Source: Rhodobacter sp. SGA-6-6
Lineage (GTDB): Bacteria; Pseudomonadota; Alphaproteobacteria; Rhodobacterales; Rhodobacteraceae
NCBI RefSeq assembly: GCF_011043545.1
Contig: NZ_JAAKGP010000001.1
Coordinates: forward strand, 372,001-436,000
Direction: 5' to 3'
DNA length: 64,000 nt
The notes beneath the pieces are model-generated. The model saw only the letters and a program-made list of their open reading frames with translations, was not told the origin of the DNA and made no database searches. The position numbers and the translations under genes were made by a program. Below, piece after piece: positions 1 through 64,000 of the stretch; positions within the stretch are counted from its first letter, which is position 1, and each line of letters starts with the position of its first letter.

Positions 1-951
1 GCTTTCCACGGTCAGGCCGGGCGAGGGCATCTTGACGAAATCGGCGTAGTCCACGCCCGAGGGCACCAGATCCTCGGAGAAGCTGGCGCAGATGCGCGGG
101 CGGGCCAGGTCGGCCTGCACGTTGTTGTCGGTGATGCGGAAGCCGTATTTGCCGATGGCGTCGTCCAGCGCCGCCGCGGTGTCGTCGCGGTTCTGCAGCG
201 ATTGCGCCAGCCGCAGCGCCTTCACCGTGTCGCTGCCGCGGCCCATGCGTTCCAGGCTCTGGCCCATCGTCACCAGGATGCTGTGGCGCTGCGCCGCCGA
301 TCCGGCGCGGAGATAGGCGTTGACCGCGGCCAGATAGGCCCGGTTCTCATACCAGGACTGGTCGTTGCTGCTGCTCTGCGCCGCCATCTGCGCCCGCCGG
401 GCATATTCCGCCCAGAGATCGGCGCTGTCTTCCAGGTTCAGCGCCGCGCCGGTGAAGGCGGTGGCCATCACCCAGTTGCCCGAAGCCTCGTTCTCGGCGG
501 CCGAGCGCAGGTGTTCCTCGGCGCTCCAGGGGCCGGTGGTGTGGGTGCGGCCCAGGCTGGCGGCCATGTCGTAAGCGCCGGAGATTTCCCAGTCCGGCAC
601 GAAGGTCAGTTCGCCCCGCCGTTCGGGGGCGGCGGCGATCAGCCCGGCGTCGCCGGCGACGATCCAGGCCGATTGCGCGCCGGCGAAAGAGGCCGCCTCG
701 CCCGGGTCCGCCTTCAGGAAGCAGCTGCCGTTGCGGCTGTTGAAGGTATAGGCCTCGCAGCGGCTGTTGGTGATGCAGGCGCGCTCGCAGGCGTCCTGGG
801 TGGTGTCGAAGATCGACGAGATGTCGCCGCCGGGCAAATCGGTGTCGGCCGAGACCACGGCCCGCCGCTCGGGGATCAGGTCCTGCGCATGAATCGCACC
901 GGGAAACGCCAGGAAAAGCGCCGCAACCGCGGCCTTTGCAAAGCTGCGCAT
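1..951 (-). CDS. Alpha-2-macroglobulin family protein with N-terminal PAN domain (partial, C-terminus off the left edge)
   Basis: Only the first 317 codons are inside the window, and the frame stays open to base 1. The product starts with a clear signal peptide (MRSFAKAAVAALFLAFPGAIHAQ), so it is exported. Around residues 45-75 a Cys-rich stretch (ACERACITNSRCEAYTF, then CFLKADPGE) resembles a PAN/Apple module. The part near residue 290 (ICASFSEDLVPSGVDYADFV) resembles the first macroglobulin domain of bacterial alpha-2-macroglobulins, which are periplasmic proteinase traps. A strong AGGAGG lies 6 bases before the ATG. The gene is divergent from the histidine kinase. The family call rests on the N-terminal part only; the thioester and bait regions are outside the window. 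Confidence 0.72.
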   Translation of the reverse strand, partial: MRSFAKAAVAALFLAFPGAIHAQDLIPERRAVVSADTDLPGGDISSIFDTTQDACERACITNSRCEAYTFNSRNGSCFLKADPGEAASFAGAQSAWIVAGDAGLIAAAPERRGELTFVPDWEISGAYDMAASLGRTHTTGPWSAEEHLRSAAENEASGNWVMATAFTGAALNLEDSADLWAEYARRAQMAAQSSSNDQSWYENRAYLAAVNAYLRAGSAAQRHSILVTMGQSLERMGRGSDTVKALRLAQSLQNRDDTAAALDDAIGKYGFRITDNNVQADLARPRICASFSEDLVPSGVDYADFVKMPSPGLTVES

Positions 952-1109
952 GAAAAATCCTCCTGTCACATGACACGGACTCTGGCACGGCCCCCGGCTT
1001 GCGGCAAGCGTCGCACGACCCGTTTCCGTTAAGTCTTGGTTCACTTTGCTGCGCGAAGGTAGTGCCGAAAACCGGATGTGGCGGGTTGCGCGCTCCGGCG
1101 GGCGGCAGG

Positions 1110-3659
1110 ATGTCGGCGCGGGGCTGCATGGAGCTGATGGAGAGACTGGCGAAGGAACGGCGGGCGCGGCTGGCGGCCGAACGCCTGCTGGAACAGCGCA
1201 CGCGCGAGCTGTTCGCCGCCAACGAGAAGCTGGCCGTCCATGCCCGGTCGCTGTCGGACCAGATCGTCGAGCAGCGGCAGGTCGTCCATTCCGCCCGCTC
1301 CGAGGCCGAGGAGCTGAAGGGCCAGAACAGCCGCTTCCTGCACGACCTGAACCGCGCCCATACCGCCGCCGTCATGGCCGAGCAGCGGCTGCGCGAATCG
1401 ATCAACACCATCCGCGACGGCTTCGCCGTCTTCGACGCCGACCTGAACCTGGTGATGGCGAACCACGCCTATCTCGCCTTCTTCGAGGGGCAGGGCATCG
1501 GCCCCGGCATCGGCTACACCGACCTGCTGCGCCTGGCCGCCGCCAAGGCCGACCCGCAGGGCGAAGAGGCCGGGGCCTGGGTCGCCCGCATGTGCGCCCG
1601 CATCGCCGGCAACCGGATCGAGGCGGAGACGCTGCGGCTCGCCAACGGCAGCTGGATCAGGATGGTCGACCGCCGCGCCCGCGACGGCGACATGGTCAGC
1701 CTGGTCATGGACATCACCGAGCAGATGCGGATCTGGGCCGCGATCGACGCGCTGCCCGATGCCTTCGTGCTTTTCGACAGGGAGGAGAGGCTCTTGACCT
1801 GCAACCAGCGCTACCGCGACATGTTCCCCGACAGCACCGCGGCCATGGTGCCCGGCACCACCTTCGAGGAATTGCTCCGCCACGGCCTGCGGAACGGCCA
1901 TGTCCCCGCGGCGGCGGGGCAGGAGGAAACCTGGCTCGCCTCCCGCCTGCGCCGGTTCCGCGAGGCGAAGGAGACCACGGAAACCCGGCTCTCCAGCGGC
2001 CGGGTGATCCTGGAATCGGATCACGTCACCCCGGACGGCGGCCGGGTCGGCCTGCGCACCGACATCACCCAGCTGCGCGAACAGCAGCTGGCGCTGGAGG
2101 CCGCCCGCAAGCAGGCCGAGGCGGCGAGCCGCGCCAAGTCGGCCTTCCTGGCCAACATGTCCCACGAGATCCGCACCCCGATGAACGGTGTCGTCGGCAT
2201 GGCGGAACTCCTGTGCGACACCGGCCTGACCGAGGAGCAGCGGCTCTTCGCCGAGACCATCCGCTCCTCGGGCGAGGCGCTGCTGGCGATCATCAACGAC
2301 ATCCTCGACTATTCCAAGCTGGAAGCCGAGCGGATGACCCTGCACCCCGAGCCCTTCGACCTGGAGCGCACGATCCACGAGGTGACGATGCTGTTGCAGC
2401 CGCGGGCGCGGGAAAAGGGCATCGACCTGATGATCGACTTCGACCTGTTCCTGCCCACCCGCTATGTCGGCGATCCGGGCCGGCTGCGGCAGGTGCTGAC
2501 CAACCTGATCGGCAATGCGGTGAAGTTCACCGAACAGGGCCATGTGCTGACCCGCGTGGTCGGGATGGAGGCCGGGGACGGCCGCCAGCAGCTGCATGTC
2601 ACCGTGGAGGACACCGGCATCGGCATCGCGCCGGAACACCTCGACCACATCTTCGGCGAGTTCAACCAGGTCGAGGACGAAAGGAACCGCAAGTATGAGG
2701 GCACCGGGCTGGGGCTGGCGATCACCCATCGGCTGATCGAGCGGATGGGCGGCGCGGTCTGGGTCGACAGCGAGCCGGGCAAGGGGTCTTCCTTCGGCTT
2801 CCGCGTCACCCTGCCGGTGGCCGAGGGCGCGGCGGCGCTGCGCCAGCCGGTGACGCTGCGTCGGGCGCTGGTGGTGGACGACCAGTTCATCAACCGCACC
2901 ATCCTGGAACGCCAGCTGGCGCCCTGCGGCATCAGGGTCACGCTCTGCCGCTCGGGCGCCGAGGCGCTGGCGGCGCTGGCTGCCGATCCGGGTTACGACG
3001 TGCTGCTGACCGACCATGCCATGCCCGGGATGGACGGGCTGGAACTGGCGGCGAAGGTGCGGGCGGCGGGACATGTGCTGCCGGTGGTGCTGCTGTCCTC
3101 CAACCCCGCCGCGGCGAAGGAGAGCGAGGGTGCGGCCTGCATCGACGCCTTCCTGCAGAAGCCGGTGCTCCGGGCCGATCTCTACCGCCGGCTGGAGGAA
3201 CTGTCGGTCCCGGCGGTGGCAGAGCCGGAGCCGCCGCCTGCCCCGGCAGGCGCGCGGCAGATGCGGGTGCTGGCGGCGGAGGACAACCGCACCAACCAGC
3301 TGGTGTTCCAGAAGATGGTGAAGGGCATCGACATCGACCTGCGCTTCGCCGGCAACGGGCGCGAGGCGGTGGAGCTGTGGCGCGACTGGCGCCCCGACCT
3401 GATCTTCATGGACATCTCGATGCCCGAGATGGACGGCAAGGACGCCGCCCGCGCCATCCGCGCGGCGGAAGCGGGCGGGGCGCATGTGCCCATCGTCGCG
3501 CTGACCGCCCATGCGATGGAGGGCGACGCCGAGGGCATCCTGGCGGCGGGCATCGACCGCTACCTGACCAAACCGCTGCGCAAGGCGGCGATCACCGCCG
3601 CGCTGGCCGAGTTCTGCCCGGCCGAGGCGCGATCGCTGGCCGAAGAGGATGCGGCGTGA
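1110..3659 (+). CDS. Hybrid sensor histidine kinase with PAS-like region and two receiver domains
   Basis: A soluble hybrid kinase of about 849 residues. An N-terminal coiled coil ([20 protein letters not shown], about residues 9-80) is followed by two PAS-like segments (about 95-330), a HisKA dimerisation box [17 protein letters not shown] with the phospho-acceptor His near 352, an HATPase with N-box [13 protein letters not shown] and GTGLGLAIT, and two receiver domains with phospho-acceptor Asp near 634 ([12 protein letters not shown]) and 768 ([13 protein letters not shown]). No membrane segment is visible, so it probably senses a cytoplasmic signal. The ATG at 1110 is chosen because the coiled coil typical of the family begins just after it; an ATG at 1128 is also possible, and the frame is open back to 999. 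The signal and output partner are unknown. Confidence 0.9.
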
Positions 3660-3711
3660 CGGGGCTTGTCGCCGGCCCGCGAAGAGAGACGAAACGGACC
3701 GCTACGCCTGC

Positions 3712-4506
3712 TCAGGCAGCCTGTTCCTGCGGCTCCGCCCGGGTGAACACCAGCCGGTCGCCCTCGGACAGGTCGGCGCGGAAGCCGTAGCCGCCGGCGG
3801 TGAAGCCGCGCAGGGCCTCCGGGTCGGTCAGGTGATTGTCGCAGAGGAAGCGGGCCATCGCGCCACGCGCCTTCTTGGCCCAGAAGGAGACGATCTTCGC
3901 CTCGCCATTGCGTTCCTCAAGGAAGACCGGGGTGATCACCCGCAGCTTCAGCGCCTTGCGCTGTGCCACGGTGAAATATTCGACCGAGGCGCAGTTCACC
4001 AGCACCTCGGTCCCCATCTCCGCCGCCTGCCGGTTCAGCGCCTTCGCCACCCGGTCGCCCCAGAAGGCATAGAGGTCCGGCCCGCGCAGGTTTTCCAGCC
4101 GCGTGCCCATCTCCAGCCGGTGCGGCTGGATCGCGTCCCAGGGCCGCAGCAGCCCGTAAAGGCCGGAGAGGATGCGCAGGTGCCCCGCCGCCCAATGGCG
4201 GGCGTCGGGCTCCATCGTCGCGGCCTCCAGCCCGGCATAGGTGTCGCCGGCGAAGCATTGCACCGCCGCCATCGCCTGCCCGGGGCCGGGCTTGCGGCGG
4301 AAGGCGGCAAAACGGTCGCGGTTCAGCCGGGCCAGCGGCTCGGACAGGTCCATCAGATCGCGCAGGTCCTGCACCGACAGCTCGCGCGCCCGCTGCACCA
4401 GCCGCCAGGTCTCGGCCGGGAAATCCGGCTCGGTCAGCGCCACCCCTTCGGGCAGGGCCTTCGGCCTTTCGTCCAGCCGCTTGGCCGGCGAGATCACGCA
4501 GAGCAT
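3712..4506 (-). CDS. yaaA: Peroxide stress protein YaaA (UPF0246)
   Basis: A 264-residue protein of normal family length that starts with the diagnostic MLCVISPAKRLDE. It also carries LSGLYGLLRPWDAIQPHRLEMG and the C-terminal YGFRADLSEGDRLVFTR. YaaA proteins lower intracellular iron and oxidative DNA damage during peroxide stress in E. coli, and the fold binds DNA. A GGGGGAAG element precedes the ATG. It follows recQ on the same strand with only 9 bases between the stop of recQ and this start, so the two probably share a transcript, which puts DNA repair and peroxide protection together. It is convergent with the histidine kinase gene. Confidence 0.93.
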   Translation of the reverse strand: MLCVISPAKRLDERPKALPEGVALTEPDFPAETWRLVQRARELSVQDLRDLMDLSEPLARLNRDRFAAFRRKPGPGQAMAAVQCFAGDTYAGLEAATMEPDARHWAAGHLRILSGLYGLLRPWDAIQPHRLEMGTRLENLRGPDLYAFWGDRVAKALNRQAAEMGTEVLVNCASVEYFTVAQRKALKLRVITPVFLEERNGEAKIVSFWAKKARGAMARFLCDNHLTDPEALRGFTAGGYGFRADLSEGDRLVFTRAEPQEQAA

Positions 4507-4515
4507 CGCTTCCCC

Positions 4516-6555
<2,040 letters not shown>

Positions 6556-6558
6556 GGG

Positions 6559-6837
6559 TCAGAACCCGCCGGTCGCCACGAGCCGTTGCAGGAAGAAGAC
6601 CACGATGATCACGATCAGCGGCGCGAAGTCGATGCCGCCGGTGGCGGGCAGCATCCGGCGGATGCGGGAATACAGCGGCTCCAGCAGCTGATTCAACCCG
6701 TGCCAGACCTGGCCGACCAGCGGCTGGCGCAGGTTCAGCACCTGGAAATTGATCAGCCAGGACATGATGATATGGATCAGGATGATCCATTGCGCGATGC
6801 TCAGGATCAGCAGCAGCGTATCGCGGATCGCAATCAT
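6559..6837 (-). CDS. YggT family membrane protein
   Basis: A 92-residue protein with two hydrophobic segments (about residues 6-26 and 68-86) separated by a loop with the YggT signature (IIMSWLINFQ, then LEPLYSRIRRMLPATGGIDF). Members are small inner-membrane proteins of the CCB3/YggT family, linked to envelope or osmotic functions but with no settled biochemistry. The ATG at 6837 is preceded by GGAGGAAACACCA, an excellent ribosome site; a longer frame upstream lacks one. It is first in an apparent yggT-recQ-yaaA operon and is divergent from the thioesterase gene. Confidence 0.9.
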   Translation of the reverse strand: MIAIRDTLLLILSIAQWIILIHIIMSWLINFQVLNLRQPLVGQVWHGLNQLLEPLYSRIRRMLPATGGIDFAPLIVIIVVFFLQRLVATGGF

Positions 6838-6974
6838 TGGTGTTTCCTCCGGGCCAGACGCCAGATGTTGTAGAACAGCTACCCCTTGCGCCACAAGGGC
6901 GATAGGCAACGCCGGGTCACGCTTGCCTTCGCGCCCGGCTTCCGCCAAGCCGGGACCCGGAACAGGAGGCCCGG

Positions 6975-7508
6975 ATGTATCCCTATCTGCGCATGATTAA
7001 GGAAATCCTGAAATTTCGCGGCGCGCCGAAGCTGCATCCCTTCGACCCCCATGTCAGCCACCACCTCTGCTGGCCCTGGGACATCGACCCCTGGATGGAG
7101 TTGAACAACGGCCGCACGCTGACGCTGTATGACCTGGGCCGGATTCCGATGGCGGGGCGGACCGGGCTGCACCGGATCGCGCGGGGAAAGGGCTGGGGGC
7201 TGGCGGTGGCCGGGGCCTCGGTCCGCTACCGCAAGCGGGTCAAGATGTTCGACCGGATCGAGATGCGGACACGGCTGATCGGCTGGGACCACCGCTTCGT
7301 CTACATGGGGCAGAGCATGTGGGTGCGCGGCGAATGCACCTCGCAGGCGCTGCTGCGGTCGGCGATCACGCAAGGCAAGCGCGGGATCGTGCCGCCGGCC
7401 GAGATGGCGGCGGCGCTCGGCCTGCCGGGGGAAAGCCCGGACCTGCCGCAGTGGGTGCAGGCCTGGATCGAGGCCGACGCACAGCGGCCCTGGCCGCCGG
7501 AGCACTGA
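6975..7508 (+). CDS. Acyl-CoA thioesterase family protein (hotdog fold)
   Basis: 177 residues with the pattern of the 4HBT/THEM6-like hotdog thioesterases: the conserved WMELNNGRTLTLYDLGR segment (about residues 40-56), a Y-R-K-R strand (ASVRYRKRVKMFDRIEM) and FVYMGQSMW. These proteins hydrolyse acyl-CoA or related thioesters; the substrate cannot be told from sequence. AGGAGG stands 6 bases before the ATG. The following MFS transporter gene starts 70 bases downstream, so they may be co-transcribed, though nothing links their functions. Confidence 0.8.
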   Translation: MYPYLRMIKEILKFRGAPKLHPFDPHVSHHLCWPWDIDPWMELNNGRTLTLYDLGRIPMAGRTGLHRIARGKGWGLAVAGASVRYRKRVKMFDRIEMRTRLIGWDHRFVYMGQSMWVRGECTSQALLRSAITQGKRGIVPPAEMAAALGLPGESPDLPQWVQAWIEADAQRPWPPEH

Positions 7509-7578
7509 CGCAGGCAGCTTGCGCCGGGGGGCTTTTCCGGTTTCACTCGCCGCAACGATACAGGGGCAGGGGACGGGA

Positions 7579-8949
7579 ATGGTTTCTCCACGGAAACGCA
7601 TCTGGGGCTGGTATTTCTTCGACTGGGCCAGCCAGCCCTACAACACCCTGCTGCTGACCTTCGTCTTCGGCCCCTATTTCACCGAGATCGCCATCGGCTA
7701 CTACCTGGGCCAGGGGCTGGACGCCGATGCCTCGGCCGCGGCGGCGCAGAGCTTCTGGGGCTGGGGCATCGCCGCCAGTTCGGTGCTGATCGCCATCTTC
7801 GCGCCGATCCTGGGCGCGGTGGCCGACACCACCGGGCGGCGGCTGGTCTGGGTCTGGTTCTTCTCGGCCTTCTACGTCATCGGGGCGACGGCGCTGTGGT
7901 GGGTGGCCCCGGGCGGCGGGGTGGAGGTGCTGTTCTGGGCGGTGGCCTTCTTCGGCATCGGCTTCATCGGCATGGAATTCGCCACCATCTTCACCAATGC
8001 GCTGATGCCCTCGCTGTCCGACCACGACGAATTGGGCGCCATCTCCGGCTCGGGTTTCGCCTTCGGCTATCTCGGCGGGCTGGTGGCGCTGGTCCTGATG
8101 CTGGGGCTGTTCGTGCCGAACCCCGAGAACGGGCTGACCTACCTGGGCCTGCCTCCCCTTCTGGGCGAGGATGCCGAGACCCAGGTCGGCACCCGCTTCG
8201 TCGGCCCGTTCACCGCGCTGTGGTATGTCGTCTTCATGGTGCCCTTCTTCCTGTGGGTGAAGGAGCCCCGCACCGCCGCCGCGCGGGTCGACCTGGGCCG
8301 GGCGCTTTCGCAGGTGAAGGAGATGCTGGCCTCGCTGCGCTTCCGCGACAGCCTGAAGGCCTATCTCCTGTCCTCGCTGCTCTACCGCGACGCGCTGAAC
8401 GCGCTTTATGCCTTCGGCGGGGTCTATGCGAAGGGCGTGCTGGGGTGGAGCATCGGCCAGATCGGCATCTTCGGCATCGTCGGCGCGGTGACGGCGGTGC
8501 TGGCCTCGTGGATCGGCGGACGGATGGACCGCCGCTACGGGCCGAAGCCGGTGATCTCGACCAGCATCGTCGTGCTGATCGCCATCTGCCTGGTGCTGGT
8601 GGGGATGACGCGCGAGCAGGTCTGGGGCTTCGCGCTGGATCCGGCCGGCACCTCGGCCGACGTGATCCTGTTTTTCTGCGGCGCGGTGATCGGCGCCGCC
8701 GGCGGCACGGTGCAGTCGGCCAGCCGCACCATGATGGTCCGCCACACCACGCCCGAGCGTGCGACCGAGGCCTTCGGCCTGTTCGCACTGTCCGGCAAGG
8801 TGGCCAGCTTCGTCGCGCCTTCGCTGATCGCGCTGGTGACCGGGATCAGCGGATCGCAGCGCATCGGCTTTTCGCCGCTGATCCTGCTGTTCCTCATCGG
8901 CCTGATCCTGCTAGTCTGGGTCAACCCGAAAGGTGAGCAGTCAAGATGA
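7579..8949 (+). CDS. MFS transporter, UMF1 (Atg22-like) family
   Basis: 456 residues with about 12 hydrophobic helices. The N-terminus (RKRIWGWYFFDWASQPYNTL) is the hallmark of the UMF1 family, related to the vacuolar amino-acid exporter Atg22. This points to an inner-membrane exporter of small molecules, perhaps amino acids, with substrate unknown. An upstream in-frame start at 7519 exists, but the family-typical N-terminus begins at the ATG used here, which has GGGGACGGG before it. The last codons overlap mepA (ATGA), indicating translational coupling to a cell-wall enzyme. Confidence 0.9.
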   Translation: MVSPRKRIWGWYFFDWASQPYNTLLLTFVFGPYFTEIAIGYYLGQGLDADASAAAAQSFWGWGIAASSVLIAIFAPILGAVADTTGRRLVWVWFFSAFYVIGATALWWVAPGGGVEVLFWAVAFFGIGFIGMEFATIFTNALMPSLSDHDELGAISGSGFAFGYLGGLVALVLMLGLFVPNPENGLTYLGLPPLLGEDAETQVGTRFVGPFTALWYVVFMVPFFLWVKEPRTAAARVDLGRALSQVKEMLASLRFRDSLKAYLLSSLLYRDALNALYAFGGVYAKGVLGWSIGQIGIFGIVGAVTAVLASWIGGRMDRRYGPKPVISTSIVVLIAICLVLVGMTREQVWGFALDPAGTSADVILFFCGAVIGAAGGTVQSASRTMMVRHTTPERATEAFGLFALSGKVASFVAPSLIALVTGISGSQRIGFSPLILLFLIGLILLVWVNPKGEQSR

Positions 8950-9854
8950 TCCTCCGTTCCCTCGCCGCCGCGCTGCTCGGCGCGGCGCTGCTGGCCGCTC
9001 CGGCCCAGGCCGAGAAGCTGGCCAACAAGCTGTTCGGCGCCCATGTCGCGCCGTCGAACCAGAAGCCGATGCCGATCGGCTCCTACGCCCGCGGCTGCGC
9101 GGCGGGGCTGGTGGAACTGCCGCAGACCGGGCCGACCTGGCAGGCGATGCGGCTGTCCAGGAACCGCAACTACGGCCAGCCCGAGATGATCCGCTTCCTG
9201 GTCGACCTGTCGGAGACGGCGGCGGCGCTCGGCTGGGGCAAGGGGCTTTACATCGGCGACATCAGCCAGCCGCGCGGCGGACCGATGACCAGCGGCCACG
9301 CCTCGCACCAGATCGGGCTGGACGCCGACATCTGGTGGCTGGCGCCGAAGCGGCTGGACCTTTCGGCCAAGGAGCGGGAGAACATTTCCTCGATCCCGAT
9401 GCGCTCGGCCGACCAGCTTTCGGTCACCGCCAGCTGGGGGCCGCGGGCGCGGGCGCTGTTGAAGGCCGCCGCCAGCGACCCGCGGGTGGACCGGGTCTTC
9501 GTGGCCGCCGCGATCAAGATCGAGATCTGCAAGACCGCCACCCGGGCCGACAAGAAATGGCTGCAGAAGGTGCGCCCCATCGCCGGGCACGACACCCATT
9601 TCCACGTGCGGCTGAAATGCCCCAAGGGCGCCCGGCTCTGCGAGACGCAGAAGCCCACGGTGGCCGAACTGTCCAAGGGCGGCGACGGCTGCGACGAGAC
9701 GCTGACCTGGTGGGTGACCGATTACCTGAACCCGCCGAAGCCGACCAAGAAGAAGAAAAAGACCGACGAGGACGCGCCCCGCAAGAAGGGGCCGCGCGAA
9801 TTCACCCTGGCGGACCTGCCGAAGCAATGCCGCGACGTTCTCGCCTCGGACTGA
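8946..9854 (+). CDS. mepA: Penicillin-insensitive murein endopeptidase MepA
   Basis: 302 residues with a signal peptide (cleavage near AAPAQA-EK), so it is periplasmic. It is a LAS-type zinc metallopeptidase that cuts D-alanyl-meso-DAP cross-links in peptidoglycan. The zinc motifs are visible: GHASHQIGLDADIW (H and D ligands) and HDTHFHVRLKCP. Conserved Cys residues are present (RGCAAG, IEICKTA, LKCPKGARLC), as expected for disulfides. Near residues 262-275 there is a Lys-rich stretch (KPTKKKKKTDEDAPRKK), unusual for the core enzyme and perhaps wall-binding. It overlaps the MFS gene by 4 bases and the next gene by 28 bases. Confidence 0.95.
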   Translation: MILRSLAAALLGAALLAAPAQAEKLANKLFGAHVAPSNQKPMPIGSYARGCAAGLVELPQTGPTWQAMRLSRNRNYGQPEMIRFLVDLSETAAALGWGKGLYIGDISQPRGGPMTSGHASHQIGLDADIWWLAPKRLDLSAKERENISSIPMRSADQLSVTASWGPRARALLKAAASDPRVDRVFVAAAIKIEICKTATRADKKWLQKVRPIAGHDTHFHVRLKCPKGARLCETQKPTVAELSKGGDGCDETLTWWVTDYLNPPKPTKKKKKTDEDAPRKKGPREFTLADLPKQCRDVLASD

Positions 9855-10744
9855 TCGCGGCGGCGCTGGTTTCCATCGGCCTGTCGGCCGGGGCGGCAAG
9901 CGGCGATCCGGCGGAGTTCCTGTCCGCCTTCCGCTGGACGGGCGAGGATGCCCGGCTGGGCGGCCTGTCCGCCATCGACCTGTCGCCCGACGGCAGCCGC
10001 TTCGTGGTGCTGTCCGACCGCGGCGCGATGGCCGAGGGCCGCTTCCTGCGCGACGGCGAGGGCGCGATCACCGGCATCGAGGTCCCGCCGCTGACCCTGC
10101 TGGAAGACGGCGACGGCGCCCCGCTGCGCCCCGGCCGCAGCGACAGCGAGGGCATCGCCCGGGCGCCCGACGGCACCATCTACATCTCCTTCGAGGGCGC
10201 GGCGCGGGTGCTGGCCTACGACCGGATCGGCGGCCCGGCCCGCAGCCTGCCCCGGCCCGAAGCCTTCCGCCGGATGCAGGCCAATTCCGCGCTGGAGGCG
10301 CTGGCGATCGACAACCGCGGCCGGCTTTTCACCCTGCCGGAACGCTCGGGCGCCGAGGACCGGCCCTTCCCGGTCCATGTCTTCGACGGCAGGGCCTGGT
10401 CGCAACCTTTCTCGATCCCGCGCGACGGCCCGTTCCTGCCGGTGGGCGCCGATTTCGGCCCCGACGGCCGGCTCTACCTGCTGGAGCGCGATTTCCACGG
10501 TCTCGGCGGCTTCGCCAACCGCGTCCGTGCCTTCACCCTCGGCCCCGACGGCCCGCTCGATGTCGAGGTGGTGTTGCAGACCCGCCTCGGCAGCCGCGAC
10601 AACCTGGAGGGCATCGCGGTCTGGCGGGACGACCGCGGCCGCATCCGGCTGACCATGGTCTCGGACGACAATTTCCGGTTCTTCCTGCGCCAGCAGGTGG
10701 TGGAATACGTGCTGCCGGTTGACGGCCGCCCCGTCGGGGGCTAA
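9827..10744 (+). CDS. Esterase-like activity of phytase family protein (secreted)
   Basis: 305 residues beginning MPRRSRLGLIAAALVSIGLSAG, an export signal. The rest fits the phytase-esterase-like family (PF13449), a beta-propeller-type fold: FVVLSDRGAMAEGRF, RSDSEGIARAPDGTIYISFE, NSALEALAIDNRGRLF and DNLEGIAVWRDD. Enzyme activity in this family is poorly defined. The ATG chosen lies inside the end of mepA, giving a 28-base overlap; the frame is open much further upstream, but the signal peptide fixes the start. Co-translation with mepA is likely. Confidence 0.85.
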   Translation: MPRRSRLGLIAAALVSIGLSAGAASGDPAEFLSAFRWTGEDARLGGLSAIDLSPDGSRFVVLSDRGAMAEGRFLRDGEGAITGIEVPPLTLLEDGDGAPLRPGRSDSEGIARAPDGTIYISFEGAARVLAYDRIGGPARSLPRPEAFRRMQANSALEALAIDNRGRLFTLPERSGAEDRPFPVHVFDGRAWSQPFSIPRDGPFLPVGADFGPDGRLYLLERDFHGLGGFANRVRAFTLGPDGPLDVEVVLQTRLGSRDNLEGIAVWRDDRGRIRLTMVSDDNFRFFLRQQVVEYVLPVDGRPVGG

Positions 10745-10811
10745 AGCGCGCCGTCCCCGGGAAAGGCCCGCGGACCAAGTCTCCGCGACCTTGTCAAAAC
10801 GGAACCCGAAC

Positions 10812-11432
10812 ATGACCCGTCTCCTGCCCGGCATCCTTGCCATGGCCGCCGTCGTGGTGGCCTCGAACATCCTGGTCCAGCATCCGCTCGGCGGCTATCT
10901 GACCTGGGGTGCGCTGACCTATCCCTTCGCCTTCCTGGTCACCGACCTGACCAACCGGCTGCAGGGCGCCGCCGCCGCCCGCCGCGTGGTGCTGGCGGGC
11001 TTCGCCGTCGGCCTGATCTGTTCCTTCATCGGCACCCGGATCGAGGGAGAGTTCGGCCCGCTGGTCACGCTGCGCATCGCGCTCGGCTCCGGCGCGGCCT
11101 TCCTGGCGGCGCAGCTGCTGGACGTGGCCATCTTCGACCGGCTGCGGCAGGGCCGCTGGTGGCGGGCGCCGCTGGTGTCGACGCTGGCCTCCTCGACGCT
11201 GGACACCTGCATCTTCTTCCCCACCGCCTTCGCCGCCGCGCTGACCTTCCTGGAGCCGGGCAACGATGTCGGCTGGGCCACCGCGCCGGTGCCGCTTCTG
11301 GGGATCGGGCCGGAAGCGCCGTTCTGGGCTTCGCTGGCGATTGCCGACTGGTGCGTCAAGATCGGCCTGGCGCTGCTCGCGCTTGTGCCTTTCCGCATCA
11401 TTGTCGGCAGACTTGTGGCAAGGGTTGCGTAA
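10812..11432 (+). CDS. Queuosine precursor transporter (YhhQ/VUT family)
   Basis: 206 residues and about six membrane helices. Signature parts are VASNILVQHPLG, GALTYPFAFLVTDLTNR and STLASSTLDTCIFFPTAF. YhhQ-type proteins import queuine or preQ0/preQ1 for tRNA modification. The start is the ATG at 10812 (MTRLLPG); an upstream frame from 10719 overlaps the previous gene and is not needed. The 67-base gap before it shows no riboswitch I can recognise. Downstream lie a candidate promoter and the leader ORF. Confidence 0.85.
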   Translation: MTRLLPGILAMAAVVVASNILVQHPLGGYLTWGALTYPFAFLVTDLTNRLQGAAAARRVVLAGFAVGLICSFIGTRIEGEFGPLVTLRIALGSGAAFLAAQLLDVAIFDRLRQGRWWRAPLVSTLASSTLDTCIFFPTAFAAALTFLEPGNDVGWATAPVPLLGIGPEAPFWASLAIADWCVKIGLALLALVPFRIIVGRLVARVA

Positions 11433-11438
11433 AATCTG

Positions 11439-11467
11439 TTGACGAACACCAAATCTGTGTCACGCTC
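11439..11467 (+). promoter_or_regulatory. Candidate promoter of the leader transcript
   Basis: A TTGACG hexamer at 11439-11444 is a good -35. The -10 about 17 bases downstream (near ACGCTC) is weak, as in many Rhodobacter promoters. The 8-mer AAATCTGT occurs at 11432-11439 and again at 11451-11458 as a direct repeat, a possible operator. Inferred from motif and position only. Confidence 0.35.
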
Positions 11468-11501
11468 CCCTTATCGGCAACTTTTGAAAGGAGGTGATCC
11501 A

Positions 11502-11558
11502 GTGTCTAGAGGGATATTGGAGAGAGGTGTCGGGACAGTCAGGAGGAGTGTCTTCTAG
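11502..11558 (+). CDS. Putative 18-residue leader peptide or small protein upstream of arfB
   Basis: A GTG-started ORF encoding MSRGILERGVGTVRRSVF and ending in TAG. It is preceded by AAAGGAGGTGATCC (11487-11500), which would pair with the entire 3' end of 16S rRNA, with ideal 7-base spacing from AGGAGG to GTG. It is followed by a small hairpin (TGGGCC/GGCCCA, 11589-11614) and then a strong terminator at 11631-11664. The peptide is Arg- and Gly-rich, and I recognise no family. Either a regulatory leader (attenuation of arfB or a ribosome-titrating RNA) or a genuine microprotein is possible. Expression is inferred, not shown. Confidence 0.5.
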   Translation: MSRGILERGVGTVRRSVF

Positions 11559-11630
11559 GGGCAGCCCCCAACAGGACAGACCACTGATTGGGCCTTTCGA
11601 TCCTAACTGGCCCATCTCCTTGGAACTCGG

Positions 11631-11664
11631 AAAGGGTCGCCCTGCGGGGGCGGCCCTTTCTCTT
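11631..11664 (+). terminator. Rho-independent terminator after the leader ORF
   Basis: The arms AAAGGGTCGCCC and GGGCGGCCCTTT form a 12-pair stem (one T-G wobble) with a 5-base loop (TGCGG), followed by TCTCTT. It lies between the leader ORF and arfB, so it could end an independent small transcript or act as an attenuator for arfB. Confidence 0.75.
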
Positions 11665-11698
11665 GTGGCGGGCCGTTCCCGCCGCTAGCCTGCCGCCC

Positions 11699-12121
11699 AT
11701 GCTGCATGTCACCGAAACCCTGGCCATCGCCGACTGGGAACTGACCGAGTCGTTCATGCGCGCCTCGGGCCCGGGCGGGCAGAACGTCAACAAGGTCTCC
11801 ACCGCCGTGGAACTGCGGTTCGAGGCGGAGCGGTCGCCGCATCTGGCCCCGCCGGTGAAGGCGCGGCTTAAGCGGCTGGCCGGGCGGAAATGGACGGCCG
11901 AGGGCGCCATCGTCATCCAGGTGGACGAGACCCGCAGCCAGGCCCGCAACCGCGAGATCGCCCGCGACCGGCTGGTGGAGATGATCCGCGCCGCGCTGGT
12001 GGCGCCGAAGCGGCGGATCGCGACGAAGCCGACGCTGGGCAGCCAGCGCCGGCGGCTGGCGGCCAAGACGGTGCGCGGCGAGGTCAAGGCCCTGCGCGGC
12101 CGGGTGGAGGACGACGAATGA
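11699..12121 (+). CDS. arfB: Alternative ribosome-rescue factor ArfB (peptidyl-tRNA hydrolase)
   Basis: 140 residues with the GGQ release-factor motif (RASGPGGQNVNKVSTAVELRF, about residues 20-40) and a basic C-terminal tail (PKRRIATKPT...SQRRRLAAK) that, in ArfB/YaeJ, enters the empty mRNA channel of stalled ribosomes. It hydrolyses peptidyl-tRNA on non-stop complexes as a back-up for tmRNA. The ATG at 11699 gives the family-typical N-terminus, although there is no clear Shine-Dalgarno. It lies just after the leader/terminator unit and overlaps the aminotransferase gene by ATGA. Confidence 0.92.
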   Translation: MLHVTETLAIADWELTESFMRASGPGGQNVNKVSTAVELRFEAERSPHLAPPVKARLKRLAGRKWTAEGAIVIQVDETRSQARNREIARDRLVEMIRAALVAPKRRIATKPTLGSQRRRLAAKTVRGEVKALRGRVEDDE

Positions 12122-13377
12122 CCGAGACGCTTGCCGAACGCCGCGCCCGGCTGATGGGGCCGAACGTGCCGACCTTCTACCGGACGCCCGTTCATATCGT
12201 GAAGGGCGAGGGCGTCTGGCTCTGGGATGCGGACGGCAAGCGCTATCTCGACTGCTACAACAACGTGCCCCATGTCGGCCATTGCCACCCCAGGGTGGTG
12301 GAGGCGATCTGCCGGCAGGCCGCCACGCTGAACACCCATACCCGCTATCTGCACGACCTGGTGCTGGATTATATCGAGCGGCTGACCGCCACCTTGGGCC
12401 ACGGGATTTCGCAGGCGATCCTGACCTGCACGGGCTCGGAGGCCAACGACATCGCGCTCAGGATGGCGCAGGCGGCGACCGGGGCCACCGGGATCATCGT
12501 CACCGACGCCACCTATCACGGCAACACCATGGCGGTGTCGCAGCTGTCCACCCGCAAGCCCCCCATCGGCGGGCGCTGGCCGAACGTGCGGCTGGTCCCG
12601 GCGCCGGACTCGCTGCGGCGGCCGGACCCGGACGGCCATATCTTCGCCGGCCATGTCCGCGCCGCGATGGCCGAGCTTGAAGCGGCAGGCTTCGGCACCT
12701 CGGCGCTGCTGATCTGCCCGATGTTCGCCAACGAGGGCCTGCCTTCGCTGCCGCCGGGCTGGCTGGCGGCGACCGAGGCGGCCCTGCGCGAGGCCGGCGC
12801 GCTGATCATCTCCGACGAGGTGCAGCCCGGTTTCGGCCGCGCCGGCAGCCATTTCTGGGGCCACGAACGCCTGGGTTTCCGCCCCGACATCGTGACCATG
12901 GGCAAGCCGATGGGCAACGGCCATCCGGTCGCCGGGGTCGCCACCACGCCGGCGATCATGGCCGCCTTCCGCAATGCCTTCAGCTATTTCAACACCTTCG
13001 GCGGCAATCCCGTCTCGGCCGCTGCCGCGCTGGCGGTGCTGGAGGTGATCCGGGACGAGGGGCTGCAGGAGAATGCCGCGACGACCTCGGCCCATGTGCT
13101 GGCCCGGTTGCAGGACCTGCGCCACCCGTTCCTGGCCGATGTGCGGGCGAACGGGCTGTTCTTCGGGGCCGAACTGATCGACGGCGACCAGCCCGCCACC
13201 GCCTTCGCCGCCGCGCTGGTGGAGAGCATGGTCGCCCGCGGCTTCCTGATGAACGTCATCGGCGCCGGGCGGAACATCCTGAAGATTCGCCCGCCGATGC
13301 CCTTCGGCATCGACCACGCCGACCTGCTGCTGGACGCGCTGGAAGACGCCCTGCGCGACACCAAGGTGCCGGCATGA
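12118..13377 (+). CDS. Class III PLP-dependent aminotransferase or phospho-lyase
   Basis: 419 residues of the class III aminotransferase fold. Visible features are the substrate entry region (YLDCYNNVPHVGHCHPRVVEA), the PLP-phosphate site TCTGSEANDIALRMA, the cofactor Asp in IISDEVQPGFGR and the Schiff-base Lys in TMGKPMGNGHP. NNVPHVGH and MGKPMGNGHP are typical of the AGXT2L branch (ethanolamine-phosphate and phosphohydroxylysine phospho-lyases) rather than ordinary omega-transaminases. The next gene is an APH-type kinase that overlaps it by 4 bases, so a kinase then phospho-lyase pathway acting on an amino alcohol is the best inference. Confidence 0.85.
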   Translation: MTETLAERRARLMGPNVPTFYRTPVHIVKGEGVWLWDADGKRYLDCYNNVPHVGHCHPRVVEAICRQAATLNTHTRYLHDLVLDYIERLTATLGHGISQAILTCTGSEANDIALRMAQAATGATGIIVTDATYHGNTMAVSQLSTRKPPIGGRWPNVRLVPAPDSLRRPDPDGHIFAGHVRAAMAELEAAGFGTSALLICPMFANEGLPSLPPGWLAATEAALREAGALIISDEVQPGFGRAGSHFWGHERLGFRPDIVTMGKPMGNGHPVAGVATTPAIMAAFRNAFSYFNTFGGNPVSAAAALAVLEVIRDEGLQENAATTSAHVLARLQDLRHPFLADVRANGLFFGAELIDGDQPATAFAAALVESMVARGFLMNVIGAGRNILKIRPPMPFGIDHADLLLDALEDALRDTKVPA

Positions 13378-14291
13378 TCGAGGCCCTCGCGCAAGAGGCC
13401 GCTGCCCATTGGGGCGGCACCCCGCTGCGGCTGATCCGCAACCGCGAGAATGCGGTGTTCGAGATGCGCCTGCCCTCCGGCGCCCGCGCGGCGCTGCGGC
13501 TGCACCGGCAGGGCTACCAGCCCGAATCCGCGATCCGCTCCGAACTCTGGTGGTGCGCCGCGCTGGCCGCCGAGGGCGTCGATGTCCCCGCCGCCCTGCC
13601 CGACCGCGAGGGGCGGCTGCTGGTCACCCTGTCCACCGGCCGCGCGGCCTCGGTCATCGAATGGCTGGACGGTGAACCGCTGGGCGAGGCCGGCGTTCCC
13701 TTCGCCACTCCGCTGCCGCTTCTGCTCGACCGTCACCGCGCGCTCGGCCGGCTGATCCGCCGGCTGCACGACACCACGGCGGCGCTGACCCTGCCGCCGG
13801 ATTTCCAGCGCCCCTGCTGGGATGTCGACGGCCTGACCGGCGAATCGCCATTCTGGGGCCGGTTCTGGGACCATCCCTCGGCCACCCCGGACCAGCGCGC
13901 CGTGCTGATCCGCGCCCGCCATACCCTGCGGGAGCGGCTGTCCGCCCTGCCCGGGGTGCAGCTGATCCATGCCGACGTGCTGCGCGAGAATGTATTGGTG
14001 AACGATAATTCTGTATTCCTGATCGACTTCGACGATTCCGGCTGGGGCTTCCCGCTCTACGACCTCGGCACCACGCTGTCGCAGAACCTCTACGAGCCCG
14101 CCTACACGGAAATCCGCGATGCGCTGATGGAGGGATACGGCACCGAAGACCGCGACCTGGTGGAGCTGATGACACTGGCCCGCACCTGCGCCAGCGTCGG
14201 CTGGACCATGCCGCGGCTGGCGCCGGAGGACCCGATCAACGCCCGCCATATCGCAAGGGCGGTGATGTGGGCCGAACGGCTGGCGGTCTGA
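13374..14291 (+). CDS. Phosphotransferase of the APH/hydroxylysine kinase-like family
   Basis: 305 residues of the aminoglycoside phosphotransferase/choline kinase fold. The catalytic loop is LIHADVLRENVLV and the metal-binding segment is FLIDFDDSGWG; WDVDGLTGESPFWGRFW is typical of the homoserine kinase II-like and hydroxylysine kinase branch. It is translationally coupled (ATGA) to the PLP enzyme before it. Such kinases phosphorylate a small hydroxyl amine, which the neighbouring phospho-lyase could then eliminate. Antibiotic resistance is unlikely in this context. The substrate is not determined. Confidence 0.82.
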   Translation: MIEALAQEAAAHWGGTPLRLIRNRENAVFEMRLPSGARAALRLHRQGYQPESAIRSELWWCAALAAEGVDVPAALPDREGRLLVTLSTGRAASVIEWLDGEPLGEAGVPFATPLPLLLDRHRALGRLIRRLHDTTAALTLPPDFQRPCWDVDGLTGESPFWGRFWDHPSATPDQRAVLIRARHTLRERLSALPGVQLIHADVLRENVLVNDNSVFLIDFDDSGWGFPLYDLGTTLSQNLYEPAYTEIRDALMEGYGTEDRDLVELMTLARTCASVGWTMPRLAPEDPINARHIARAVMWAERLAV

Positions 14292-14390
14292 CGCAGGGAA
14301 CGGCTTGCGCAGGACACGGCGAAGGTTTAGTCGCAAAACCGTTACATCCAGCATCGGGCGCCATCCGGCCCCCGCACCCCGGAAGACACC

Positions 14391-15032
14391 ATGTTCAGGT
14401 TCATCAGGGCAATCATGCCGCGCTCGGACAATTTCTTCGAGCTGTTCGAGGCGCAGGCGAAGAAGGCGCAGGAAGCCGCGCTGACCCTGCGGCGGATCGT
14501 CGACGGCGGCCCGGGCACGGCCGAGAACTGCGCCCTGCTGTCGCGGCAGGAGGAAGAGGCGGACCAGATCTCCTACGAGGTGCTGCAATCCATCCGCCGC
14601 AGCTTCATCACCCCCTTCGACCGCTCCGACATCAAGGCGCTGTCCACTTCGCTGGACGATGCCATCGACCAGATGAACAAAACCGGCAAGACCGCCCTCC
14701 TCTACGACGTGACCGCGTTCGAGCCGAACATGCGCGCCATGGCGGACGGGGTGATCACGCTGTCGAACATCGTGGCCGAGGCGCTGCCGCTGATGCGCAA
14801 CATCGCCACCAATTCCGCCCGGCTGCACGCGCTGGTGGGCGAGATTTCGCGGATCGAGGAACAGTCCGACCGGCTGAACGACGAAGGGCTGCAACTGCTG
14901 TTCCGGGCGAAGAAGGAAGATGCGCTCGGCTTCATCGTGGGGTCGCAGCTTTACGACCACCTCGAAAAGGTCTGCGACCGCTTCGAGGACGTGGCCCATG
15001 TGATGGGCGACATCGTGATCGAGCACGTCTGA
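14391..15032 (+). CDS. DUF47 (PhoU-like) accessory protein of the Pit phosphate transporter
   Basis: 213 residues of the TIGR00153/DUF47 family: FIRAIMPRSDNFFELFEAQ, SRQEEEADQISYEVLQSI, FDRSDIKALSTSLDDAID and DHLEKVCDRFEDVAHVMGD. These all-helical PhoU-like proteins bind metal and modulate the adjacent Pit-type transporter. GGAAGACACC precedes the ATG. The pit gene begins 17 bases downstream, the standard gene order. Confidence 0.93.
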   Translation: MFRFIRAIMPRSDNFFELFEAQAKKAQEAALTLRRIVDGGPGTAENCALLSRQEEEADQISYEVLQSIRRSFITPFDRSDIKALSTSLDDAIDQMNKTGKTALLYDVTAFEPNMRAMADGVITLSNIVAEALPLMRNIATNSARLHALVGEISRIEEQSDRLNDEGLQLLFRAKKEDALGFIVGSQLYDHLEKVCDRFEDVAHVMGDIVIEHV

Positions 15033-15048
15033 CCGAAGGCCCCCCCGG

Positions 15049-16065
15049 ATGGACCCCGTCTCCGCCTCGTTCCTGCTGATCTTCCTGATCGCCGTCGCCC
15101 TGTTCTTCGACCTGCTGAACGGGATGCACGACGCCGCGAATGCCATCGCCACCATCGTCTCGACCAGGGTGCTGTCGCCCTTCGTGGCCGTCCTCTGGGC
15201 GGCCTTCTTCAATTTCGCCGCCTATTTCATCGGCACCCATTTCGGCTTCGAGGCCAAGGTGGCCTCGACCGTCGGCACGGGTCTGGTGGCGCCCGACCTG
15301 ATCAACAACGCGGTGATCTTCGGCGCGCTGATGGGGGCCATCGCCTGGAACCTGCTGACCTGGTGGCTGGGCATCCCGTCCTCGTCGTCCCATGCGCTGG
15401 TCGGCGGCATCGTCGGGGCCGGCGTCGCCAAGGCGGGCTTCGGCGCCATCGTCTGGGGCGGGCTGTCGAAGACCGTGGTCGCCATCGTGCTGTCGCCGGT
15501 CACCGGCTTCTTCCTGGGCATCCTCCTGATCGTGCTGGTCAGCTGGCTGTTCCTCCGCGCCAATCCGGCCCGGGCGGATTCGGTGTTCCGCAAGCTGCAA
15601 CTGGTGTCCTCGGCGCTGTATTCCATCGGCCACGGCTCGAACGACGCGCAGAAGACCGCCGGGATCATCGCGGTCCTGCTGTTCGCCAACGGCTATTACG
15701 AGGAATTCACCGTGCCCACCTGGGTGGTGGCCAGCTGCTTCACCGTGATGGGGATCGGCACCCTGCTGGGCGGCTGGCGGATCGTCCACACCATGGGGTC
15801 GAAGATCACCCGGCTGACGCCGATGCAGGGCGCCTGCGCCGAGACGGCGGGGGCGATCACCCTCTTCGGCGCCACCTGGATGGGGATTCCGGTGTCGACC
15901 ACCCACACCATCACCGCCTCCATCGTCGGCGTCGGATCGGCGCGGCGGGTCCATGCGGTCCGCTGGGGCATCGCCGGGCGCATCGTCTGGGCCTGGGTGA
16001 TCACCATTCCCGCCGCCGCGGTGATGGGGGCGCTGTTCTACCTCTTGGGCGCGCAGTTCATGTAG
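15049..16065 (+). CDS. pit: Inorganic phosphate transporter, PiT family
   Basis: 338 residues, about ten membrane helices, with the two inverted PiT signatures: LLNGMHDAANAIATIVSTR near residue 25 and GHGSNDAQKTAGIIAVLLF near residue 197. It is a low-affinity metal-phosphate/proton symporter of the inner membrane. It is co-transcribed with the DUF47 gene. A high-affinity Pst system appears at the right end of this window, so both phosphate uptake modes are present. It is convergent with pncB, with a single base between the stops. Confidence 0.95.
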   Translation: MDPVSASFLLIFLIAVALFFDLLNGMHDAANAIATIVSTRVLSPFVAVLWAAFFNFAAYFIGTHFGFEAKVASTVGTGLVAPDLINNAVIFGALMGAIAWNLLTWWLGIPSSSSHALVGGIVGAGVAKAGFGAIVWGGLSKTVVAIVLSPVTGFFLGILLIVLVSWLFLRANPARADSVFRKLQLVSSALYSIGHGSNDAQKTAGIIAVLLFANGYYEEFTVPTWVVASCFTVMGIGTLLGGWRIVHTMGSKITRLTPMQGACAETAGAITLFGATWMGIPVSTTHTITASIVGVGSARRVHAVRWGIAGRIVWAWVITIPAAAVMGALFYLLGAQFM

Positions 16066-16066
16066 G

Positions 16067-17359
16067 TCAGACGAAGACCTCGGCCACCTGCTGCTCGCCC
16101 ACCCCGAACACCCGCTTGTAACGCTCGATCTGGTCCGCCGGGCCCATGGCCTTGTTCGGGTTGTCCGAAAGCTTCACCGTGGGCCGGCCGTTGGCGGAGA
16201 CCGCCTTGCAGACCAGGCTGAACGGCGCCAGCCCGTCGCCCGGCACCAGCCCGCGGAAATCGTTGGTCAGCATGGTGCCCCAGCCGAAGGACACCTTCAC
16301 CCGGCCGTGGAACTGGGCGTAGAGCCGTTCGATCTCGGGCACGTCCAGCCCGTCCGAGAAGATCACCAGCTTCTGCGACGGGTCCTCGCCGCGCTGCTTC
16401 CACCAGCGGATCGCGGTTTCCGCCGCCGCCGCCGGGTCGCCACTGTCGATGCGGATGCCGGTCCAGCTGGCCAGCCAGTCGGGCGCGTTCTTCAGGAAAC
16501 CCTCGGTGCCGTAGGTGTCGGGCAGCATGATGCGCAGGTTGCCGTCGTGCTCCTCGTGCCAGTCGGCCAGCACCTGATAGGGCGCCTGCGCTAGCTCGGC
16601 ATCGTCCCGCGCCAGCGCGGCATAGACCATCGGCAGCTCGTGCGCGTTGGTGCCGATGGCCTCGATGTCGCGGCGCATGGCGATGCGGCAGTTGGAGGTG
16701 CCGGTGAACTTGTCGCCCAGGCCCTCCTGCAAGGCCTGCACGCACCAGTCCTGCCACAGGAAGCCGTGCCGCCGCCTGGTGCCGAAATCGGCCAGCTTCA
16801 GCCCGGGCAGCGCCCGCAGCCGCTCCACCTTCTCCCAGATCCGGGCCATGGCGCGGGCATACAGAACCTGCAACTCGAACTTGCCCATGTTCTTGAGGAC
16901 AGCGCGCGAGCGCAGTTCCATCAGCACCGCCAGCGCCGGGATTTCCCACAGCATCACCTCGGGCCATTTACCCTCGAAGGTCAGCTCATACTGGCCATCG
17001 CGCTTTTCCAGATGGTAGGCCGGCAGGCGCAGGGCCTCGAACCATTCCATGAAGTCGGAGCGGAACATCTGCCGCTTGCCGTAGAAGGTGTTCCCCCGCA
17101 GCCAGGTGCTTTCGCCCCGGGTCAGCGACAGGCTGCGCACATGGTCCAGCTGTTCGCGCAACTCGCCCTCGTCCACCAGATCGGCCAGCCGCACCTTGGT
17201 GCTGCGGTTGATCAGGCTGAAGACCACGTTGGTCTCCGGCTTGTTGCGGAAGATCGACTGGCACATCAGCAGCTTGTAGAAGTCGGTGTCGATCAGGCTG
17301 CGGACGATGGGGTCGATCCGCCAGTTGTGGTTGTGAACCCGGGTTGCGATATCCACCAC
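16067..17359 (-). CDS. pncB: Nicotinate phosphoribosyltransferase
   Basis: 430 residues of the PncB type. It makes nicotinate mononucleotide from nicotinate, PRPP and ATP in NAD salvage. Conserved parts are [16 protein letters not shown] near the N-terminus, [36 protein letters not shown] (with the phosphorylatable His region), [12 protein letters not shown] and [12 protein letters not shown]. The start is GTG with GGAG 7 bases upstream. It follows pncA after only one base, forming a pncA-pncB salvage operon. Confidence 0.96.
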
Positions 17360-17360
17360 G

Positions 17361-17969
17361 TCAGATCTCCAGCGCCACGCCGGCGGCGCGCATTCCCTCG
17401 CGGGCGGCGGCCAGCGATCCGTTCAGGTCGATGGCCCGGGCTGCGCCTTCCAGAACCGTCACCCGATATCCCAGACCCGCCGCATCCAGCGCCGAATAGG
17501 CGACGCAATAGTCCAGCGCGAGGCCAACCAGCGTCACCGCCGCGATACCGCGCGCCTTCAGATAGCCGTCGAGGCCGGTGGCGGTCCGGCGGTCGTTCTC
17601 GAAGAAGGCCGAATAGCTGTCGATCTGCGGGCGGAAGCCCTTGCGGATCACCATCTGCACCGGGTCGGTATCGAGGTCGGGGTGAAAGGCCGCCCCTTCG
17701 CTGCCGATCACGCAATGCCGCGGCCACAGCACCTGCGGGCCATAGGGCATCTCGGTCAGGCTGAACGGCGCGGCGCCGGGGTGGTTGTCGGCGAAAGACA
17801 GGTGGTCCGCGGGGTGCCAGTCCTGTGTCAGGACGACGGTGGAGAACTTGCCCATCAGCGCATTGACCCGCGGGATGATCTGGTCGCCCCCGGCCACGGC
17901 CAAGGCGCCGCTGGGGCAGAAGTCGTTCTGCACGTCGATCACGATCAGCGCTTCATCCGCGGGTCGCAT
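17361..17969 (-). CDS. pncA: Nicotinamidase (pyrazinamidase)
   Basis: 202 residues of the isochorismatase-like hydrolase fold. The catalytic triad is Asp in [14 protein letters not shown], Lys in VIRKGFRP and Cys in [12 protein letters not shown]; metal ligands are in [12 protein letters not shown] and WPRHCVIG. It deamidates nicotinamide to nicotinate, the substrate of the adjacent PncB. GGGAGAGG supports the ATG at 17969; in-frame starts further upstream lack this support. It is divergent from trhO. Confidence 0.95.
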
Positions 17970-18069
17970 GGGCCTCTCCCACATCCTTGAAACATCTGCG
18001 TAAGTGCCGGGGCAGGTTGCGTCAAGCGAGCGGCTTGAAATCCGCCGCCGTCCGGCGCATGACGGCCCC

Positions 18070-18978
18070 ATGCCCGTCATCGCCGCGCTTTACCATTTCA
18101 CCCGGTTCGACGACCCCGCTTCGCTGCGGGGGCCACTCTTCGAGTTGTGCCTTGCGCAAGGGGTGAAAGGGTCGCTGCTGCTGGCGGGCGAGGGCGTGAA
18201 CGGCACCATCGCCGGCCCGCGCGCGGGGGTGGATGCGGTGCTGGCGCATCTGCGGGCGCTGTCGGGCTGCGCGGGGCTGGAGTGGAAGGAAAGCCAGGCC
18301 GAGACGATGCCCTTCGGCCGGATGAAGGTGAAGCTGAAGCGCGAGATCGTCACCATGGGCGTGCCGGGCGTGGACCCGCGCGCCTCGGTCGGCCATTACG
18401 TCGCGCCGCAGGACTGGAACGCGCTGATCAGCGCGCCGGACGTGGCGGTGATCGACACGCGGAACGATTACGAGGTGTCTCTTGGCAGCTTCCGCGATGC
18501 GGTGGACCCGGGGACGCGCAGCTTCCGCGACTTTCCCAAGTGGTGGGAGGAGAACCGCGACCGCTTCCACAACAAGCGCATCACCATGTTCTGCACCGGC
18601 GGCATCCGCTGCGAGAAATCCACCAACTACCTGCTCTCGCAAGGGGTGGAGCAGGTCTTCCACCTGAAGGGCGGCATCCTGAAATACCTGGAGGACGTGC
18701 CTGCAGAAGCCTCGCTCTGGCAGGGCGAATGCTATGTCTTCGACAGCCGCGTCTCGGTCGGCCATGGGCTGCTTCCGGGACGGAACTCCAGCTGCGGCGC
18801 CTGCCGCCGGCCGGTCACGCCGGAAGGCCGGGCGCATCCCGACTACGAGGAAGGCGTCTGCTGCCCGGCCTGCGTGAACGACTATTCGGAAACCGACCGG
18901 GAAAGGTTCCGCGAGCGCCAGCGTCAGATGAAACTGGCCGAGGCGCGGGGCGAAAGGCATCTGGGGGCCGAGGGCTAG
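18070..18978 (+). CDS. trhO: tRNA uridine hydroxylase / rhodanese-related protein TrhO
   Basis: 302 residues with an N-terminal ferredoxin-like domain (GEGVNGTIAGPRAGVDAVL), a rhodanese domain with the active-site loop MFCTGGIRCEKST (Cys near 180), and a C-terminal Cys-rich part (CGACRRP, CCPACVNDY). In E. coli and B. subtilis TrhO makes 5-hydroxyuridine at position 34 of tRNA using oxygen. The ATG at 18070 gives the family N-terminus MPVIAALYHF. Two hairpin elements lie just after the stop. Confidence 0.94.
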   Translation: MPVIAALYHFTRFDDPASLRGPLFELCLAQGVKGSLLLAGEGVNGTIAGPRAGVDAVLAHLRALSGCAGLEWKESQAETMPFGRMKVKLKREIVTMGVPGVDPRASVGHYVAPQDWNALISAPDVAVIDTRNDYEVSLGSFRDAVDPGTRSFRDFPKWWEENRDRFHNKRITMFCTGGIRCEKSTNYLLSQGVEQVFHLKGGILKYLEDVPAEASLWQGECYVFDSRVSVGHGLLPGRNSSCGACRRPVTPEGRAHPDYEEGVCCPACVNDYSETDRERFRERQRQMKLAEARGERHLGAEG

Positions 18979-18980
18979 AG

Positions 18981-19022
18981 CCTGTCCGGCAAAAGTGGAC
19001 TCCGGTTTTGCCGAAAGACAGG
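18981..19022. repeat. Intergenic inverted repeat (hairpin 1 after trhO)
   Basis: The left arm CCTGTCCGGCAAAA (18981-18994) pairs with TTTTGCCG (19006-19013) plus GACAGG (19017-19022), with a 3-base bulge. It begins 2 bases after the trhO stop. It may act as a terminator or an mRNA-end stabiliser. No T-tract follows on the + strand. Confidence 0.6.
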
Positions 19023-19035
19023 CGACCAATATAAA

Positions 19036-19081
19036 GCCAGAGCTAGTCCGATGCTTCTACCCGCATCGGACTAGCTCTGGC
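19036..19081. repeat. Perfect 19-bp inverted repeat (hairpin 2) between convergent genes
   Basis: Arms GCCAGAGCTAGTCCGATGC (19036-19054) and its exact reverse complement (19063-19081) are separated by TTCTACCC. The right arm contains the stop codon and last codons of the flavin monooxygenase gene on the minus strand. No T-tract flanks it, so it may be a bidirectional end structure or a REP-like element. Confidence 0.75.
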
Positions 19082-20102
19082 CCAGCATCTCCCGCACCAT
19101 CGGGATCACCTTCTCGCCGTAAAGGCGGATGCACTCCATCAGCTGCTCATGCGGCATCGGCCCGGTGGCGTATTTCAGGTCGAAGCGCTGGATGCCGAGC
19201 GTCTTCACCGTATCCGCGATCTTCCGCGCCACCGTCTCGGGAGAGCCGACGTAAAGCGCGCCCTCCTCCACCTCGGCCAGATAGCGGTCCTTGGTCACCG
19301 GCGGCCAACCGCGCTCGCGCCCGATGCGGCCGAACATGTCGGCGTAATGCGGCCAGAGCGCCTCGCGCGCCGCCGCGTCGGTCTCGGCCACGAAGCCGGG
19401 CGAATGCACGCCGATGGGGCGCGGCGCTCGGCCCAGCTGGTCGCAGGCCCGCTGGTAGAGATCGACGTAGGGCAGGAACCGCCGGGCATCGCCGCCGATG
19501 ATCGCCAGCATCAGCTGCAGGTCCTGCCGCACCACCCGCACCACGCTTTCGGGCGACCCGCCGACGCCGACCCAGACCACCATCCCCTCCGGCCCCAGCG
19601 GCGGATGGACGGCCTGATCCTTCAATCCGCTGCGGGTCTTGCCGCTCCATGTCACCTTGGGCCCGCGCAGGAGCCGGGCGAAGAGGTCCAGCTTCTCCTC
19701 GAACAGCAGGTCGTAGTCCGACAGGTCGTAGCCGAACAGCGGATAGCTTTCGGTGAAGGACCCCCGGCCGAGAATCGGCTCCGCCCGCCCGCCGGACAGC
19801 GCGTTCAGGGTGGAGAAGCGCTGGAACACCCGCACCGGATCGTCCGAGGAGAGCACGGTGACCGCCGTCCCCAGCCTGATCCGGCTGGTATGCCCGGCGA
19901 TGGCCGCCAGCACGATCTCGGGCGAGGAGATGGCGAAATCCGGCCGGTGATGCTCGCCCAGCCCGATGAAATCGATCCCCACCCGGTCGGCCAGCGCCGC
20001 CTGCTCCACCACGTCGCGCAGAACCTCGTCCTGCCGCTTCAGCCGGCCGTCGGGAGCCAGCGAAACATCGCCGAACGTGTCCAGCCCAAGGGAAACTTCC
20101 AT
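19071..20102 (-). CDS. LLM-class flavin-dependent oxidoreductase (bacterial luciferase-like monooxygenase)
   Basis: 343 residues with the luciferase-like TIM barrel: MEVSLGLDTFGDV, GLGEHHRPDFAISSPEIVLA, RIRLGTAVTVLSSDDPVRV and the C-terminal YVGSPETVARKIADTV. It is expected to use reduced FMN to oxidise an unknown organic compound in the cytoplasm. AAGGAGG precedes the ATG. The C-terminal codons sit inside the perfect hairpin at 19036-19081, an unusual overlap that constrains the last residues (MLGQS). Confidence 0.88.
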   Translation of the reverse strand: MEVSLGLDTFGDVSLAPDGRLKRQDEVLRDVVEQAALADRVGIDFIGLGEHHRPDFAISSPEIVLAAIAGHTSRIRLGTAVTVLSSDDPVRVFQRFSTLNALSGGRAEPILGRGSFTESYPLFGYDLSDYDLLFEEKLDLFARLLRGPKVTWSGKTRSGLKDQAVHPPLGPEGMVVWVGVGGSPESVVRVVRQDLQLMLAIIGGDARRFLPYVDLYQRACDQLGRAPRPIGVHSPGFVAETDAAAREALWPHYADMFGRIGRERGWPPVTKDRYLAEVEEGALYVGSPETVARKIADTVKTLGIQRFDLKYATGPMPHEQLMECIRLYGEKVIPMVREMLGQS

Positions 20103-20202
20103 CGCGCACCTCCTTGCAGGCGGCGAAGATAGGGCGGCCCGCCCCGCCGGTTAAGGCGCATTCGGAGAGAGCTTCCTCCGCAGTCGCGCACTCAGGCCCC
20201 GT

Positions 20203-20958
20203 TCAAGCCTTGTCGCGCACCTTCAAGAGGCTGCCGTCCTGCTTCACCTCGAAGCGCGGCAGGCGGCGGATCAGGTCGGACAGCTTGGCCGCGCCATAGG
20301 TGCGGGTGTCGAAATCCGGGTTGCCCTGGGTGATGAACTGGCCGATCTGGCCCAGCGAATACCATTCGCCCTCCGGATCGATCGCCCGCATCGCCGCCGC
20401 GATCAGCGGGATCGCCTTGGCCGGGGCCTCCTTCCCCGCAGGCCGCGCCTCGGCCGGCGCCTCGGTGGGGGCATCGGCCACCGGCTTCGGCTCCTCCGTC
20501 CCGCCGACGAGGTTCTCGACATAGATGAACCGCTTGCAGGCCATGCGGAAGGCCTCGGGCGTCTTCTTCTCGCCAATGCCGTAGACATCCAGCCCCTGCT
20601 CGCGGATGCGAGCCGCCAGCCGGGTGAAGTCGCTGTCGGAAGACACCAGCACGAAACCGTCGAACAGCCCCGAATGCAGGAAATCCATCGCCGCGATCAC
20701 CAGCCCGATGTCGGAAGCGTTCTTGCCCTTGGTATTGGCGAACTGCTGGTCCGCCACCAGGCCCAGAGCGGCCACCTTCTTCGCCCAGGCGTTCAGCCGC
20801 AGCGCCGACCAGTCGCCGTAGATGCGGCGAACCGAGGCTTCGCCCAGCGAGGCGATCTCCTCGAAGATCGCCTCGGCATGGGCGGCGGGGATGTTGTCGG
20901 CGTCGATCAGGACGCACAGGCGCGGGGCGCGGGGGTCTGCAGGCATCGGGAACTCCAT
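20203..20958 (-). CDS. NYN-domain protein with C-terminal LOTUS/OST-HTH domain
   Basis: 251 residues. The N-terminal NYN (PIN-like) nuclease domain shows the acidic residues expected for metal binding: CVLIDADNIPAAHAE, KGKNASDIGLVIAAMD and VLVSSDSDFTRLAARIREQG. An Ala/Pro-rich linker (about residues 165-195) leads to a C-terminal LOTUS/OST-HTH-like domain ending FEVKQDGSLLKVRDK. Such proteins are predicted RNases or RNA-binding factors; no target is known. Two starts are possible (20958, or MPADP at 20946, which has GGAG 6 bases before it). Confidence 0.85.
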   Translation of the reverse strand: MEFPMPADPRAPRLCVLIDADNIPAAHAEAIFEEIASLGEASVRRIYGDWSALRLNAWAKKVAALGLVADQQFANTKGKNASDIGLVIAAMDFLHSGLFDGFVLVSSDSDFTRLAARIREQGLDVYGIGEKKTPEAFRMACKRFIYVENLVGGTEEPKPVADAPTEAPAEARPAGKEAPAKAIPLIAAAMRAIDPEGEWYSLGQIGQFITQGNPDFDTRTYGAAKLSDLIRRLPRFEVKQDGSLLKVRDKA

Positions 20959-20986
20959 TTCCCCCCTTGTCGCAGGCTTGGCGCAC

Positions 20987-21304
20987 TCAGTCGAGGAAGA
21001 AGCGGTCGTGCACCTTCCAATAGGCCAGCAGGTCCGCGCCGGTGTCGTGCGGCAGCCCCAGCCGCCGCATCATCGCCAGGTCCACGCCCACCAGCCCCGC
21101 CATCCGCCAGGCCTCGCCGGTGGCGCGCTTCAGCTCCTCCCCGGCCAGGATGCAGTCCAGGTTGCCCGCGGCGACGGCGATGACATGAATGATGTCCAGC
21201 GCCGGCTCCTCCGGCCAGTCCTCGGCCAAGTGCCGCACCATGCGGCGCAGGTCGCCCCGGCCGCCGACAAGCACCTGAACGACGAACTCGATACGGCTTT
21301 CCAC
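20987..21304 (-). CDS. Hypothetical protein
   Basis: About 105 residues from a GTG start (VESRIEFVVQVLVGGRGDLR), all helical in appearance, ending AYWKVHDRFFLD. I do not recognise a family. It lies upstream of the NYN gene on the same strand with 28 bases between, and downstream of the formaldehyde dehydrogenase gene, so it could belong to either transcript. A TTG at 21340 would add 12 residues. Codon use is like that of its neighbours, and the opposite strand shows no better gene here. Confidence 0.6.
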   Translation of the reverse strand: MESRIEFVVQVLVGGRGDLRRMVRHLAEDWPEEPALDIIHVIAVAAGNLDCILAGEELKRATGEAWRMAGLVGVDLAMMRRLGLPHDTGADLLAYWKVHDRFFLD

Positions 21305-21378
21305 CCGAAGCCCACCCCAGCTACCCGGCCTTTGTCGCAAAGCCGGAAGCCAAGGTCACGCGGATTCGGGTGGGCGGC

Positions 21379-22509
21379 TCAGTAGATCACCACGCTCCGG
21401 ATGCTTTCCCCCGAGTGCATCAGGTCGAAGCCCTTGTTGATGTCCTCCAGCTTCAGCGTGTGGGTGATCATCGGGTCGATCTCGATCTTGCCTTCCATAT
21501 ACCAGTCGACGATGCCCGGAACGTCCGTCCGCCCCCGCGCGCCGCCGAAGGCCGTGCCCTTCCAGACCCGCCCCGTCACCAGTTGGAACGGCCGCGTCTC
21601 GATCACCGCGCCGGCCGGCGCCACGCCGATGATGATCGACTGGCCCCAGCCGCGGTGGGTGCATTCCAGCGCATCGCGCATCACCTTGACGTTGCCGGTG
21701 CAGTCGAAGGAATAGTCCGCCCCGCCGATCTTGTCGAAGGGCGTCTTGGTCATGTCGACGATGTGCTGGACGACCGAGCCCTCGATCTTCTTCGGGTTGA
21801 CGAAATGGGTCATGCCGAAGCGGCGGCCCCACTCCTCCTTGGCGTCGTTCAGGTCGACGCCGATGATCATGTCGGCCCCGGCCATCTTCAGGCCCTGGAT
21901 CACGTTCAGCCCGATGCCGCCCAGGCCGAAGACCACCGCCTTCGCGCCGATCTCGACCTTGGCCGTGTTCAGCACCGCGCCGATGCCGGTGGTGACGCCG
22001 CAGCCGATGTAGCAGATCTTGTCGAAGGGCGCGTCCTCGCGCACCTTGGCCAGCGCGATCTCGGGCACCACCGTGTGGTTAGCGAAGGTCGAGCAGCCCA
22101 TGTAGTGGTGGATCGGCGTGCCGTCCAGCATCGAGAACCGGCTGGTCCCGTCCGGCATCAGCCCCTGCCCCTGCGTCGCCCGGATCGAGGTGCAGAGGTT
22201 GGTCTTGCGGGACAGGCAGGACGGGCATTCCCGGCATTCGGGGGTGTAGAGCGGGATGACGTGGTCGCCCGGCTTCAGCGATTTCACCCCCGGGCCGCAG
22301 GCGATGACGATCCCTGCGCCCTCATGCCCGAGGATCGCCGGGAACAGCCCCTCGGGGTCGGCGCCGGACAGCGTGAACTCGTCGGTGTGGCAGATGCCGG
22401 TGGCCTTGATCTCGACCAGAACCTCACCCTCCTTCGGGTCGGCAAGGTTCACCTCCATGATTTCCAACGGCTTTCCGGGCGCAATGGCAACGGCGGCACG
22501 GGTGCGCAT
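21379..22509 (-). CDS. frmA: S-(hydroxymethyl)glutathione dehydrogenase / class III alcohol dehydrogenase
   Basis: 376 residues, a zinc-dependent medium-chain dehydrogenase that oxidises S-hydroxymethylglutathione (formaldehyde plus glutathione) with NAD. Catalytic zinc ligands are in [17 protein letters not shown] and [10 protein letters not shown]; the structural zinc Cys cluster is CRECPSC...C; the NAD fold is [14 protein letters not shown]. The ATG at 22509 is preceded by GGGAG; a TTG six bases further up is less likely. It fits one-carbon detoxification, which is relevant if dimethylamine released by the amide cluster near 59 kb is demethylated to formaldehyde. Confidence 0.95.
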
Positions 22510-22583
22510 AGGCAAATCTCCCTCTTCCAGATTGCGGCAAGGCTGTGCGAAGCTGCGCCGGAATGCAACGCCGGAAACGACAG

Positions 22584-22922
22584 ATGAAGCCGATCCCCGC
22601 CCTTTTCCTGCTTGGCCTCGCCCTCGGAGCGGCGGGCTGCGCCCCGCCCGCCGAGGCCCCGCCCGCGGCCGCCCCCGCGCAAAGGCCCTCCTCGGCCGAC
22701 ATGACCCCGGGGCTGAACGAGAAGGAGCCCGACACCTGCAAGGCCGTGCAGCTGAAGGGCCTGATCGGCCAGCCCTCGGGGATGCTGCGCACCCTGTCCG
22801 CGCCCGGGCCGGTGCGGGTGATCGCGCCGGATACGGTCTACGATCAGGAGGAATACCGCTCGGATCGGGTCAACGTCTTCGTCGATGGCGCGGATATGAT
22901 ACGCTATCTGTCCTGCGGCTGA
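22584..22922 (+). CDS. I78 family peptidase inhibitor, lipoprotein (copy 1)
   Basis: 112 residues with a lipoprotein signal ([13 protein letters not shown], lipid Cys near 19), a Pro/Ala linker, then the compact inhibitor domain: [34 protein letters not shown] and [17 protein letters not shown]. The final Cys pairs with the domain's first Cys in family members. I78 proteins inhibit serine proteases. It is immediately followed by a second, shorter paralogue. It is divergent from frmA. Confidence 0.85.
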
Positions 22923-22953
22923 GTCCGGCCGGTTTCACCAGAAAGGTCCTGCC

Positions 22954-23223
22954 ATGGCCCGATCCCTTTCCCCGCTGCTCCTCGCCCTCCCGCTGGCCGT
23001 TGCCGCCTGCGTCGAAGAAACCCCGCCCGCGCCGGATGCCTGCGGCGCCTCGGCCCTGTCCGGGCTGGTCGGGCAGGACCGCAAGGTGCTGGAAACGATG
23101 AGGTTCGCCACCACGGTGCGGATCATCGAGCCGGGCTCGGCGGTGACGATGGACTACAGCGAGACCCGGCTGAACATCGAGCTGGACGGAAAGGGCACCA
23201 TCACCCGGCTCAGCTGCGGTTGA
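22954..23223 (+). CDS. I78 family peptidase inhibitor, lipoprotein (copy 2)
   Basis: 89 residues with lipobox LAVAAC and the same domain plan as the preceding gene: CGASALSGLVGQDRKVLE, TVRIIEPGSAVTMDYSETRL and LDGKGTITRLSCG. The gap to copy 1 is 31 bases, so a tandem duplication within one transcript is likely. It is divergent in sequence from copy 1, suggesting different protease targets or old duplication. A GC-rich hairpin terminator follows the stop directly. Confidence 0.85.
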   Translation: MARSLSPLLLALPLAVAACVEETPPAPDACGASALSGLVGQDRKVLETMRFATTVRIIEPGSAVTMDYSETRLNIELDGKGTITRLSCG

Positions 23224-23246
23224 GGGGCGGGCCGGCCCGCCCCTTT
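23224..23246 (+). terminator. Terminator between I78 genes and cytochrome c'
   Basis: A perfect 20-bp palindrome GGGGCGGGCCGGCCCGCCCC (23224-23243) starts right after the stop codon and is followed by TTT. The flanking genes are convergent, so it may serve both. Confidence 0.6.
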
Positions 23247-23251
23247 CCGCC

Positions 23252-23692
23252 TTATTTCATCACGCGATAGGTGCTGTGGCAGTCCTTGCAGGCCCCGCCC
23301 AAGGCGCCCAGCGAGGCGCCGATCGCCTCGGCCGAGGACACGTCGGCCGCCTCGGCCGCCGCCGCCAGCGCATCGGCCTTCTTCACGAAATCCTCCCAGG
23401 AGGTCCAGATCTCCGGCTTGGCCTCCGAAGTCGGGTCGGCCCCGCCCTGCGCCTCGAAAGCCTGCGGTATGCCGTGCGCGGCGGTCACCAGCGCCGCCTT
23501 CGCCGCCTCGGCGGCCGCGGCGTCATAGGGCACCTCGCCCTTGGCCATGCCGCCCAGCTTGCCCATCGACCCGCCGATGGTCTTCATCACGGTCTCGCGC
23601 GCCACGGCGGCGGGATCGGTGGCCTCGCCTTCGGCAAAGGCCGCCCCTGCCGCAAGCAGGGCTCCGGTGATGGCGATCTTCAACAGTTTCAT
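23252..23692 (-). CDS. Cytochrome c'
   Basis: 146 residues with a signal peptide (MKLLKIAITGALLAAGAAFA) and a single C-terminal heme motif CKDCH about 10 residues from the end, the arrangement of the four-helix-bundle cytochromes c'. These periplasmic proteins bind NO and protect against nitrosative stress. The ATG at 23692 has GGGAG upstream; the open frame continues far upstream but without a signal peptide. It stands alone between convergent and unrelated genes. Confidence 0.9.
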   Translation of the reverse strand: MKLLKIAITGALLAAGAAFAEGEATDPAAVARETVMKTIGGSMGKLGGMAKGEVPYDAAAAEAAKAALVTAAHGIPQAFEAQGGADPTSEAKPEIWTSWEDFVKKADALAAAAEAADVSSAEAIGASLGALGGACKDCHSTYRVMK

Positions 23693-23829
23693 ACTCTGGC
23701 TCCCTGAGAAGGTTGGGTCGGCTGGATGACGAAGAACGGCGCCCGTGCAGGCGCCGGGCGCCATTAAAGCCGCCTTCGCCCGGCGCGCCGCATCACAGTC
23801 GCGTGAAAGGCCGCGCGTGAGAGGGGCAG

Positions 23830-25062
23830 TCAGCCCGGGCTCCGCAGGGCGGCCAGCACGTCGGGGCCGGGATAGCCGTCCGGCACCAGCCCCTGCGCCT
23901 TCTGCCAGGCTTTCACCGCCGCGACGGTCTTCGGCCCGATCCGCCCGTCCACGCCGCCGGTGTCCAGCCCCAGGGCCACCAGCGCCGCCTGCAACTCCTT
24001 GCGCTCCTCCAGCGTCAGGGCGCGCCAGTGCCGGGGCCAGTCCGCGGCAAGGACCGGCCCGCCGCGCAGCCGGTCGGACAGATGACCGATGCCGATGACA
24101 TAGGCGTCGGCGAGGTTGTATTTCTCGATCACCCGAAAGTTCGGGTAGATCAGGAAGGCCGGGCCGGTATGGCCGGCGGGCAGCAGCACGCTGGCCTCGT
24201 CGCCCTCCGGCAACTCGCCCCCCGCCGCCGGCGCCACGCCGAGGGCGCGCCAGTCCGACACCGGCTTCACCACCCGCTCGGTGGTCTGGTCGTAGTCGAA
24301 GCCCTCGGGCAGCGTCACCTCCAGCCCCCAGGGCTGGCCCTTCACCCAGCCCCAGTGCCGCAGATAATTGGCGGTCGAGGCCAGAGCATCGGCCGGGTCG
24401 TCGCCCCAGATGTCGCGCCGGCCGTCGCCGTCGAAATCCACCGCGAAGTCGGCCCAGCTGGAGGGCATGAACTGGGTATGCCCCATCGCCCCGGCCCAAC
24501 TGCCCTTCAGCGCCTCGCGCCCGACATGGCCCTGATCGACGATCTCCAGCGCCTGCACCAGCTGCGCCTCGAAGAAGGCCGCGCGCCGGCCGTCATAGGC
24601 CAGCGTCGCCAGCGCGCTGAGGGTGTCGGTATCGCCCCTGTAGGTGCCGTAGGCCGACTCCAGCCCCCAGATCGCCGCGACGACCTCCTTCTCCACCCCA
24701 TACTCCGTCTCGATCCGCGCCAGCAGATCGGCATGTTTCTCCAGCGCCTTGCGGCCGAGCGTCACCCGGTCCTGGGAGACCGCGATGTCCAGATAATCCC
24801 AGATCGTCTTGGTGAACTCGGTCTGCCGCCGGTCGCGCGCTACCACCTCGGGCAGGTAGAGTGCTGCCCGCATCTCGCGGTCGTAGACCGAAGCCGGAAC
24901 CCCGGCCTCCAGCGCCTTCACCCGGAACGCGCCCACCCAGTCGCGGAACCCGGCTTCCGAGCCGTCTTCCCTGCCCGCCGCCATGACCGTTCCCTCCGGG
25001 TCCTCGATGGTCTGCGCCGATACAGGGGCGGCCAGCAGCAGCGCCAGAACCAGCGCCCTCAT
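23830..25062 (-). CDS. Lytic murein transglycosylase (MltB/SLT_2 type) with peptidoglycan-binding domain
   Basis: 410 residues with a short signal peptide (cleavage after PVSA). The lytic transglycosylase domain has the catalytic Glu in AIWGLESAYGTYRG, GSWAGAMGHTQFMPSSW, and DFDGDGRRDIWGDDPADALAS. The C-terminal 55 residues are a peptidoglycan-binding_1 domain (LQAALVALGLDTGGVDGRIG, then KTVAAVKAWQ). It cleaves the glycan strand, forming 1,6-anhydro-muropeptides in the periplasm. It overlaps the end of the RNase R gene by 4 bases. Confidence 0.93.
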   Translation of the reverse strand: MRALVLALLLAAPVSAQTIEDPEGTVMAAGREDGSEAGFRDWVGAFRVKALEAGVPASVYDREMRAALYLPEVVARDRRQTEFTKTIWDYLDIAVSQDRVTLGRKALEKHADLLARIETEYGVEKEVVAAIWGLESAYGTYRGDTDTLSALATLAYDGRRAAFFEAQLVQALEIVDQGHVGREALKGSWAGAMGHTQFMPSSWADFAVDFDGDGRRDIWGDDPADALASTANYLRHWGWVKGQPWGLEVTLPEGFDYDQTTERVVKPVSDWRALGVAPAAGGELPEGDEASVLLPAGHTGPAFLIYPNFRVIEKYNLADAYVIGIGHLSDRLRGGPVLAADWPRHWRALTLEERKELQAALVALGLDTGGVDGRIGPKTVAAVKAWQKAQGLVPDGYPGPDVLAALRSPG

Positions 25063-27305
25063 CGCCGCCGCCGCACCACGCGCCGCTTCGCCGCCTCGCG
25101 CGCCGTGGCCCGCCCCGCCGCCCGCCGGGGCGCCTTGCCGCGCGTGGTCTTGCCGCCGGGCATCGGCCTGGCGTCGATCTCCAGCAGCTCCAGCACCAGC
25201 CCGCCGGTCACCGGCACCGCCTCGCGCAGCCGCACGGTCACGCGGGCACCGATGCCGATGGTCAGGCCGGTGTCGGCGCCCATCAGGGTCTGGCTGTCCG
25301 CGTCGTAGTGGAAGAACTCGCGCCCGACCTCGCGGATCGGCACCAGCCCGTCGGCTCCGGTCTCGTCCAGTTTCACGAACAGCCCGAAGCGCTGCACACC
25401 CGAGACCCGGCCGGTGAAGGTGGCCCCGACCCGATCGGAGAGATAGGCCGCCAGATAGCGGTCCACCGTCTCGCGCTCCGCCACCATCGACCGCCGCTCG
25501 GCGTCGGAGATCAGCTTGCCGGTCTCCGCCAGGTTCTCGATGTCGAAGGCCGACAGCCCGTCCTCGCCCCAGCCATGGCCGCGGATCAGCGCCCGGTGCA
25601 CGATCAGGTCGGAATAGCGCCGGATGGGCGAGGTGAAATGGGCATAGTCCCGCAGCGCCAGCCCGAAATGGCCGAAGTTGCGCGGGTCGTAATAGGCCTG
25701 CGCCATGCTGCGCAGGGTGGAGATGTTGAGCAACTCGTCGTAATCGGTGCCCTCGGCCTGCGCCAAGAGCCGGTTCAGATGCGCGGTCTTCAGCACCTGT
25801 CCCTTCGCCAGCGTGAAGCCCGAGGCCTCCGCCACTTCGCGCAGGGCGTCCAGACGGTCGGGGCTGGGTTCCTCATGCACCCGGTAGAGAAGCGGCTGCT
25901 TCAACCGCTGCAATTCCTCGGCCGCGGCGACGTTGGCCAGCACCATGAACTCCTCGATCAGCCGATGGGCGTCGAGCCGTTCCTTGAAATCCACCGAGAC
26001 GACCTTGCCCTCGTCCGACAGCACGATCTGCCGCTCCGGCAGATCGAGGTTCAGCGGCTGCCGTTCGCCCCGCGCCAGCAGCAGCGAACGATAGGCGGCG
26101 TAAAGCGGCTTCAGCACCGTCTCGACCAGCGGCGCGGTCTTGTCGTCCGGCGCGCCGTCCACCGCCGCCTGCACCTGCCCGTATTCCAAGGACGCGCGCG
26201 ACCGCATCAGCCCGCGGTGGAAGCGGTGGGAGATCTTCCGCCCCTGCGCGTCGATCCGCATCCGCACCGCAAGGCAGGGCCGGTCCACCGCCTCGTGCAA
26301 GCTGCACAGATCGCCCGACAGGATGTCGGGCAGCATCGGCACCACCCGGTCGGGGAAATAGGTCGAATTGCCCCGCCGCCGCGCCTCGCGGTCCAAGGCG
26401 CCGCCGGGGCGGACGTAATGCGCCACGTCGGCGATGGCGACCCAGAGGATATGGCCGCCCGGATTGCCCGGCTCGGTATCCGGGGCGGCATGGACGGCAT
26501 CGTCGCGGTCGCGGGCATCGGCGGGGTCGATGGTGACAAGGGGGATGTCGCGCAGGTCCTCGCGGTTCTGCATCGTCACCGGACGCGGCGCATCGGCCTC
26601 GGCGATGGCGGCGTCGGGGAACTGGTCGGGGATGCCGTGCTGGTGGATGGCGATCAGCGACACTGCCCGCGGGCCGGAGGGATCGCCCATCCGTTCGATC
26701 ACCCGCGCCTGCGGCAGGCCGAGACGGCGGTTGCCGACGGCCTCGGCCTCCACCAGTTCGCCGTCGCGGGCGCCGAGGTCGTCCTCGGCCCGCACCCTCC
26801 ATTCCTTGTCCTGGCCCTTGTCGATCGGCAGGATGCGCCCGCCCTCACTGCCCTTGCGGAACACCCCCAGCACCTTCAGGGGATTGCTACCGATCCGCCG
26901 GATCAGCCGCGCCTCCCAAGTGTAGTCGTCGAGGTCCACCCTGGTCAGCCGGGCCAATATCCGGTCGCCCTCGGCCAAGGCCGGATCGCCCGTCTTCGGC
27001 ACGATCAGGATGCGCCCGGCCTCCTTGTCGACGCCCTCCTCCATCGCCTCGGCGAAGAGGTCGCCCGCGGCATCCGGCTTCATCACCCGCAGCAGGGCAA
27101 CGGGCGGCAGTTCCCCCTTCGGGCGGAAGCGGCGGGCGGATTTCACCACCCCGCCCTCTTCCTCCATCTCGCGCAGCAGCCGCCGCAACTCGGCCCGCTG
27201 GTCGCCCTTCAGCCCGAAGGCTTTGGCGATATCGCGTTTCGAGGTCAGGCCGGGGTTCTCGGCGATCCACTGGCGGATCTGGTCTTTCGAGGGCAAGGGT
27301 GTCAT
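25059..27305 (-). CDS. rnr: Ribonuclease R
   Basis: 748 residues, a 3'-5' exoribonuclease that degrades structured RNA. An N-terminal winged-helix region (PSKDQIRQWIAENPGLTSKR) and cold-shock-like domains come first. The RNB catalytic core follows with the acidic motif TIDPADARDRDDAVHA and FTSPIRRYSDLIVHR, then an S1 domain (VGATFTGRVSGVQRFGLFVK) and a basic Lys/Arg tail (GKTTRGKAPRRAAGR). The ATG at 27305 gives the family N-terminus. The upstream open frame runs into the acetyltransferase gene and is not coding. Confidence 0.95.
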   Translation of the reverse strand: MTPLPSKDQIRQWIAENPGLTSKRDIAKAFGLKGDQRAELRRLLREMEEEGGVVKSARRFRPKGELPPVALLRVMKPDAAGDLFAEAMEEGVDKEAGRILIVPKTGDPALAEGDRILARLTRVDLDDYTWEARLIRRIGSNPLKVLGVFRKGSEGGRILPIDKGQDKEWRVRAEDDLGARDGELVEAEAVGNRRLGLPQARVIERMGDPSGPRAVSLIAIHQHGIPDQFPDAAIAEADAPRPVTMQNREDLRDIPLVTIDPADARDRDDAVHAAPDTEPGNPGGHILWVAIADVAHYVRPGGALDREARRRGNSTYFPDRVVPMLPDILSGDLCSLHEAVDRPCLAVRMRIDAQGRKISHRFHRGLMRSRASLEYGQVQAAVDGAPDDKTAPLVETVLKPLYAAYRSLLLARGERQPLNLDLPERQIVLSDEGKVVSVDFKERLDAHRLIEEFMVLANVAAAEELQRLKQPLLYRVHEEPSPDRLDALREVAEASGFTLAKGQVLKTAHLNRLLAQAEGTDYDELLNISTLRSMAQAYYDPRNFGHFGLALRDYAHFTSPIRRYSDLIVHRALIRGHGWGEDGLSAFDIENLAETGKLISDAERRSMVAERETVDRYLAAYLSDRVGATFTGRVSGVQRFGLFVKLDETGADGLVPIREVGREFFHYDADSQTLMGADTGLTIGIGARVTVRLREAVPVTGGLVLELLEIDARPMPGGKTTRGKAPRRAAGRATAREAAKRRVVRRRR

Positions 27306-27378
27306 GCCGCCAGCCCTAGCACGGCCAGCCGCAAGCGCAAACCGGCGGTTTTCGGGATAGGCGCCTTCGGCGCAGCCG

Positions 27379-27798
27379 CTACAGGACCAGCTGCATATCC
27401 CGGTGGGGGATGCCGGCGTCCAGATATTCCGGCCCGAAGGCGGTGAACCCCAGCCTTTCGTAGAAACCGAGCGCATGGGTCTGCGCCCCCAGCTTCACCT
27501 TGGCGACGCCGGGCAGCTTGCGGAACTCCGCCACCGCCGCCCGCATCAGCGCCGCACCAAGGCCGGTCCCCCGGGCCTCGGCCAGCACGCAGACGCGGCC
27601 GACCTTGCCGGTCTCGCCCTGCACCAGCAGGCGCGCACAGCCGAGCGGCCGGCCGTCGACCAGCGCCAACAGGTGGATCGCTTGATCGTCCAGCCCGTCG
27701 ACCTCATCGGCCTCGGACACGCCCTGTTCCTCGATGAACACCTTGCGGCGCAGGGCGCGGCAGGTGGCGATGTCCTGCGTCGGCGCGATATGGATCAC
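27379..27798 (-). CDS. GNAT family N-acetyltransferase (ElaA-like)
   Basis: 139 residues from a GTG start that overlaps the dapE stop (GTGA). It has the acetyl-CoA binding motif [20 protein letters not shown] and the terminal [14 protein letters not shown] with [16 protein letters not shown], the pattern of the ElaA/YjcF group. [15 protein letters not shown] is the common N-terminal motif. The substrate is unknown. It is translationally coupled to dapE, though a role in lysine or cell-wall synthesis is not established. Confidence 0.87.
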
Positions 27799-28952
27799 GC
27801 GAAATACTCCCGCAGGATGCGGGCGTAGATCGCCTTCAGCTGGCCGATCTGCGCCACCTCCACCCGTTCGTCCACCTGATGCATGGTCCGGCCCACCAGC
27901 CCGAACTCCACCACCGGGCAATGGTCCTTGACGAAGCGCGCGTCCGAGGTGCCGCCGGAGGTGGAATAGACCGGCTCCACCCCGGTCTCCGCCTGCACCG
28001 CACGGCGGACCAGCGCCGAGAACTCGCCGGGCGGGGTCAGGAAGCTTTCGCCCGAGATCTGGAAGCGGGTGCCGATCCTGACCCCGGTTTCCTCTTGCAC
28101 CGCATCGGCATGGCCCCGCAGCCAGTCCGACAGCGAGGCGCCGGAGTGCAACTCGTTGAACCGGATGTTCACCGTGGCGGTGCCGCGGGCCGGGATCACG
28201 TTGTTGGCCGGGTTGCCGCAATCGATGGTGGTGATCGCCAGCGTCGAGGCGTCGAAATGGTCCGAGCCCTGGTCCAGCGGCTTCTCCTCCAGCCGTGCCA
28301 GCAGTTTCACCAGCGCCGACATCGGGTTCTTCGCCCGGTGCGGATAGGCGCTGTGCCCCTGCACCCCCTCGGCGGTGAACCAGCAGGTCATGCTGCCGCG
28401 GCGGCCGATCTTCATCATCTCGCCCATCGTCCTGGGGCAGGTCGGCTCTCCCACCAGGCAATGCGTCATCCGCTCGCCCTGCGCCGCCATCCAGTCCAGA
28501 AGCGCCAGAGTGCCGTCCTGCGCATCGCCTTCCTCGTCGCCGGTGATCGCCAGGATCACGGCGCCGTCGGGGGGCGTGGCCTGCACGAAATCCACCGCGG
28601 CGGCGGCAAAGGCCGCCACGCCGGATTTCATGTCGGTGGTGCCGCGGCCATACATCCAGCCCTCCACCACCGCGGCGCCGAACGGGTCCTGCGTCCAGGC
28701 CGCGGCATCGCCGACCGGCACCACGTCGGTATGGCCGTTGAAGCCGAAGCTGCGGTTGGCCCCGCGCTTGCCCCAGCGGGCGAAGAGGTTGGGCACCCCG
28801 CTGCGGTCCACCCGCGTGCAGTCGAACCCCGCGCCGGACAACAGCCGCTCCAGCACCTGCAACGCCCCGCCTTCCGTGGGCGTGACCGAGGGGCAGCGGA
28901 CCAGTTCCGCCGTCAGCGCGACGGGATCGACGGGGGGGACAGTGTCGGGCAT
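27795..28952 (-). CDS. dapE: Succinyl-diaminopimelate desuccinylase
   Basis: 385 residues of the M20 dizinc family. It splits N-succinyl-LL-diaminopimelate in the lysine and peptidoglycan precursor pathway. Metal ligands are visible in [27 protein letters not shown] and [11 protein letters not shown], and the dimerisation-domain His in [15 protein letters not shown]. The ATG at 28952 is preceded by GGAGAGAG. dapD, the succinyltransferase of the same pathway, lies 1.6 kb upstream on the same strand, separated by the inserted Hint-domain gene on the opposite strand. Confidence 0.96.
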
Positions 28953-29179
28953 GGCTCTCTCCGGTTCCTCTCCCCTCGTCCTAGGCGAGGGCGCAGCGCC
29001 CCGCAACCTGTGTCCCCCGCGCCACCGCCGCCGCCCGCCGTCGCGCCACCGGGTGACAGCGCCGCCGTTCCGCCCTACCCTGCCGCAAAACGACAGGTCC
29101 AGGACAGGACGCGGGCCCGAGCACCCGATCCCGAGCAGGCACCCGCCCGCTCGCCTGCCCCAAGGACAGGAGCACAGGC

Positions 29180-29239
29180 ATGGCCGAAGACTCCTCGCTG
29201 ACCCGAGCCGCCCCGCCGCATGGGGATGCCGCCGCATGA
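29180..29239 (+). CDS. Possible 19-residue upstream ORF coupled to the Hint-domain gene
   Basis: An ATG-started ORF ([19 protein letters not shown]) with ACAGGAG upstream ends in TGA that overlaps the start of the Hint-domain gene (ATGA). The downstream gene itself has no evident Shine-Dalgarno, so translation could depend on coupling. It could equally be fortuitous. Confidence 0.35.
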
Positions 29240-30222
29240 CCGGCTGGCTTCTCCTCTCCGACCGCGACGGGCCGGTGGGCGCCGAACTGCCGCCGGTGCT
29301 GAACGAGGGCACGCTGGTGGTCGAGCTGTCCTGGCCGCTGCCGGTGGGCGTGCTGCTGGACTGGCGCAGCCAGGGGCAGGCGCTGTCGCTGTTCCACCAT
29401 CCGGCCAGCGGCATCGGCCTCCTTTGGCGCGACGGCGGGGCGCTGCGGCGGTTCCTGCTGCCCGGGGCGCTGCGGCTGGACGGCCGCCTCGCCCGGCTGG
29501 CCTTCCGCTGGAGCCGGGCGCAAGGCCGCTGGACCATGCAGCTGGACGACGGAAGGGAAGCCCGCGTCGCCGCCACCGCCGGCCTGAACCCGCCCGCCTT
29601 CCCCGCCGCCGCGCTGGCTGCGCTTTGTGCCGGGCAGGGGGTGACGCGGCGGGAATCCTCGGTGCTGTGGTTCGGGGTGATGCGGGGCGAAAACCCCCCG
29701 GCCCGGCTGCCCTGGATCGGCATCGCCGCCCCGGTGATGACCGCCGCTGGCCCGGTCCCCGCCGGGCTGCTGCGCCCCGGGCAATGGATCGCCACCCGCG
29801 ACGCCGGGCCGGTGCGGTTGCGCGCATTGCAGCGGATGGACATGCCCAGCCGGGGCAGCCATGCCGCCATCGTGCTGCGCGCGCCCTGGCACGCCCGGCA
29901 GACCGACCTGCTGGTCTCGGCCGACCAGCTGGTCGGCCTAAGCGGGCTGGAGGCCGAATACCTGTTCGGCGAGGAGGAGGTGCTGGTCCCCGCCGGCGCC
30001 CTGGTCGATGGCCGCTCGGCGCTGGCCGACAACCGCCGCGCCACCGCGCCGGGGGTGTCGCTGGACCTCGGCGGCCGGCACCTGATCGACTGCGGCGGCG
30101 CCTGCCTGCTGTCGGCCGGTCTCGGGGCGGCGATGCCCCCGCCGCTGCGCGTGTTGCAGGATTACGAGGCGCTGCCGCTGCTGGCGCTGCTGCGCCGGCA
30201 AAAATCGACCGACGCCGCCTGA
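29236..30222 (+). CDS. Hint-domain protein, apparently lacking the catalytic Cys
   Basis: 328 residues. The C-terminal half fits the bacterial Hedgehog/intein (Hint) domain common in Rhodobacteraceae: [40 protein letters not shown] and [14 protein letters not shown]. Where active members have a Cys near the start of the Hint domain, this protein reads [13 protein letters not shown], so self-processing is doubtful. The N-terminal half ([18 protein letters not shown]) shows a beta-rich stretch I cannot assign. It sits alone on the plus strand between dapE and dapD, suggesting insertion. Confidence 0.7.
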
Positions 30223-30228
30223 GGCGTC
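30199..30228 (-). terminator. Possible terminator for the dapD downstream gene
   Basis: On the minus strand GACGCC and GGCGTC form a 6-bp stem (30211-30228), followed after six bases by TTTTT. It overlaps the end of the Hint-domain gene, which is convergent. It is short, hence low confidence. Confidence 0.35.
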
Positions 30229-30229
30229 G

Positions 30230-30571
30230 CTAGTCGTAGAACGGCGTCATCTGCGCCACCACGACCGAGTTCTCGGCCAGCGCGCGGTCCATCAGCGCCA
30301 CTTCTTCGACGCCGATCTCCTCGCCCGCCTTGCGGCGTTCCTCCAGCGTTCCCAGGCCCTGCACCTCCAGCGGCGCCAGGTCGGCCTCTTTCAGGATCGC
30401 CACCGTCTCGCGCACGGCTTCGGCCTCGTCCACGCCGGAGGCATAGCACATCAGCGCCGCCCCGGTGGCCTTGTCGGGCAGCCCGTCGCCCGCCTTGCGG
30501 CCGACCTCGACGATCAGGGTGAACACCTGCTGCGGGCGCTTTTCCTTCGCGGTCTTCTCGGCTTCGGCCAT
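30230..30571 (-). CDS. Conserved hypothetical protein downstream of dapD
   Basis: 113 residues, acidic and without signal peptide. The part QVFTLIVEVGRKAGDGLPDK and DEAEAVRETVAILKEADLAP suggests a small alpha/beta fold. A GGGGAGGG element precedes the ATG, and it follows dapD by 17 bases, so it is probably in the same operon. I do not recognise a family or function. Confidence 0.75.
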   Translation of the reverse strand: MAEAEKTAKEKRPQQVFTLIVEVGRKAGDGLPDKATGAALMCYASGVDEAEAVRETVAILKEADLAPLEVQGLGTLEERRKAGEEIGVEEVALMDRALAENSVVVAQMTPFYD

Positions 30572-30588
30572 TCGCGCCCTCCCCGGGC

Positions 30589-31413
30589 TCAGTCGCGCAA
30601 GAGTTCGTTGATCGAGGTCTTCGAGCGGGTCTGCGCATCCACCTTCTTCACGATCACCGCGCAGTAAAGGTTGATCCCGCCCTTCGACGGCATCGACCCG
30701 GCGACCACCACCGACCCGGCCGGAACCTCGCCATACATCACCGCGCCGGTTTCCCGGTCGACGATCTTGGTCGACTGGCCGATGTAGACCCCCATGCCGA
30801 GGACCGAACCCTCGCGGACGATGCAGCCCTCCACCACCTCGGAGCGCGCGCCGATGAAGCAGTTGTCCTCGATGATGGTCGGGCCGGCCTGCATCGGCTC
30901 CAGCACCCCGCCGATGCCGACGCCGCCGGACAGGTGGACGTTCTTGCCGATCTGCGCGCAGGAGCCGACGGTGGCCCAGCCGTCCACCATGCTGCCCTCA
31001 TCGACATAGGCGCCGATGTTGACGAAGGAGGGCATCAGCACCACCCCCTTGGCGATATAGGCCGACCGGCGGACGATGCTGCCCGGCACGGCGCGGAAGC
31101 CGGCGGCGCGCCATTCGGCCTCGTCCCAGCCCTCGAACTTGGACGGCACCTTGTCCCACCAGGTCGCGCCGCCGTTGCCGCCGGGGATGACGCCCATGTC
31201 GTTCAGCCGGAACGACAGCAGCACCGCCTTCTTGGCCCATTGGTTCACGTGCCAGTCGTTGCCCCGCTTCTCGGCCACCCGCAGCGTGCCGCCGTCCAGC
31301 GCGGCCAGAGTCGCCTCCACCGCGTCGCGCGCCTCGCCTTTCGTCGCGGGGGAAATGCCGTCGCGGGCCTCCCAGGCGGCTTCGATGGCGGCTTCCAGCG
31401 CGGCGTTCGACAT
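30589..31413 (-). CDS. dapD: 2,3,4,5-tetrahydropyridine-2,6-dicarboxylate N-succinyltransferase
   Basis: 274 residues of normal DapD length. It transfers succinyl from succinyl-CoA to tetrahydrodipicolinate in lysine/diaminopimelate synthesis. The left-handed beta-helix is evident from hexapeptide repeats such as [20 protein letters not shown] and [40 protein letters not shown] is the N-terminal domain signature. The ATG at 31413 gives [14 protein letters not shown]. Confidence 0.96.
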
Positions 31414-31492
31414 GGGCGTGGTCCTTTTCGCGGTTCCTAAAGGGTCGCTGCGCCTATAAGGCTTGGGCAAAGGTGACGCAATCGGACAACAG

Positions 31493-32311
31493 ATGAAAGA
31501 CGAACCCCGCAGCCATCCGTTCCGCGATTCCACGCAGGACATCGAAACCGCCAAACAGGTCCCGGATACCCCGCAGACCCGGTCTCCGGTCTACCGGCTG
31601 GCCTTCGCCGACCGCGATTTCATGACGCGGGAAGAGTTGCGGCCGGTCCGGTTGCAACTGGAACTGCTGAAGCCGCAGATGATCATGGACGAACGCGGCA
31701 TCGAATCGACGGTGGTGATGTTCGGCGGCGCCCGCATCCCGGCGCCCGACCTGAAGCAGACGGCGCGCACCCCGGCCCTGGCCGAACTGTCGCGCTATTA
31801 CGACGAGGCCCGCCGCTTCGCCGCGGTGATGACGCAGCGCAGCCTGGACAGCTACGGCCGCAACTGGGTGGTCGTCACCGGCGGCGGCCCGGGGGTGATG
31901 GAGGCCGGCAACCGCGGCGCCGAGGAGGCGGGGGGCCAGTCGATCGGCCTCAACATCGTGCTGCCGCACGAACAGGCGCCGAACCCCTATGTCACGCCGG
32001 AGCTGGCCTTCAACTTCCACTACTTCGCCATCCGCAAGATGCATTTCCTGATGCGCGCCGCGGCGATCTGCGTCTTCCCCGGCGGCTTCGGCACCATGGA
32101 CGAGCTGTTCGAGGCGTTGACCCTGATCCAGACCGGCCGAATGAAGCCGATCCCCTTCCTGCTGTTCGGGCAGGACTGGTGGGAAAGGGTGGTGGACTGG
32201 AACATGCTGGCCGAGGCCGGCGTGATCAGCCCCGAGGACCTGGGCCTGTTCCGCATCGTCGAGACCGCGGAAGAGGCCATCGCCGCCATCGACGACTGGC
32301 CGAAGGTATAG
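31493..32311 (+). CDS. LOG family protein (TIGR00730; putative nucleotide monophosphate phosphoribohydrolase)
   Basis: 272 residues with the two LOG signatures: [15 protein letters not shown] and [18 protein letters not shown] proteins release free base from N6-modified nucleoside monophosphates (cytokinin activation in plants) or hydrolyse nucleotides. The bacterial role is less clear. The N-terminal ~60 residues are an extension over the shorter form. It is divergent from dapD. The first copy of a dispersed repeat follows it. Confidence 0.88.
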
Positions 32312-32327
32312 GAAACATCCCCGAGCC

Positions 32328-32543
32328 GGCCGGGCGGGAGAAGGCGAGGCGCCGCCTTGCCCCGCCCGTGCGCAGCATGTCAACCGGAAACATGTCAGCC
32401 TGAGACCCAGTGAGGCCAGCCGACCCGGCGGGCGAGAAGCGCCCGCCGAGGGCGGGGCGGGCGCTGGCCGGGCCTTGAGGGCCCGGCCGGGACAAGGGGA
32501 AGCGTTGCGCGGTGGCGAAGGCGATAGCCTTCGCCAAGGGAAG
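32328..32543 (+). repeat. Dispersed intergenic repeat, copy A
   Basis: About 216 bp in the 316-base gap between the LOG and GFA genes, with a clear homologue at 42293-42513 in the same orientation. It contains several nested hairpins: GGGCGGG/CCCGCCC with an inner stem (32331-32367), CGGCGGGCG/CGCCCGCCG (about 32427-32449), GGCCGGGCC/GGCCCGGCC (32466-32488) and GGCGAAGGC/GCCTTCGCC (32514-32535). No reading frame of note lies in it. The rest of the gap, up to 32627, holds only the GFA ribosome site. Confidence 0.8.
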
Positions 32544-32627
32544 CCAGCAGCACCGGCCGCAGAATCCGCTTCCCTCCCGAACGATTTCCGCCAGTCTTGA
32601 CGCAGAACCCACTCCACGGAGGACCGA

Positions 32628-33071
32628 ATGACATTCAACCCCGAACGCGGAACCTGCCGCTGCGGCGCGGTGGAGATCGAGGTCTCCGCCCCGCCCTTCA
32701 TGACCATGGCCTGCCATTGCCGCGGCTGCCAGCGGATGACCGCCAGCGCCTTCTCGCTGACCATGATGGTGCCCGCCGCGGCGCTACGGGTGACGAAGGG
32801 CGAGACGGTCCGCGGCGGAACCGGCGGCCCGATGGGCGACCACCGCTTCTGCGACGGTTGCAAGAGCTGGCTCTTCACCCGCTTCGAGGGGCAGGATTTC
32901 GTCAACGTCCGCCCGACGATGTTCGACCGGCCCGACTGGTCGCGCCCCTTCGCCGAGGTGCAGACCGCCGAGAAGCTGGACTGGGTCCGGCTTCCCGTCC
33001 GGCATTCCTTCCAGCGTTTCCCGCCGCCCGAGCAATACGGCGCGCTGCTCGCCGAATTCACCGCCGGCTGA
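32628..33071 (+). CDS. GFA (CENP-V/glutathione-dependent formaldehyde-activating) family protein
   Basis: 147 residues with the family's zinc cysteines: GTCRCGAVEIEV, ACHCRGCQRMTASAF and HRFCDGCKSWLF. Members may bind glutathione or metal; the formaldehyde-activating role was proposed for one Paracoccus protein and does not hold for all. GGAGGACCG precedes the ATG. It is convergent with, and directly abuts, the aminotransferase gene. Confidence 0.87.
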   Translation: MTFNPERGTCRCGAVEIEVSAPPFMTMACHCRGCQRMTASAFSLTMMVPAAALRVTKGETVRGGTGGPMGDHRFCDGCKSWLFTRFEGQDFVNVRPTMFDRPDWSRPFAEVQTAEKLDWVRLPVRHSFQRFPPPEQYGALLAEFTAG

Positions 33072-34424
33072 TCACAGCGCCGAAAGCCCCGCGTCCAGCG
33101 CCTTCAGGATCACCTGCACGTCGTCGCTGGTCAGCACCAGCGGCGGCGACAGGATGATGTTCGGTCCGGAGACCCGGATCATCGCGCCGTTCTCGTAGGC
33201 CACCTTCTGCACCTTGCCCGGCGTGGCCTTGTCCGGCGCCGCCTTGGTCGCCCGGTCCGAGACCAGTTCGACCGCGTGCATCAGCCCGTGGCCGCCGCGC
33301 ACGTCGCCGACCACTGCGTGCTTTTCCTTCAGCGCCAGCAGGCCCGAGTGCATCTCGGCCCCCCGCGCCGCGGCATTGTCCTTGACGTTCAGCCTTTGAG
33401 TTTCGGCCAGGCAGGCCAGCGCTGCCGCTGCGCCGACGGGATGGCCGGAATAGGTATAGCCATGGCCGATGGCGGCCTTGCCGGTTTCGTCGCCCTCGAA
33501 CACCTCCGCCACGCCTTCGGCGATCATCACCGCACCGAAGGGGAAGAAGGCATTGGTGATCGCCTTCGCGGTGCAGGCGAAATCCGGCTTCACCCCCCAG
33601 AGCCGGCTGCCGGTCCAGGCCCCGGTGCGGCCGAAGGCGGTGATCACCTCGTCGGCGATCAGCAGGATGCCGTGCTTGCGGCACAGCTTCTCGACCCCCG
33701 GCATGAAGCTGGAATGCGGCGGGATCACCCCGCCGGCGCCGAGGACCGGTTCCATGATGAAGGCGGCAATGGTCTGCGGCCCCTGGAAGGCGATCTCGTC
33801 CTCCAGCGCCTGCAGGCACAGCTGCGCCAGCCGCTCCGGGTCGCTTTCGTTGAACGGGTTGCGATAGGTGTAGGGCGCCGGGATGTGGTGGCAGCCGGGC
33901 AGCAGCGGCTCATAGGCGCTGCGGAAATTGGCGTTGCCGTTGACCGAGGCGCCACCGAAATGGGTGCCGTGGTAGCCCTTCTTCAGCGACAGGTATTTCA
34001 CCCGCCCCGGCTCTCCCTTGATCTTGTGATACTGCCGCGCCAGCCGCAGCGCCGTCTCCACGCTGTCGCTGCCGCCGGAGGTGAAAAAGGCCCGGACAAG
34101 GCCATCCGGCGCGAAAAACGCCCGCAGCTCCTCGGCCAGTTCGATCACCTTGTCGTTCGAGGTGCCGCGGAAGATCGAGTAATAGGGCAGCGACTCCAGC
34201 TGCGCCGCGATGGCCTCCTTCACCGGGCGGCAGGAATAGCCGAGGTTGACGTTCCACAGGCCCCCCACCGCATCCACCACCTCATGCCCGTCGACATCGC
34301 GGATGCGCACGCCTTCCGCGCCGGTCACGATGGTCGGCGCGTTCTTCAGGCTGTCCGCAGGCGCCGTCATCGGGTGCCACAGGCTGCGCGCGTTGTTCGC
34401 TTTCAGGAAGTTGGCGTCCTTCAT
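33072..34424 (-). CDS. Class III omega-aminotransferase
   Basis: 450 residues of the PLP class III family. Visible are TSGGSDSVETALRLARQYH (cofactor phosphate site), LLIADEVITAFGRTG (cofactor Asp) and the Schiff-base Lys in CTAKAITNAFFPFGAVM. The N-terminal SLWHPMTAPADSLKNAP is typical of the putrescine/beta-alanine/taurine:pyruvate group, so the likely reaction is transfer of a terminal amino group from a diamine or omega-amino acid to pyruvate. AAGGAAAG precedes the ATG. It sits in one direction with the IclR gene and divergent from the aldehyde dehydrogenase, a pairing suited to amine to aldehyde to acid oxidation. Confidence 0.9.
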   Translation of the reverse strand: MKDANFLKANNARSLWHPMTAPADSLKNAPTIVTGAEGVRIRDVDGHEVVDAVGGLWNVNLGYSCRPVKEAIAAQLESLPYYSIFRGTSNDKVIELAEELRAFFAPDGLVRAFFTSGGSDSVETALRLARQYHKIKGEPGRVKYLSLKKGYHGTHFGGASVNGNANFRSAYEPLLPGCHHIPAPYTYRNPFNESDPERLAQLCLQALEDEIAFQGPQTIAAFIMEPVLGAGGVIPPHSSFMPGVEKLCRKHGILLIADEVITAFGRTGAWTGSRLWGVKPDFACTAKAITNAFFPFGAVMIAEGVAEVFEGDETGKAAIGHGYTYSGHPVGAAAALACLAETQRLNVKDNAAARGAEMHSGLLALKEKHAVVGDVRGGHGLMHAVELVSDRATKAAPDKATPGKVQKVAYENGAMIRVSGPNIILSPPLVLTSDDVQVILKALDAGLSAL

Positions 34425-34440
34425 CGGCTTTCCTTTCGGG

Positions 34441-35226
34441 TCAGGCGGCATCCCGCCACAGGGTTTCCAGCCCGGGCGGCAACTGCCCGCCCCAGGCCGT
34501 GGTGATCTGCACCGCCGCCCTTGCCAGTTCGGCCAAGGTCAGGCGGCGTTGGTCCTCGGTCATCCGCGCCGCCGGGGTGGCGACCGCGATCGACCCGGTG
34601 CAGGCGCATGTCGCATCGAACAGCGGCAGCGCGATGCCATGCACCCCCGGCTCGAAGGTCGAGTCGGTCTCGGCATGGCCCCGCGCCCGGATCGCCGGCA
34701 GCAGCGTGCGGATCGCCTCGGGATCGGTTCCGGTGGAAGCGGTCATCTGCGGCAGCGGCGCGGCCAGAATCGTCTCTGACATGGCCTTTTCCGCAAAAGC
34801 CAGCACCACCAACCCGCTGGCGGTGGCGTGGAAGGGCAGGAAATCGGCATCTTCCATCCGCACCGCCATGGCGTGGCGCGCCGAATAGGCGAAGGCCAGC
34901 GTCTGCAGCCGCCCCGCCACCAGATGCGACAGATGCGCGGTCTCACCCGTCGCCTCGGCCAGCGCCCGCAGCACCGGCATCGCTGCCTCGCGCATCGGCA
35001 CCGCCGCTTCGCGCAGGGAGGCCAGCCGCAGCACCGCCGGCCCCAGCCGGTATTCCCGCGCCGGGCCGGTTTGCTCGACCAGCCCGCAGCTTTCCATCTC
35101 CTGCAACAGCCGGTGGCAAGTGGCCTTGTTCAGCCCCGAGGCGCGGGCGATCTGGCTCAGCCCCATCTGCGGCTGCCGATGGGTGAACAGGTCCAGAAGC
35201 TCCAGCGCCTTGCCGACGGTGCCCAT
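34441..35226 (-). CDS. IclR family transcriptional regulator
   Basis: 261 residues. The N-terminal winged helix reads VGKALELLDLFTHRQPQMGL and ARASGLNKATCHRLLQEME; the C-terminal effector domain contains HATASGLVVLAF and ADSTFEPGVHGIALPLFDA-like parts (here ETDSTFEPGVHGIALPL). AAAGGGGG supports the ATG at 35226; an upstream ATG at 35244 has no ribosome site. It is divergent from the aldehyde dehydrogenase gene and sits upstream of the aminotransferase gene, so it likely controls both through the palindrome in the shared region. Confidence 0.92.
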   Translation of the reverse strand: MGTVGKALELLDLFTHRQPQMGLSQIARASGLNKATCHRLLQEMESCGLVEQTGPAREYRLGPAVLRLASLREAAVPMREAAMPVLRALAEATGETAHLSHLVAGRLQTLAFAYSARHAMAVRMEDADFLPFHATASGLVVLAFAEKAMSETILAAPLPQMTASTGTDPEAIRTLLPAIRARGHAETDSTFEPGVHGIALPLFDATCACTGSIAVATPAARMTEDQRRLTLAELARAAVQITTAWGGQLPPGLETLWRDAA

Positions 35227-35292
35227 ACCGCGCCCCCTTTGCATTTTTGTTGACAGGTCGCGGTCCGCCCGTCAATCTGTTTTTGAAACATT

Positions 35293-35309
35293 GGTTCATA
35301 TAATGAACC
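35293..35309. promoter_or_regulatory. Palindromic operator in the IclR / aldehyde dehydrogenase intergenic region
   Basis: GGTTCAT-ATA-ATGAACC is a perfect 7+7 palindrome, 17 bases before the aldehyde dehydrogenase ATG. Its centre contains TATAAT, so a bound protein could block a -10 box. An alternative promoter, TTGACA (35250-35255) with CAATCT 17 bases on, lies upstream. IclR proteins commonly bind short palindromes like this; direct evidence is absent. Confidence 0.6.
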
Positions 35310-35325
35310 GATAAGGGAGCACCGC

Positions 35326-36813
35326 ATGAGTCTGGACCAAGCCGCCATCGACCGCCTGGCCGCCGCGCCCGTCGCCCCCGGCCGCCTGCTGATCGAAGGC
35401 CAATGGCTGCCGGGCGAGGCCGGCGAAAACCCCGTCCTGTCGCCCATCGACGGCCGCCAACTGACCACGCTCGCCGCCGCCTCGCCCGCCGATGTCGCCC
35501 GCGCCTGCGCCTCAGCCCGCGCGGCCTTCGAGGATGGCCGCTGGTCCCGCCTTGCCCCTTCGGCCCGCAAGGCGGTGCTGCACCGGCTGGCCGACCTGAT
35601 CGACCGCAACGCGGCGGAACTCGCCGTCCTCGGCGTCCGCGACAATGGCACCGAGATCTCCATGGCCCTGAAGGCCGAGCCCGGCAGCGCCGCCGCGACC
35701 TTTCGCTACTACGCCGAGGCGCTGGACAAGGTTTATGGCGAGATCGCCCCCACCGCGCCCAACATCCTCGCGCTGGTCCACAAGGAGCCGGTGGGCGTGG
35801 TCGGCGCCATCGTGCCCTGGAACTTCCCGCTGATGATCGGCGCCTGGAAGATCGCCCCCGCGCTGGCGATGGGCAATTCCGTGGTGCTGAAACCGGCGGA
35901 AACCGCGTCCCTAACGCTGCTCAAACTGGCCGAACTGGCGCTGGAGGCCGGGGTGCCGCCCGGCGTCTTCAACGTGGTCACCGGCCCCGGCCGGGTGACC
36001 GGCGAGGCGCTGGCGCTGTCGCCGGACGTGGACGTGCTGGTCTTCACCGGCTCCGGCGCCACCGGCCGCCGGCTGCTGCAATATTCCGCGCAGTCGAACC
36101 TGAAGCGCTGCTATCTGGAGTTGGGCGGCAAGTCCCCCAACATCGTCTTCGCCGATGCGCCCGACCTGCAGGCCGCCGCCAAGACCGCCGCCACCGCGAT
36201 CTTCCGCAACGCCGGGCAGGTCTGCGTGGCGGGTTCGCGGCTGCTGGTGCAGGCCGAGGTGCATGATGAATTCGTCTCTATCCTTGCCGAAACCACCAAG
36301 AAGATGACCGTCGGCAACCCGCTATCGCTGGCGACCCAGGTCGGCGCGGTGAACTCCTTGCCGCAGTTGGAGGGCAACCTGGGCTTCGTCGCCGATGCCG
36401 CAAGCGAGGGCGGGCAGGTCGTCACCGGCGGCGCCCGCGTCCTGCAGGAGACCGGCGGCTGGTATATGGACCCGACCGTGGTCACCGGCGTCCGGCCCGA
36501 GCATCGGCTTTACCGCGAGGAGGTCTTCGGCCCCGTCCTCGCCGTCACCCCGTTCAAGGACGAGGAGGAGGCGCTGCGGCTGGCCAATGCCAGCGACTTC
36601 GGCCTCGCCTCCGGGGTCTGGACCGCGAACCTGTCGCGCGCCCACCGGATGATCCGCGGCATCCGCGCCGGGGTGGTGCATGTGAACACCTACGGCGGCG
36701 CCGACGGCACCGTGCCGCTGGCGGGGACCAAGCAATCGGGCAACGGCGCGGACAAGAGCCTGTACGCGCTGGAGAAGTATTGCGATCTGAAGACCGCGTG
36801 GATTCAGCTGTAA
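35326..36813 (+). CDS. NAD(P)-dependent aldehyde dehydrogenase
   Basis: 495 residues of the ALDH superfamily. The cofactor region is VVGAIVPWNFPLMIGAWK; the general base Glu is in CYLELGGKSPNIVF and the catalytic Cys in NAGQVCVAGSRLLV. It resembles gamma-glutamyl-gamma-aminobutyraldehyde dehydrogenase (PuuC-type) enzymes that oxidise amino-aldehydes. With the neighbouring omega-aminotransferase it could convert a diamine to an amino acid. The exact substrate is an inference. AAGGGAG is 9 bases before the ATG. Confidence 0.92.
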   Translation: MSLDQAAIDRLAAAPVAPGRLLIEGQWLPGEAGENPVLSPIDGRQLTTLAAASPADVARACASARAAFEDGRWSRLAPSARKAVLHRLADLIDRNAAELAVLGVRDNGTEISMALKAEPGSAAATFRYYAEALDKVYGEIAPTAPNILALVHKEPVGVVGAIVPWNFPLMIGAWKIAPALAMGNSVVLKPAETASLTLLKLAELALEAGVPPGVFNVVTGPGRVTGEALALSPDVDVLVFTGSGATGRRLLQYSAQSNLKRCYLELGGKSPNIVFADAPDLQAAAKTAATAIFRNAGQVCVAGSRLLVQAEVHDEFVSILAETTKKMTVGNPLSLATQVGAVNSLPQLEGNLGFVADAASEGGQVVTGGARVLQETGGWYMDPTVVTGVRPEHRLYREEVFGPVLAVTPFKDEEEALRLANASDFGLASGVWTANLSRAHRMIRGIRAGVVHVNTYGGADGTVPLAGTKQSGNGADKSLYALEKYCDLKTAWIQL

Positions 36814-36828
36814 CAGGGACTGTTTTCG

Positions 36829-38061
36829 ATGGGCGACCGCATCCTTGTCGTGGGCACCTACGACACCAAGGACGACGAACTGACCTATCTGGCCGGCGTC
36901 ATCCGCGCCCAGGGCGGCACCGCGCTGACCATGGATGTCTCGATCCTGGGCGATCCCAAGGCGCCGACCGACTGGTCCAAGCATCAGGTGATCGAGGCCG
37001 GCGGCAGCACCATCGCCGAAGCCATCGCCGCCGAGGACGAGAACTTCGCCATGCAGGCGATGGCCCGCGGGGCCGCGGCGCTGTCCGCCCGGCTGCACCG
37101 CGAGGGCGTGTTCGACGGGGTGATCGTCCTCGGCGGCTCGATGGGCACCGACTTGGCGCTGGACCTCTGCGCCGCGCTGCCGCTGGGGGTGCCGAAATAC
37201 GTGGTCTCCACCGTCAGCTTCTCGCCGATGCTGCCGCCGGAACGGCTGGCCCCGGACATCCAGATGATCCTCTGGGCCGGCGGGCTTTACGGGCTGAACT
37301 CGGTCTGCAAATCGTCGCTGAGCCAGGCCGCGGGGGCGGTCCTCGGCGCCGCCCGCGCGGTGGAGCCGCCGCGGCGCGACCGCCCGCTGATCGGCATGAC
37401 CGGCTTTGGCAAGACCGTGCTGCGCTACATGGTGGTGCTGAAACCGGAACTGGAGAAACGCGGCTTCGAGGTCGCCGTCTTCCACGCCACCGGCATGGGC
37501 GGCCGCGCCTTCGAATCGCTGGCGGCCGAGGGCGCCTTCGCCTGCGTGATGGATTTCGCACCGCAGGAGGTGGGGAACCACCTGTTCGGCAGCGCCATCA
37601 GCGCCGGGCCGGACCGGATGACCAACGCCGGCCGCCGCGGCCTCCCGCAGATGGTGGCGCCGGGCTGCTACGATCTGGTCGACGTGGTCGGCTGGCACGC
37701 CCCGCCGGAACGCTTCCGCGACAGCCCCAGCCATGCGCACAACCGGCTGTTGTCCTCCTATGTGCAAAGCGCCGAGGAGCGGCGGATGATGGCGCGGGAG
37801 ATGGCGGCGAAGCTGGCGGGGGCGACGGGAAAAACGTCTCTGTTCCTGCCGAAACGGGGCTGCAACGAATGGGACCGCGAAGGCGCGCCGCTGGCGGATG
37901 CCGAGGGGCTGGCCGCCTTCTGCGAGGAGATCCGCAAGACCTGCCCGCCGAATGTCGAGCTGATCGAGCTGGATTGCCACATCAACGACGAAGGCTTCGC
38001 CGCCGCGGTGCTGGAGTTGTTCGACCGCTGGCTGGCCGAGGGCGTGGTCAGGCGAAACTGA
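36829..38061 (+). CDS. Tm-1-like ATP-binding protein (UPF0261)
   Basis: 410 residues of the UPF0261 family: RILVVGTYDTKDDELTYLAG, GVIVLGGSMGTDLALDLCAA, GMTGFGKTVLRYMVVLKPEL and GCYDLVDVVGWHAPPERF. The plant homologue Tm-1 inhibits tobamovirus replication proteins; the bacterial role is unknown. The usual neighbouring phosphoenolpyruvate hydrolase-like TIM-barrel gene is not present here. It lies 15 bases after the aldehyde dehydrogenase and probably shares its transcript. Its 3' end overlaps the convergent hydratase gene by 14 bases. Confidence 0.9.
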   Translation: MGDRILVVGTYDTKDDELTYLAGVIRAQGGTALTMDVSILGDPKAPTDWSKHQVIEAGGSTIAEAIAAEDENFAMQAMARGAAALSARLHREGVFDGVIVLGGSMGTDLALDLCAALPLGVPKYVVSTVSFSPMLPPERLAPDIQMILWAGGLYGLNSVCKSSLSQAAGAVLGAARAVEPPRRDRPLIGMTGFGKTVLRYMVVLKPELEKRGFEVAVFHATGMGGRAFESLAAEGAFACVMDFAPQEVGNHLFGSAISAGPDRMTNAGRRGLPQMVAPGCYDLVDVVGWHAPPERFRDSPSHAHNRLLSSYVQSAEERRMMAREMAAKLAGATGKTSLFLPKRGCNEWDREGAPLADAEGLAAFCEEIRKTCPPNVELIELDCHINDEGFAAAVLELFDRWLAEGVVRRN

Positions 38062-38848
38062 TCGAAACCGAGCCGAAGGCGCCGAAATCGGCGTGGAAGC
38101 GGCTGCCCGGCGGGGCCTCGACCGGGCGGATGAAGCTGCCGGACAGCACCACCTGCCCGGGTTCGATCCCCTGGCCGTAGGCCGCAAGCCGGTGGACCAG
38201 CCAGAGGATGCCGGTCACCGGATCGTCCAGCACCCCGGCGCCGAGGCCGGTTTCCTCGACCACCCCGTCGCGCTTGACCACGGCGCCGACCCAACGGAGG
38301 TCGAAGGCGCCGATGGGGTGGCGGTCTTCGCCCAGCACGATCCCGGCATTGGCCGCGTTGTCGGCCACGGTGTCGACGATGGTCCGCACCCGGCCGGTGA
38401 CCGGATCGGCCCGCAGGATGCGGGTGTCGAGGATTTCCAGACTGGGGCAGACATGGGCGGTGGCGGCGACCACATCCGCCCGGGTGACCTGCGCGCCCCG
38501 CAGCGGAGCCTGCATGACGAAGGCGATCTCCGCCTCCACCCGCGGCTGGATGAAGCGGCCGGCGGAGACGGTTGCGCCGGTCGGGAAGTGCATGTCGTCC
38601 AGCAGAACGCCGGAATCCGGGGTGGTGATGCCGAGCGCGCTTTGCATGGCGCGGGAGGTCAGGCCGATCTTCCAGCCGGTCACCCGGCGGCCCGCGGCCA
38701 GCTTCCGCGCCACCAGCGCGGACTGGATGGCATAGGCGTCGTCCAGCGTGGCCTCGGGGTATTGCAGGGAGATCAGGCCGCATTGGCGGCGGCTCTGTTC
38801 GGCCCGGAAAAGCGTCTCTGCGCAGGCGGAAATGGCCTCGGGCGTCAT
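38048..38848 (-). CDS. hpaH: 2-oxo-hept-3-ene-1,7-dioate hydratase (HpaH/MhpD family)
   Basis: 266 residues of the 2-keto-4-pentenoate hydratase family. Typical parts are GWKIGLTSRAMQSALGIT, DSGVLLDDMHFPTGA, RVEAEIAFVMQAPL (metal-binding Glu residues) and VLSGSFIRPVEAPPGSRFHADFG. In the homoprotocatechuate pathway it hydrates 2-oxo-hept-3-ene-1,7-dioate before aldol cleavage. It is the last of four coupled genes (ATGA overlap with the one before). No aldolase gene (hpaI) follows. Confidence 0.9.
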   Translation of the reverse strand: MTPEAISACAETLFRAEQSRRQCGLISLQYPEATLDDAYAIQSALVARKLAAGRRVTGWKIGLTSRAMQSALGITTPDSGVLLDDMHFPTGATVSAGRFIQPRVEAEIAFVMQAPLRGAQVTRADVVAATAHVCPSLEILDTRILRADPVTGRVRTIVDTVADNAANAGIVLGEDRHPIGAFDLRWVGAVVKRDGVVEETGLGAGVLDDPVTGILWLVHRLAAYGQGIEPGQVVLSGSFIRPVEAPPGSRFHADFGAFGSVSISFA

Positions 38849-39702
38849 TCGTCGCGCACTCCGTTGCGCAGGGTGCCGATGCCTTCGGCCGTGACCTCGA
38901 TCACGTCGCCGGGCACCAGCCATTTCGGCGGGTCGAAGCGGGCGCCGGCGCCGGTGGGGGTGCCGGTGACGATGATGTCGCCGGGGACAAGGGTGGTGAA
39001 GGTGGAGAGATAGGCGATCTGGCGGGCCACCGGGAACAGCATCCGGCCCGTCCTGTCCTGCTGCCGGGTCTCGCCGTTCACCCGGGTCTCCAGCGCCACG
39101 TCCACGATCTGCGACGGCGACTCGAACGGCACCAGCCAGGGCCCCATCGCGCCCGAGCCGTCCCAGTTCTTGCCCTGCGTCACGTTGAACTTGGCATGGC
39201 GCACCCAGTCGCGGATGGTGCCCTCGTTGCAAAGCGTCAGCCCGACGATGTGGTCCAGCGCCTGCGCCTCGGGGATGCGGCGGCCGGCCTTGCCGATCAC
39301 CACGGCGATCTCGCCCTCGTAATCCAGTTGCGGGCTTTCCGGCGGCCGGGTCAGCGGCACCTCGTGGCCGACGAAGCTGCGGGGGAAGCGCGGGAACAGC
39401 GACATGTTCGGCGGGGCTTCCTGCCCGTCCTTATATTCGGCATTGCGGTCGGGGAAGTTGACGCCGACGCAGATGATCTTCTCCGGGTCCGGCACCGGAA
39501 TGTCCCAGCGGAACGTGCCGAACGGGTGGGTCACCGGAAGCATTTCGGCAAGAGCAGAGACTATTTTCCAGCCACGTGCCGAGATCATCCAGCGCAGCGT
39601 CGGCCATTGCGGGAAGTTGTCCGACAGCGCGATCATCCCGGTCTCGGCCACCGCGCCCCACATCTGCCGCCCCTCGGAGGTGAATGTCGCCAGCCGCATC
39701 AT
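38845..39702 (-). CDS. Fumarylacetoacetate hydrolase family protein (HpaG-like decarboxylase/isomerase)
   Basis: 285 residues of the FAH fold. IICVGVNFPDRNAEY, the metal ligands in QLDYEGEIAVVIGKAGRRI, and TGTPTGAGARFDPPKWLVPG are all conserved. In this gene neighbourhood it is best read as HpaG, which decarboxylates or isomerises the ring-cleavage product of homoprotocatechuate, though FAH paralogues are hard to tell apart by sequence. The start ATG at 39702 overlaps the stop of the dioxygenase gene (ATGA), and the gene ends in another ATGA. Confidence 0.85.
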   Translation of the reverse strand: MMRLATFTSEGRQMWGAVAETGMIALSDNFPQWPTLRWMISARGWKIVSALAEMLPVTHPFGTFRWDIPVPDPEKIICVGVNFPDRNAEYKDGQEAPPNMSLFPRFPRSFVGHEVPLTRPPESPQLDYEGEIAVVIGKAGRRIPEAQALDHIVGLTLCNEGTIRDWVRHAKFNVTQGKNWDGSGAMGPWLVPFESPSQIVDVALETRVNGETRQQDRTGRMLFPVARQIAYLSTFTTLVPGDIIVTGTPTGAGARFDPPKWLVPGDVIEVTAEGIGTLRNGVRDE

Positions 39703-40679
39703 GGCGCGACGATCGGGGTGGCCTTGAGGTCGCTCTCCGACAGCGCCGCGCCGGCGAAGACGCTGCCCTCCTCGAACCAGGACCGCGGCGCGGGGGCGCC
39801 CCAGAGGGTCTGCCGCTGCGGGTCCTTCAGGTCCCATCTGATCGGCTCCAGGTCCGGGTCCACGGTCTGGTAGTCGGAGCAGTAAATCTCGATCCGATGG
39901 CCGTCCGGGTCGCGGATATAGAGGAAGAAGGCGTTGGAGATGCCATGGCGGCCGGGGCCGCGTTCGATGTTGGCCAGCCAGCCGGTGGTGCTCATCAGGT
40001 CGAGCAGGTCGATGATGTTCAGCGGCGTCGGCACCCAGAAGGCTGTGTGGTGCAGCCGCGGGCCGGTGCCGTTGGTGAAGGCGATGTCGTGGACGCCGCC
40101 CTTGCGGTGGGTCCAGGCGGCCCAGAGGCGGCCGCTTTCCGCATCCTCGGTGTATTCCGTCACCCGGAAGCCGATCTCGTTCCAGAACGCCACCGCTTCA
40201 TCGACGTTGGGCGAGAAGCAGTTGAAATGGTCGATCCGCAGCGGTTTCACGCCTTTGTAGAGACGGTATTGCTGGTGGATCGGCGGCAGGCGGTCCATCC
40301 GGCAGTAGAACTCCAGCGGAATGCCCTGCGGGTCGCGGGTGCGGAAGGTGCGGCCCTGGAAGGGGCGCTCCACCCACTCCACCGGCAGGCCCTTGCCGGA
40401 AAAGAAGGCGGCGGCGCGGTCGAGGTGATCCTCGTCGAAGACCTTGAAACCCAGGTCGCGGGCCTCGGCCCGCTCGCATTGCTTCAGGACGATGCAATGG
40501 TGCCCGCGCTCTTCCATCGCCCGCAGCCAGATGGTTTGCGCATCCTCGTCGGTCACCTGCAGGCCGAGGGTGTCGACGTAGAAGGCCCGACTGCGGGCCA
40601 GGTCGGTCACGCCGAATTCGACATGGCTCAGGCGGACGGTGTTGAAGGGCGGGTAGAGGTTCGGGGCGGGGACGGGCAT
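39699..40679 (-). CDS. hpaD: Extradiol dioxygenase of the VOC superfamily (homoprotocatechuate 2,3-dioxygenase type)
   Basis: 326 residues with two VOC repeats. Iron ligands are probably His in PLRIDHFNCFSP, His in GPRLHHTAFWVP and Glu in GHRIEIYCSDY. The C-terminal TIRWDLKDPQRQTLWG-like tail (RWDLKDPQRQTLWGAPAPRSW) is typical of 3,4-dihydroxyphenylacetate 2,3-dioxygenase. It opens the ring of homoprotocatechuate at the 2,3-bond. It lies 3 bases after hpaE and overlaps the FAH gene. Confidence 0.92.
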   Translation of the reverse strand: MPVPAPNLYPPFNTVRLSHVEFGVTDLARSRAFYVDTLGLQVTDEDAQTIWLRAMEERGHHCIVLKQCERAEARDLGFKVFDEDHLDRAAAFFSGKGLPVEWVERPFQGRTFRTRDPQGIPLEFYCRMDRLPPIHQQYRLYKGVKPLRIDHFNCFSPNVDEAVAFWNEIGFRVTEYTEDAESGRLWAAWTHRKGGVHDIAFTNGTGPRLHHTAFWVPTPLNIIDLLDLMSTTGWLANIERGPGRHGISNAFFLYIRDPDGHRIEIYCSDYQTVDPDLEPIRWDLKDPQRQTLWGAPAPRSWFEEGSVFAGAALSESDLKATPIVAP

Positions 40680-40682
40680 GGC

Positions 40683-42188
40683 TCAGGCTCCCAGACGCTG
40701 GATCTTGTGGGTTCCGAGGGCGAAGGCGGTGTTCTTCGTCTCCATGTAGAAGTCGAAGGACCAGTCGCCACCGTCGCGGCCGATGCCGCTGGCCTTCACC
40801 CCGCCGAAGGGGGTGGGCAGGTGGCGGACGTTCTCGGAGTTCACCCAGATCATCCCGGCCTCCAGCGCATCGGAGAAGCGCAGCGCGCGGGACAGGTCGT
40901 CGGTCCAGAGATAGCCGGCCAGCCCGTAGGCCACGCCATTGGCGATGCTCAGCGCCTCGGCCTCGTCCTTGAAGGTCAGGCTGGTCAGGAAGGGGCCGAA
41001 GACCTCTTCCTGCGCGATCCGCATCTGCGGGGTGGCCCGGGTGAACAGCGTCGGCTCGATGAACCAGCCCTCGGTGCCGATCCGCTTGCCGCCAGCGGCA
41101 AGGGTGGCGCCATCGGCGCATCCCATCTCGACATAGCCGGAGACCTTGTCGAAATGGGTGCGGTGGATCAGCGGCCCGACCTCGGTCGCCGGGTCCAGCG
41201 GATGGCCGACCTTCAGCCGTTTCACCCGCTGGGCCAGCTTCGCGTGGAATTCCTCGGCGATGCTGTCCTGCACCAGCAGGCGGCTGGAGGAGGTGCAGCG
41301 CTCGCCGTTCAGCGAGTAGATCATGAAGACCACGGCATCCAGCGCGCGGTCGAGGTCGGCGTCGTCGAAGACGATCACCGGGTTCTTGCCGCCCAGTTCG
41401 AAATGGACCCGTTTCAGGGTGTCGGCACCCTGCTTCATGATCATGGAGCCGGTCCGCGACTCGCCGACGAAGGCGATGGCCTTGATGTCGGGATGTTCGG
41501 TCAGCGCCTTGCCCGCCCCTTCGCCCATGCCGTTCACCAGGTTCAGCACGCCGGGGGGTAAGCCGGCCTCATGGCAGATCTCGGCCAGCAGGCGGGCGGT
41601 GAGGGGCGAGAACTCGGCCGGCTTGTGGACGACCGTGCAGCCGGCGGCCAACGCCGGGGCGATCTTCCAGGTCGACAGCATGAAGGGCGTGTTCCAGGGG
41701 GTGATCACGCCGACCGGGCCGATGGGATGGCGGGTGGTGACATTCCAGTGGCTGGCGGTCGGCAGGCTTTGCCCGTCGCGCGCGGCCGGCGCCCGGTCGG
41801 CGAAGAAGCGGAAGTTTTCCGCCCCGCGCAGCGCCGCCTTGGACATGAAGCGCCAGGCCTGGCCGGTGTCCCAGCATTCGCAGAGCGCGATCTCCTCGGC
41901 GCGGGCCTCGATCAGGTCGGCGATGCGCTGGAGGATGGCCTTCCGCTTCTCCCCCTCCAGCGCCGCCCAGGCCGGGAAAGCCGCCTTGGCGGCCTTGGCG
42001 GCGGCATCCACCGTCTCCGCGGTGCCGAGCGCCACCCGCGCAATCAGGCTTTCGTCCACCGGGCTGCGGGTCTCGAACCATTCGCTCCCGGACACATTCT
42101 GCCCGGCGATCAGGTTGAGAACCCCGTCGTGGCGGAACCGCGCCAGATGCCCTTCAAGCTGCGCGATGCGCTCCTGCAGACCGGCCAT
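40683..42188 (-). CDS. hpaE: 5-carboxymethyl-2-hydroxymuconate semialdehyde dehydrogenase
   Basis: 501 residues of the ALDH superfamily, oxidising the HpaD ring-cleavage product with NAD. The cofactor loop is GVITPWNTPFMLSTWK, the Glu base is in HFELGGKNPVIVFDDA and the catalytic Cys in YSLNGERCTSSSRLLV. It is the first gene of the hpaE-D-G-H unit. GGGGAGGG precedes the ATG. A small inverted repeat at 42208-42225 in its upstream region may be the operator. The regulator is not in the window. Confidence 0.92.
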   Translation of the reverse strand: MAGLQERIAQLEGHLARFRHDGVLNLIAGQNVSGSEWFETRSPVDESLIARVALGTAETVDAAAKAAKAAFPAWAALEGEKRKAILQRIADLIEARAEEIALCECWDTGQAWRFMSKAALRGAENFRFFADRAPAARDGQSLPTASHWNVTTRHPIGPVGVITPWNTPFMLSTWKIAPALAAGCTVVHKPAEFSPLTARLLAEICHEAGLPPGVLNLVNGMGEGAGKALTEHPDIKAIAFVGESRTGSMIMKQGADTLKRVHFELGGKNPVIVFDDADLDRALDAVVFMIYSLNGERCTSSSRLLVQDSIAEEFHAKLAQRVKRLKVGHPLDPATEVGPLIHRTHFDKVSGYVEMGCADGATLAAGGKRIGTEGWFIEPTLFTRATPQMRIAQEEVFGPFLTSLTFKDEAEALSIANGVAYGLAGYLWTDDLSRALRFSDALEAGMIWVNSENVRHLPTPFGGVKASGIGRDGGDWSFDFYMETKNTAFALGTHKIQRLGA

Positions 42189-42207
42189 GGCGCCCTCCCC
42201 GCTGAAT

Positions 42208-42225
42208 TACTTTTCATGTTAAGTA
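42208..42225. promoter_or_regulatory. Candidate operator upstream of hpaE
   Basis: TACTT and AAGTA are separated by TTCATGTT, 20 bases upstream of the hpaE ATG, in an AT-rich island unusual for this genome. MarR-type regulators (HpaR/HpcR) control such operons in E. coli. Inferred from location and symmetry only. Confidence 0.4.
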
Positions 42226-42292
42226 TCAGCGCGAGTCGAGTCAACGAAAGGCTTGGAGCAGATCGATCTTCGGTAAGGCGTAACCATGAGAG

Positions 42293-42513
42293 GGCCGGGC
42301 GGGAGAAGGCGAGGCACTGCCTCGCCCCCGCCCGTGCGCGACATCTCAACCGGAGACGGTGCAGCCCTGAACCCCGAGAGGCCAGCGCCCGACCCGGCGG
42401 GCGAGAAGCGCTTGGCCCAAGGGCGGGGCGGGCGCTGGCCGGGCCTTTGGGGCCCGGCCGGACAAGGGGAAGCATTGCACGGTGGCGAAGGCACACGCCT
42501 TCGCCAAGGAAAC
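42293..42513 (+). repeat. Dispersed intergenic repeat, copy B
   Basis: About 221 bp in the 339-base gap between hpaE and pyrF (both minus strand), homologous to 32328-32543 in the same orientation. The hairpins GGCCGGGCC/GGCCCGGCC and GGCGAAGGC/GCCTTCGCC are conserved while their loops differ (CACAC-type versus GATA). Stem 1 is GGCGAGGC/GCCTCGCC here and GGCGAGGC/GCCTTGCC in copy A. The rest of the gap (42226-42292 and 42514-42527) shows no gene. Confidence 0.8.
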
Positions 42514-42527
42514 CCGACAACCTCTAA

Positions 42528-43241
42528 TCAGGCCGAGGCCAGTTCCCGCACCACCGCCCGCGCCGCGGCGGCCGGGTCGGGGGCGGCCCAGATCGGGCGG
42601 CCGACGACGATGTGGTCCACGCCCGACCGCAGCGCCTGCGCCGGCGTGGCGATGCGCTTCTGGTCGCCGGTCGCCGCCCCTGCCGGGCGCACCCCCGGGG
42701 TGACGATCAGCTTGCCCTTCGCCTCGGGCAACGCGCGGATCGCCGCCGCCTCCTGCGGGCTGGAGATCACCCCGTCCGCCCCCGCCGCCAGCGCCCGGGC
42801 CGCGCGTTCCACCGCGATCTGCGCCAGGTCGCCCGGGACGATCATGTTGGCGTCCATGTCGGCGCGGTCCAGGCTGGTCAGCACCGTCACCGCGAGGATC
42901 TTCAGGCCCGAGCCCCTTTTCCCCTCGCCCGCCGCGCGCACCACCTGCGGGTCGCCGTGGACGGTCAGGAAGTCGAGGTCGTATTGCGCGATCCCCCTCA
43001 CCGCCGCCTCGACCGTGGCGCCGATGTCGAAGAACTTCATGTCCAGGAAGATGCGCTTGCCCTGCTCCTGCTTCAGCTCGTTCGCCAGCGCAAGGCCGCC
43101 GCCGGTCAGCATCCCCAGCCCGATCTTGTAGAAGCCGACCGTATCGCCCAGCTTGCCCACCAGCTCCAGCGCCTGCACGATGTTGGGCACGTCCAGCGCC
43201 ACGATCAGGCGGTCGTCGGCGGCCAGGGCTTCTGCGGTCAT
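42528..43241 (-). CDS. pyrF: Orotidine 5'-phosphate decarboxylase
   Basis: 237 residues. The conserved catalytic Asp-Lys-Asp array is in IFLDMKFFDIGATVEAAV. DRLIVALDVPNIVQALELV is the N-terminal signature, and GVRPAGAATGDQKRIATP with VGRPIWAAPDP make up the phosphate-binding end. It forms UMP in pyrimidine synthesis. The ATG at 43241 gives the normal length. It is divergent from the ROK kinase gene. Confidence 0.96.
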   Translation of the reverse strand: MTAEALAADDRLIVALDVPNIVQALELVGKLGDTVGFYKIGLGMLTGGGLALANELKQEQGKRIFLDMKFFDIGATVEAAVRGIAQYDLDFLTVHGDPQVVRAAGEGKRGSGLKILAVTVLTSLDRADMDANMIVPGDLAQIAVERAARALAAGADGVISSPQEAAAIRALPEAKGKLIVTPGVRPAGAATGDQKRIATPAQALRSGVDHIVVGRPIWAAPDPAAAARAVVRELASA

Positions 43242-43340
43242 CGGCACTCTCCTCGGGCAGCGGGTCCGGCGCGGTTTGACGGCGCCCGCCCGCCCTGTCA
43301 AGACTGTGACAGAGGGCGAACGGAATTCGGGGAGGCCGGG

Positions 43341-44216
43341 ATGATCCTTGCGTTCGACATAGGCGGCAGCCGCATCCGGGCGGCGCTGTGGGACGGCGCG
43401 GAGCTGCGCCCGCTGGGCGAGGCCCCCACCCCCGCGCATGACATCGAGGCCTTCACCCGCACCATCGCCGGCTTCGCCGACGGCACCGGCGTGCGCGGGC
43501 TGGCGATCTCCATCGCCGGGGTGGTGGACCCAGAGACCGACATCGGCATCGTCGCCAACATCGCCGCCATCGACGGGCTGGCGCTCGGCCCGGCGCTGCG
43601 GCAGGCAACCGGGCTGCCGGTGCTGGTGCTGAACGACGCCGACTGCTTCACTCTGGCCGAAGCCTGGCGTGGGGCGGGGCGGGGGCATGACAACGTCTTC
43701 GGCGTCATCCTGGGCACCGGGGTCGGCGGCGGGCTGGTGATCGGCGGGCGGCTGGTCACCGGCGCGGGCGGCTATGCCGGCGAATGGGGCCACGGGCCGG
43801 TGCTGCGCGGCGACTACGCCCTGCGCTGCGGCTGCGGACAGGTCGGCTGCATCGACATGATCGGCGGCGCCCGGGGGCTGGAGCGGCTGCACCAATTGCG
43901 CTGCGGGGCCGAGGTGCCGTCGGAGGAGATCGTCGCCCGCTGGCAGGCCGGGGATGCGGCGGCGGCGGAGACGATGGAGCTGTGGCGCGAACTGGTGGCC
44001 GGGCCGCTGGCCATGGTGCTGAACGTGGTCGGCGCCTCGGTCGTGCCGGTCGGCGGCGGGCTGTCGCGGGCGCCGGGACTGGTGGAGTTCCTCGACGAGG
44101 GGTTGCGCAGCCGCATCCTGCGCCGCAGCTCCGGCCGGCTGGCGGTGCCGGCGCAATGCGGGGCGGATGCCGGATTGCTGGGCGCGGCGATGGCCGGGGC
44201 GGCGGCGTGGATGTGA
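43341..44216 (+). CDS. ROK family sugar kinase (N-acetylglucosamine kinase-like)
   Basis: 291 residues of the ROK family. The N-terminal ATP loop is LAFDIGGSRIRAALWDG; DADCFTLAEAWRGAGRGH and GVILGTGVGGGLVIGGRL follow, then the sugar/zinc site WGHGPV...CGCGQVGCIDMIGG. The usual Glu after CGCGxxGC is Asp here. It likely phosphorylates N-acetylglucosamine or glucose. GGGGAGGCCGGG precedes the ATG. Its stop overlaps the cutC start. Confidence 0.88.
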   Translation: MILAFDIGGSRIRAALWDGAELRPLGEAPTPAHDIEAFTRTIAGFADGTGVRGLAISIAGVVDPETDIGIVANIAAIDGLALGPALRQATGLPVLVLNDADCFTLAEAWRGAGRGHDNVFGVILGTGVGGGLVIGGRLVTGAGGYAGEWGHGPVLRGDYALRCGCGQVGCIDMIGGARGLERLHQLRCGAEVPSEEIVARWQAGDAAAAETMELWRELVAGPLAMVLNVVGASVVPVGGGLSRAPGLVEFLDEGLRSRILRRSSGRLAVPAQCGADAGLLGAAMAGAAAWM

Positions 44217-44917
44217 TCCTGGAGGTCTGCGTCGACACCTCCGCCGGGCTGGACGAGGCCGTCGCCGGCGGGGCCGACCGGATCGAGTTGTGCGCGGCGC
44301 TGGCCCTGGGCGGGCTTACCCCCTCCGCCGGGTTCATGGCCGAGGCCGCGCGCTGCGGCCTGCCGGTGATGGCGATGATCCGCCTCCGCGCCGGGGACTT
44401 CGTCTTCTCCGAGGTCGAGCTGGTGCAGATGGAGAAGGACATCGCCGCGGCCCGCACCGCCGGGCTGGCGGGGGTGGTGCTGGGGGCCAGCCTGCCGGAC
44501 GGGCGGCTGGACCTGCCGGCGCTGCGCCGGCTAAGGGCGGCGGCCGGAGAGATGGACTGCACCCTGCACCGCACCTTCGATCTGGTGCCGGACCAGGCCG
44601 AGGCGCTGGAACAGGCTCTGCACCTGCGGTTTTCGCGGATTCTGACTTCGGGCGGAGAACGCACCGCCGAGGCCGGGGCGGAGCGGATCGCCGCCCTGCT
44701 GGCGCAGGCGAAGGGCCGCATCTCGATCATGCCCGGATCGGGCATCACCGCCGCCAACGCCCCGCGCTTCCTTGCCATGGGGGCGACGGAACTGCACGCC
44801 TCCTGCTCCGTTCCCGCCCCGGCCACGGGCCGCGCCGTCGACCTCGGCTTCGCCCCGGCGGCCGGGAAACGCACCGACGCCGCAGCCGTAAAGGCCCTGC
44901 GACAGGCGCTCCGTTGA
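44207..44917 (+). CDS. cutC: Copper homeostasis protein CutC
   Basis: 236 residues of the CutC TIM-barrel family: LEVCVDTSAGLDEAVAGGADRIELC, VMAMIRLRAGDFVFSE, MDCTLHRTFDLVPDQAEALE and IMPGSGITAANAPRF. The link to copper in E. coli is disputed, and enzyme activity is unknown. GTG is used as start at 44207 (giving a Met-Asp-Val-Ile-Leu start); GTG at 44213 is an alternative that would form a GTGA overlap with the ROK stop. It is co-transcribed with the ROK kinase. Confidence 0.92.
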   Translation: MDVILEVCVDTSAGLDEAVAGGADRIELCAALALGGLTPSAGFMAEAARCGLPVMAMIRLRAGDFVFSEVELVQMEKDIAAARTAGLAGVVLGASLPDGRLDLPALRRLRAAAGEMDCTLHRTFDLVPDQAEALEQALHLRFSRILTSGGERTAEAGAERIAALLAQAKGRISIMPGSGITAANAPRFLAMGATELHASCSVPAPATGRAVDLGFAPAAGKRTDAAAVKALRQALR

Positions 44918-44969
44918 CTTGGGCCTCGTTTGACGCGACCTTGCCCGCGTTCGGTAACGAGGCAGGCGC

Positions 44970-45743
44970 ATGGACATTTCCCTCACCTTCGACCGCCCCG
45001 AGGAGGGCCACGGTTCCGGCCCGATCACGGTCGGCTGGTTCCTGACCTCGGACAAGGGCGCCGTCCTCTACGATCCGCCGGAGCGGGTCAGCTTCCGCCA
45101 GACCAACCGGACCCATGCGAAATCCGCCAGCCGCTGCCCCGGGGTGATCCAGCTGGAAAGCCGGTATTTCATGGTGAAATGCCCCTTCGACATCCACATC
45201 GGCTTTTCCCGCGACGACAAGGGCAAGCCGGTGCTGGTCAACCGCGCCGGCGCGGCCAGCACCATCCGCGGCAACAAGCTGGGCGAGATCCTGACGCTGG
45301 TGAACGAGGCCGAGTGGCGCTATCCGGACCGGCCGACGATCCAGCTGATCCTGCCCTACTGCTTCATCGCCGACGAGATGGTCTACATCACCCAGCTGTC
45401 GGCCTTCATGCACTACCGCCCCGACCCGCTGCCCGGCACCATCTTCGGCGGGCGCTTCCCGGTCTCGGTCTGGCCGCGGCCGCTGATGTGGGCCTTCGAG
45501 TGGCACGAGCCGGGCAAGGACATCGTGCTGAAACGCGGCGAGCCGCTGTTCTATTGCCAGTTCGAGGGCATGGACCCCAGCCGCCCGGTGCAGGTGGTGG
45601 AGGCCGAGAAGACGCCGGAACTGACCGCCTATCTGGACAAGATCGGCGGGGTGGTGAACTACGTCAACCAGACCTTCAGCCTGTTCAAGGCGGCCGAGGC
45701 GATCCGTCCGAAGAAGCTGCTGACACCGAAGCCGCGCGACTAG
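44970..45743 (+). CDS. Hypothetical protein
   Basis: 257 residues without signal peptide or membrane helix. Motifs noted are MDISLTFDRPEEGHGSGPIT, DIHIGFSRDDKGKPVLV, YCFIADEMVYITQLSAFMHY and WHEPGKDIVLKRGEPLFYCQ. I do not recognise a family. The mix of beta-strands and the two aromatic-rich blocks suggests an enzyme or a phage/tail-like fold, but this is not established. It starts 52 bases after cutC and is convergent with the next gene, sharing a CTAG stop tetramer. Confidence 0.75.
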   Translation: MDISLTFDRPEEGHGSGPITVGWFLTSDKGAVLYDPPERVSFRQTNRTHAKSASRCPGVIQLESRYFMVKCPFDIHIGFSRDDKGKPVLVNRAGAASTIRGNKLGEILTLVNEAEWRYPDRPTIQLILPYCFIADEMVYITQLSAFMHYRPDPLPGTIFGGRFPVSVWPRPLMWAFEWHEPGKDIVLKRGEPLFYCQFEGMDPSRPVQVVEAEKTPELTAYLDKIGGVVNYVNQTFSLFKAAEAIRPKKLLTPKPRD

Positions 45744-46180
45744 CCCCGCGCCGCCTTGCGGGCGGGCTTCGCCGGCGGCGGCTCCTCGGCGGCGGGCGGC
45801 GGCGGAGGCGCGATCCCGTCCAGGAAGGGCGTCAGCAGCCGCGGGTCGCCCCAGACCGAGACATGGATCTCCGGCTGGCCGGACCCCGCCAGATGCTCGG
45901 GCGTCAGCATCACCACCCGCATCCGCAGCGCCAGCCCCTTCTCCAGCGCCGGGGCGAGGATCTGGCTGGCCATCGGACCAAGATGGCCGATATAGCCCTC
46001 GCGCCACAGCGGCACGATCCCCATCCAGGGCCGGAAGATCCGCGCCCAGAGACCGACCAGCCCCTCGGGCATCAGCCGGGGGGTGACGGTATCGCCCATC
46101 GACAGGCGCGAGCGGCCGACATGCAGGGCAATCCCCTCCACGGGGACCTGCGGCAGGATCGGCTCGATGATGTCGTGCAT
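45740..46180 (-). CDS. Hypothetical protein with Pro/Ala-rich C-terminus
   Basis: 146 residues: MHDIIEPILPQVPVEGIALH, RSRLSMGDTVTPRLMPEGL, VPLWREGYIGHLGPMASQI and then a C-terminal PPPPPAAEEPPPAKPARK tail. No family recognised. GGAGAACCCC precedes the ATG. It is convergent with the 44970 gene, and the stop codons of both genes lie in the same four bases (CTAG at 45740-45743). Confidence 0.72.
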   Translation of the reverse strand: MHDIIEPILPQVPVEGIALHVGRSRLSMGDTVTPRLMPEGLVGLWARIFRPWMGIVPLWREGYIGHLGPMASQILAPALEKGLALRMRVVMLTPEHLAGSGQPEIHVSVWGDPRLLTPFLDGIAPPPPPAAEEPPPAKPARKAARG

Positions 46181-46370
46181 GGGGTTCTCCGGCTTCCGCA
46201 GGCCACCTGCGCCGGGCGGGCACGGGGCGCAAGCCCTTGTCGCACCCTGTCCGGGAAACCCGCCGATGGCGGCCGGGCGGATCGGCGGCAAAAGGACCAC
46301 CGGCCCGCAACCGGGGAAATCCGCCGAAGCCCGGCGGCCGGAAAAATCGCCGCATCTCGGCCGCTTGCCG

Positions 46371-46401
46371 CTTGAAGGCCGCGCCCGCCCCTCCCACATC
46401 T
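46371..46401 (+). promoter_or_regulatory. Candidate heat-shock (RpoH) promoter of clpB
   Basis: CTTGAA (46371-46376) followed after 16 bases by CCCACAT (46393-46399) resembles the RpoH consensus CTTGAA / CCCATnT. It is about 70 bases upstream of the clpB ATG. ClpB is normally part of the RpoH regulon. Confidence 0.4.
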
Positions 46402-46469
46402 GCCGCAAGGCCGGTGCGGACGTGCCTTTCCGGGCGTTCGCGGGGCGGTGCTTATGAAAGGAGATACCG

Positions 46470-49085
46470 ATGAACCTGGAAAAGTTCACGGAGCGGTCGC
46501 GCGGGTTCCTTCAGGCCGCGCAGACGATTGCGATGCGGGAAAGCCACCAGCGCGTGCTGCCCGACCATCTGCTGAAGGCGTTGATGGATGACGACCAAGG
46601 GCTGGCTGCGAACCTGATCCGCAAGGCCGGCGGCTCGCCCGAGCGGGTGAACGAGGCGGTGAACGCCGCCATCGCCAAGCTGCCCAAGGTCTCGGGCGGC
46701 GACGGCCAGACCTATATCGACCCGCAGCTGGTCCGCGTGCTGGACGAGGCCGAGCAGGTGGCGAAGAAGGCGGGCGACAGTTTCGTTCCCGTCGAACGGC
46801 TGCTGACCGCGCTGGCGCTGGTGAACACCCGGGCCAAGGATGCGCTGACCGCAGGGGCGGTGACGGCGCAGGGTCTGAACTCGGCGATCAACGACATCCG
46901 CAAGGGCCGCACGGCCGACAGCGCCTCCAGCGAAGACACGATGGAAGCGCTGAAGAAATACGCCCGCGACCTGACCGAGGCGGCGCGGGACGGCAAGATC
47001 GACCCGATCATCGGCCGCGACGAGGAAATCCGCCGCGCCATGCAGGTGCTGTCGCGCCGGACCAAGAACAACCCGGTGCTGATCGGCGAGCCGGGCGTCG
47101 GCAAGACCGCCATCGCCGAGGGCCTCGCCCTGCGCATCGTCAACGGCGACGTGCCGGAATCGCTGCGCAACAAGAAGCTGATGGCGCTGGACATGGGCGC
47201 GCTGATCGCCGGCGCCAAATACCGCGGCGAATTCGAGGAGCGGCTGAAGGCCATCCTGAAGGAGATCGAGGCCGCCGCCGGCGAGATCATCCTGTTCATC
47301 GACGAGATGCACACGCTGGTCGGCGCCGGGAAGTCCGAAGGCGCGATGGATGCGGCCAACCTGATCAAGCCCGCCTTGGCGCGGGGCGAGCTGCACTGCA
47401 TCGGCGCCACCACGCTGGACGAATACCGCAAGCATGTGGAGAAGGACGCCGCCCTGGCCCGCCGCTTCCAGCCGGTCTTCGTCGAGGAGCCGACGGTGGA
47501 GGACACCATCTCGATCCTGCGGGGCATCAAGGAAAAATACGAGATGCACCACGGGGTGAAGATCGCCGACTCGGCGCTGGTCGCCGCGGCGCAGCTGTCG
47601 CACCGCTACATCACCGACCGTTTCCTGCCCGACAAGGCCATCGACCTGGTGGACGAGGCGGCCAGCCGCCTGCGGATGGAGGTGGACTCCAAGCCCGAGG
47701 AACTGGACGCGCTGGACCGGCAGATCCTGCAGTTCCAGATCGAGGCCGAGGCGCTGAAGAAGGAAGACGACGCGGCGTCGAAGGACCGGCTGGAGAAGCT
47801 GGAGAAGGAGCTGGCCGACCTGCAGCAGCAATCGGCGGAGCTGACGGCGAAGTGGCAGGCCGAACGCGCCAGCCTGGACGAGGCGCGCGGGCTGAAGGAG
47901 CAGCTGGACCATTCGAGGGCCGAGCTTGAGCAGGCCAAGCGCGAGGGCAACTTCGCCCGCGCGGGCGAGCTGCAATACGGCCGCATCCCCGAGCTGGAGA
48001 AGAAGCTGGGCGAGGCCGAGGGCCGCGAGGGCGAGGCGCTGGTCGCCGAAGCCGTGCGGCCGGAGCAGATCGCCGAGGTGGTCGAACGCTGGACCGGCAT
48101 CCCGACGACCAAGATGCTGGAGGGCGAAAAGGACAAGCTCCTGCGGATGGAGGACGAACTCGGCAAGCGGGTCATCGGCCAGCGCGCGGCGGTGGAAGCC
48201 GTCTCCCGTGCCGTCCGCCGCGCCCGGGCCGGCCTGTCGGACGAGAACCGGCCGCTGGGGTCCTTCCTGTTCCTCGGCCCCACCGGCGTCGGCAAGACCG
48301 AGCTGACCAAGGCGCTGGCGGAATACCTGTTCGACGACGACACCGCGATGGTGCGCATCGACATGAGCGAGTTCATGGAGAAGCACTCCGTCTCCCGGCT
48401 GATCGGCGCCCCGCCCGGCTATGTCGGCTATGACGAGGGCGGTGTGCTGACCGAGGCGGTGAGGCGCCGGCCCTATCAGGTCGTCCTGTTCGACGAGGTG
48501 GAGAAGGCCCACCCGGACGTGTTCAACGTGCTGTTGCAGGTGCTGGACGACGGCATCCTGACCGACGGCCAGGGCCGGACGGTGGACTTCAAGCAGACGC
48601 TGATCATCCTGACCTCGAACCTGGGCGCGCGGGCGCTGTCGGAGCTGCCGGAAGGCGCCGACGCCTCCGCCGCGAAGGCCGAGGTGATGGAGGCGGTGCG
48701 GGCCCATTTCCGCCCCGAATTCCTGAACCGTCTGGACGAGCAGATCATCTTCGACCGGCTGAACCGGGCCGACATGACCGGCATCGTCGAGATCCAGCTG
48801 CACCGGCTGGAGGCCCGGCTGGCGGCGCGGAAGATCGCGCTGGACCTGGACGCGGAGGCCCGCGCCTGGCTGGCGGACGAAGGCTACGATCCGGTCTTCG
48901 GCGCCCGGCCGCTGAAACGGGTGATCCAGCGCCAGCTGCAGGATCCGCTGGCCGAGATGCTGCTGGCCGGCGACATCCTGGACGGCAGCACGGTTGTGGT
49001 GACGGCCGGGCCCGAGGGGCTGATCGTCGGCGACAAGGTGATCTCCAGCCGCCGCGACCGCCCGGCGCAGGCCGTGGTGCATTGA
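46470..49085 (+). CDS. clpB: ATP-dependent disaggregase ClpB
   Basis: 871 residues, a heat-shock AAA+ chaperone that works with DnaK to extract proteins from aggregates. There is an N-terminal double Clp repeat ([20 protein letters not shown]). Walker A of the first module is [15 protein letters not shown] and of the second [19 protein letters not shown]. Between them is a long coiled-coil middle domain (about residues 400-530, [20 protein letters not shown]). The VGYDEGG pore loop is present. AAAGGAG precedes the ATG. Confidence 0.97.
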
Positions 49086-49138
49086 TCAACGGCGGGGCCG
49101 GGAACCCGGCTCCGCTGATACGCCTTGCGATCCGGCGA

Positions 49139-49166
49139 GACCGGCGCCCGAACCACGGCGCCGGTC
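49139..49166. terminator. Terminator between clpB and a convergent gene
   Basis: GACCGGCGCC and GGCGCCGGTC form a perfect 10-bp stem with an 8-base loop, followed by ATTTCC on the + strand. A second GC-rich hairpin (GGGGCCGGG/CCCGGCTCC) lies at 49094-49113, just after the clpB stop. Confidence 0.6.
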
Positions 49167-49190
49167 ATTTCCTTGCCTGAGGAAGGGTTC

Positions 49191-49568
49191 TTAGACGGGC
49201 GGCGGGCCGGGCGGGGGCGTGACGGCCGGGGCCGCCTTGTCCTCGGTGTTCACCGCGCCGGCGCTGATGCCATAGTTCACCCCGCCGCCGTTGAAGTTCA
49301 GCCCGACATCCAGCCCGACATAGCTGTTGTCGCCCAAATACGCGCCGCCCACCGTGCCGCGCCAGGCGCCGCTGCCGAAGATGTAGTCCAGGCCCGCGCT
49401 GGCGGCGAAGCTGTCCTCCTCGTCATCCGAGAACACCCGCAGGCCGATCCCGGTCTGCGACTGTCCGCCGCCGAACGAGAACGAAAGGCCGAGGCCGACG
49501 GCGGGGTCGGCCAGGACGGGGGTGGAGAAGGCAAGAAGGCAGGCGGAAGTCAGGGCAAGGATGCGCAT
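49191..49568 (-). CDS. Hypothetical exported Gly-rich protein
   Basis: 125 residues with a signal peptide (MRILALTSACLLAFSTPVLA), then repeated short beta-strands rich in Gly and aromatics (GLGLSFSFGGGQSQTG, GGAYLGDNSYVGLDVGLNF), and a Pro-rich end (TPPPGPPPV). The alternation suggests a small beta-barrel or surface protein, but no family is recognised. AGGAAAG precedes the ATG at 49568. Confidence 0.75.
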   Translation of the reverse strand: MRILALTSACLLAFSTPVLADPAVGLGLSFSFGGGQSQTGIGLRVFSDDEEDSFAASAGLDYIFGSGAWRGTVGGAYLGDNSYVGLDVGLNFNGGGVNYGISAGAVNTEDKAAPAVTPPPGPPPV

Positions 49569-49643
49569 GTCGGTCTTTCCTGCGACGGGTTGAGGTTGGA
49601 AAACTGGTCGACTTTTTCTCTGCAAGGCACGGGGCATCGCCGC

Positions 49644-50321
49644 TCAGGCGGAGCGCAGGATGACGAGGTTGTCGTCCACCGCCTCGGCCACCGCGGTGAA
49701 ATGCGGGGTGCGGCGGGCCGGATCCTCGCCCGAGCGGATGATCAACAGCTCGGTCTCCTGCACCACCGCCTCCGCCTGCCTGGCCGCCTTCTTCGCGGCG
49801 GATTTCTTCACGGCGCGGACCGGCGGCAGCCGCTTGGCGTTCTTCTTGTAGCCCTCCTTCGGGGTGATCGTCTCCTGCGTCGGGTCCAGATTGGCGCGGA
49901 CGATGCGGTCCAGCTTGGCCTCGGCCTGCTTCATCGCCTTCTTGACCGGCGCATAATCGCCGGTATCGGGCAGCTTGTCGGCGACCCAGCCGTAATAGAT
50001 GCGCAGGCAGTCGATCCGGTATTCCAGCGCCATCTGGGCCGAGCCGCAGGTGCGGTTGGCGTCCTCAATGATCTTCACCAGCGCATTGGTGGTGCCCTTG
50101 TTCAGCGACCCACCGGACGTGCCGCGGGATTTTCCGTCATTCCGGCCATAGTCCTCTCCGCCGCAGTCGCCTTCGCAACTCTGCGCCAGCCAGAGCAGGG
50201 CCTCGGCATCGGCAGGCCCGACCGGCTGCGGAACCGGCAACAGGATCGGACCCGCCTGCACGGCGGCGGGCCAGGACAGGCCGAGGGTGATCGCAAGAAC
50301 CTTCAGGACAGATCGCTTCAT
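49644..50321 (-). CDS. Hypothetical exported protein downstream of the caspase gene
   Basis: 225 residues with a signal peptide (VLKVLAITLGLSWPAAVQAG). It has Cys in SCEGDCGGEDYG and RTCGSAQMALEYRIDCLRIY, likely disulfides, and a Lys-rich region (KKSAAKKAARQAE). The end (TELLIIRSGEDPARRTPHFT) may form a small domain. I do not recognise a family. It follows the caspase gene by one base, so the two proteins probably act together in the periplasm. Confidence 0.75.
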   Translation of the reverse strand: MKRSVLKVLAITLGLSWPAAVQAGPILLPVPQPVGPADAEALLWLAQSCEGDCGGEDYGRNDGKSRGTSGGSLNKGTTNALVKIIEDANRTCGSAQMALEYRIDCLRIYYGWVADKLPDTGDYAPVKKAMKQAEAKLDRIVRANLDPTQETITPKEGYKKNAKRLPPVRAVKKSAAKKAARQAEAVVQETELLIIRSGEDPARRTPHFTAVAEAVDDNLVILRSA

Positions 50322-50322
50322 C

Positions 50323-51825
50323 TCAATTCTCCGCTTCGAAAATGCCATAGGCGGCCAGCACCGCCCGCCGCGTCCCCGGGCCGAAGGATCCGTCCACCGC
50401 CCCGTCGTAAAGCCCCTTCTCCGCCAGGATCGCCTGCAATTCGGCCCAGGTCTCGCGCGGGAACTTGTCGGCGTTGTTCAAGAGCCCGTCCAGCGCCAGT
50501 TCGCTGCCGCCGCGCAGGGCGCGATACAGCAGGTCCGCCGCATCCTTGGCCCCCAGCCCCGGCGCCTTGCCGTTGGCGGCGAAGCTGGCGAGGTTGAACA
50601 TCGCCTCGGTATGGCCGAGGTCCGCCGCCTGCCGGAACAGCGCCAGCGCCCGGTCGCGGTCCTTCGGCACCCCCAACTCGCCGGTGAAGGCGAAATAGCC
50701 CATGTCGTTCACCGCCGCGGCGATCCCGGCCTCGGCGGCCTGCCCGTAAAGCTCCACCGCGCGGGCCGGGTCGGCGGCGACGCCGAAGCCGCCCTCCAGC
50801 ACCTTGGCCAGCCGGTATTTCGCATCGGCATCCCCCGCCGCCACCGCCTTTTCCAGCAGCGCCACCGCGCCCGAAGGGTCGTAATCCGCGCGCTGGCGGT
50901 CCAGCTTGGCCAAGGCCAGCCCGACGATGGACCGCGAATCCCCGGCATCGGCCAGCCTTTGCAGGTTGGCCTGGTCCTCCTCGACGATCTTGGACCATGC
51001 GGCGGCAAGGTCGTCGACCCCCGGCTCCGCCCCGCCCGCGGCGCCGCCGGCCAGGAAGAACGGCTCGCCGGGCAGCGAGCCGTAGGTGGCGGGCTCCTGC
51101 AGGTTGCCGGTGGCGGCCAGCACGTCGTCGCGCACCTGGCGGAACATCAGCCCGATCTCCAGGTCCGGCAGCACCATGTTCTCGCGCAGGGCCACGTTGA
51201 ACGGGCTGTTCTCGCCATCGCCGTCCATCGCCACCTCGCCGTCGCGGGCGGCGAAGGCCACCAGCGTGCCGCGCTCCGGCGCCGGCGCCGCCAGCCCGCC
51301 CTTGCCGGTGGTCAGGCCCTTGGCGACCTCGGGGTCGCGCAGATCGATCACGTCGGGGAAGGGGTTGTCGCGGCAGGAGTCCAGGATCAGGATCGACATC
51401 TTCCGCGCCCCGTCGACCGAGGCCAGCATCTGGTCCATGGTGACAGACGCGGTGACGATGTCCTTCGCCGCCTGCACCCTTGCATCGACCGGGATCAGGA
51501 AGGTGGTGCCCTGCACCGAGACCCCGTGCCCGGCATAGTAGATCAACGCGATGTCGGCGGTCTCGGCCCGGAAGGCGAAGTCCTGCAGTTCCTGCAGCGT
51601 CTCTTCCTTCGTCGCGTCCATCAGCACGTCGACCGCGAAGCCCATGCCTTCCAGCGTCCCGGCCAGCGCGCGGGCGTCGTTGATGGTGTTCTTCAGCTTC
51701 GGCACGGTCTCGTAGCCGGACATGCCGACGACCAGGGCGACCCGGTCGCTGGCCCGGGTTTCGGCAAAGGCCGGAGACAGCAGGGAAAGCGCCAGCAGCG
51801 GCAGCACCAGCAGGAAACGACGCAT
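50323..51825 (-). CDS. Secreted caspase-family protease with Sel1 repeats and peptidoglycan-binding domain
   Basis: 500 residues with a signal peptide (cleavage near SPAFA). The p20-like caspase domain has the catalytic dyad His in IYYAGHGVSVQG and Cys in ILDSCRDNPF; VALVVGMSGYETVPKLKNT is its first strand. After about residue 265 there are Sel1-like repeats (AKYRLAKVLEGGFGVAADPA, AAVNDMGYFAFTGELGVPKD). The last 45 residues resemble a peptidoglycan-binding domain (EKGLYDGAVDGSFGPGTRRA). Such orthocaspases cleave after Arg or Lys. The target here is unknown. Confidence 0.9.
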   Translation of the reverse strand: MRRFLLVLPLLALSLLSPAFAETRASDRVALVVGMSGYETVPKLKNTINDARALAGTLEGMGFAVDVLMDATKEETLQELQDFAFRAETADIALIYYAGHGVSVQGTTFLIPVDARVQAAKDIVTASVTMDQMLASVDGARKMSILILDSCRDNPFPDVIDLRDPEVAKGLTTGKGGLAAPAPERGTLVAFAARDGEVAMDGDGENSPFNVALRENMVLPDLEIGLMFRQVRDDVLAATGNLQEPATYGSLPGEPFFLAGGAAGGAEPGVDDLAAAWSKIVEEDQANLQRLADAGDSRSIVGLALAKLDRQRADYDPSGAVALLEKAVAAGDADAKYRLAKVLEGGFGVAADPARAVELYGQAAEAGIAAAVNDMGYFAFTGELGVPKDRDRALALFRQAADLGHTEAMFNLASFAANGKAPGLGAKDAADLLYRALRGGSELALDGLLNNADKFPRETWAELQAILAEKGLYDGAVDGSFGPGTRRAVLAAYGIFEAEN

Positions 51826-52045
51826 GAAAATACCCCGGGCGAGGGATCAATGACTTGCCGCCATGTTAGCCCCGGTCGCCCGGTTCGGCAAAGGCTTATC
51901 GGGGCGCTGCGGGCCGGTGCGGAAAACCCTACCCCCGGGATGCAGGTTTCAGCCGATCGCCGGGCGCAGGGGCGGCCGATCCTGACAGGGCCGCGCAGCC
52001 GGGCTATATCCGGCAGGAGGCTGTGGCGAGGAAAGGAGACCCGAC

Positions 52046-52474
52046 ATGTCGGTGGATACCAAATACTGGACCGAGGCGAAGGCGACCGGCGGCGGCCGCA
52101 ACGGCATTGCCGGGCTGGTGAACGGCCAGCTGACGGTGGCGATGGCCAGCCCGAAGGAACTGGGCGGCTCGGGCCTCGGCCACAACCCCGAGGAACTGTT
52201 CGCGACCGGCTATGCCGCCTGCTATCTGGGTGCCATGCGCTTCGCGGCGGGGGCGGAGAAGCTGGGCGCCGTGCCGGACAATGCCACGGTGAACGCCCAT
52301 GTCGGCATCGGCCCCCGGTCGGACGGCGGCTTCGGGCTGAAGGTCAGGCTGGTGGTCAGCCTGCCGGGGCTGGACCGCGCCGTGGCCGAGAAGATCGTGG
52401 AGCGCGGGCATTTCATCTGCCCCTATTCCAACGCCACCCGCGGCAACATCGAGGTGGAGACCGAACTGGCCTGA
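52046..52474 (+). CDS. ohr: Organic hydroperoxide resistance protein (Ohr/OsmC family)
   Basis: 142 residues with the two redox Cys of Ohr: GYAACYLGAMRF and HFICPYSNATRGN. The substrate-site Arg lies in the N-terminal third. Ohr reduces organic peroxides with lipoylated protein as electron source. AAAGGAG precedes the ATG. The MarR-type OhrR gene is not adjacent. A 2-copy 12-bp tandem (CCGGCCCCGTCG) follows the stop. Confidence 0.93.
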   Translation: MSVDTKYWTEAKATGGGRNGIAGLVNGQLTVAMASPKELGGSGLGHNPEELFATGYAACYLGAMRFAAGAEKLGAVPDNATVNAHVGIGPRSDGGFGLKVRLVVSLPGLDRAVAEKIVERGHFICPYSNATRGNIEVETELA

Positions 52475-52510
52475 GCCGCCCTCCGGCCCCGTCGCCGGCC
52501 CCGTCGCCGG

Positions 52511-52530
52511 CATAGTGCATCTGCACTATG
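52511..52530. promoter_or_regulatory. 20-bp palindromic operator upstream of the HDAC-like gene
   Basis: CATAGTGCATCTGCACTATG is symmetric: 9+9 bases with a 2-base centre. It lies 54 bases before the HDAC-like gene. A diverged copy is at 53711-53730, before the binding-protein gene (15 of 20 positions match). LuxR-type regulators bind ~18-20 bp palindromes, and one is encoded at 61266, so it is the obvious candidate. Confidence 0.65.
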
Positions 52531-52583
52531 GATCAATCCTGCCTGACGGATGAACCTTTCCCCGTTGCGGGAAGGGAGCGGCC

Positions 52584-53693
52584 ATGACCACCGGATTCTA
52601 TTTCGACGAGCACTGCCTGTGGCACACCACGGGCGAGCATGTGATCATCGCCCCGGTCGGCGGCTATCTCCAGCCGCCCTCGGGCGCGGGCCATGCCGAA
52701 AGCCCCGAGACCAAGCGGCGGCTCAAAAACCTGGTCGAGGTCTCGGGCCTGGGCGACCATCTTGCCTGGCGCAAGGCGGCCCCGCTGATGCGGGCGGAGA
52801 TGGAGCGGGTGCATACCCCCGGCTATCTCGACAAGTTCAAGGCGCTGTCGGATGCGGGCGGCGGCAATGCCGGCTTCTATTCGCCCTTCGGCCCCGGCAG
52901 TTTCGAGATTGCGGCGCTGTCGGCCGGGCTGGTGAAACAGGCGGTGGCGGATGTGTTCCACCGCCGGGTGGACAATGCCTATGTCATCTCGCGCCCGCCG
53001 GGGCACCATTGCCTGCCGGATGCCTCGATGGGCTTCTGCCTCTTGGCGAACATCCCGCTGGCGCTGGAGGCGCTGCGGGCCGAGGTGGGGCCGGTGCGGG
53101 CGGCGGTGGTCGACTGGGACGTGCACCACGGCAACGGCACCGAGGCCTGTTTCATCGACCGCGACGACACGCTGACCATCAGTCTGCATCAGGAGAACTG
53201 CTTCCCGCCGGATCAGGGCCGGGCGGAGACCCGCGGCACCGGCAAGGGGGAGGGGTTCAACCTGAACATCCCCCTGCTGCCGGGCGGCGGCCACCAGGCC
53301 TATCTGGACGCCTTCGACCTGCTGGTCGCCCCCGCCCTGCGGGCGTTCAAGCCGGAGATCATCGTCGTCGCCTCCGGCCTCGACGCCAATTCCTTCGATC
53401 CGCTGGCGCGGATGCAGGCCAGTTCCGAGACCTTCCGCGCCATGGCGACCCGGATCAAGGCGCTGGCCGGCGAGCTGTGCGGCGGCCGCGTCCTCGCCGC
53501 GCACGAGGGCGGCTATGCCGAGGGCTATGTCCCCTTCTGCGGGCTGGCGGTGATCGAGACCTTCGCCGGCCACCGGACCGAGGTGCAGGACCCGTTCCTC
53601 GACATCCTCACCGCCCAGCAGCCGCCCGCCGATTTCGTCGGCTACCAGCGCAGGCGGCTGGAGGATCAGGCGCGCGGGCTGGGGCTGCTCTGA
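52584..53693 (+). CDS. Class II histone-deacetylase-like amidohydrolase
   Basis: 369 residues of the arginase/deacetylase fold. The zinc site is in VVDWDVHHGNGTEACF (Asp and His) and DANSFDP; the charge-relay His pair is in VISRPPGHHCLPDASMGFC. Bacterial members deacetylate acetylpolyamines or other N-acyl amines, since these cells have no histones. It lies directly upstream of an amide-type ABC transporter and shares an operator-like palindrome with it, so its substrate is probably an N-acyl amine handled by the cluster. Confidence 0.88.
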   Translation: MTTGFYFDEHCLWHTTGEHVIIAPVGGYLQPPSGAGHAESPETKRRLKNLVEVSGLGDHLAWRKAAPLMRAEMERVHTPGYLDKFKALSDAGGGNAGFYSPFGPGSFEIAALSAGLVKQAVADVFHRRVDNAYVISRPPGHHCLPDASMGFCLLANIPLALEALRAEVGPVRAAVVDWDVHHGNGTEACFIDRDDTLTISLHQENCFPPDQGRAETRGTGKGEGFNLNIPLLPGGGHQAYLDAFDLLVAPALRAFKPEIIVVASGLDANSFDPLARMQASSETFRAMATRIKALAGELCGGRVLAAHEGGYAEGYVPFCGLAVIETFAGHRTEVQDPFLDILTAQQPPADFVGYQRRRLEDQARGLGLL

Positions 53694-53710
53694 CAGCCCC
53701 GGCCGAAAGC

Positions 53711-53730
53711 CATGGTGCATTTGCATCATT
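53711..53730. promoter_or_regulatory. Diverged operator copy upstream of the binding-protein gene
   Basis: CATGGTGCATTTGCATCATT matches the palindrome at 52511-52530 at 15 of 20 positions and keeps the TGCA-N2-TGCA core. It lies 82 bases upstream of the transporter operon start. Confidence 0.55.
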
Positions 53731-53812
53731 TACAGGGGGCCGCCGCGCTGGCCCCATGAGGACAGAAAGGCACCGGGGCGAACCCGGGCCGCAGCCAACG
53801 GGAGAGACTGCC

Positions 53813-55066
53813 ATGACCCTGACCCGCCGTCAGTTCCTGATGACATCCGCCGCCTCGGTGGCCGCCGCCTCCATCGCCGCCCCCGCCTTCGCCGCCGAGC
53901 CGATCCTGATCGGCGTGCCCACCGCGCAATCCGGCCCGGTCGGCGTGGCCGACCAGCAGGACTGGCTGAACGGCGTCACCATGGCGGTGGAAGAGATCAA
54001 CGCGGCCGGCGGCGTCAACGGCCGCCCGCTGGAGACGCGGGTGGTGGACATCGACCTCTTGACCCCCGAAGGCACCGTCGCCGCCTTCCAGAGCCTGGTC
54101 GAGGGCGGCGTCCACGCTCTGGCGCACAGCTTCGCCATCATCGCCCAGCCGGCGATGGACGTGGCGGCGGCGAAAGGCCTGCCCTACCTGCACGGCAACA
54201 CCGCGCAGCAGAGCCTCGACCTGGTGAAGGCCAACCCGGAGAAATACCGCAACATCTTCCAGATCGACGTGGCCGAGACCTGGTATGGCGCCGGCTTCGT
54301 CAAGTTCCTGTCGAACCACCGCGCCGGGGGATGGCAGCCGAAGAACAACCGCATCCACATCGTGCAGGAGCAGATCGGCTATACCCAGGTCATCTCCAAG
54401 GCCACGCAGGCGGCCATCGCCGCCTCGGGCGGTGAATGGGAGCAGGGGCCGATCACCGACATCCAGTTCCCGGTGCAGGACTGGACGCCCATCGTGCAGG
54501 CGCTGAAGGACGCCGACTGCGGCGTGATCATGATCGACCACTGGGTCGCGGCGGAACTCGCCAGCTTCGCCCAAGCCTATGTGCTGGACCCGACGCCGGG
54601 CAGCCTGGTCTACCTGCAATACGGCCCCTCGCAGCCCGAGTTCCTGGACCTTGCCGGCGACGCGGCCGAGGGCTTCATCTGGGGCTCGGTCCTCGGCGTC
54701 TATGCCGACGAGAAGGGCATGGCCTTCCGCGAGTCCTATCAGGCCCGCTTCCCCGGCACGATGGGCATGGTCTACACCGGCGGCGGCTACGACGCGATCC
54801 ACATCCTCGCCGCCGCCTGGGCAGAGGCCGATCCGGCGGATTTCGATGCGGTGGGCAATGCGATCCGGGCGATCTCGCACCGCGGCGTCTGCGGCACCTA
54901 TACCTTCGCCACGCCGGAACAGACCCCGCTCAGCTACCCGAACACCACCGACGACCCCGAGGCCGGGCAGGCCCACCTGATCTTCCAGGTCCAGGACGGG
55001 GCGCATACGATCATCTCGCCCGAGACCCACAAGCAGGCCGACATGCGGCCCGCGCCCTGGATGTGA
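53813..55066 (+). CDS. Substrate-binding protein of an amide/branched-chain ABC transporter
   Basis: 417 residues with a Tat-type signal (TRRQFLMTSAASVAAA), suggesting the protein may be exported folded. The periplasmic binding fold (Peripla_BP_6) starts at ILIGVPTAQSGPVGVADQQD. The family includes the short-chain amide/urea binding proteins FmdD/UrtA as well as LivJ. The context with an N,N-dimethylformamidase-type enzyme supports an amide ligand. GGAGAGACTGCC precedes the ATG. The ATPase gene follows after 4 bases. Confidence 0.9.
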   Translation: MTLTRRQFLMTSAASVAAASIAAPAFAAEPILIGVPTAQSGPVGVADQQDWLNGVTMAVEEINAAGGVNGRPLETRVVDIDLLTPEGTVAAFQSLVEGGVHALAHSFAIIAQPAMDVAAAKGLPYLHGNTAQQSLDLVKANPEKYRNIFQIDVAETWYGAGFVKFLSNHRAGGWQPKNNRIHIVQEQIGYTQVISKATQAAIAASGGEWEQGPITDIQFPVQDWTPIVQALKDADCGVIMIDHWVAAELASFAQAYVLDPTPGSLVYLQYGPSQPEFLDLAGDAAEGFIWGSVLGVYADEKGMAFRESYQARFPGTMGMVYTGGGYDAIHILAAAWAEADPADFDAVGNAIRAISHRGVCGTYTFATPEQTPLSYPNTTDDPEAGQAHLIFQVQDGAHTIISPETHKQADMRPAPWM

Positions 55067-55070
55067 CCGT

Positions 55071-55799
55071 ATGGCGGCGGAGGCGATCTTCGGCTGCCGG
55101 GGTATCGGCATCTCCTTCGGCAACCGCGCCATCCTCCGGGATGTTTCCCTCTCCGTCTCCCCCGGAGAGGTCCTGGGTCTTGTCGGCCCCAACGGCGCCG
55201 GCAAGACCTCCTTGTTCGAGATTCTCTGCGGGCGCTACGTGGCCTCCAGCGGGACGGTCACGCTGAAGGGGCAGGACATCACCCGCCTGGCGGTGCATGA
55301 CCGGGCACGGCTGGGGCTGGCGCGGACCTACCAGAGCCCGGTGGTGCCCTCGTCCCTGACCATCGCCGAGACCTTCCGGGCGGCGCGCCATGCCTATCGG
55401 CCCTACCGGACGCGGATGGATGCGGAATGGGCCTGCCACATGGCCAATTTCCGCCAGCCCTGGGACCGGCTGGCCGGGTCCTTGGACACCTTCGACCGCC
55501 GCAAGCTGCTGCTGGCCTGCCTGCTGCTGCGCGACCCCTGCGTGCTGTTGCTGGACGAACCCGCCTCGGGCCTGATCAACTCGGAAATCGACGAACTGGA
55601 CCTGATCATCCGCCATCTGGTCGACGAGCATCACATCGCCGCCATCCTGATCGAACACCGGCTGGAGCTGTTGTCCGCCATCGCCGACCGCGCGGTGGTG
55701 CTGGACATGGGCGAGGTGATCGCCACCGGCACCCCGGCCGAGGTGTTCCAGAACCCCCGGGTGCTGGAAGCCTATTTCGAGGAGCCGGCGCATGGCTGA
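55071..55799 (+). CDS. ABC transporter ATP-binding protein (LivG-type) with degenerate signature motif
   Basis: 242 residues. Walker A is GPNGAGKTSLFE, Walker B VLLLDEPASGL and the H-loop His is in AAILIEHRLELL. The ABC signature, normally LSYGQ or LSGGQ, reads SLDTFDRRKLLL, so one of the two ATP sites of the transporter is predicted to be degenerate. Its partner LivF carries a normal LSGGE. It overlaps LivF by 8 bases. It probably energises uptake of an amide. Confidence 0.9.
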   Translation: MAAEAIFGCRGIGISFGNRAILRDVSLSVSPGEVLGLVGPNGAGKTSLFEILCGRYVASSGTVTLKGQDITRLAVHDRARLGLARTYQSPVVPSSLTIAETFRAARHAYRPYRTRMDAEWACHMANFRQPWDRLAGSLDTFDRRKLLLACLLLRDPCVLLLDEPASGLINSEIDELDLIIRHLVDEHHIAAILIEHRLELLSAIADRAVVLDMGEVIATGTPAEVFQNPRVLEAYFEEPAHG

Positions 55800-56490
55800 C
55801 GTGCTGGAAATCGAGGGCCTGACCGCCGGCTACGGGCCGTTGCGGGTGCTGCACGACATCTCCTTCCGGGTGGCGGAGGGCGAGCGCGTGGGGCTGGTCG
55901 GACTGAACGGCCACGGCAAGACCACGCTGTTCCGGGCGATTTCTGCGCTGGTCGGCTGGCAGTCGGGCTCGATCCGGCTGCTGGGGGCCGAGATCGGCGG
56001 CGCCCGCTCCACCGGGCCGGGGCGGAAGACGCCCGGCATCGTGCGGGCCGGGCTGGCGATGGCGCCGCAGGGGGATGCGATCTTCCCCGGCCTGACCGTG
56101 GCGCAGCATCTGGACTGCGGCGCCTATACACCGCTGGCCTGGAAGGAACGCAAGCGCCGGCGCGAGATGGTGTTCGACATCTTCCCGCCGCTGAGGAAGC
56201 TGGAACATGCGCTGGTCGGGCGGCTGTCGGGCGGCGAGCGCCGGATGGTCAGCGTCGGAAGGGCGCTGATGGTGGAGGCGCGGCTCTACCTGATCGACGA
56301 ACCCTCGCTGGGGTTGGCCCCGAAGATTTCCGCCAGCGTCATCGAGGCGCTGTTCTCGCTGCCGCAGGACGGCCGCGCCATCGTCATCGCCGAGCAGAAC
56401 GTCGCCCTGCTGTCGGGCCGGGTCGACCGCATGGTCGGGATGCACGCCGGCCGGCTGCGCGGCGATGTTGGCCATGTGAGCCTGCATTGA
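55792..56490 (+). CDS. ABC transporter ATP-binding protein (LivF-type)
   Basis: 232 residues. Walker A is GLNGHGKTTLFRA, the Q-loop Gln is in MAPQGDAIFPGLTV, the signature is RLSGGERRMVSVG and Walker B is LYLIDEPSLGL. Gly-His replaces the common Gly-Ala in the P-loop, which is tolerated in some families. It pairs with the preceding LivG. The stop overlaps the permease start by one base (TGATG). Confidence 0.92.
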   Translation: MADVLEIEGLTAGYGPLRVLHDISFRVAEGERVGLVGLNGHGKTTLFRAISALVGWQSGSIRLLGAEIGGARSTGPGRKTPGIVRAGLAMAPQGDAIFPGLTVAQHLDCGAYTPLAWKERKRRREMVFDIFPPLRKLEHALVGRLSGGERRMVSVGRALMVEARLYLIDEPSLGLAPKISASVIEALFSLPQDGRAIVIAEQNVALLSGRVDRMVGMHAGRLRGDVGHVSLH

Positions 56491-57419
56491 TGGACCTCTC
56501 CGTCACCCTCGTCCACGGGCTTTCCCTCGCCGCGATCTACGGGCTGATGGCGATCGGGATCAGCCTGTTGTGGTCTTCCATCGGCATGATCAACATGGCC
56601 CATGGCGCCAGCTTCGCGGTGGCGGGTTATGCGGCATGGGCCGCGTCGGAGGCAGCGAAGCCGCTGTTCCTGGCCGCCTTCGGCAAGACCATCGCCGGCA
56701 CCGCCGCCATGGCCGGGCTGACCTTGGGCACCGGGGCGCTGGCCGGCGCGATGATGGGGGCGCTGATCTACCTGCTGGCCTTCCTGCCGATCCACGACAA
56801 GCCGAATTTCCCGGTCCGCAGCCTGATCGTGACGCTGGCGCTGAACCTTGCCACGGTGCAGGTGCTGCTGTGGTGGTTCGGCCCGCGGCAGAAGAACCTG
56901 CCGAAGATCTTCGGCACCGGGAAGGTGGAGGTCCTCGGCATCTCCGCCCGCTACGACCAGATCGGCACCATCGCCGCCACCTTCCTGATCCTCGGCCTGG
57001 TGCTGCTGTGGCTGCGGGTCAGCCGCAAGGGGCTGGAGATCCGGGCGATGATGCAGAACCCCGAAGGGGCGGTGCTGTCGGGCATCTCGGTGCGCTGGAC
57101 CGCCCTGCCGGTGACGATGCTGACCGGCGCGCTGGCCGGGCTGGCGGCGATCCTGCTCAGCCAGACCATCTTCGTCTCGCCCACCTCCGGCGCCATGCCG
57201 CTGATCAAGGGCCTGACCATCGCGCTTCTCGGCGGCCTCGGCTCGGTCCCCGGGGCGGTCCTCGGCGCCATCATCATCGGCTTCCTCGAGGCGGTGATCG
57301 GCGCCATTCCCTTCCTCGGCCAGCGCTATGTGCTGTTCGGCACCTTCCTCTTCATAATCGTGGTGCTGATCCTGCGCCCGCGCGGCCTTGGCGGCCTGCT
57401 GGACGAGGCGCGGAAATGA
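56490..57419 (+). CDS. ABC transporter permease (LivH-type)
   Basis: 309 residues, about eight membrane helices: AAIYGLMAIGISLLWSSIGM at the N-terminus, and the EAA-like loop near LIKGLTIALLGGLGSVPGAV. The start ATG lies on the LivF stop, and a TTG three bases upstream is less likely. It overlaps the next gene (ATGA). The insertion of GKTIAGTAAMAGLTLGTGAL gives a slightly longer N-terminal half than LivH of E. coli. Confidence 0.92.
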   Translation: MDLSVTLVHGLSLAAIYGLMAIGISLLWSSIGMINMAHGASFAVAGYAAWAASEAAKPLFLAAFGKTIAGTAAMAGLTLGTGALAGAMMGALIYLLAFLPIHDKPNFPVRSLIVTLALNLATVQVLLWWFGPRQKNLPKIFGTGKVEVLGISARYDQIGTIAATFLILGLVLLWLRVSRKGLEIRAMMQNPEGAVLSGISVRWTALPVTMLTGALAGLAAILLSQTIFVSPTSGAMPLIKGLTIALLGGLGSVPGAVLGAIIIGFLEAVIGAIPFLGQRYVLFGTFLFIIVVLILRPRGLGGLLDEARK

Positions 57420-58933
57420 CGGAGAAGCGCTTCTACCGGATCGGCAGCCGCCCGGCCGAGATCATGCTGCCGGTCCGCGGCGACGTGCCCCTGGCCCGCC
57501 GCAGGCTGCCCTTCACCCGCCGTCACCTGCTGAAATGGCGGTCGCGGCTGAACCCCAAGACCCTGCGGCAGGAACGCTGGCTGGCCGACAAGAAGCCGCT
57601 GTGGTGGACCATCGCGCTGGTGCTGCTGGCGGTCTCGGCGCCGTTCCTGTCGAACTCGGCGCTGACGGTGGCGTCGATCTTCTGCATCTTCACCGCGATC
57701 AACCTCCTGTGGACGCTGATCATCGGCACCGCCGGCATCTTCAGCCTGGCGACGCTGGCGGTGGTCGGCATCGGCGCCTATGCAAGTGCTGCACTGAACG
57801 TCTACCTCGGCCTGCCCTGGCCACTAATGTTTCTCGCCGGAGGCGTCGCGGGCCTGATCGTCGGCGGCTTCCTCGCCCTGCCCTCGACCCGGCTGGACGG
57901 GCTTTATTACGCCCTCCTGACCATGGGCTTCGCCGAAATCTGCCGGGTCTTCGTGCAGCAGTTGAAACCGCTGACGCCGATGAACGGGTCGATCAACAAC
58001 GTCGGCTCCTTCATCCCGAGGGACTGGTTCCTGCAACGGCCCGGGCTTCTGCTCGGCTTCGCCGGGGCCTTCGTCCTGATGCTGCTGGCCCTGCTGACCT
58101 TCCGCATCGTCAACTCCGAACGGCTCGGGATGCTCTTGCAGACCGCGCGCGAGGACGAGGCTTTCGCCGAGGCCGTCGGCATCGACTACCGCCGCGCCCG
58201 GCTGCATGTCTTCCTGATCTCCTCGGCCGGGCTCGGCGTCATCGGGGCCTTCTACGCACAGTTCTACGGCTCGATCTCGCCCGCGGTGTTCAGCCTCGAC
58301 CAGTTGATGCTCTTGTTCGCCATGATCGTCATCGGCGGGCTCGGCCGGGCGGAAGGGGCCGCCATCGGCACCGCCATCGTGGTGCTGATCGACAAGGGGC
58401 TCCTGGACCTCGGCCCGCTGCGCATCCTTCTGGTCGCGGCGATCATGCTGGCGGTGACGCTGCTCACCCACAACGGCCTGGCCGGGGCGCGCAACCAGTT
58501 CCGCGGCTGGCGGCAACGCAGGCAATCCGAGGCGCGGGCGCGCCGCAGCGAAAAGGGGGGCGAGGTGATGCCCGAGGAAGCCATCGAGATCGAGGACAAG
58601 CAGGCGATCTACTACCGCCGGTTCCAGAAGCGCCTGCGCGACCGGCTCAAGGCGCTGATCACGCCCGAGCTGATCGAGGAACACCGCAAGCGCCCGCTGG
58701 GCCAGCATTCCGACGCGCTTTCCCGGGTGCTGAACCATTTCCGCCGCGGCGAGGTGGCGGACAAATACGCCATCCTGCGCCAGTCCGGCCAGTTCCATGC
58801 CTACAAGATCGTGGCCTTCTCGGGCGTGCGCGGGGCGCCGCCGCGGCTGGTGGACGACCGGGTCTATACCGACATCAACGAGGCCTATCACGCGGTCTTC
58901 CTTCTGCGCGTGAACGACCTGATGGAAAGCTGA
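57416..58933 (+). CDS. LivM-type permease fused in frame to the N,N-dimethylformamidase small subunit
   Basis: 505 residues in one uninterrupted frame. Residues 1-65 are a basic, cytosolic-looking extension; about 65-365 are a LivM-type permease (LLWTLIIGTAGIFSLATLAV, GLGVIGAFYAQFYGSISPAV). After a charged linker (RQRRQSEARARRSEKGG) the C-terminal 121 residues match the alpha subunit of dimethylformamidase: EHRKRPLGQHSDALSRVLNH, then a terminal NEAYHAVFLLRVNDL. Known alpha subunits are separate proteins of about 130 residues. It may be a true fusion, or the subunit may be made from the internal ATG at 58568. Either way the enzyme is tied to the transporter. Confidence 0.85.
   Translation: MTEKRFYRIGSRPAEIMLPVRGDVPLARRRLPFTRRHLLKWRSRLNPKTLRQERWLADKKPLWWTIALVLLAVSAPFLSNSALTVASIFCIFTAINLLWTLIIGTAGIFSLATLAVVGIGAYASAALNVYLGLPWPLMFLAGGVAGLIVGGFLALPSTRLDGLYYALLTMGFAEICRVFVQQLKPLTPMNGSINNVGSFIPRDWFLQRPGLLLGFAGAFVLMLLALLTFRIVNSERLGMLLQTAREDEAFAEAVGIDYRRARLHVFLISSAGLGVIGAFYAQFYGSISPAVFSLDQLMLLFAMIVIGGLGRAEGAAIGTAIVVLIDKGLLDLGPLRILLVAAIMLAVTLLTHNGLAGARNQFRGWRQRRQSEARARRSEKGGEVMPEEAIEIEDKQAIYYRRFQKRLRDRLKALITPELIEEHRKRPLGQHSDALSRVLNHFRRGEVADKYAILRQSGQFHAYKIVAFSGVRGAPPRLVDDRVYTDINEAYHAVFLLRVNDLMES
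58568..58933 (+). other. Possible internal start giving a free dimethylformamidase alpha subunit
   Basis: The ATG at 58568 is in frame with the permease and is preceded by GGGGGGCGAGGTG, a plausible ribosome site. It would give a 121-residue protein (MPEEAIEIEDKQAIYYRRF...) close in size to DMFase alpha subunits. Whether it is used cannot be told from the sequence. Confidence 0.5.
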
Positions 58934-58934
58934 C

Positions 58935-61244
58935 ATGACCAACACCCGCATCTTCGGCTATGCCGATCCGCTCTGCGCCCGGGCGGGCGGCACGGTGGAT
59001 TTCATGATCTCGGTCGAGGGGCGCGAGACGGTCACGCCGCGGCTGGTGCGGGTGCTGCACGGCGACGAGAACCCGGAGGGGCCGGGCCATGTCGAGGAAG
59101 CGGTGGACCTGGCCCTGCCGGCCGAGATCGCGGTGAAGCGGCAGTTCACCCAGGTGGGCAGCTTCGCCCGGGCCGAGGACCCGGAGGGGCGGCTGGACGG
59201 GCTGACCTCCTTCACCCTCTTCGCCCATGTCCATCCTACCGCGCCGAAGGCGGAGCGGCAGCAGATCATGGGCCGGTGGGCCATCGGCCCGTCCAAGGGC
59301 TTCGGCCTCGGCATCGACCCGGACGGGCATGTGGCGCTGTGGATCGGCGACGGCGCCCATGTCGACGAGATCAGGACCGAGGTGACGCTGGTCCCGCGCT
59401 GCTGGTATTTCGTGGCGGCCAGTTTCGACGGGGCCAGCGGCAAGGCCGAGTTGCACCTGATCAACACCGTCAACCCGTGGAACAGCCGCATCTCCACCGT
59501 GGTGCCGTTCCAGCCCGACAGCTGGATCAGGGAGGTGCTGCGCCACCGCCCCGCCGCCACCGGCGCCGACGCCAGCTTCAAGCTGGCCGCCGCCACCGCG
59601 GAGAACCCGGTGCGCGGGCATCACGGCGGCTTCCTCTACAACGGCAAGATCGACCGGGCCGGGGTCTATGACCGGCCCTTGGACAGGGCGGAGGTGGAGG
59701 CGCTTTCGCGCGGCGAGACACCGCCGCAGGACGGGCTGCTGGCCTTCTGGGACCCCACCGCCAACCTCGGCCGCGAGGGCGTGGGCGACACGATCCCCGA
59801 CACCGGGCCGCACGGCATTCCCATGCAGGGCGTCAACCGCCCGGTCCGCTGCATGACCGGCTTCAACTGGCGCGGCGAGGACAGCTACCGGCTGGCCCCG
59901 GAAACCTTCGGCGGCGTCCATTACCACGACGACGCCATGACCGACTGCCGCTGGGAGAAGACCTTCACCCTGGCCCTGCCGGACGACCTGAAATCCGGCG
60001 TCTACTGCCTGCGGATCGAGGCCGGGGGCGGGCAGGATTCCATCCCCTTCATCGTCCGCCCCAAGGCGCCGAAGGCGAAGCTGGCGCTGCTGCTGCCGAC
60101 CTTCACCTATCTGGCCTATGCCAACGAGCACCTCAGTTACGAGGCCCCCATCGCCCAGGCGATCACCGCCCATACCCCGGTGCTGAACGAAGAGGACCTG
60201 GAATACAAGAAGCTGGAGGAATTCGGGCTTTCCACCTACGACCACCATTCCGACGGCGCCGGCTGCTGTTATTCCTCGTGGCGCCGGCCGATCATCACCC
60301 TGCGGCCGCGCTACCGGCTGCCGGCGATGAACTTCCCCTGGGCGCTGCCGGCCGATCTGTCGCTGATCTGGTGGCTGGAGCACGCGGGCTACGACTATGA
60401 CCTGATCACCGACCACGACCTGCACGCCGAGGGGGTGGACTGCCTGAAGCCCTACAAGGCGGTGATGAACGGGACGCACCCGGAGTATTACTCCGAGCAG
60501 ATGATGGACGCGACGGAGGCCTATCTGCGGACTGGCGGGCGGCTGATGTATATCGGCGGCAACGGCTATTACTGGGTCACCGGCACCCGCAAGGACGAGC
60601 CGCATTGCATCGAGGTGCGCAAGCTGGACACCGGCAGCCGCGCCTGGCAGGCGGAGCCAGGCGAAGGCTATCTGGCCTGCACCGGGCAGAAATCCGGCCT
60701 CTGGCGGTCGCGCGGGCGGGCGCCGCAGAAGATCGTCGGCCTGGGCTTCACCGCCGAGGGGATGGACGAAAGCCAGCCGTTCGAGCGGATGCCGGACAGC
60801 TACCACAAGCGCGCGGCCTGGATCTTCGAGGGCATTGGCGACGAGGAGCCTATCGGCGACTTCGGCCTTGCCGCCGGTGGCGCCGGCGGGATCGAGCTGG
60901 ACCGCTACGAACTCGGCCTCGGCACCCCGCCGCATACGCTGCTGGTGGCCTCCACCTCCGGCCATTCCGACAACTATCCGCTGGTCAGCGAGGAAGTGAC
61001 CTATGCCTTCCCCGGCCGCGGCGGCACCCAGGATGCGCAGGTGCGCGGCGACATGATCTGGTTCACCACGCCGGAAAACGGCGCCTGCTTCGCCGCCGGC
61101 TCCATCGCCTGGAGCCAGGCCCTGCCCTGCAAGGGCGGCGAAAACAACGTGGCCCGAATCATGCGGAACGTGTTGAATGCCTTCCTCAGGGACGGCCCCC
61201 TGCCAGGGTATCGATACACCGGCGACGAGACGCTCTGGCGCTGA
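58935..61244 (+). CDS. N,N-dimethylformamidase large (beta) subunit family protein
   Basis: 769 residues, close to the 762 of known beta subunits, without signal peptide, so cytoplasmic. A lectin-like/LamG segment (about 85-255) precedes the catalytic half. DMFase structures have a mononuclear iron held by two Tyr and one Glu; the best candidates here are Tyr392 or 395 (TYLAYANEHLSYE), Tyr435 (GLSTYDHHSDGAG) and Glu517 (NGTHPEYYSEQM). It hydrolyses DMF or a related amide to formate and dimethylamine. The start is 1 base after the alpha-subunit stop. Confidence 0.9.
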   Translation: MTNTRIFGYADPLCARAGGTVDFMISVEGRETVTPRLVRVLHGDENPEGPGHVEEAVDLALPAEIAVKRQFTQVGSFARAEDPEGRLDGLTSFTLFAHVHPTAPKAERQQIMGRWAIGPSKGFGLGIDPDGHVALWIGDGAHVDEIRTEVTLVPRCWYFVAASFDGASGKAELHLINTVNPWNSRISTVVPFQPDSWIREVLRHRPAATGADASFKLAAATAENPVRGHHGGFLYNGKIDRAGVYDRPLDRAEVEALSRGETPPQDGLLAFWDPTANLGREGVGDTIPDTGPHGIPMQGVNRPVRCMTGFNWRGEDSYRLAPETFGGVHYHDDAMTDCRWEKTFTLALPDDLKSGVYCLRIEAGGGQDSIPFIVRPKAPKAKLALLLPTFTYLAYANEHLSYEAPIAQAITAHTPVLNEEDLEYKKLEEFGLSTYDHHSDGAGCCYSSWRRPIITLRPRYRLPAMNFPWALPADLSLIWWLEHAGYDYDLITDHDLHAEGVDCLKPYKAVMNGTHPEYYSEQMMDATEAYLRTGGRLMYIGGNGYYWVTGTRKDEPHCIEVRKLDTGSRAWQAEPGEGYLACTGQKSGLWRSRGRAPQKIVGLGFTAEGMDESQPFERMPDSYHKRAAWIFEGIGDEEPIGDFGLAAGGAGGIELDRYELGLGTPPHTLLVASTSGHSDNYPLVSEEVTYAFPGRGGTQDAQVRGDMIWFTTPENGACFAAGSIAWSQALPCKGGENNVARIMRNVLNAFLRDGPLPGYRYTGDETLWR

Positions 61245-61265
61245 GCAGCCGTCCGAAGGGGGAGG

Positions 61266-62240
61266 ATGAAGCCAGGCATCGCCAGCTTCTCTCGGTTCGT
61301 GACCGAGATGCAGCACCGCAGCCTTGAACAGGATGCGGAGGGGCTGGCCCGCTGGGCGGTCGGCGACCTGTCCCGCACGCTGGGCTTCGATGCCGCCTGG
61401 TATGGCTGGGCCACCCTGCGGGCCGAAGGGGTGGAGGTCTATGCCAATGCCACGCTGGACCTGCCGGACGGCTTCCACGACTACTGGAAGACCATGTCCG
61501 AACAGGACCTGCTGGCCCGCTACATGCTGGAGAACCCCGGCGAGACAGCGATCTACGACCGCACCCAGCCGCGGCAGAACGACGGCATGACCAGCCTGTC
61601 GGACCGCTACGGCCTGCGCCGGATCACCACGGCAATGAACGGGCATTACGGCAATCACGCCAGCTTCTACATCTCCTCCTACCGCGTCGGCGCGCGGGCC
61701 CGGGCCTGGTCGGATGCCGAGCGCGACTTCCTGCAATGCGCGGTGGACCAGCTGTCCGCCGCGATGAAGCTGTCGGTGGCCGAACCGGGGCGGGCCTCGG
61801 CGCCCGGCTCGGTCTCGATCCTCGCCTCGGAGAACGGCATCGGCCTCCTCGGCCTGCCGCTGCTGCGCGAGCGGTTCGGCGACATCTGGCCGCGCTGGAC
61901 CGGCGACCGCCTGCCCGAGCAGCTGGCCGGGCTGATCGGCCGACCCGGCAGCCACATCCTGCCCGACCGCGACCTGGTGGTGACGGTGGAGGCCGCACCG
62001 CGGCTGCAGGGCATGGGGCTTCGGCGGATCACCCTGCGGCGGCTGCACCGCTTCGACCTGCTGACCAGCCGCGAGCGCGAAGTGGCGCGCGAACTGGCAG
62101 AGGGGAAAAGCGCCAAGGAAGTCGCGCGCCATCTGGGGCTGGCCCCGGCCACGGTGCGCAACCAGACCCAGTCGATCTACCAGAAGCTGCAGGTCGACAA
62201 CCGGGCGGCGCTGGCCGCCATGGTGAACACGCTGGGCTGA
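61266..62240 (+). CDS. LuxR-family regulator of the amide cluster (DmfR-like)
   Basis: 324 residues. The N-terminal part (about 1-230) looks like a GAF-type sensing domain and lacks the acyl-homoserine-lactone binding pattern. The C-terminal helix-turn-helix reads LTSREREVARELAEGKSAKE, VARHLGLAPATVRNQTQSIYQ. A LuxR-family activator controls the dimethylformamidase genes of a Paracoccus plasmid, and this gene follows the enzyme genes directly, so the same role is inferred. AAGGGGGAGG precedes the ATG. Confidence 0.87.
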   Translation: MKPGIASFSRFVTEMQHRSLEQDAEGLARWAVGDLSRTLGFDAAWYGWATLRAEGVEVYANATLDLPDGFHDYWKTMSEQDLLARYMLENPGETAIYDRTQPRQNDGMTSLSDRYGLRRITTAMNGHYGNHASFYISSYRVGARARAWSDAERDFLQCAVDQLSAAMKLSVAEPGRASAPGSVSILASENGIGLLGLPLLRERFGDIWPRWTGDRLPEQLAGLIGRPGSHILPDRDLVVTVEAAPRLQGMGLRRITLRRLHRFDLLTSREREVARELAEGKSAKEVARHLGLAPATVRNQTQSIYQKLQVDNRAALAAMVNTLG

Positions 62241-62255
62241 CCCGCGAAAGCCGGT

Positions 62256-62310
62256 TTGTCACACAGGCTTTACAAAACCCGCACATGACTGTCACGCAGC
62301 GCGCTTATCC
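62256..62310 (+). promoter_or_regulatory. Probable Pho box and -10 region of pstS
   Basis: TTGTCAC (62256-62262) and CTGTCAC (62289-62295) are 33 bases apart, three times the 11-bp period of PhoB sites; the two intermediate half-sites are poor (3 and 4 of 7). TTATCC (62305-62310) lies 9 bases after, fitting a PhoB-dependent -10. The -35 would be replaced by PhoB contact. Confidence 0.55.
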
Positions 62311-62351
62311 GGGGCGCGTGCCGATCTGCCGGCCAAATCCAGGAGACACTC

Positions 62352-63407
62352 ATGAAACCCGTGTTGCTTTGCACTTCGGTGCTTGCCATCGGCGCTATGA
62401 CCGCAGGCGTGGCGCAGGCCCGCGACAACATCCAGATCGCCGGGTCCTCGACCGTGCTGCCCTATGCCACCATCGTGGCCGAGGCCTTCGGCGAGAACTT
62501 CGACTTCCCGACCCCGGTGGTGGAAGGCGGCGGCTCGGGCGCGGGCCGCAAGAAGCTGTGCGAGGGCGTGGGCGAGAACACCATCGACATCGCCAACTCC
62601 TCCAGCCGGATCAAGCAGTCGGACATCGACCTCTGCGCGCAGAACGGCGTGACCGAGATCATGGAAGTCCGCATCGGCTATGACGGCATCGTCTTCGCCT
62701 CCGACATCGCCGGGCCGGACTTCGCCTTCACCCCCGAACAGTGGTTCAACGCGCTGGCCGCCGAAGTGGTGAAGGACGGCGCGGTGGTCGCCAACCCGAA
62801 CAAGACCTGGGCCGACGTGGACGCCGCGCTGCCGGCGCAGAACATCCTGGCCTTCATCCCGGGCACCAAGCACGGCACCCGCGAGGTCTTCGACCTGAAC
62901 GTGCTGGAGCAGGGCTGCAAGGGCTCGGGCGCCTACGACGCCTTCGTCGCCGCCTCCACCGGGGCCGACGACGAGGCCAAGAAGGCGGAAGCCGCCGAGA
63001 AATGCCTGGCGCTGCGCACCGACGGCGCCTCGGTCGACATCGACGGCGACTATACCGAGACGCTGGCCCGGATCGACGCCAACAAGAACGCCATCGGCAT
63101 CTTCGGCCTGTCGTTCTACCAGAACAACACCGACAAGCTGAAGGTCGCCGCCATGTCGGGCATCACCCCCTCGGTCGAGACCATCGCCAGCGGAGAATAC
63201 CCGGTGTCGCGTCCGCTGTTCTTCTACGTCAAGAAGGCACATATCGGCGTGATCCCCGGCCTGAAGGACTACATCGAGTTCTTCGTCAGCGACGACATGG
63301 CCGGCCCCGACGGCCCGCTGGCCGCCTACGGCTTGGTGTCGGACCCGGAACTGGCCGCGACCCAGGCCGCCGTCGCCGCCGAAACCCCGATGGGCCCGCT
63401 GGAGTGA
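62352..63407 (+). CDS. pstS: Phosphate ABC transporter substrate-binding protein PstS
   Basis: 351 residues with a signal peptide (cleavage near VAQA-RD). IQIAGSSTVLPYATIVAEAF and EGGGSGAGRKKLCEGVGENT form the phosphate loops. GTKHGTREVFDLNVLEQGC and the C-terminal SRPLFFYVKKAHIGVIPGL are typical of the alphaproteobacterial group. It is induced by phosphate limitation; the Pho-box-like array is upstream. AGGAG precedes the ATG. The pstC gene follows after a hairpin. Confidence 0.95.
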   Translation: MKPVLLCTSVLAIGAMTAGVAQARDNIQIAGSSTVLPYATIVAEAFGENFDFPTPVVEGGGSGAGRKKLCEGVGENTIDIANSSSRIKQSDIDLCAQNGVTEIMEVRIGYDGIVFASDIAGPDFAFTPEQWFNALAAEVVKDGAVVANPNKTWADVDAALPAQNILAFIPGTKHGTREVFDLNVLEQGCKGSGAYDAFVAASTGADDEAKKAEAAEKCLALRTDGASVDIDGDYTETLARIDANKNAIGIFGLSFYQNNTDKLKVAAMSGITPSVETIASGEYPVSRPLFFYVKKAHIGVIPGLKDYIEFFVSDDMAGPDGPLAAYGLVSDPELAATQAAVAAETPMGPLE

Positions 63408-63426
63408 TCCGGCGCTAGCCCGACCC

Positions 63427-63453
63427 GGTGGCGGCACGCTCCCTGCCGCCACC
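63427..63453 (+). terminator. Hairpin between pstS and pstC (attenuating terminator)
   Basis: GGTGGCGGC and GCCGCCACC form a 9-bp stem with a 9-base loop, followed by CCCCTTT. A weak terminator here would yield more PstS than membrane components, a common arrangement. Confidence 0.55.
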
Positions 63454-63479
63454 CCCCTTTCCCCTTCGGACGCAGGACC

Positions 63480-64000
63480 ATGAGCATCGCTCTCCTCTCG
63501 CTGATCGTTCTGGGCCTTGCCGCCCTGGGATATCTTCTCGGCCGCCAGCGCGCCCTTGCCGCCGCCGGCGGCGACATGCGCAGGCTGCATTCGCTGCCCT
63601 CCTACTACGGCGCCTCGGTCTTCCTGTTCACCGCCGTGCCGGCCTTCCTGGCGATGGTGCTGTGGCTGCTGGTGCAGCCGGTGGTGGTGGACCGCAGCAC
63701 CGCCGCCATGATCACCGCGGCGGATGTGCCGCAGGGGTCCAGCCATGCGCTGGTGATGGCCGACGTGCGCCGGATCGCCGCCGGGCTGGACATCCTGGTC
63801 GCCCGCGGCATGGACGAGGACCTGCTGGCCACCATGCGCGCCGACCTCAGCGACATCCGCGGCCGGCTGGGCGGCGTCGGCGTCGCCGTGGCGGAAACCG
63901 TCAGCCCCAATGTCTTCGAGGCCGCCAAGTCCTACCGCAGCCTCGCCAACACCGGCCGGCTGGCGATGGCCGCCGCGGTGCTGGCGCTGGCGGTCGGCGG
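63480..64000 (+). CDS. pstC: Phosphate ABC transporter permease PstC (partial, C-terminus off the right edge)
   Basis: The first 173 codons are present. The N-terminus carries membrane helices (LLSLIVLGLAALGYLLG, ASVFLFTAVPAFLAMVLWLL) and a long loop (VDRSTAAMITAADVPQGSSH) that is the extended PstC form of alphaproteobacteria. The ABC permease domain proper lies beyond the window. The gene follows pstS by 72 bases. Confidence 0.85.
   Translation, partial: MSIALLSLIVLGLAALGYLLGRQRALAAAGGDMRRLHSLPSYYGASVFLFTAVPAFLAMVLWLLVQPVVVDRSTAAMITAADVPQGSSHALVMADVRRIAAGLDILVARGMDEDLLATMRADLSDIRGRLGGVGVAVAETVSPNVFEAAKSYRSLANTGRLAMAAAVLALAVG

Follow-up and report, generated by a model that had tools for sequence, protein, structure and literature searches.

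The window, the whole 64-kb stretch of Rhodobacter sp. SGA-6-6 DNA that was analyzed, contains on its plus strand a gene cluster for an ABC importer and a relative of N,N-dimethylformamidase (DMFase). The genes are, in order, a periplasmic substrate-binding protein (53813-55066; PF13458), two ABC ATPases (55071-55799 and 55792-56490; LivF/LivG type by reading, with the order kept in relatives), a LivH-type permease (56487-57419; Pfam), a LivM-type permease joined to a DMFase alpha-subunit domain (57416-58933), a DMFase-like catalytic beta subunit of 769 amino acids (58935-61244; 6lvb_A, E 9.8e-178; PF20254, E 7.5e-96), and a LuxR-type regulator (61266-62240; Pfam) that is also 3' of beta at the loci of close relatives. 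The LivH gene overlaps the fused gene by 4 bases. Beta begins one base downstream of the fused gene, as the earlier note had it: the stop codon is at 58931-58933 and, after a single base, the ATG of beta is at 58935. Upstream of the cluster (52584-53693) is a gene that by reading belongs to the acetylpolyamine-amidohydrolase/HDAC-like family, with an 85% match at locus L018. This gene may bear on the substrate of the cluster.

We found that the permease and the alpha domain share a single frame. Translation of 57416-58933 gives 505 residues, and the sole stop is the terminal one. The permease part, residues 1-384 (57416-58567), matches PF02653 (BPD_transp_2) at residues 83-347 (E 1.5e-26) and has a basic linker at its end. 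The NCBIfam models for LivM (93.9 bits) and UrtC (60.3 bits) both scored far under their curated cut-offs; the part is of the LivM type in that it has the BPD_transp_2 domain and is encoded in one operon with a binding protein, LivH and two ATPases. The tail, residues 385-505, is similar to 6lvb_B, the small subunit of DMFase (E 2.8e-10), and no Pfam or NCBIfam model matched this domain at the thresholds used. The translation and these matches confirm the proposal that no stop separates a LivM-type permease from a DMFase alpha domain. It had also been said that alpha is described in the literature as an independent protein, and the accessible text of PMC7686228 does give it as a separate polypeptide of ~15 kDa. 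Because there is no stop between the domains, the fused protein would be made whenever LivM is translated, unless the chain is cut.

The predicted structure of the tail is that of a DMFase small subunit. An AlphaFold2 model of the fused protein (44-row alignment; mean pLDDT 82, pTM 0.65) has helices at residues 395-414, 417-425, 433-444 and 487-504 and strands at 450-455 and 463-468. The small subunit is described in the accessible text of PMC7686228 as having four helices and two strands, in agreement with the model. The top Foldseek match of the modelled tail was 6lvb_B (TM 0.78 by target length). Residues 380-394, in the linker, were modelled without helix or strand (block pLDDT 55-66). The linker is located after the last membrane helix, and residues 355-385 contain 9 Lys/Arg versus 3 Asp/Glu. 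According to the positive-inside rule, basic segments next to membrane helices face the cytoplasm. Based on this rule and the basic linker, we infer that the alpha tail is on the cytoplasmic side of the membrane. If the product is not cleaved, the amidase alpha is likely anchored in the membrane.

The length of the frame was dropped as evidence for the fusion: the two strands of the window together have 27 open frames that reach 505 amino acids or more, real genes included. We scanned GTDB contigs with an alpha profile (a ten-row alignment of eight fused and two free alphas), which gave 91 relatives, and examined 80 of them (L024-L103). LivM was fused in frame at 75 of the 80 alpha loci, a proportion that is not a prevalence, as a profile built mainly from fused alphas favors them. 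At the remaining five loci alpha was free, and the stretch fetched had no match to LivM, LivH or a binding protein. The 75 fused loci span Alpha-, Beta- and Gammaproteobacteria, a Desulfobacula MAG and three actinomycete MAGs (taxa as labelled). Beta was present at 79 of the 80; the contig of L094 stops before the position of beta.

A protein search with the 505-residue product, suggested in the earlier note as a check on conservation, gave matches in 9 of 394 genomes of the family at E 1e-30, own genome included. Two of the nine were to the permease only; full-length fused matches were in seven genomes, the source genome and six others. Alpha matches, fused or free, were found in 3 of 385 genomes of the class and 3 of 398 of the phylum (own genome included), and in 20 of 397 genomes in the order of genome G1034. 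Among plasmid records with a match to the fused protein, 26 of 27 covered at least 80% of the query and 21 of 27 were from Agrobacterium; in those with annotation, the fused gene is labelled as a permease for branched-chain amino acids. Since the same joint frame is conserved at 75 of 80 loci, in a second copy in the source genome, and in the six other family genomes, we regard the fusion as above chance. The number of genomes that share it also rules out an assembly error or a missed stop.

Several other alpha-like loci were noted in these searches. Two, L120 and L128, have long open frames and lack a LivM match; we read them as free alphas in a chance frame and rejected them as fusions. In the family of genome G687, alpha-like matches at E 1e-8 were found in 21 of 21 genomes searched. 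Individual genomes had as many as six, and the seven strongest loci, which we examined, look free. This suggests that the family holds many DMFase-like paralogues. An inner membrane translocator and an N,N-dimethylformamidase have been reported near SAR11 rhodopsin genes (PMC10308929, accessible text). The Pelagibacteraceae (SAR11) fused loci in our set (L090-L093, L096 and L097) have a Shine-Dalgarno sequence (SD) and an ATG at the junction.

The source genome has a second full cluster (L009, C12:495000-512000), in which the fused protein is 48% identical to that of the window and is followed by a separate alpha gene and then beta. Three alphas were found in this genome in all: the window fused alpha, the second-cluster fused alpha and the second-cluster free alpha. 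That is, one genome has both designs, a cluster with a candidate internal start (the window) and a cluster with split genes. We compared the junction in 77 fused genes, consisting of the window gene, that of the second cluster and the 75 among L024-L103. Genes with no adjoining second alpha (one-alpha; n=64) were separated from those with a free alpha gene next to them (two-alpha; n=13). All of these counts are of loci and not of evolutionary events, and the rows include near-copies (L064/L066, L085/L086 and six Pelagibacteraceae).

Most one-alpha genes have a start codon at the junction. In the window gene, the candidate internal ATG is at 58568, 3' of a putative SD, AAGGGGGG (58553-58560), that lies within Lys-Gly-Gly codons. 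The predicted product is a free alpha subunit of 121 amino acids (58568-58933). Among the one-alpha genes, the junction has ATG in 58 of 64 and GTG or TTG in 3; the 3 with no start are the three actinomycete MAG loci. In contrast, none of the 13 two-alpha genes has ATG, 2 (L058 and L059) have GTG or TTG, and 11 have no start. In the second cluster of the source genome, the junction codon is CTG and the glycine codon GGC. Further two-alpha examples found outside this set also lack ATG: L124 and L142 (CTG and CTC) and the partial locus L144 (TTG).

The junction ATGs also differ from the other ATGs of the same genes. The median predicted anti-SD energy was -10.9 kcal/mol at junction ATGs versus -1.7 kcal/mol at 769 other in-frame ATGs, and energies of -10 kcal/mol or lower were found at 47 of 58 of the former and 4 of 769 of the latter. 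The junction ATG was the best-scoring ATG of its gene in 52 of 58 cases. It is at the aligned residue in 31 genes, one residue earlier in 27 and at both in none. Because the ATG shifts by one codon and is never present twice, it appears that the start itself is kept, and not a methionine at one site. For the glycine codon of the SD, 50 of 60 one-alpha genes use GGA or GGG, as do 832 of 2646 (31%) of the other glycine codons of these genes and 0 of 13 two-alpha genes. A conserved in-frame start with a predicted ribosome site is found at the domain boundary, as is expected of an internal-start gene of the Cas11 type.

It is possible that the fused protein alone matters, that the amidase is solely membrane-tethered, and that the SD and ATG are by-products of the linker peptide EKGGE-M/L-PEE. 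This peptide is conserved in both classes, including genes that need no start, so part of the SD does derive from the peptide. In synonymous resampling, just 19 of 64 one-alpha rows individually passed P 0.05. For the window gene alone, a fraction of 0.287 of 1000 resamples had an equally strong ribosome site, so the signal for an internal start is in the gene set and not in the window gene. A general test for synonymous constraint at the junction was negative in three row sets; the conservation ranks of the two segments covering the SD were 82 and 97 among 464 segments in a close clade (15 rows), 324 and 327 among 349 in the one-alpha class (61 rows), and 185 and 183 among 420 in the two-alpha class (13 rows). 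Predicted folding of the RNA near the internal start of the window gene was uninformative (z -0.73). Three loci without a junction start, L063, L072 and L073 from actinomycetes, also fit a role for the fused protein alone. They have the fusion, an altered linker, no SD and no adjoining second alpha, and we found no other alpha in two of the genomes and a weak one in the third. At these loci the fused form seems to be the sole one, and because of them we think that free alpha is not always required. What the peptide does not explain is that two-alpha genes write it with GGC or GGT and never with the ATG (0/13), whereas one-alpha genes use GGA or GGG (50/60) and the ATG (58/64), or that the start moves by one codon between lineages and is nonetheless retained. 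We think it rather unlikely that the fused protein is the only product that matters.

The internal start at the junction looks real, and the comparison suggests that the cell also makes free alpha from it. The earlier note had proposed this for the ATG at 58568 on the strength of its ribosome site. The comparative start pattern supports the proposal; the strength of the window's own site, which is unexceptional, does not.

The two-alpha clusters are informative about the fused form. Mean pairwise identity in these clusters was 79% for the fused alpha, 76% for LivM and 49% for the free alpha (alpha2). Since the fused alpha is better conserved than alpha2 and has no internal ATG, it is probably used as a fusion, and its conservation points more strongly than any other observation to a role of its own for the fused form. 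A different possibility is cleavage within the linker, which would yield an ordinary LivM and an ordinary alpha in equal amounts and no tethering. The linker is basic and strongly conserved and was modelled without secondary structure, all consistent with a cut. Cleavage fails to explain why the fused alpha is better conserved than the separate one, and we consider it quite improbable.

A gain of a separate alpha gene appears to account for the two-alpha class. In a tree of the 77 fused genes, the 13 two-alpha rows are on one branch (support 35), and the order of the Pelagibacteraceae and L087 relative to this branch was left unsettled. Alpha2 groups among the fused alphas (97/81), with one origin in the set. 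Because there was one main evolutionary event, P values counted by row overstate the association between the start and the second alpha. The independent-pairs test had one pair available, and we therefore make no kinship-corrected statistical claim.

Loci beyond L024-L103 partly duplicate them, and eight were added for an 85-row tree. There, L168 appears as a second gain of a free alpha, and at least two changes are forced. L168 pairs with L125 (support 84), and its own two alphas pair with support 30. L168 has a free alpha after the first beta yet keeps the junction ATG, with a weak SD (-6.3 versus -10.9 in L125). Among the 58 one-alpha junction ATGs, 11 are weaker than -10 and several are near -6.5, and L123 has -6.6; since weak sites occur in one-alpha genes too, L168 is neutral for the contrast between the classes. 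Among other loci scanned as examples, L154/L168 has its free alpha further along and retains the ATG, and L152 and L153 carry TTG. The two-alpha gene L083 has kept an SD-like stretch (-10.5) and has no start. Clusters with two beta genes were also seen, at L125 (Aminobacter plasmid pMDW2) and L168; in L168 the free alpha precedes the second beta. The best reading of these comparisons is a single gene with two products, which in one lineage then became two separate genes.

Beta has the catalytic residues of DMFase. Y395, Y435 and E517 of the window beta correspond to the iron-site residues Tyr399, Tyr440 and Glu521, and His519 and Asn547 are kept as H515 and N543. The pocket residue F693 is Tyr690 in the window beta, so the substrate is possibly different from that of DMFase. 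AceAB, a reported relative, was reported to be inactive on DMF (PMC11573777, accessible text), and for this reason the substrate cannot be read from homology. According to the accessible text of PMC7686228, the beta subunit of the Paracoccus enzyme is inactive on its own and requires alpha; the assembly is alpha2-beta2 or a dimer of that; and the N-terminal helix of alpha lies between the beta subunits, with the entrance to the pocket at the alpha-beta interface.

The best explanation, to which we give a probability of about two in three, is a two-product gene with beta tethered at the importer and a later duplication of alpha. Initiation at 57416 would give a LivM permease whose C-terminal tail, in the cytoplasm, carries the amidase alpha, and the internal ribosome site (58553-58570) would give free alpha. 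Both forms would bind the beta encoded directly downstream, so that part of the iron amidase would be kept beside the importer on its inner side and would act on the same, probably small amide, substrate. One LivM is expected per LivHM importer. Since this supplies one LivM-borne alpha and an alpha2-beta2 enzyme has two, the second alpha of the dimer would have to come from the free form, which may also provide enzyme in solution. A duplication of alpha would have followed in a sub-lineage, the free role passing to a gene of its own and the internal start of the fused gene being lost.

Domains on the tails of transporters often regulate transport. The alpha domain on LivM might be a regulator that senses beta or the product and gates the importer, with no channelling, and the retention of a fused alpha beside the free one in two-alpha clusters would fit. 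This is unlikely, given that the only alpha of one-alpha clusters is the fused or internally started one and that the Paracoccus beta needs alpha (PMC7686228, accessible text). With a tethered beta, channelling of the amide from importer to amidase is possible, and the reported location of the active-site entrance at the alpha-beta interface (PMC7686228) makes it plausible. The fullest form of the two-product reading is a transport metabolon: LivHM-tethered alpha plus free alpha, from the internal start or its own gene, with beta2 docked on this uneven pair and the amide passed from the importer to the iron site at the alpha-beta entrance. We hold this form tentatively, with the odds somewhat against it.

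The window cluster shares features with several known systems. It resembles DMFase (DmfA1/DmfA2 of Paracoccus; PDB 6lvb) in its homologous alpha and beta, in the iron-site Tyr, Tyr, Glu, His and Asn, and in the nearby LuxR-type regulator, DmfR being reported to regulate the known DMFase genes. Unlike the window alpha, which is a permease tail encoded in frame with LivM and has a putative internal start, DMFase is described with a separate alpha and, in the accessible accounts, with no mention of a linked importer. The order of binding protein, two ATPases, LivH and LivM is that of the LivFGHMK and the urea and amide importers (LivM, UrtC), but the window LivM has an extra 121-residue enzyme subunit at its C-terminus. 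In Cas8-Cas11, translation that begins within the gene of the large subunit yields the small one (PMC11899642, accessible text). The in-frame internal start for a small subunit (putative in the window gene) is common to both; Cas8-Cas11 is a defence complex with no membrane transporter, whereas the long product here is part of an importer. In other Cas systems, the small subunit has its own gene. Fusions of transporters to enzymes are known, for example SulP with carbonic anhydrase in one chain. There the whole enzyme is fused, unlike the non-catalytic subunit with a putative start for a free form found here. We found no account of a LivM-DMFase alpha fusion in the literature searched, which had few subscription papers, including the accessible text of PMC7686228, PMC4543880, PMC10308929, PMC11573777 and PMC11381386. 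The combination of an importer-enzyme fusion with an internal start, together with its natural division between two genes, appears to be new.

Alpha is in effect a hidden subunit: it is unmatched by Pfam and NCBIfam at the thresholds used, and the annotated plasmid records describe the fused gene by its permease part alone. If both products are made, these clusters would encode a naturally occurring, widely distributed complex of importer and enzyme that carries its own source of the free subunit. Because both designs are in one genome, the proposed physical joining of uptake to the first catabolic step is directly testable.
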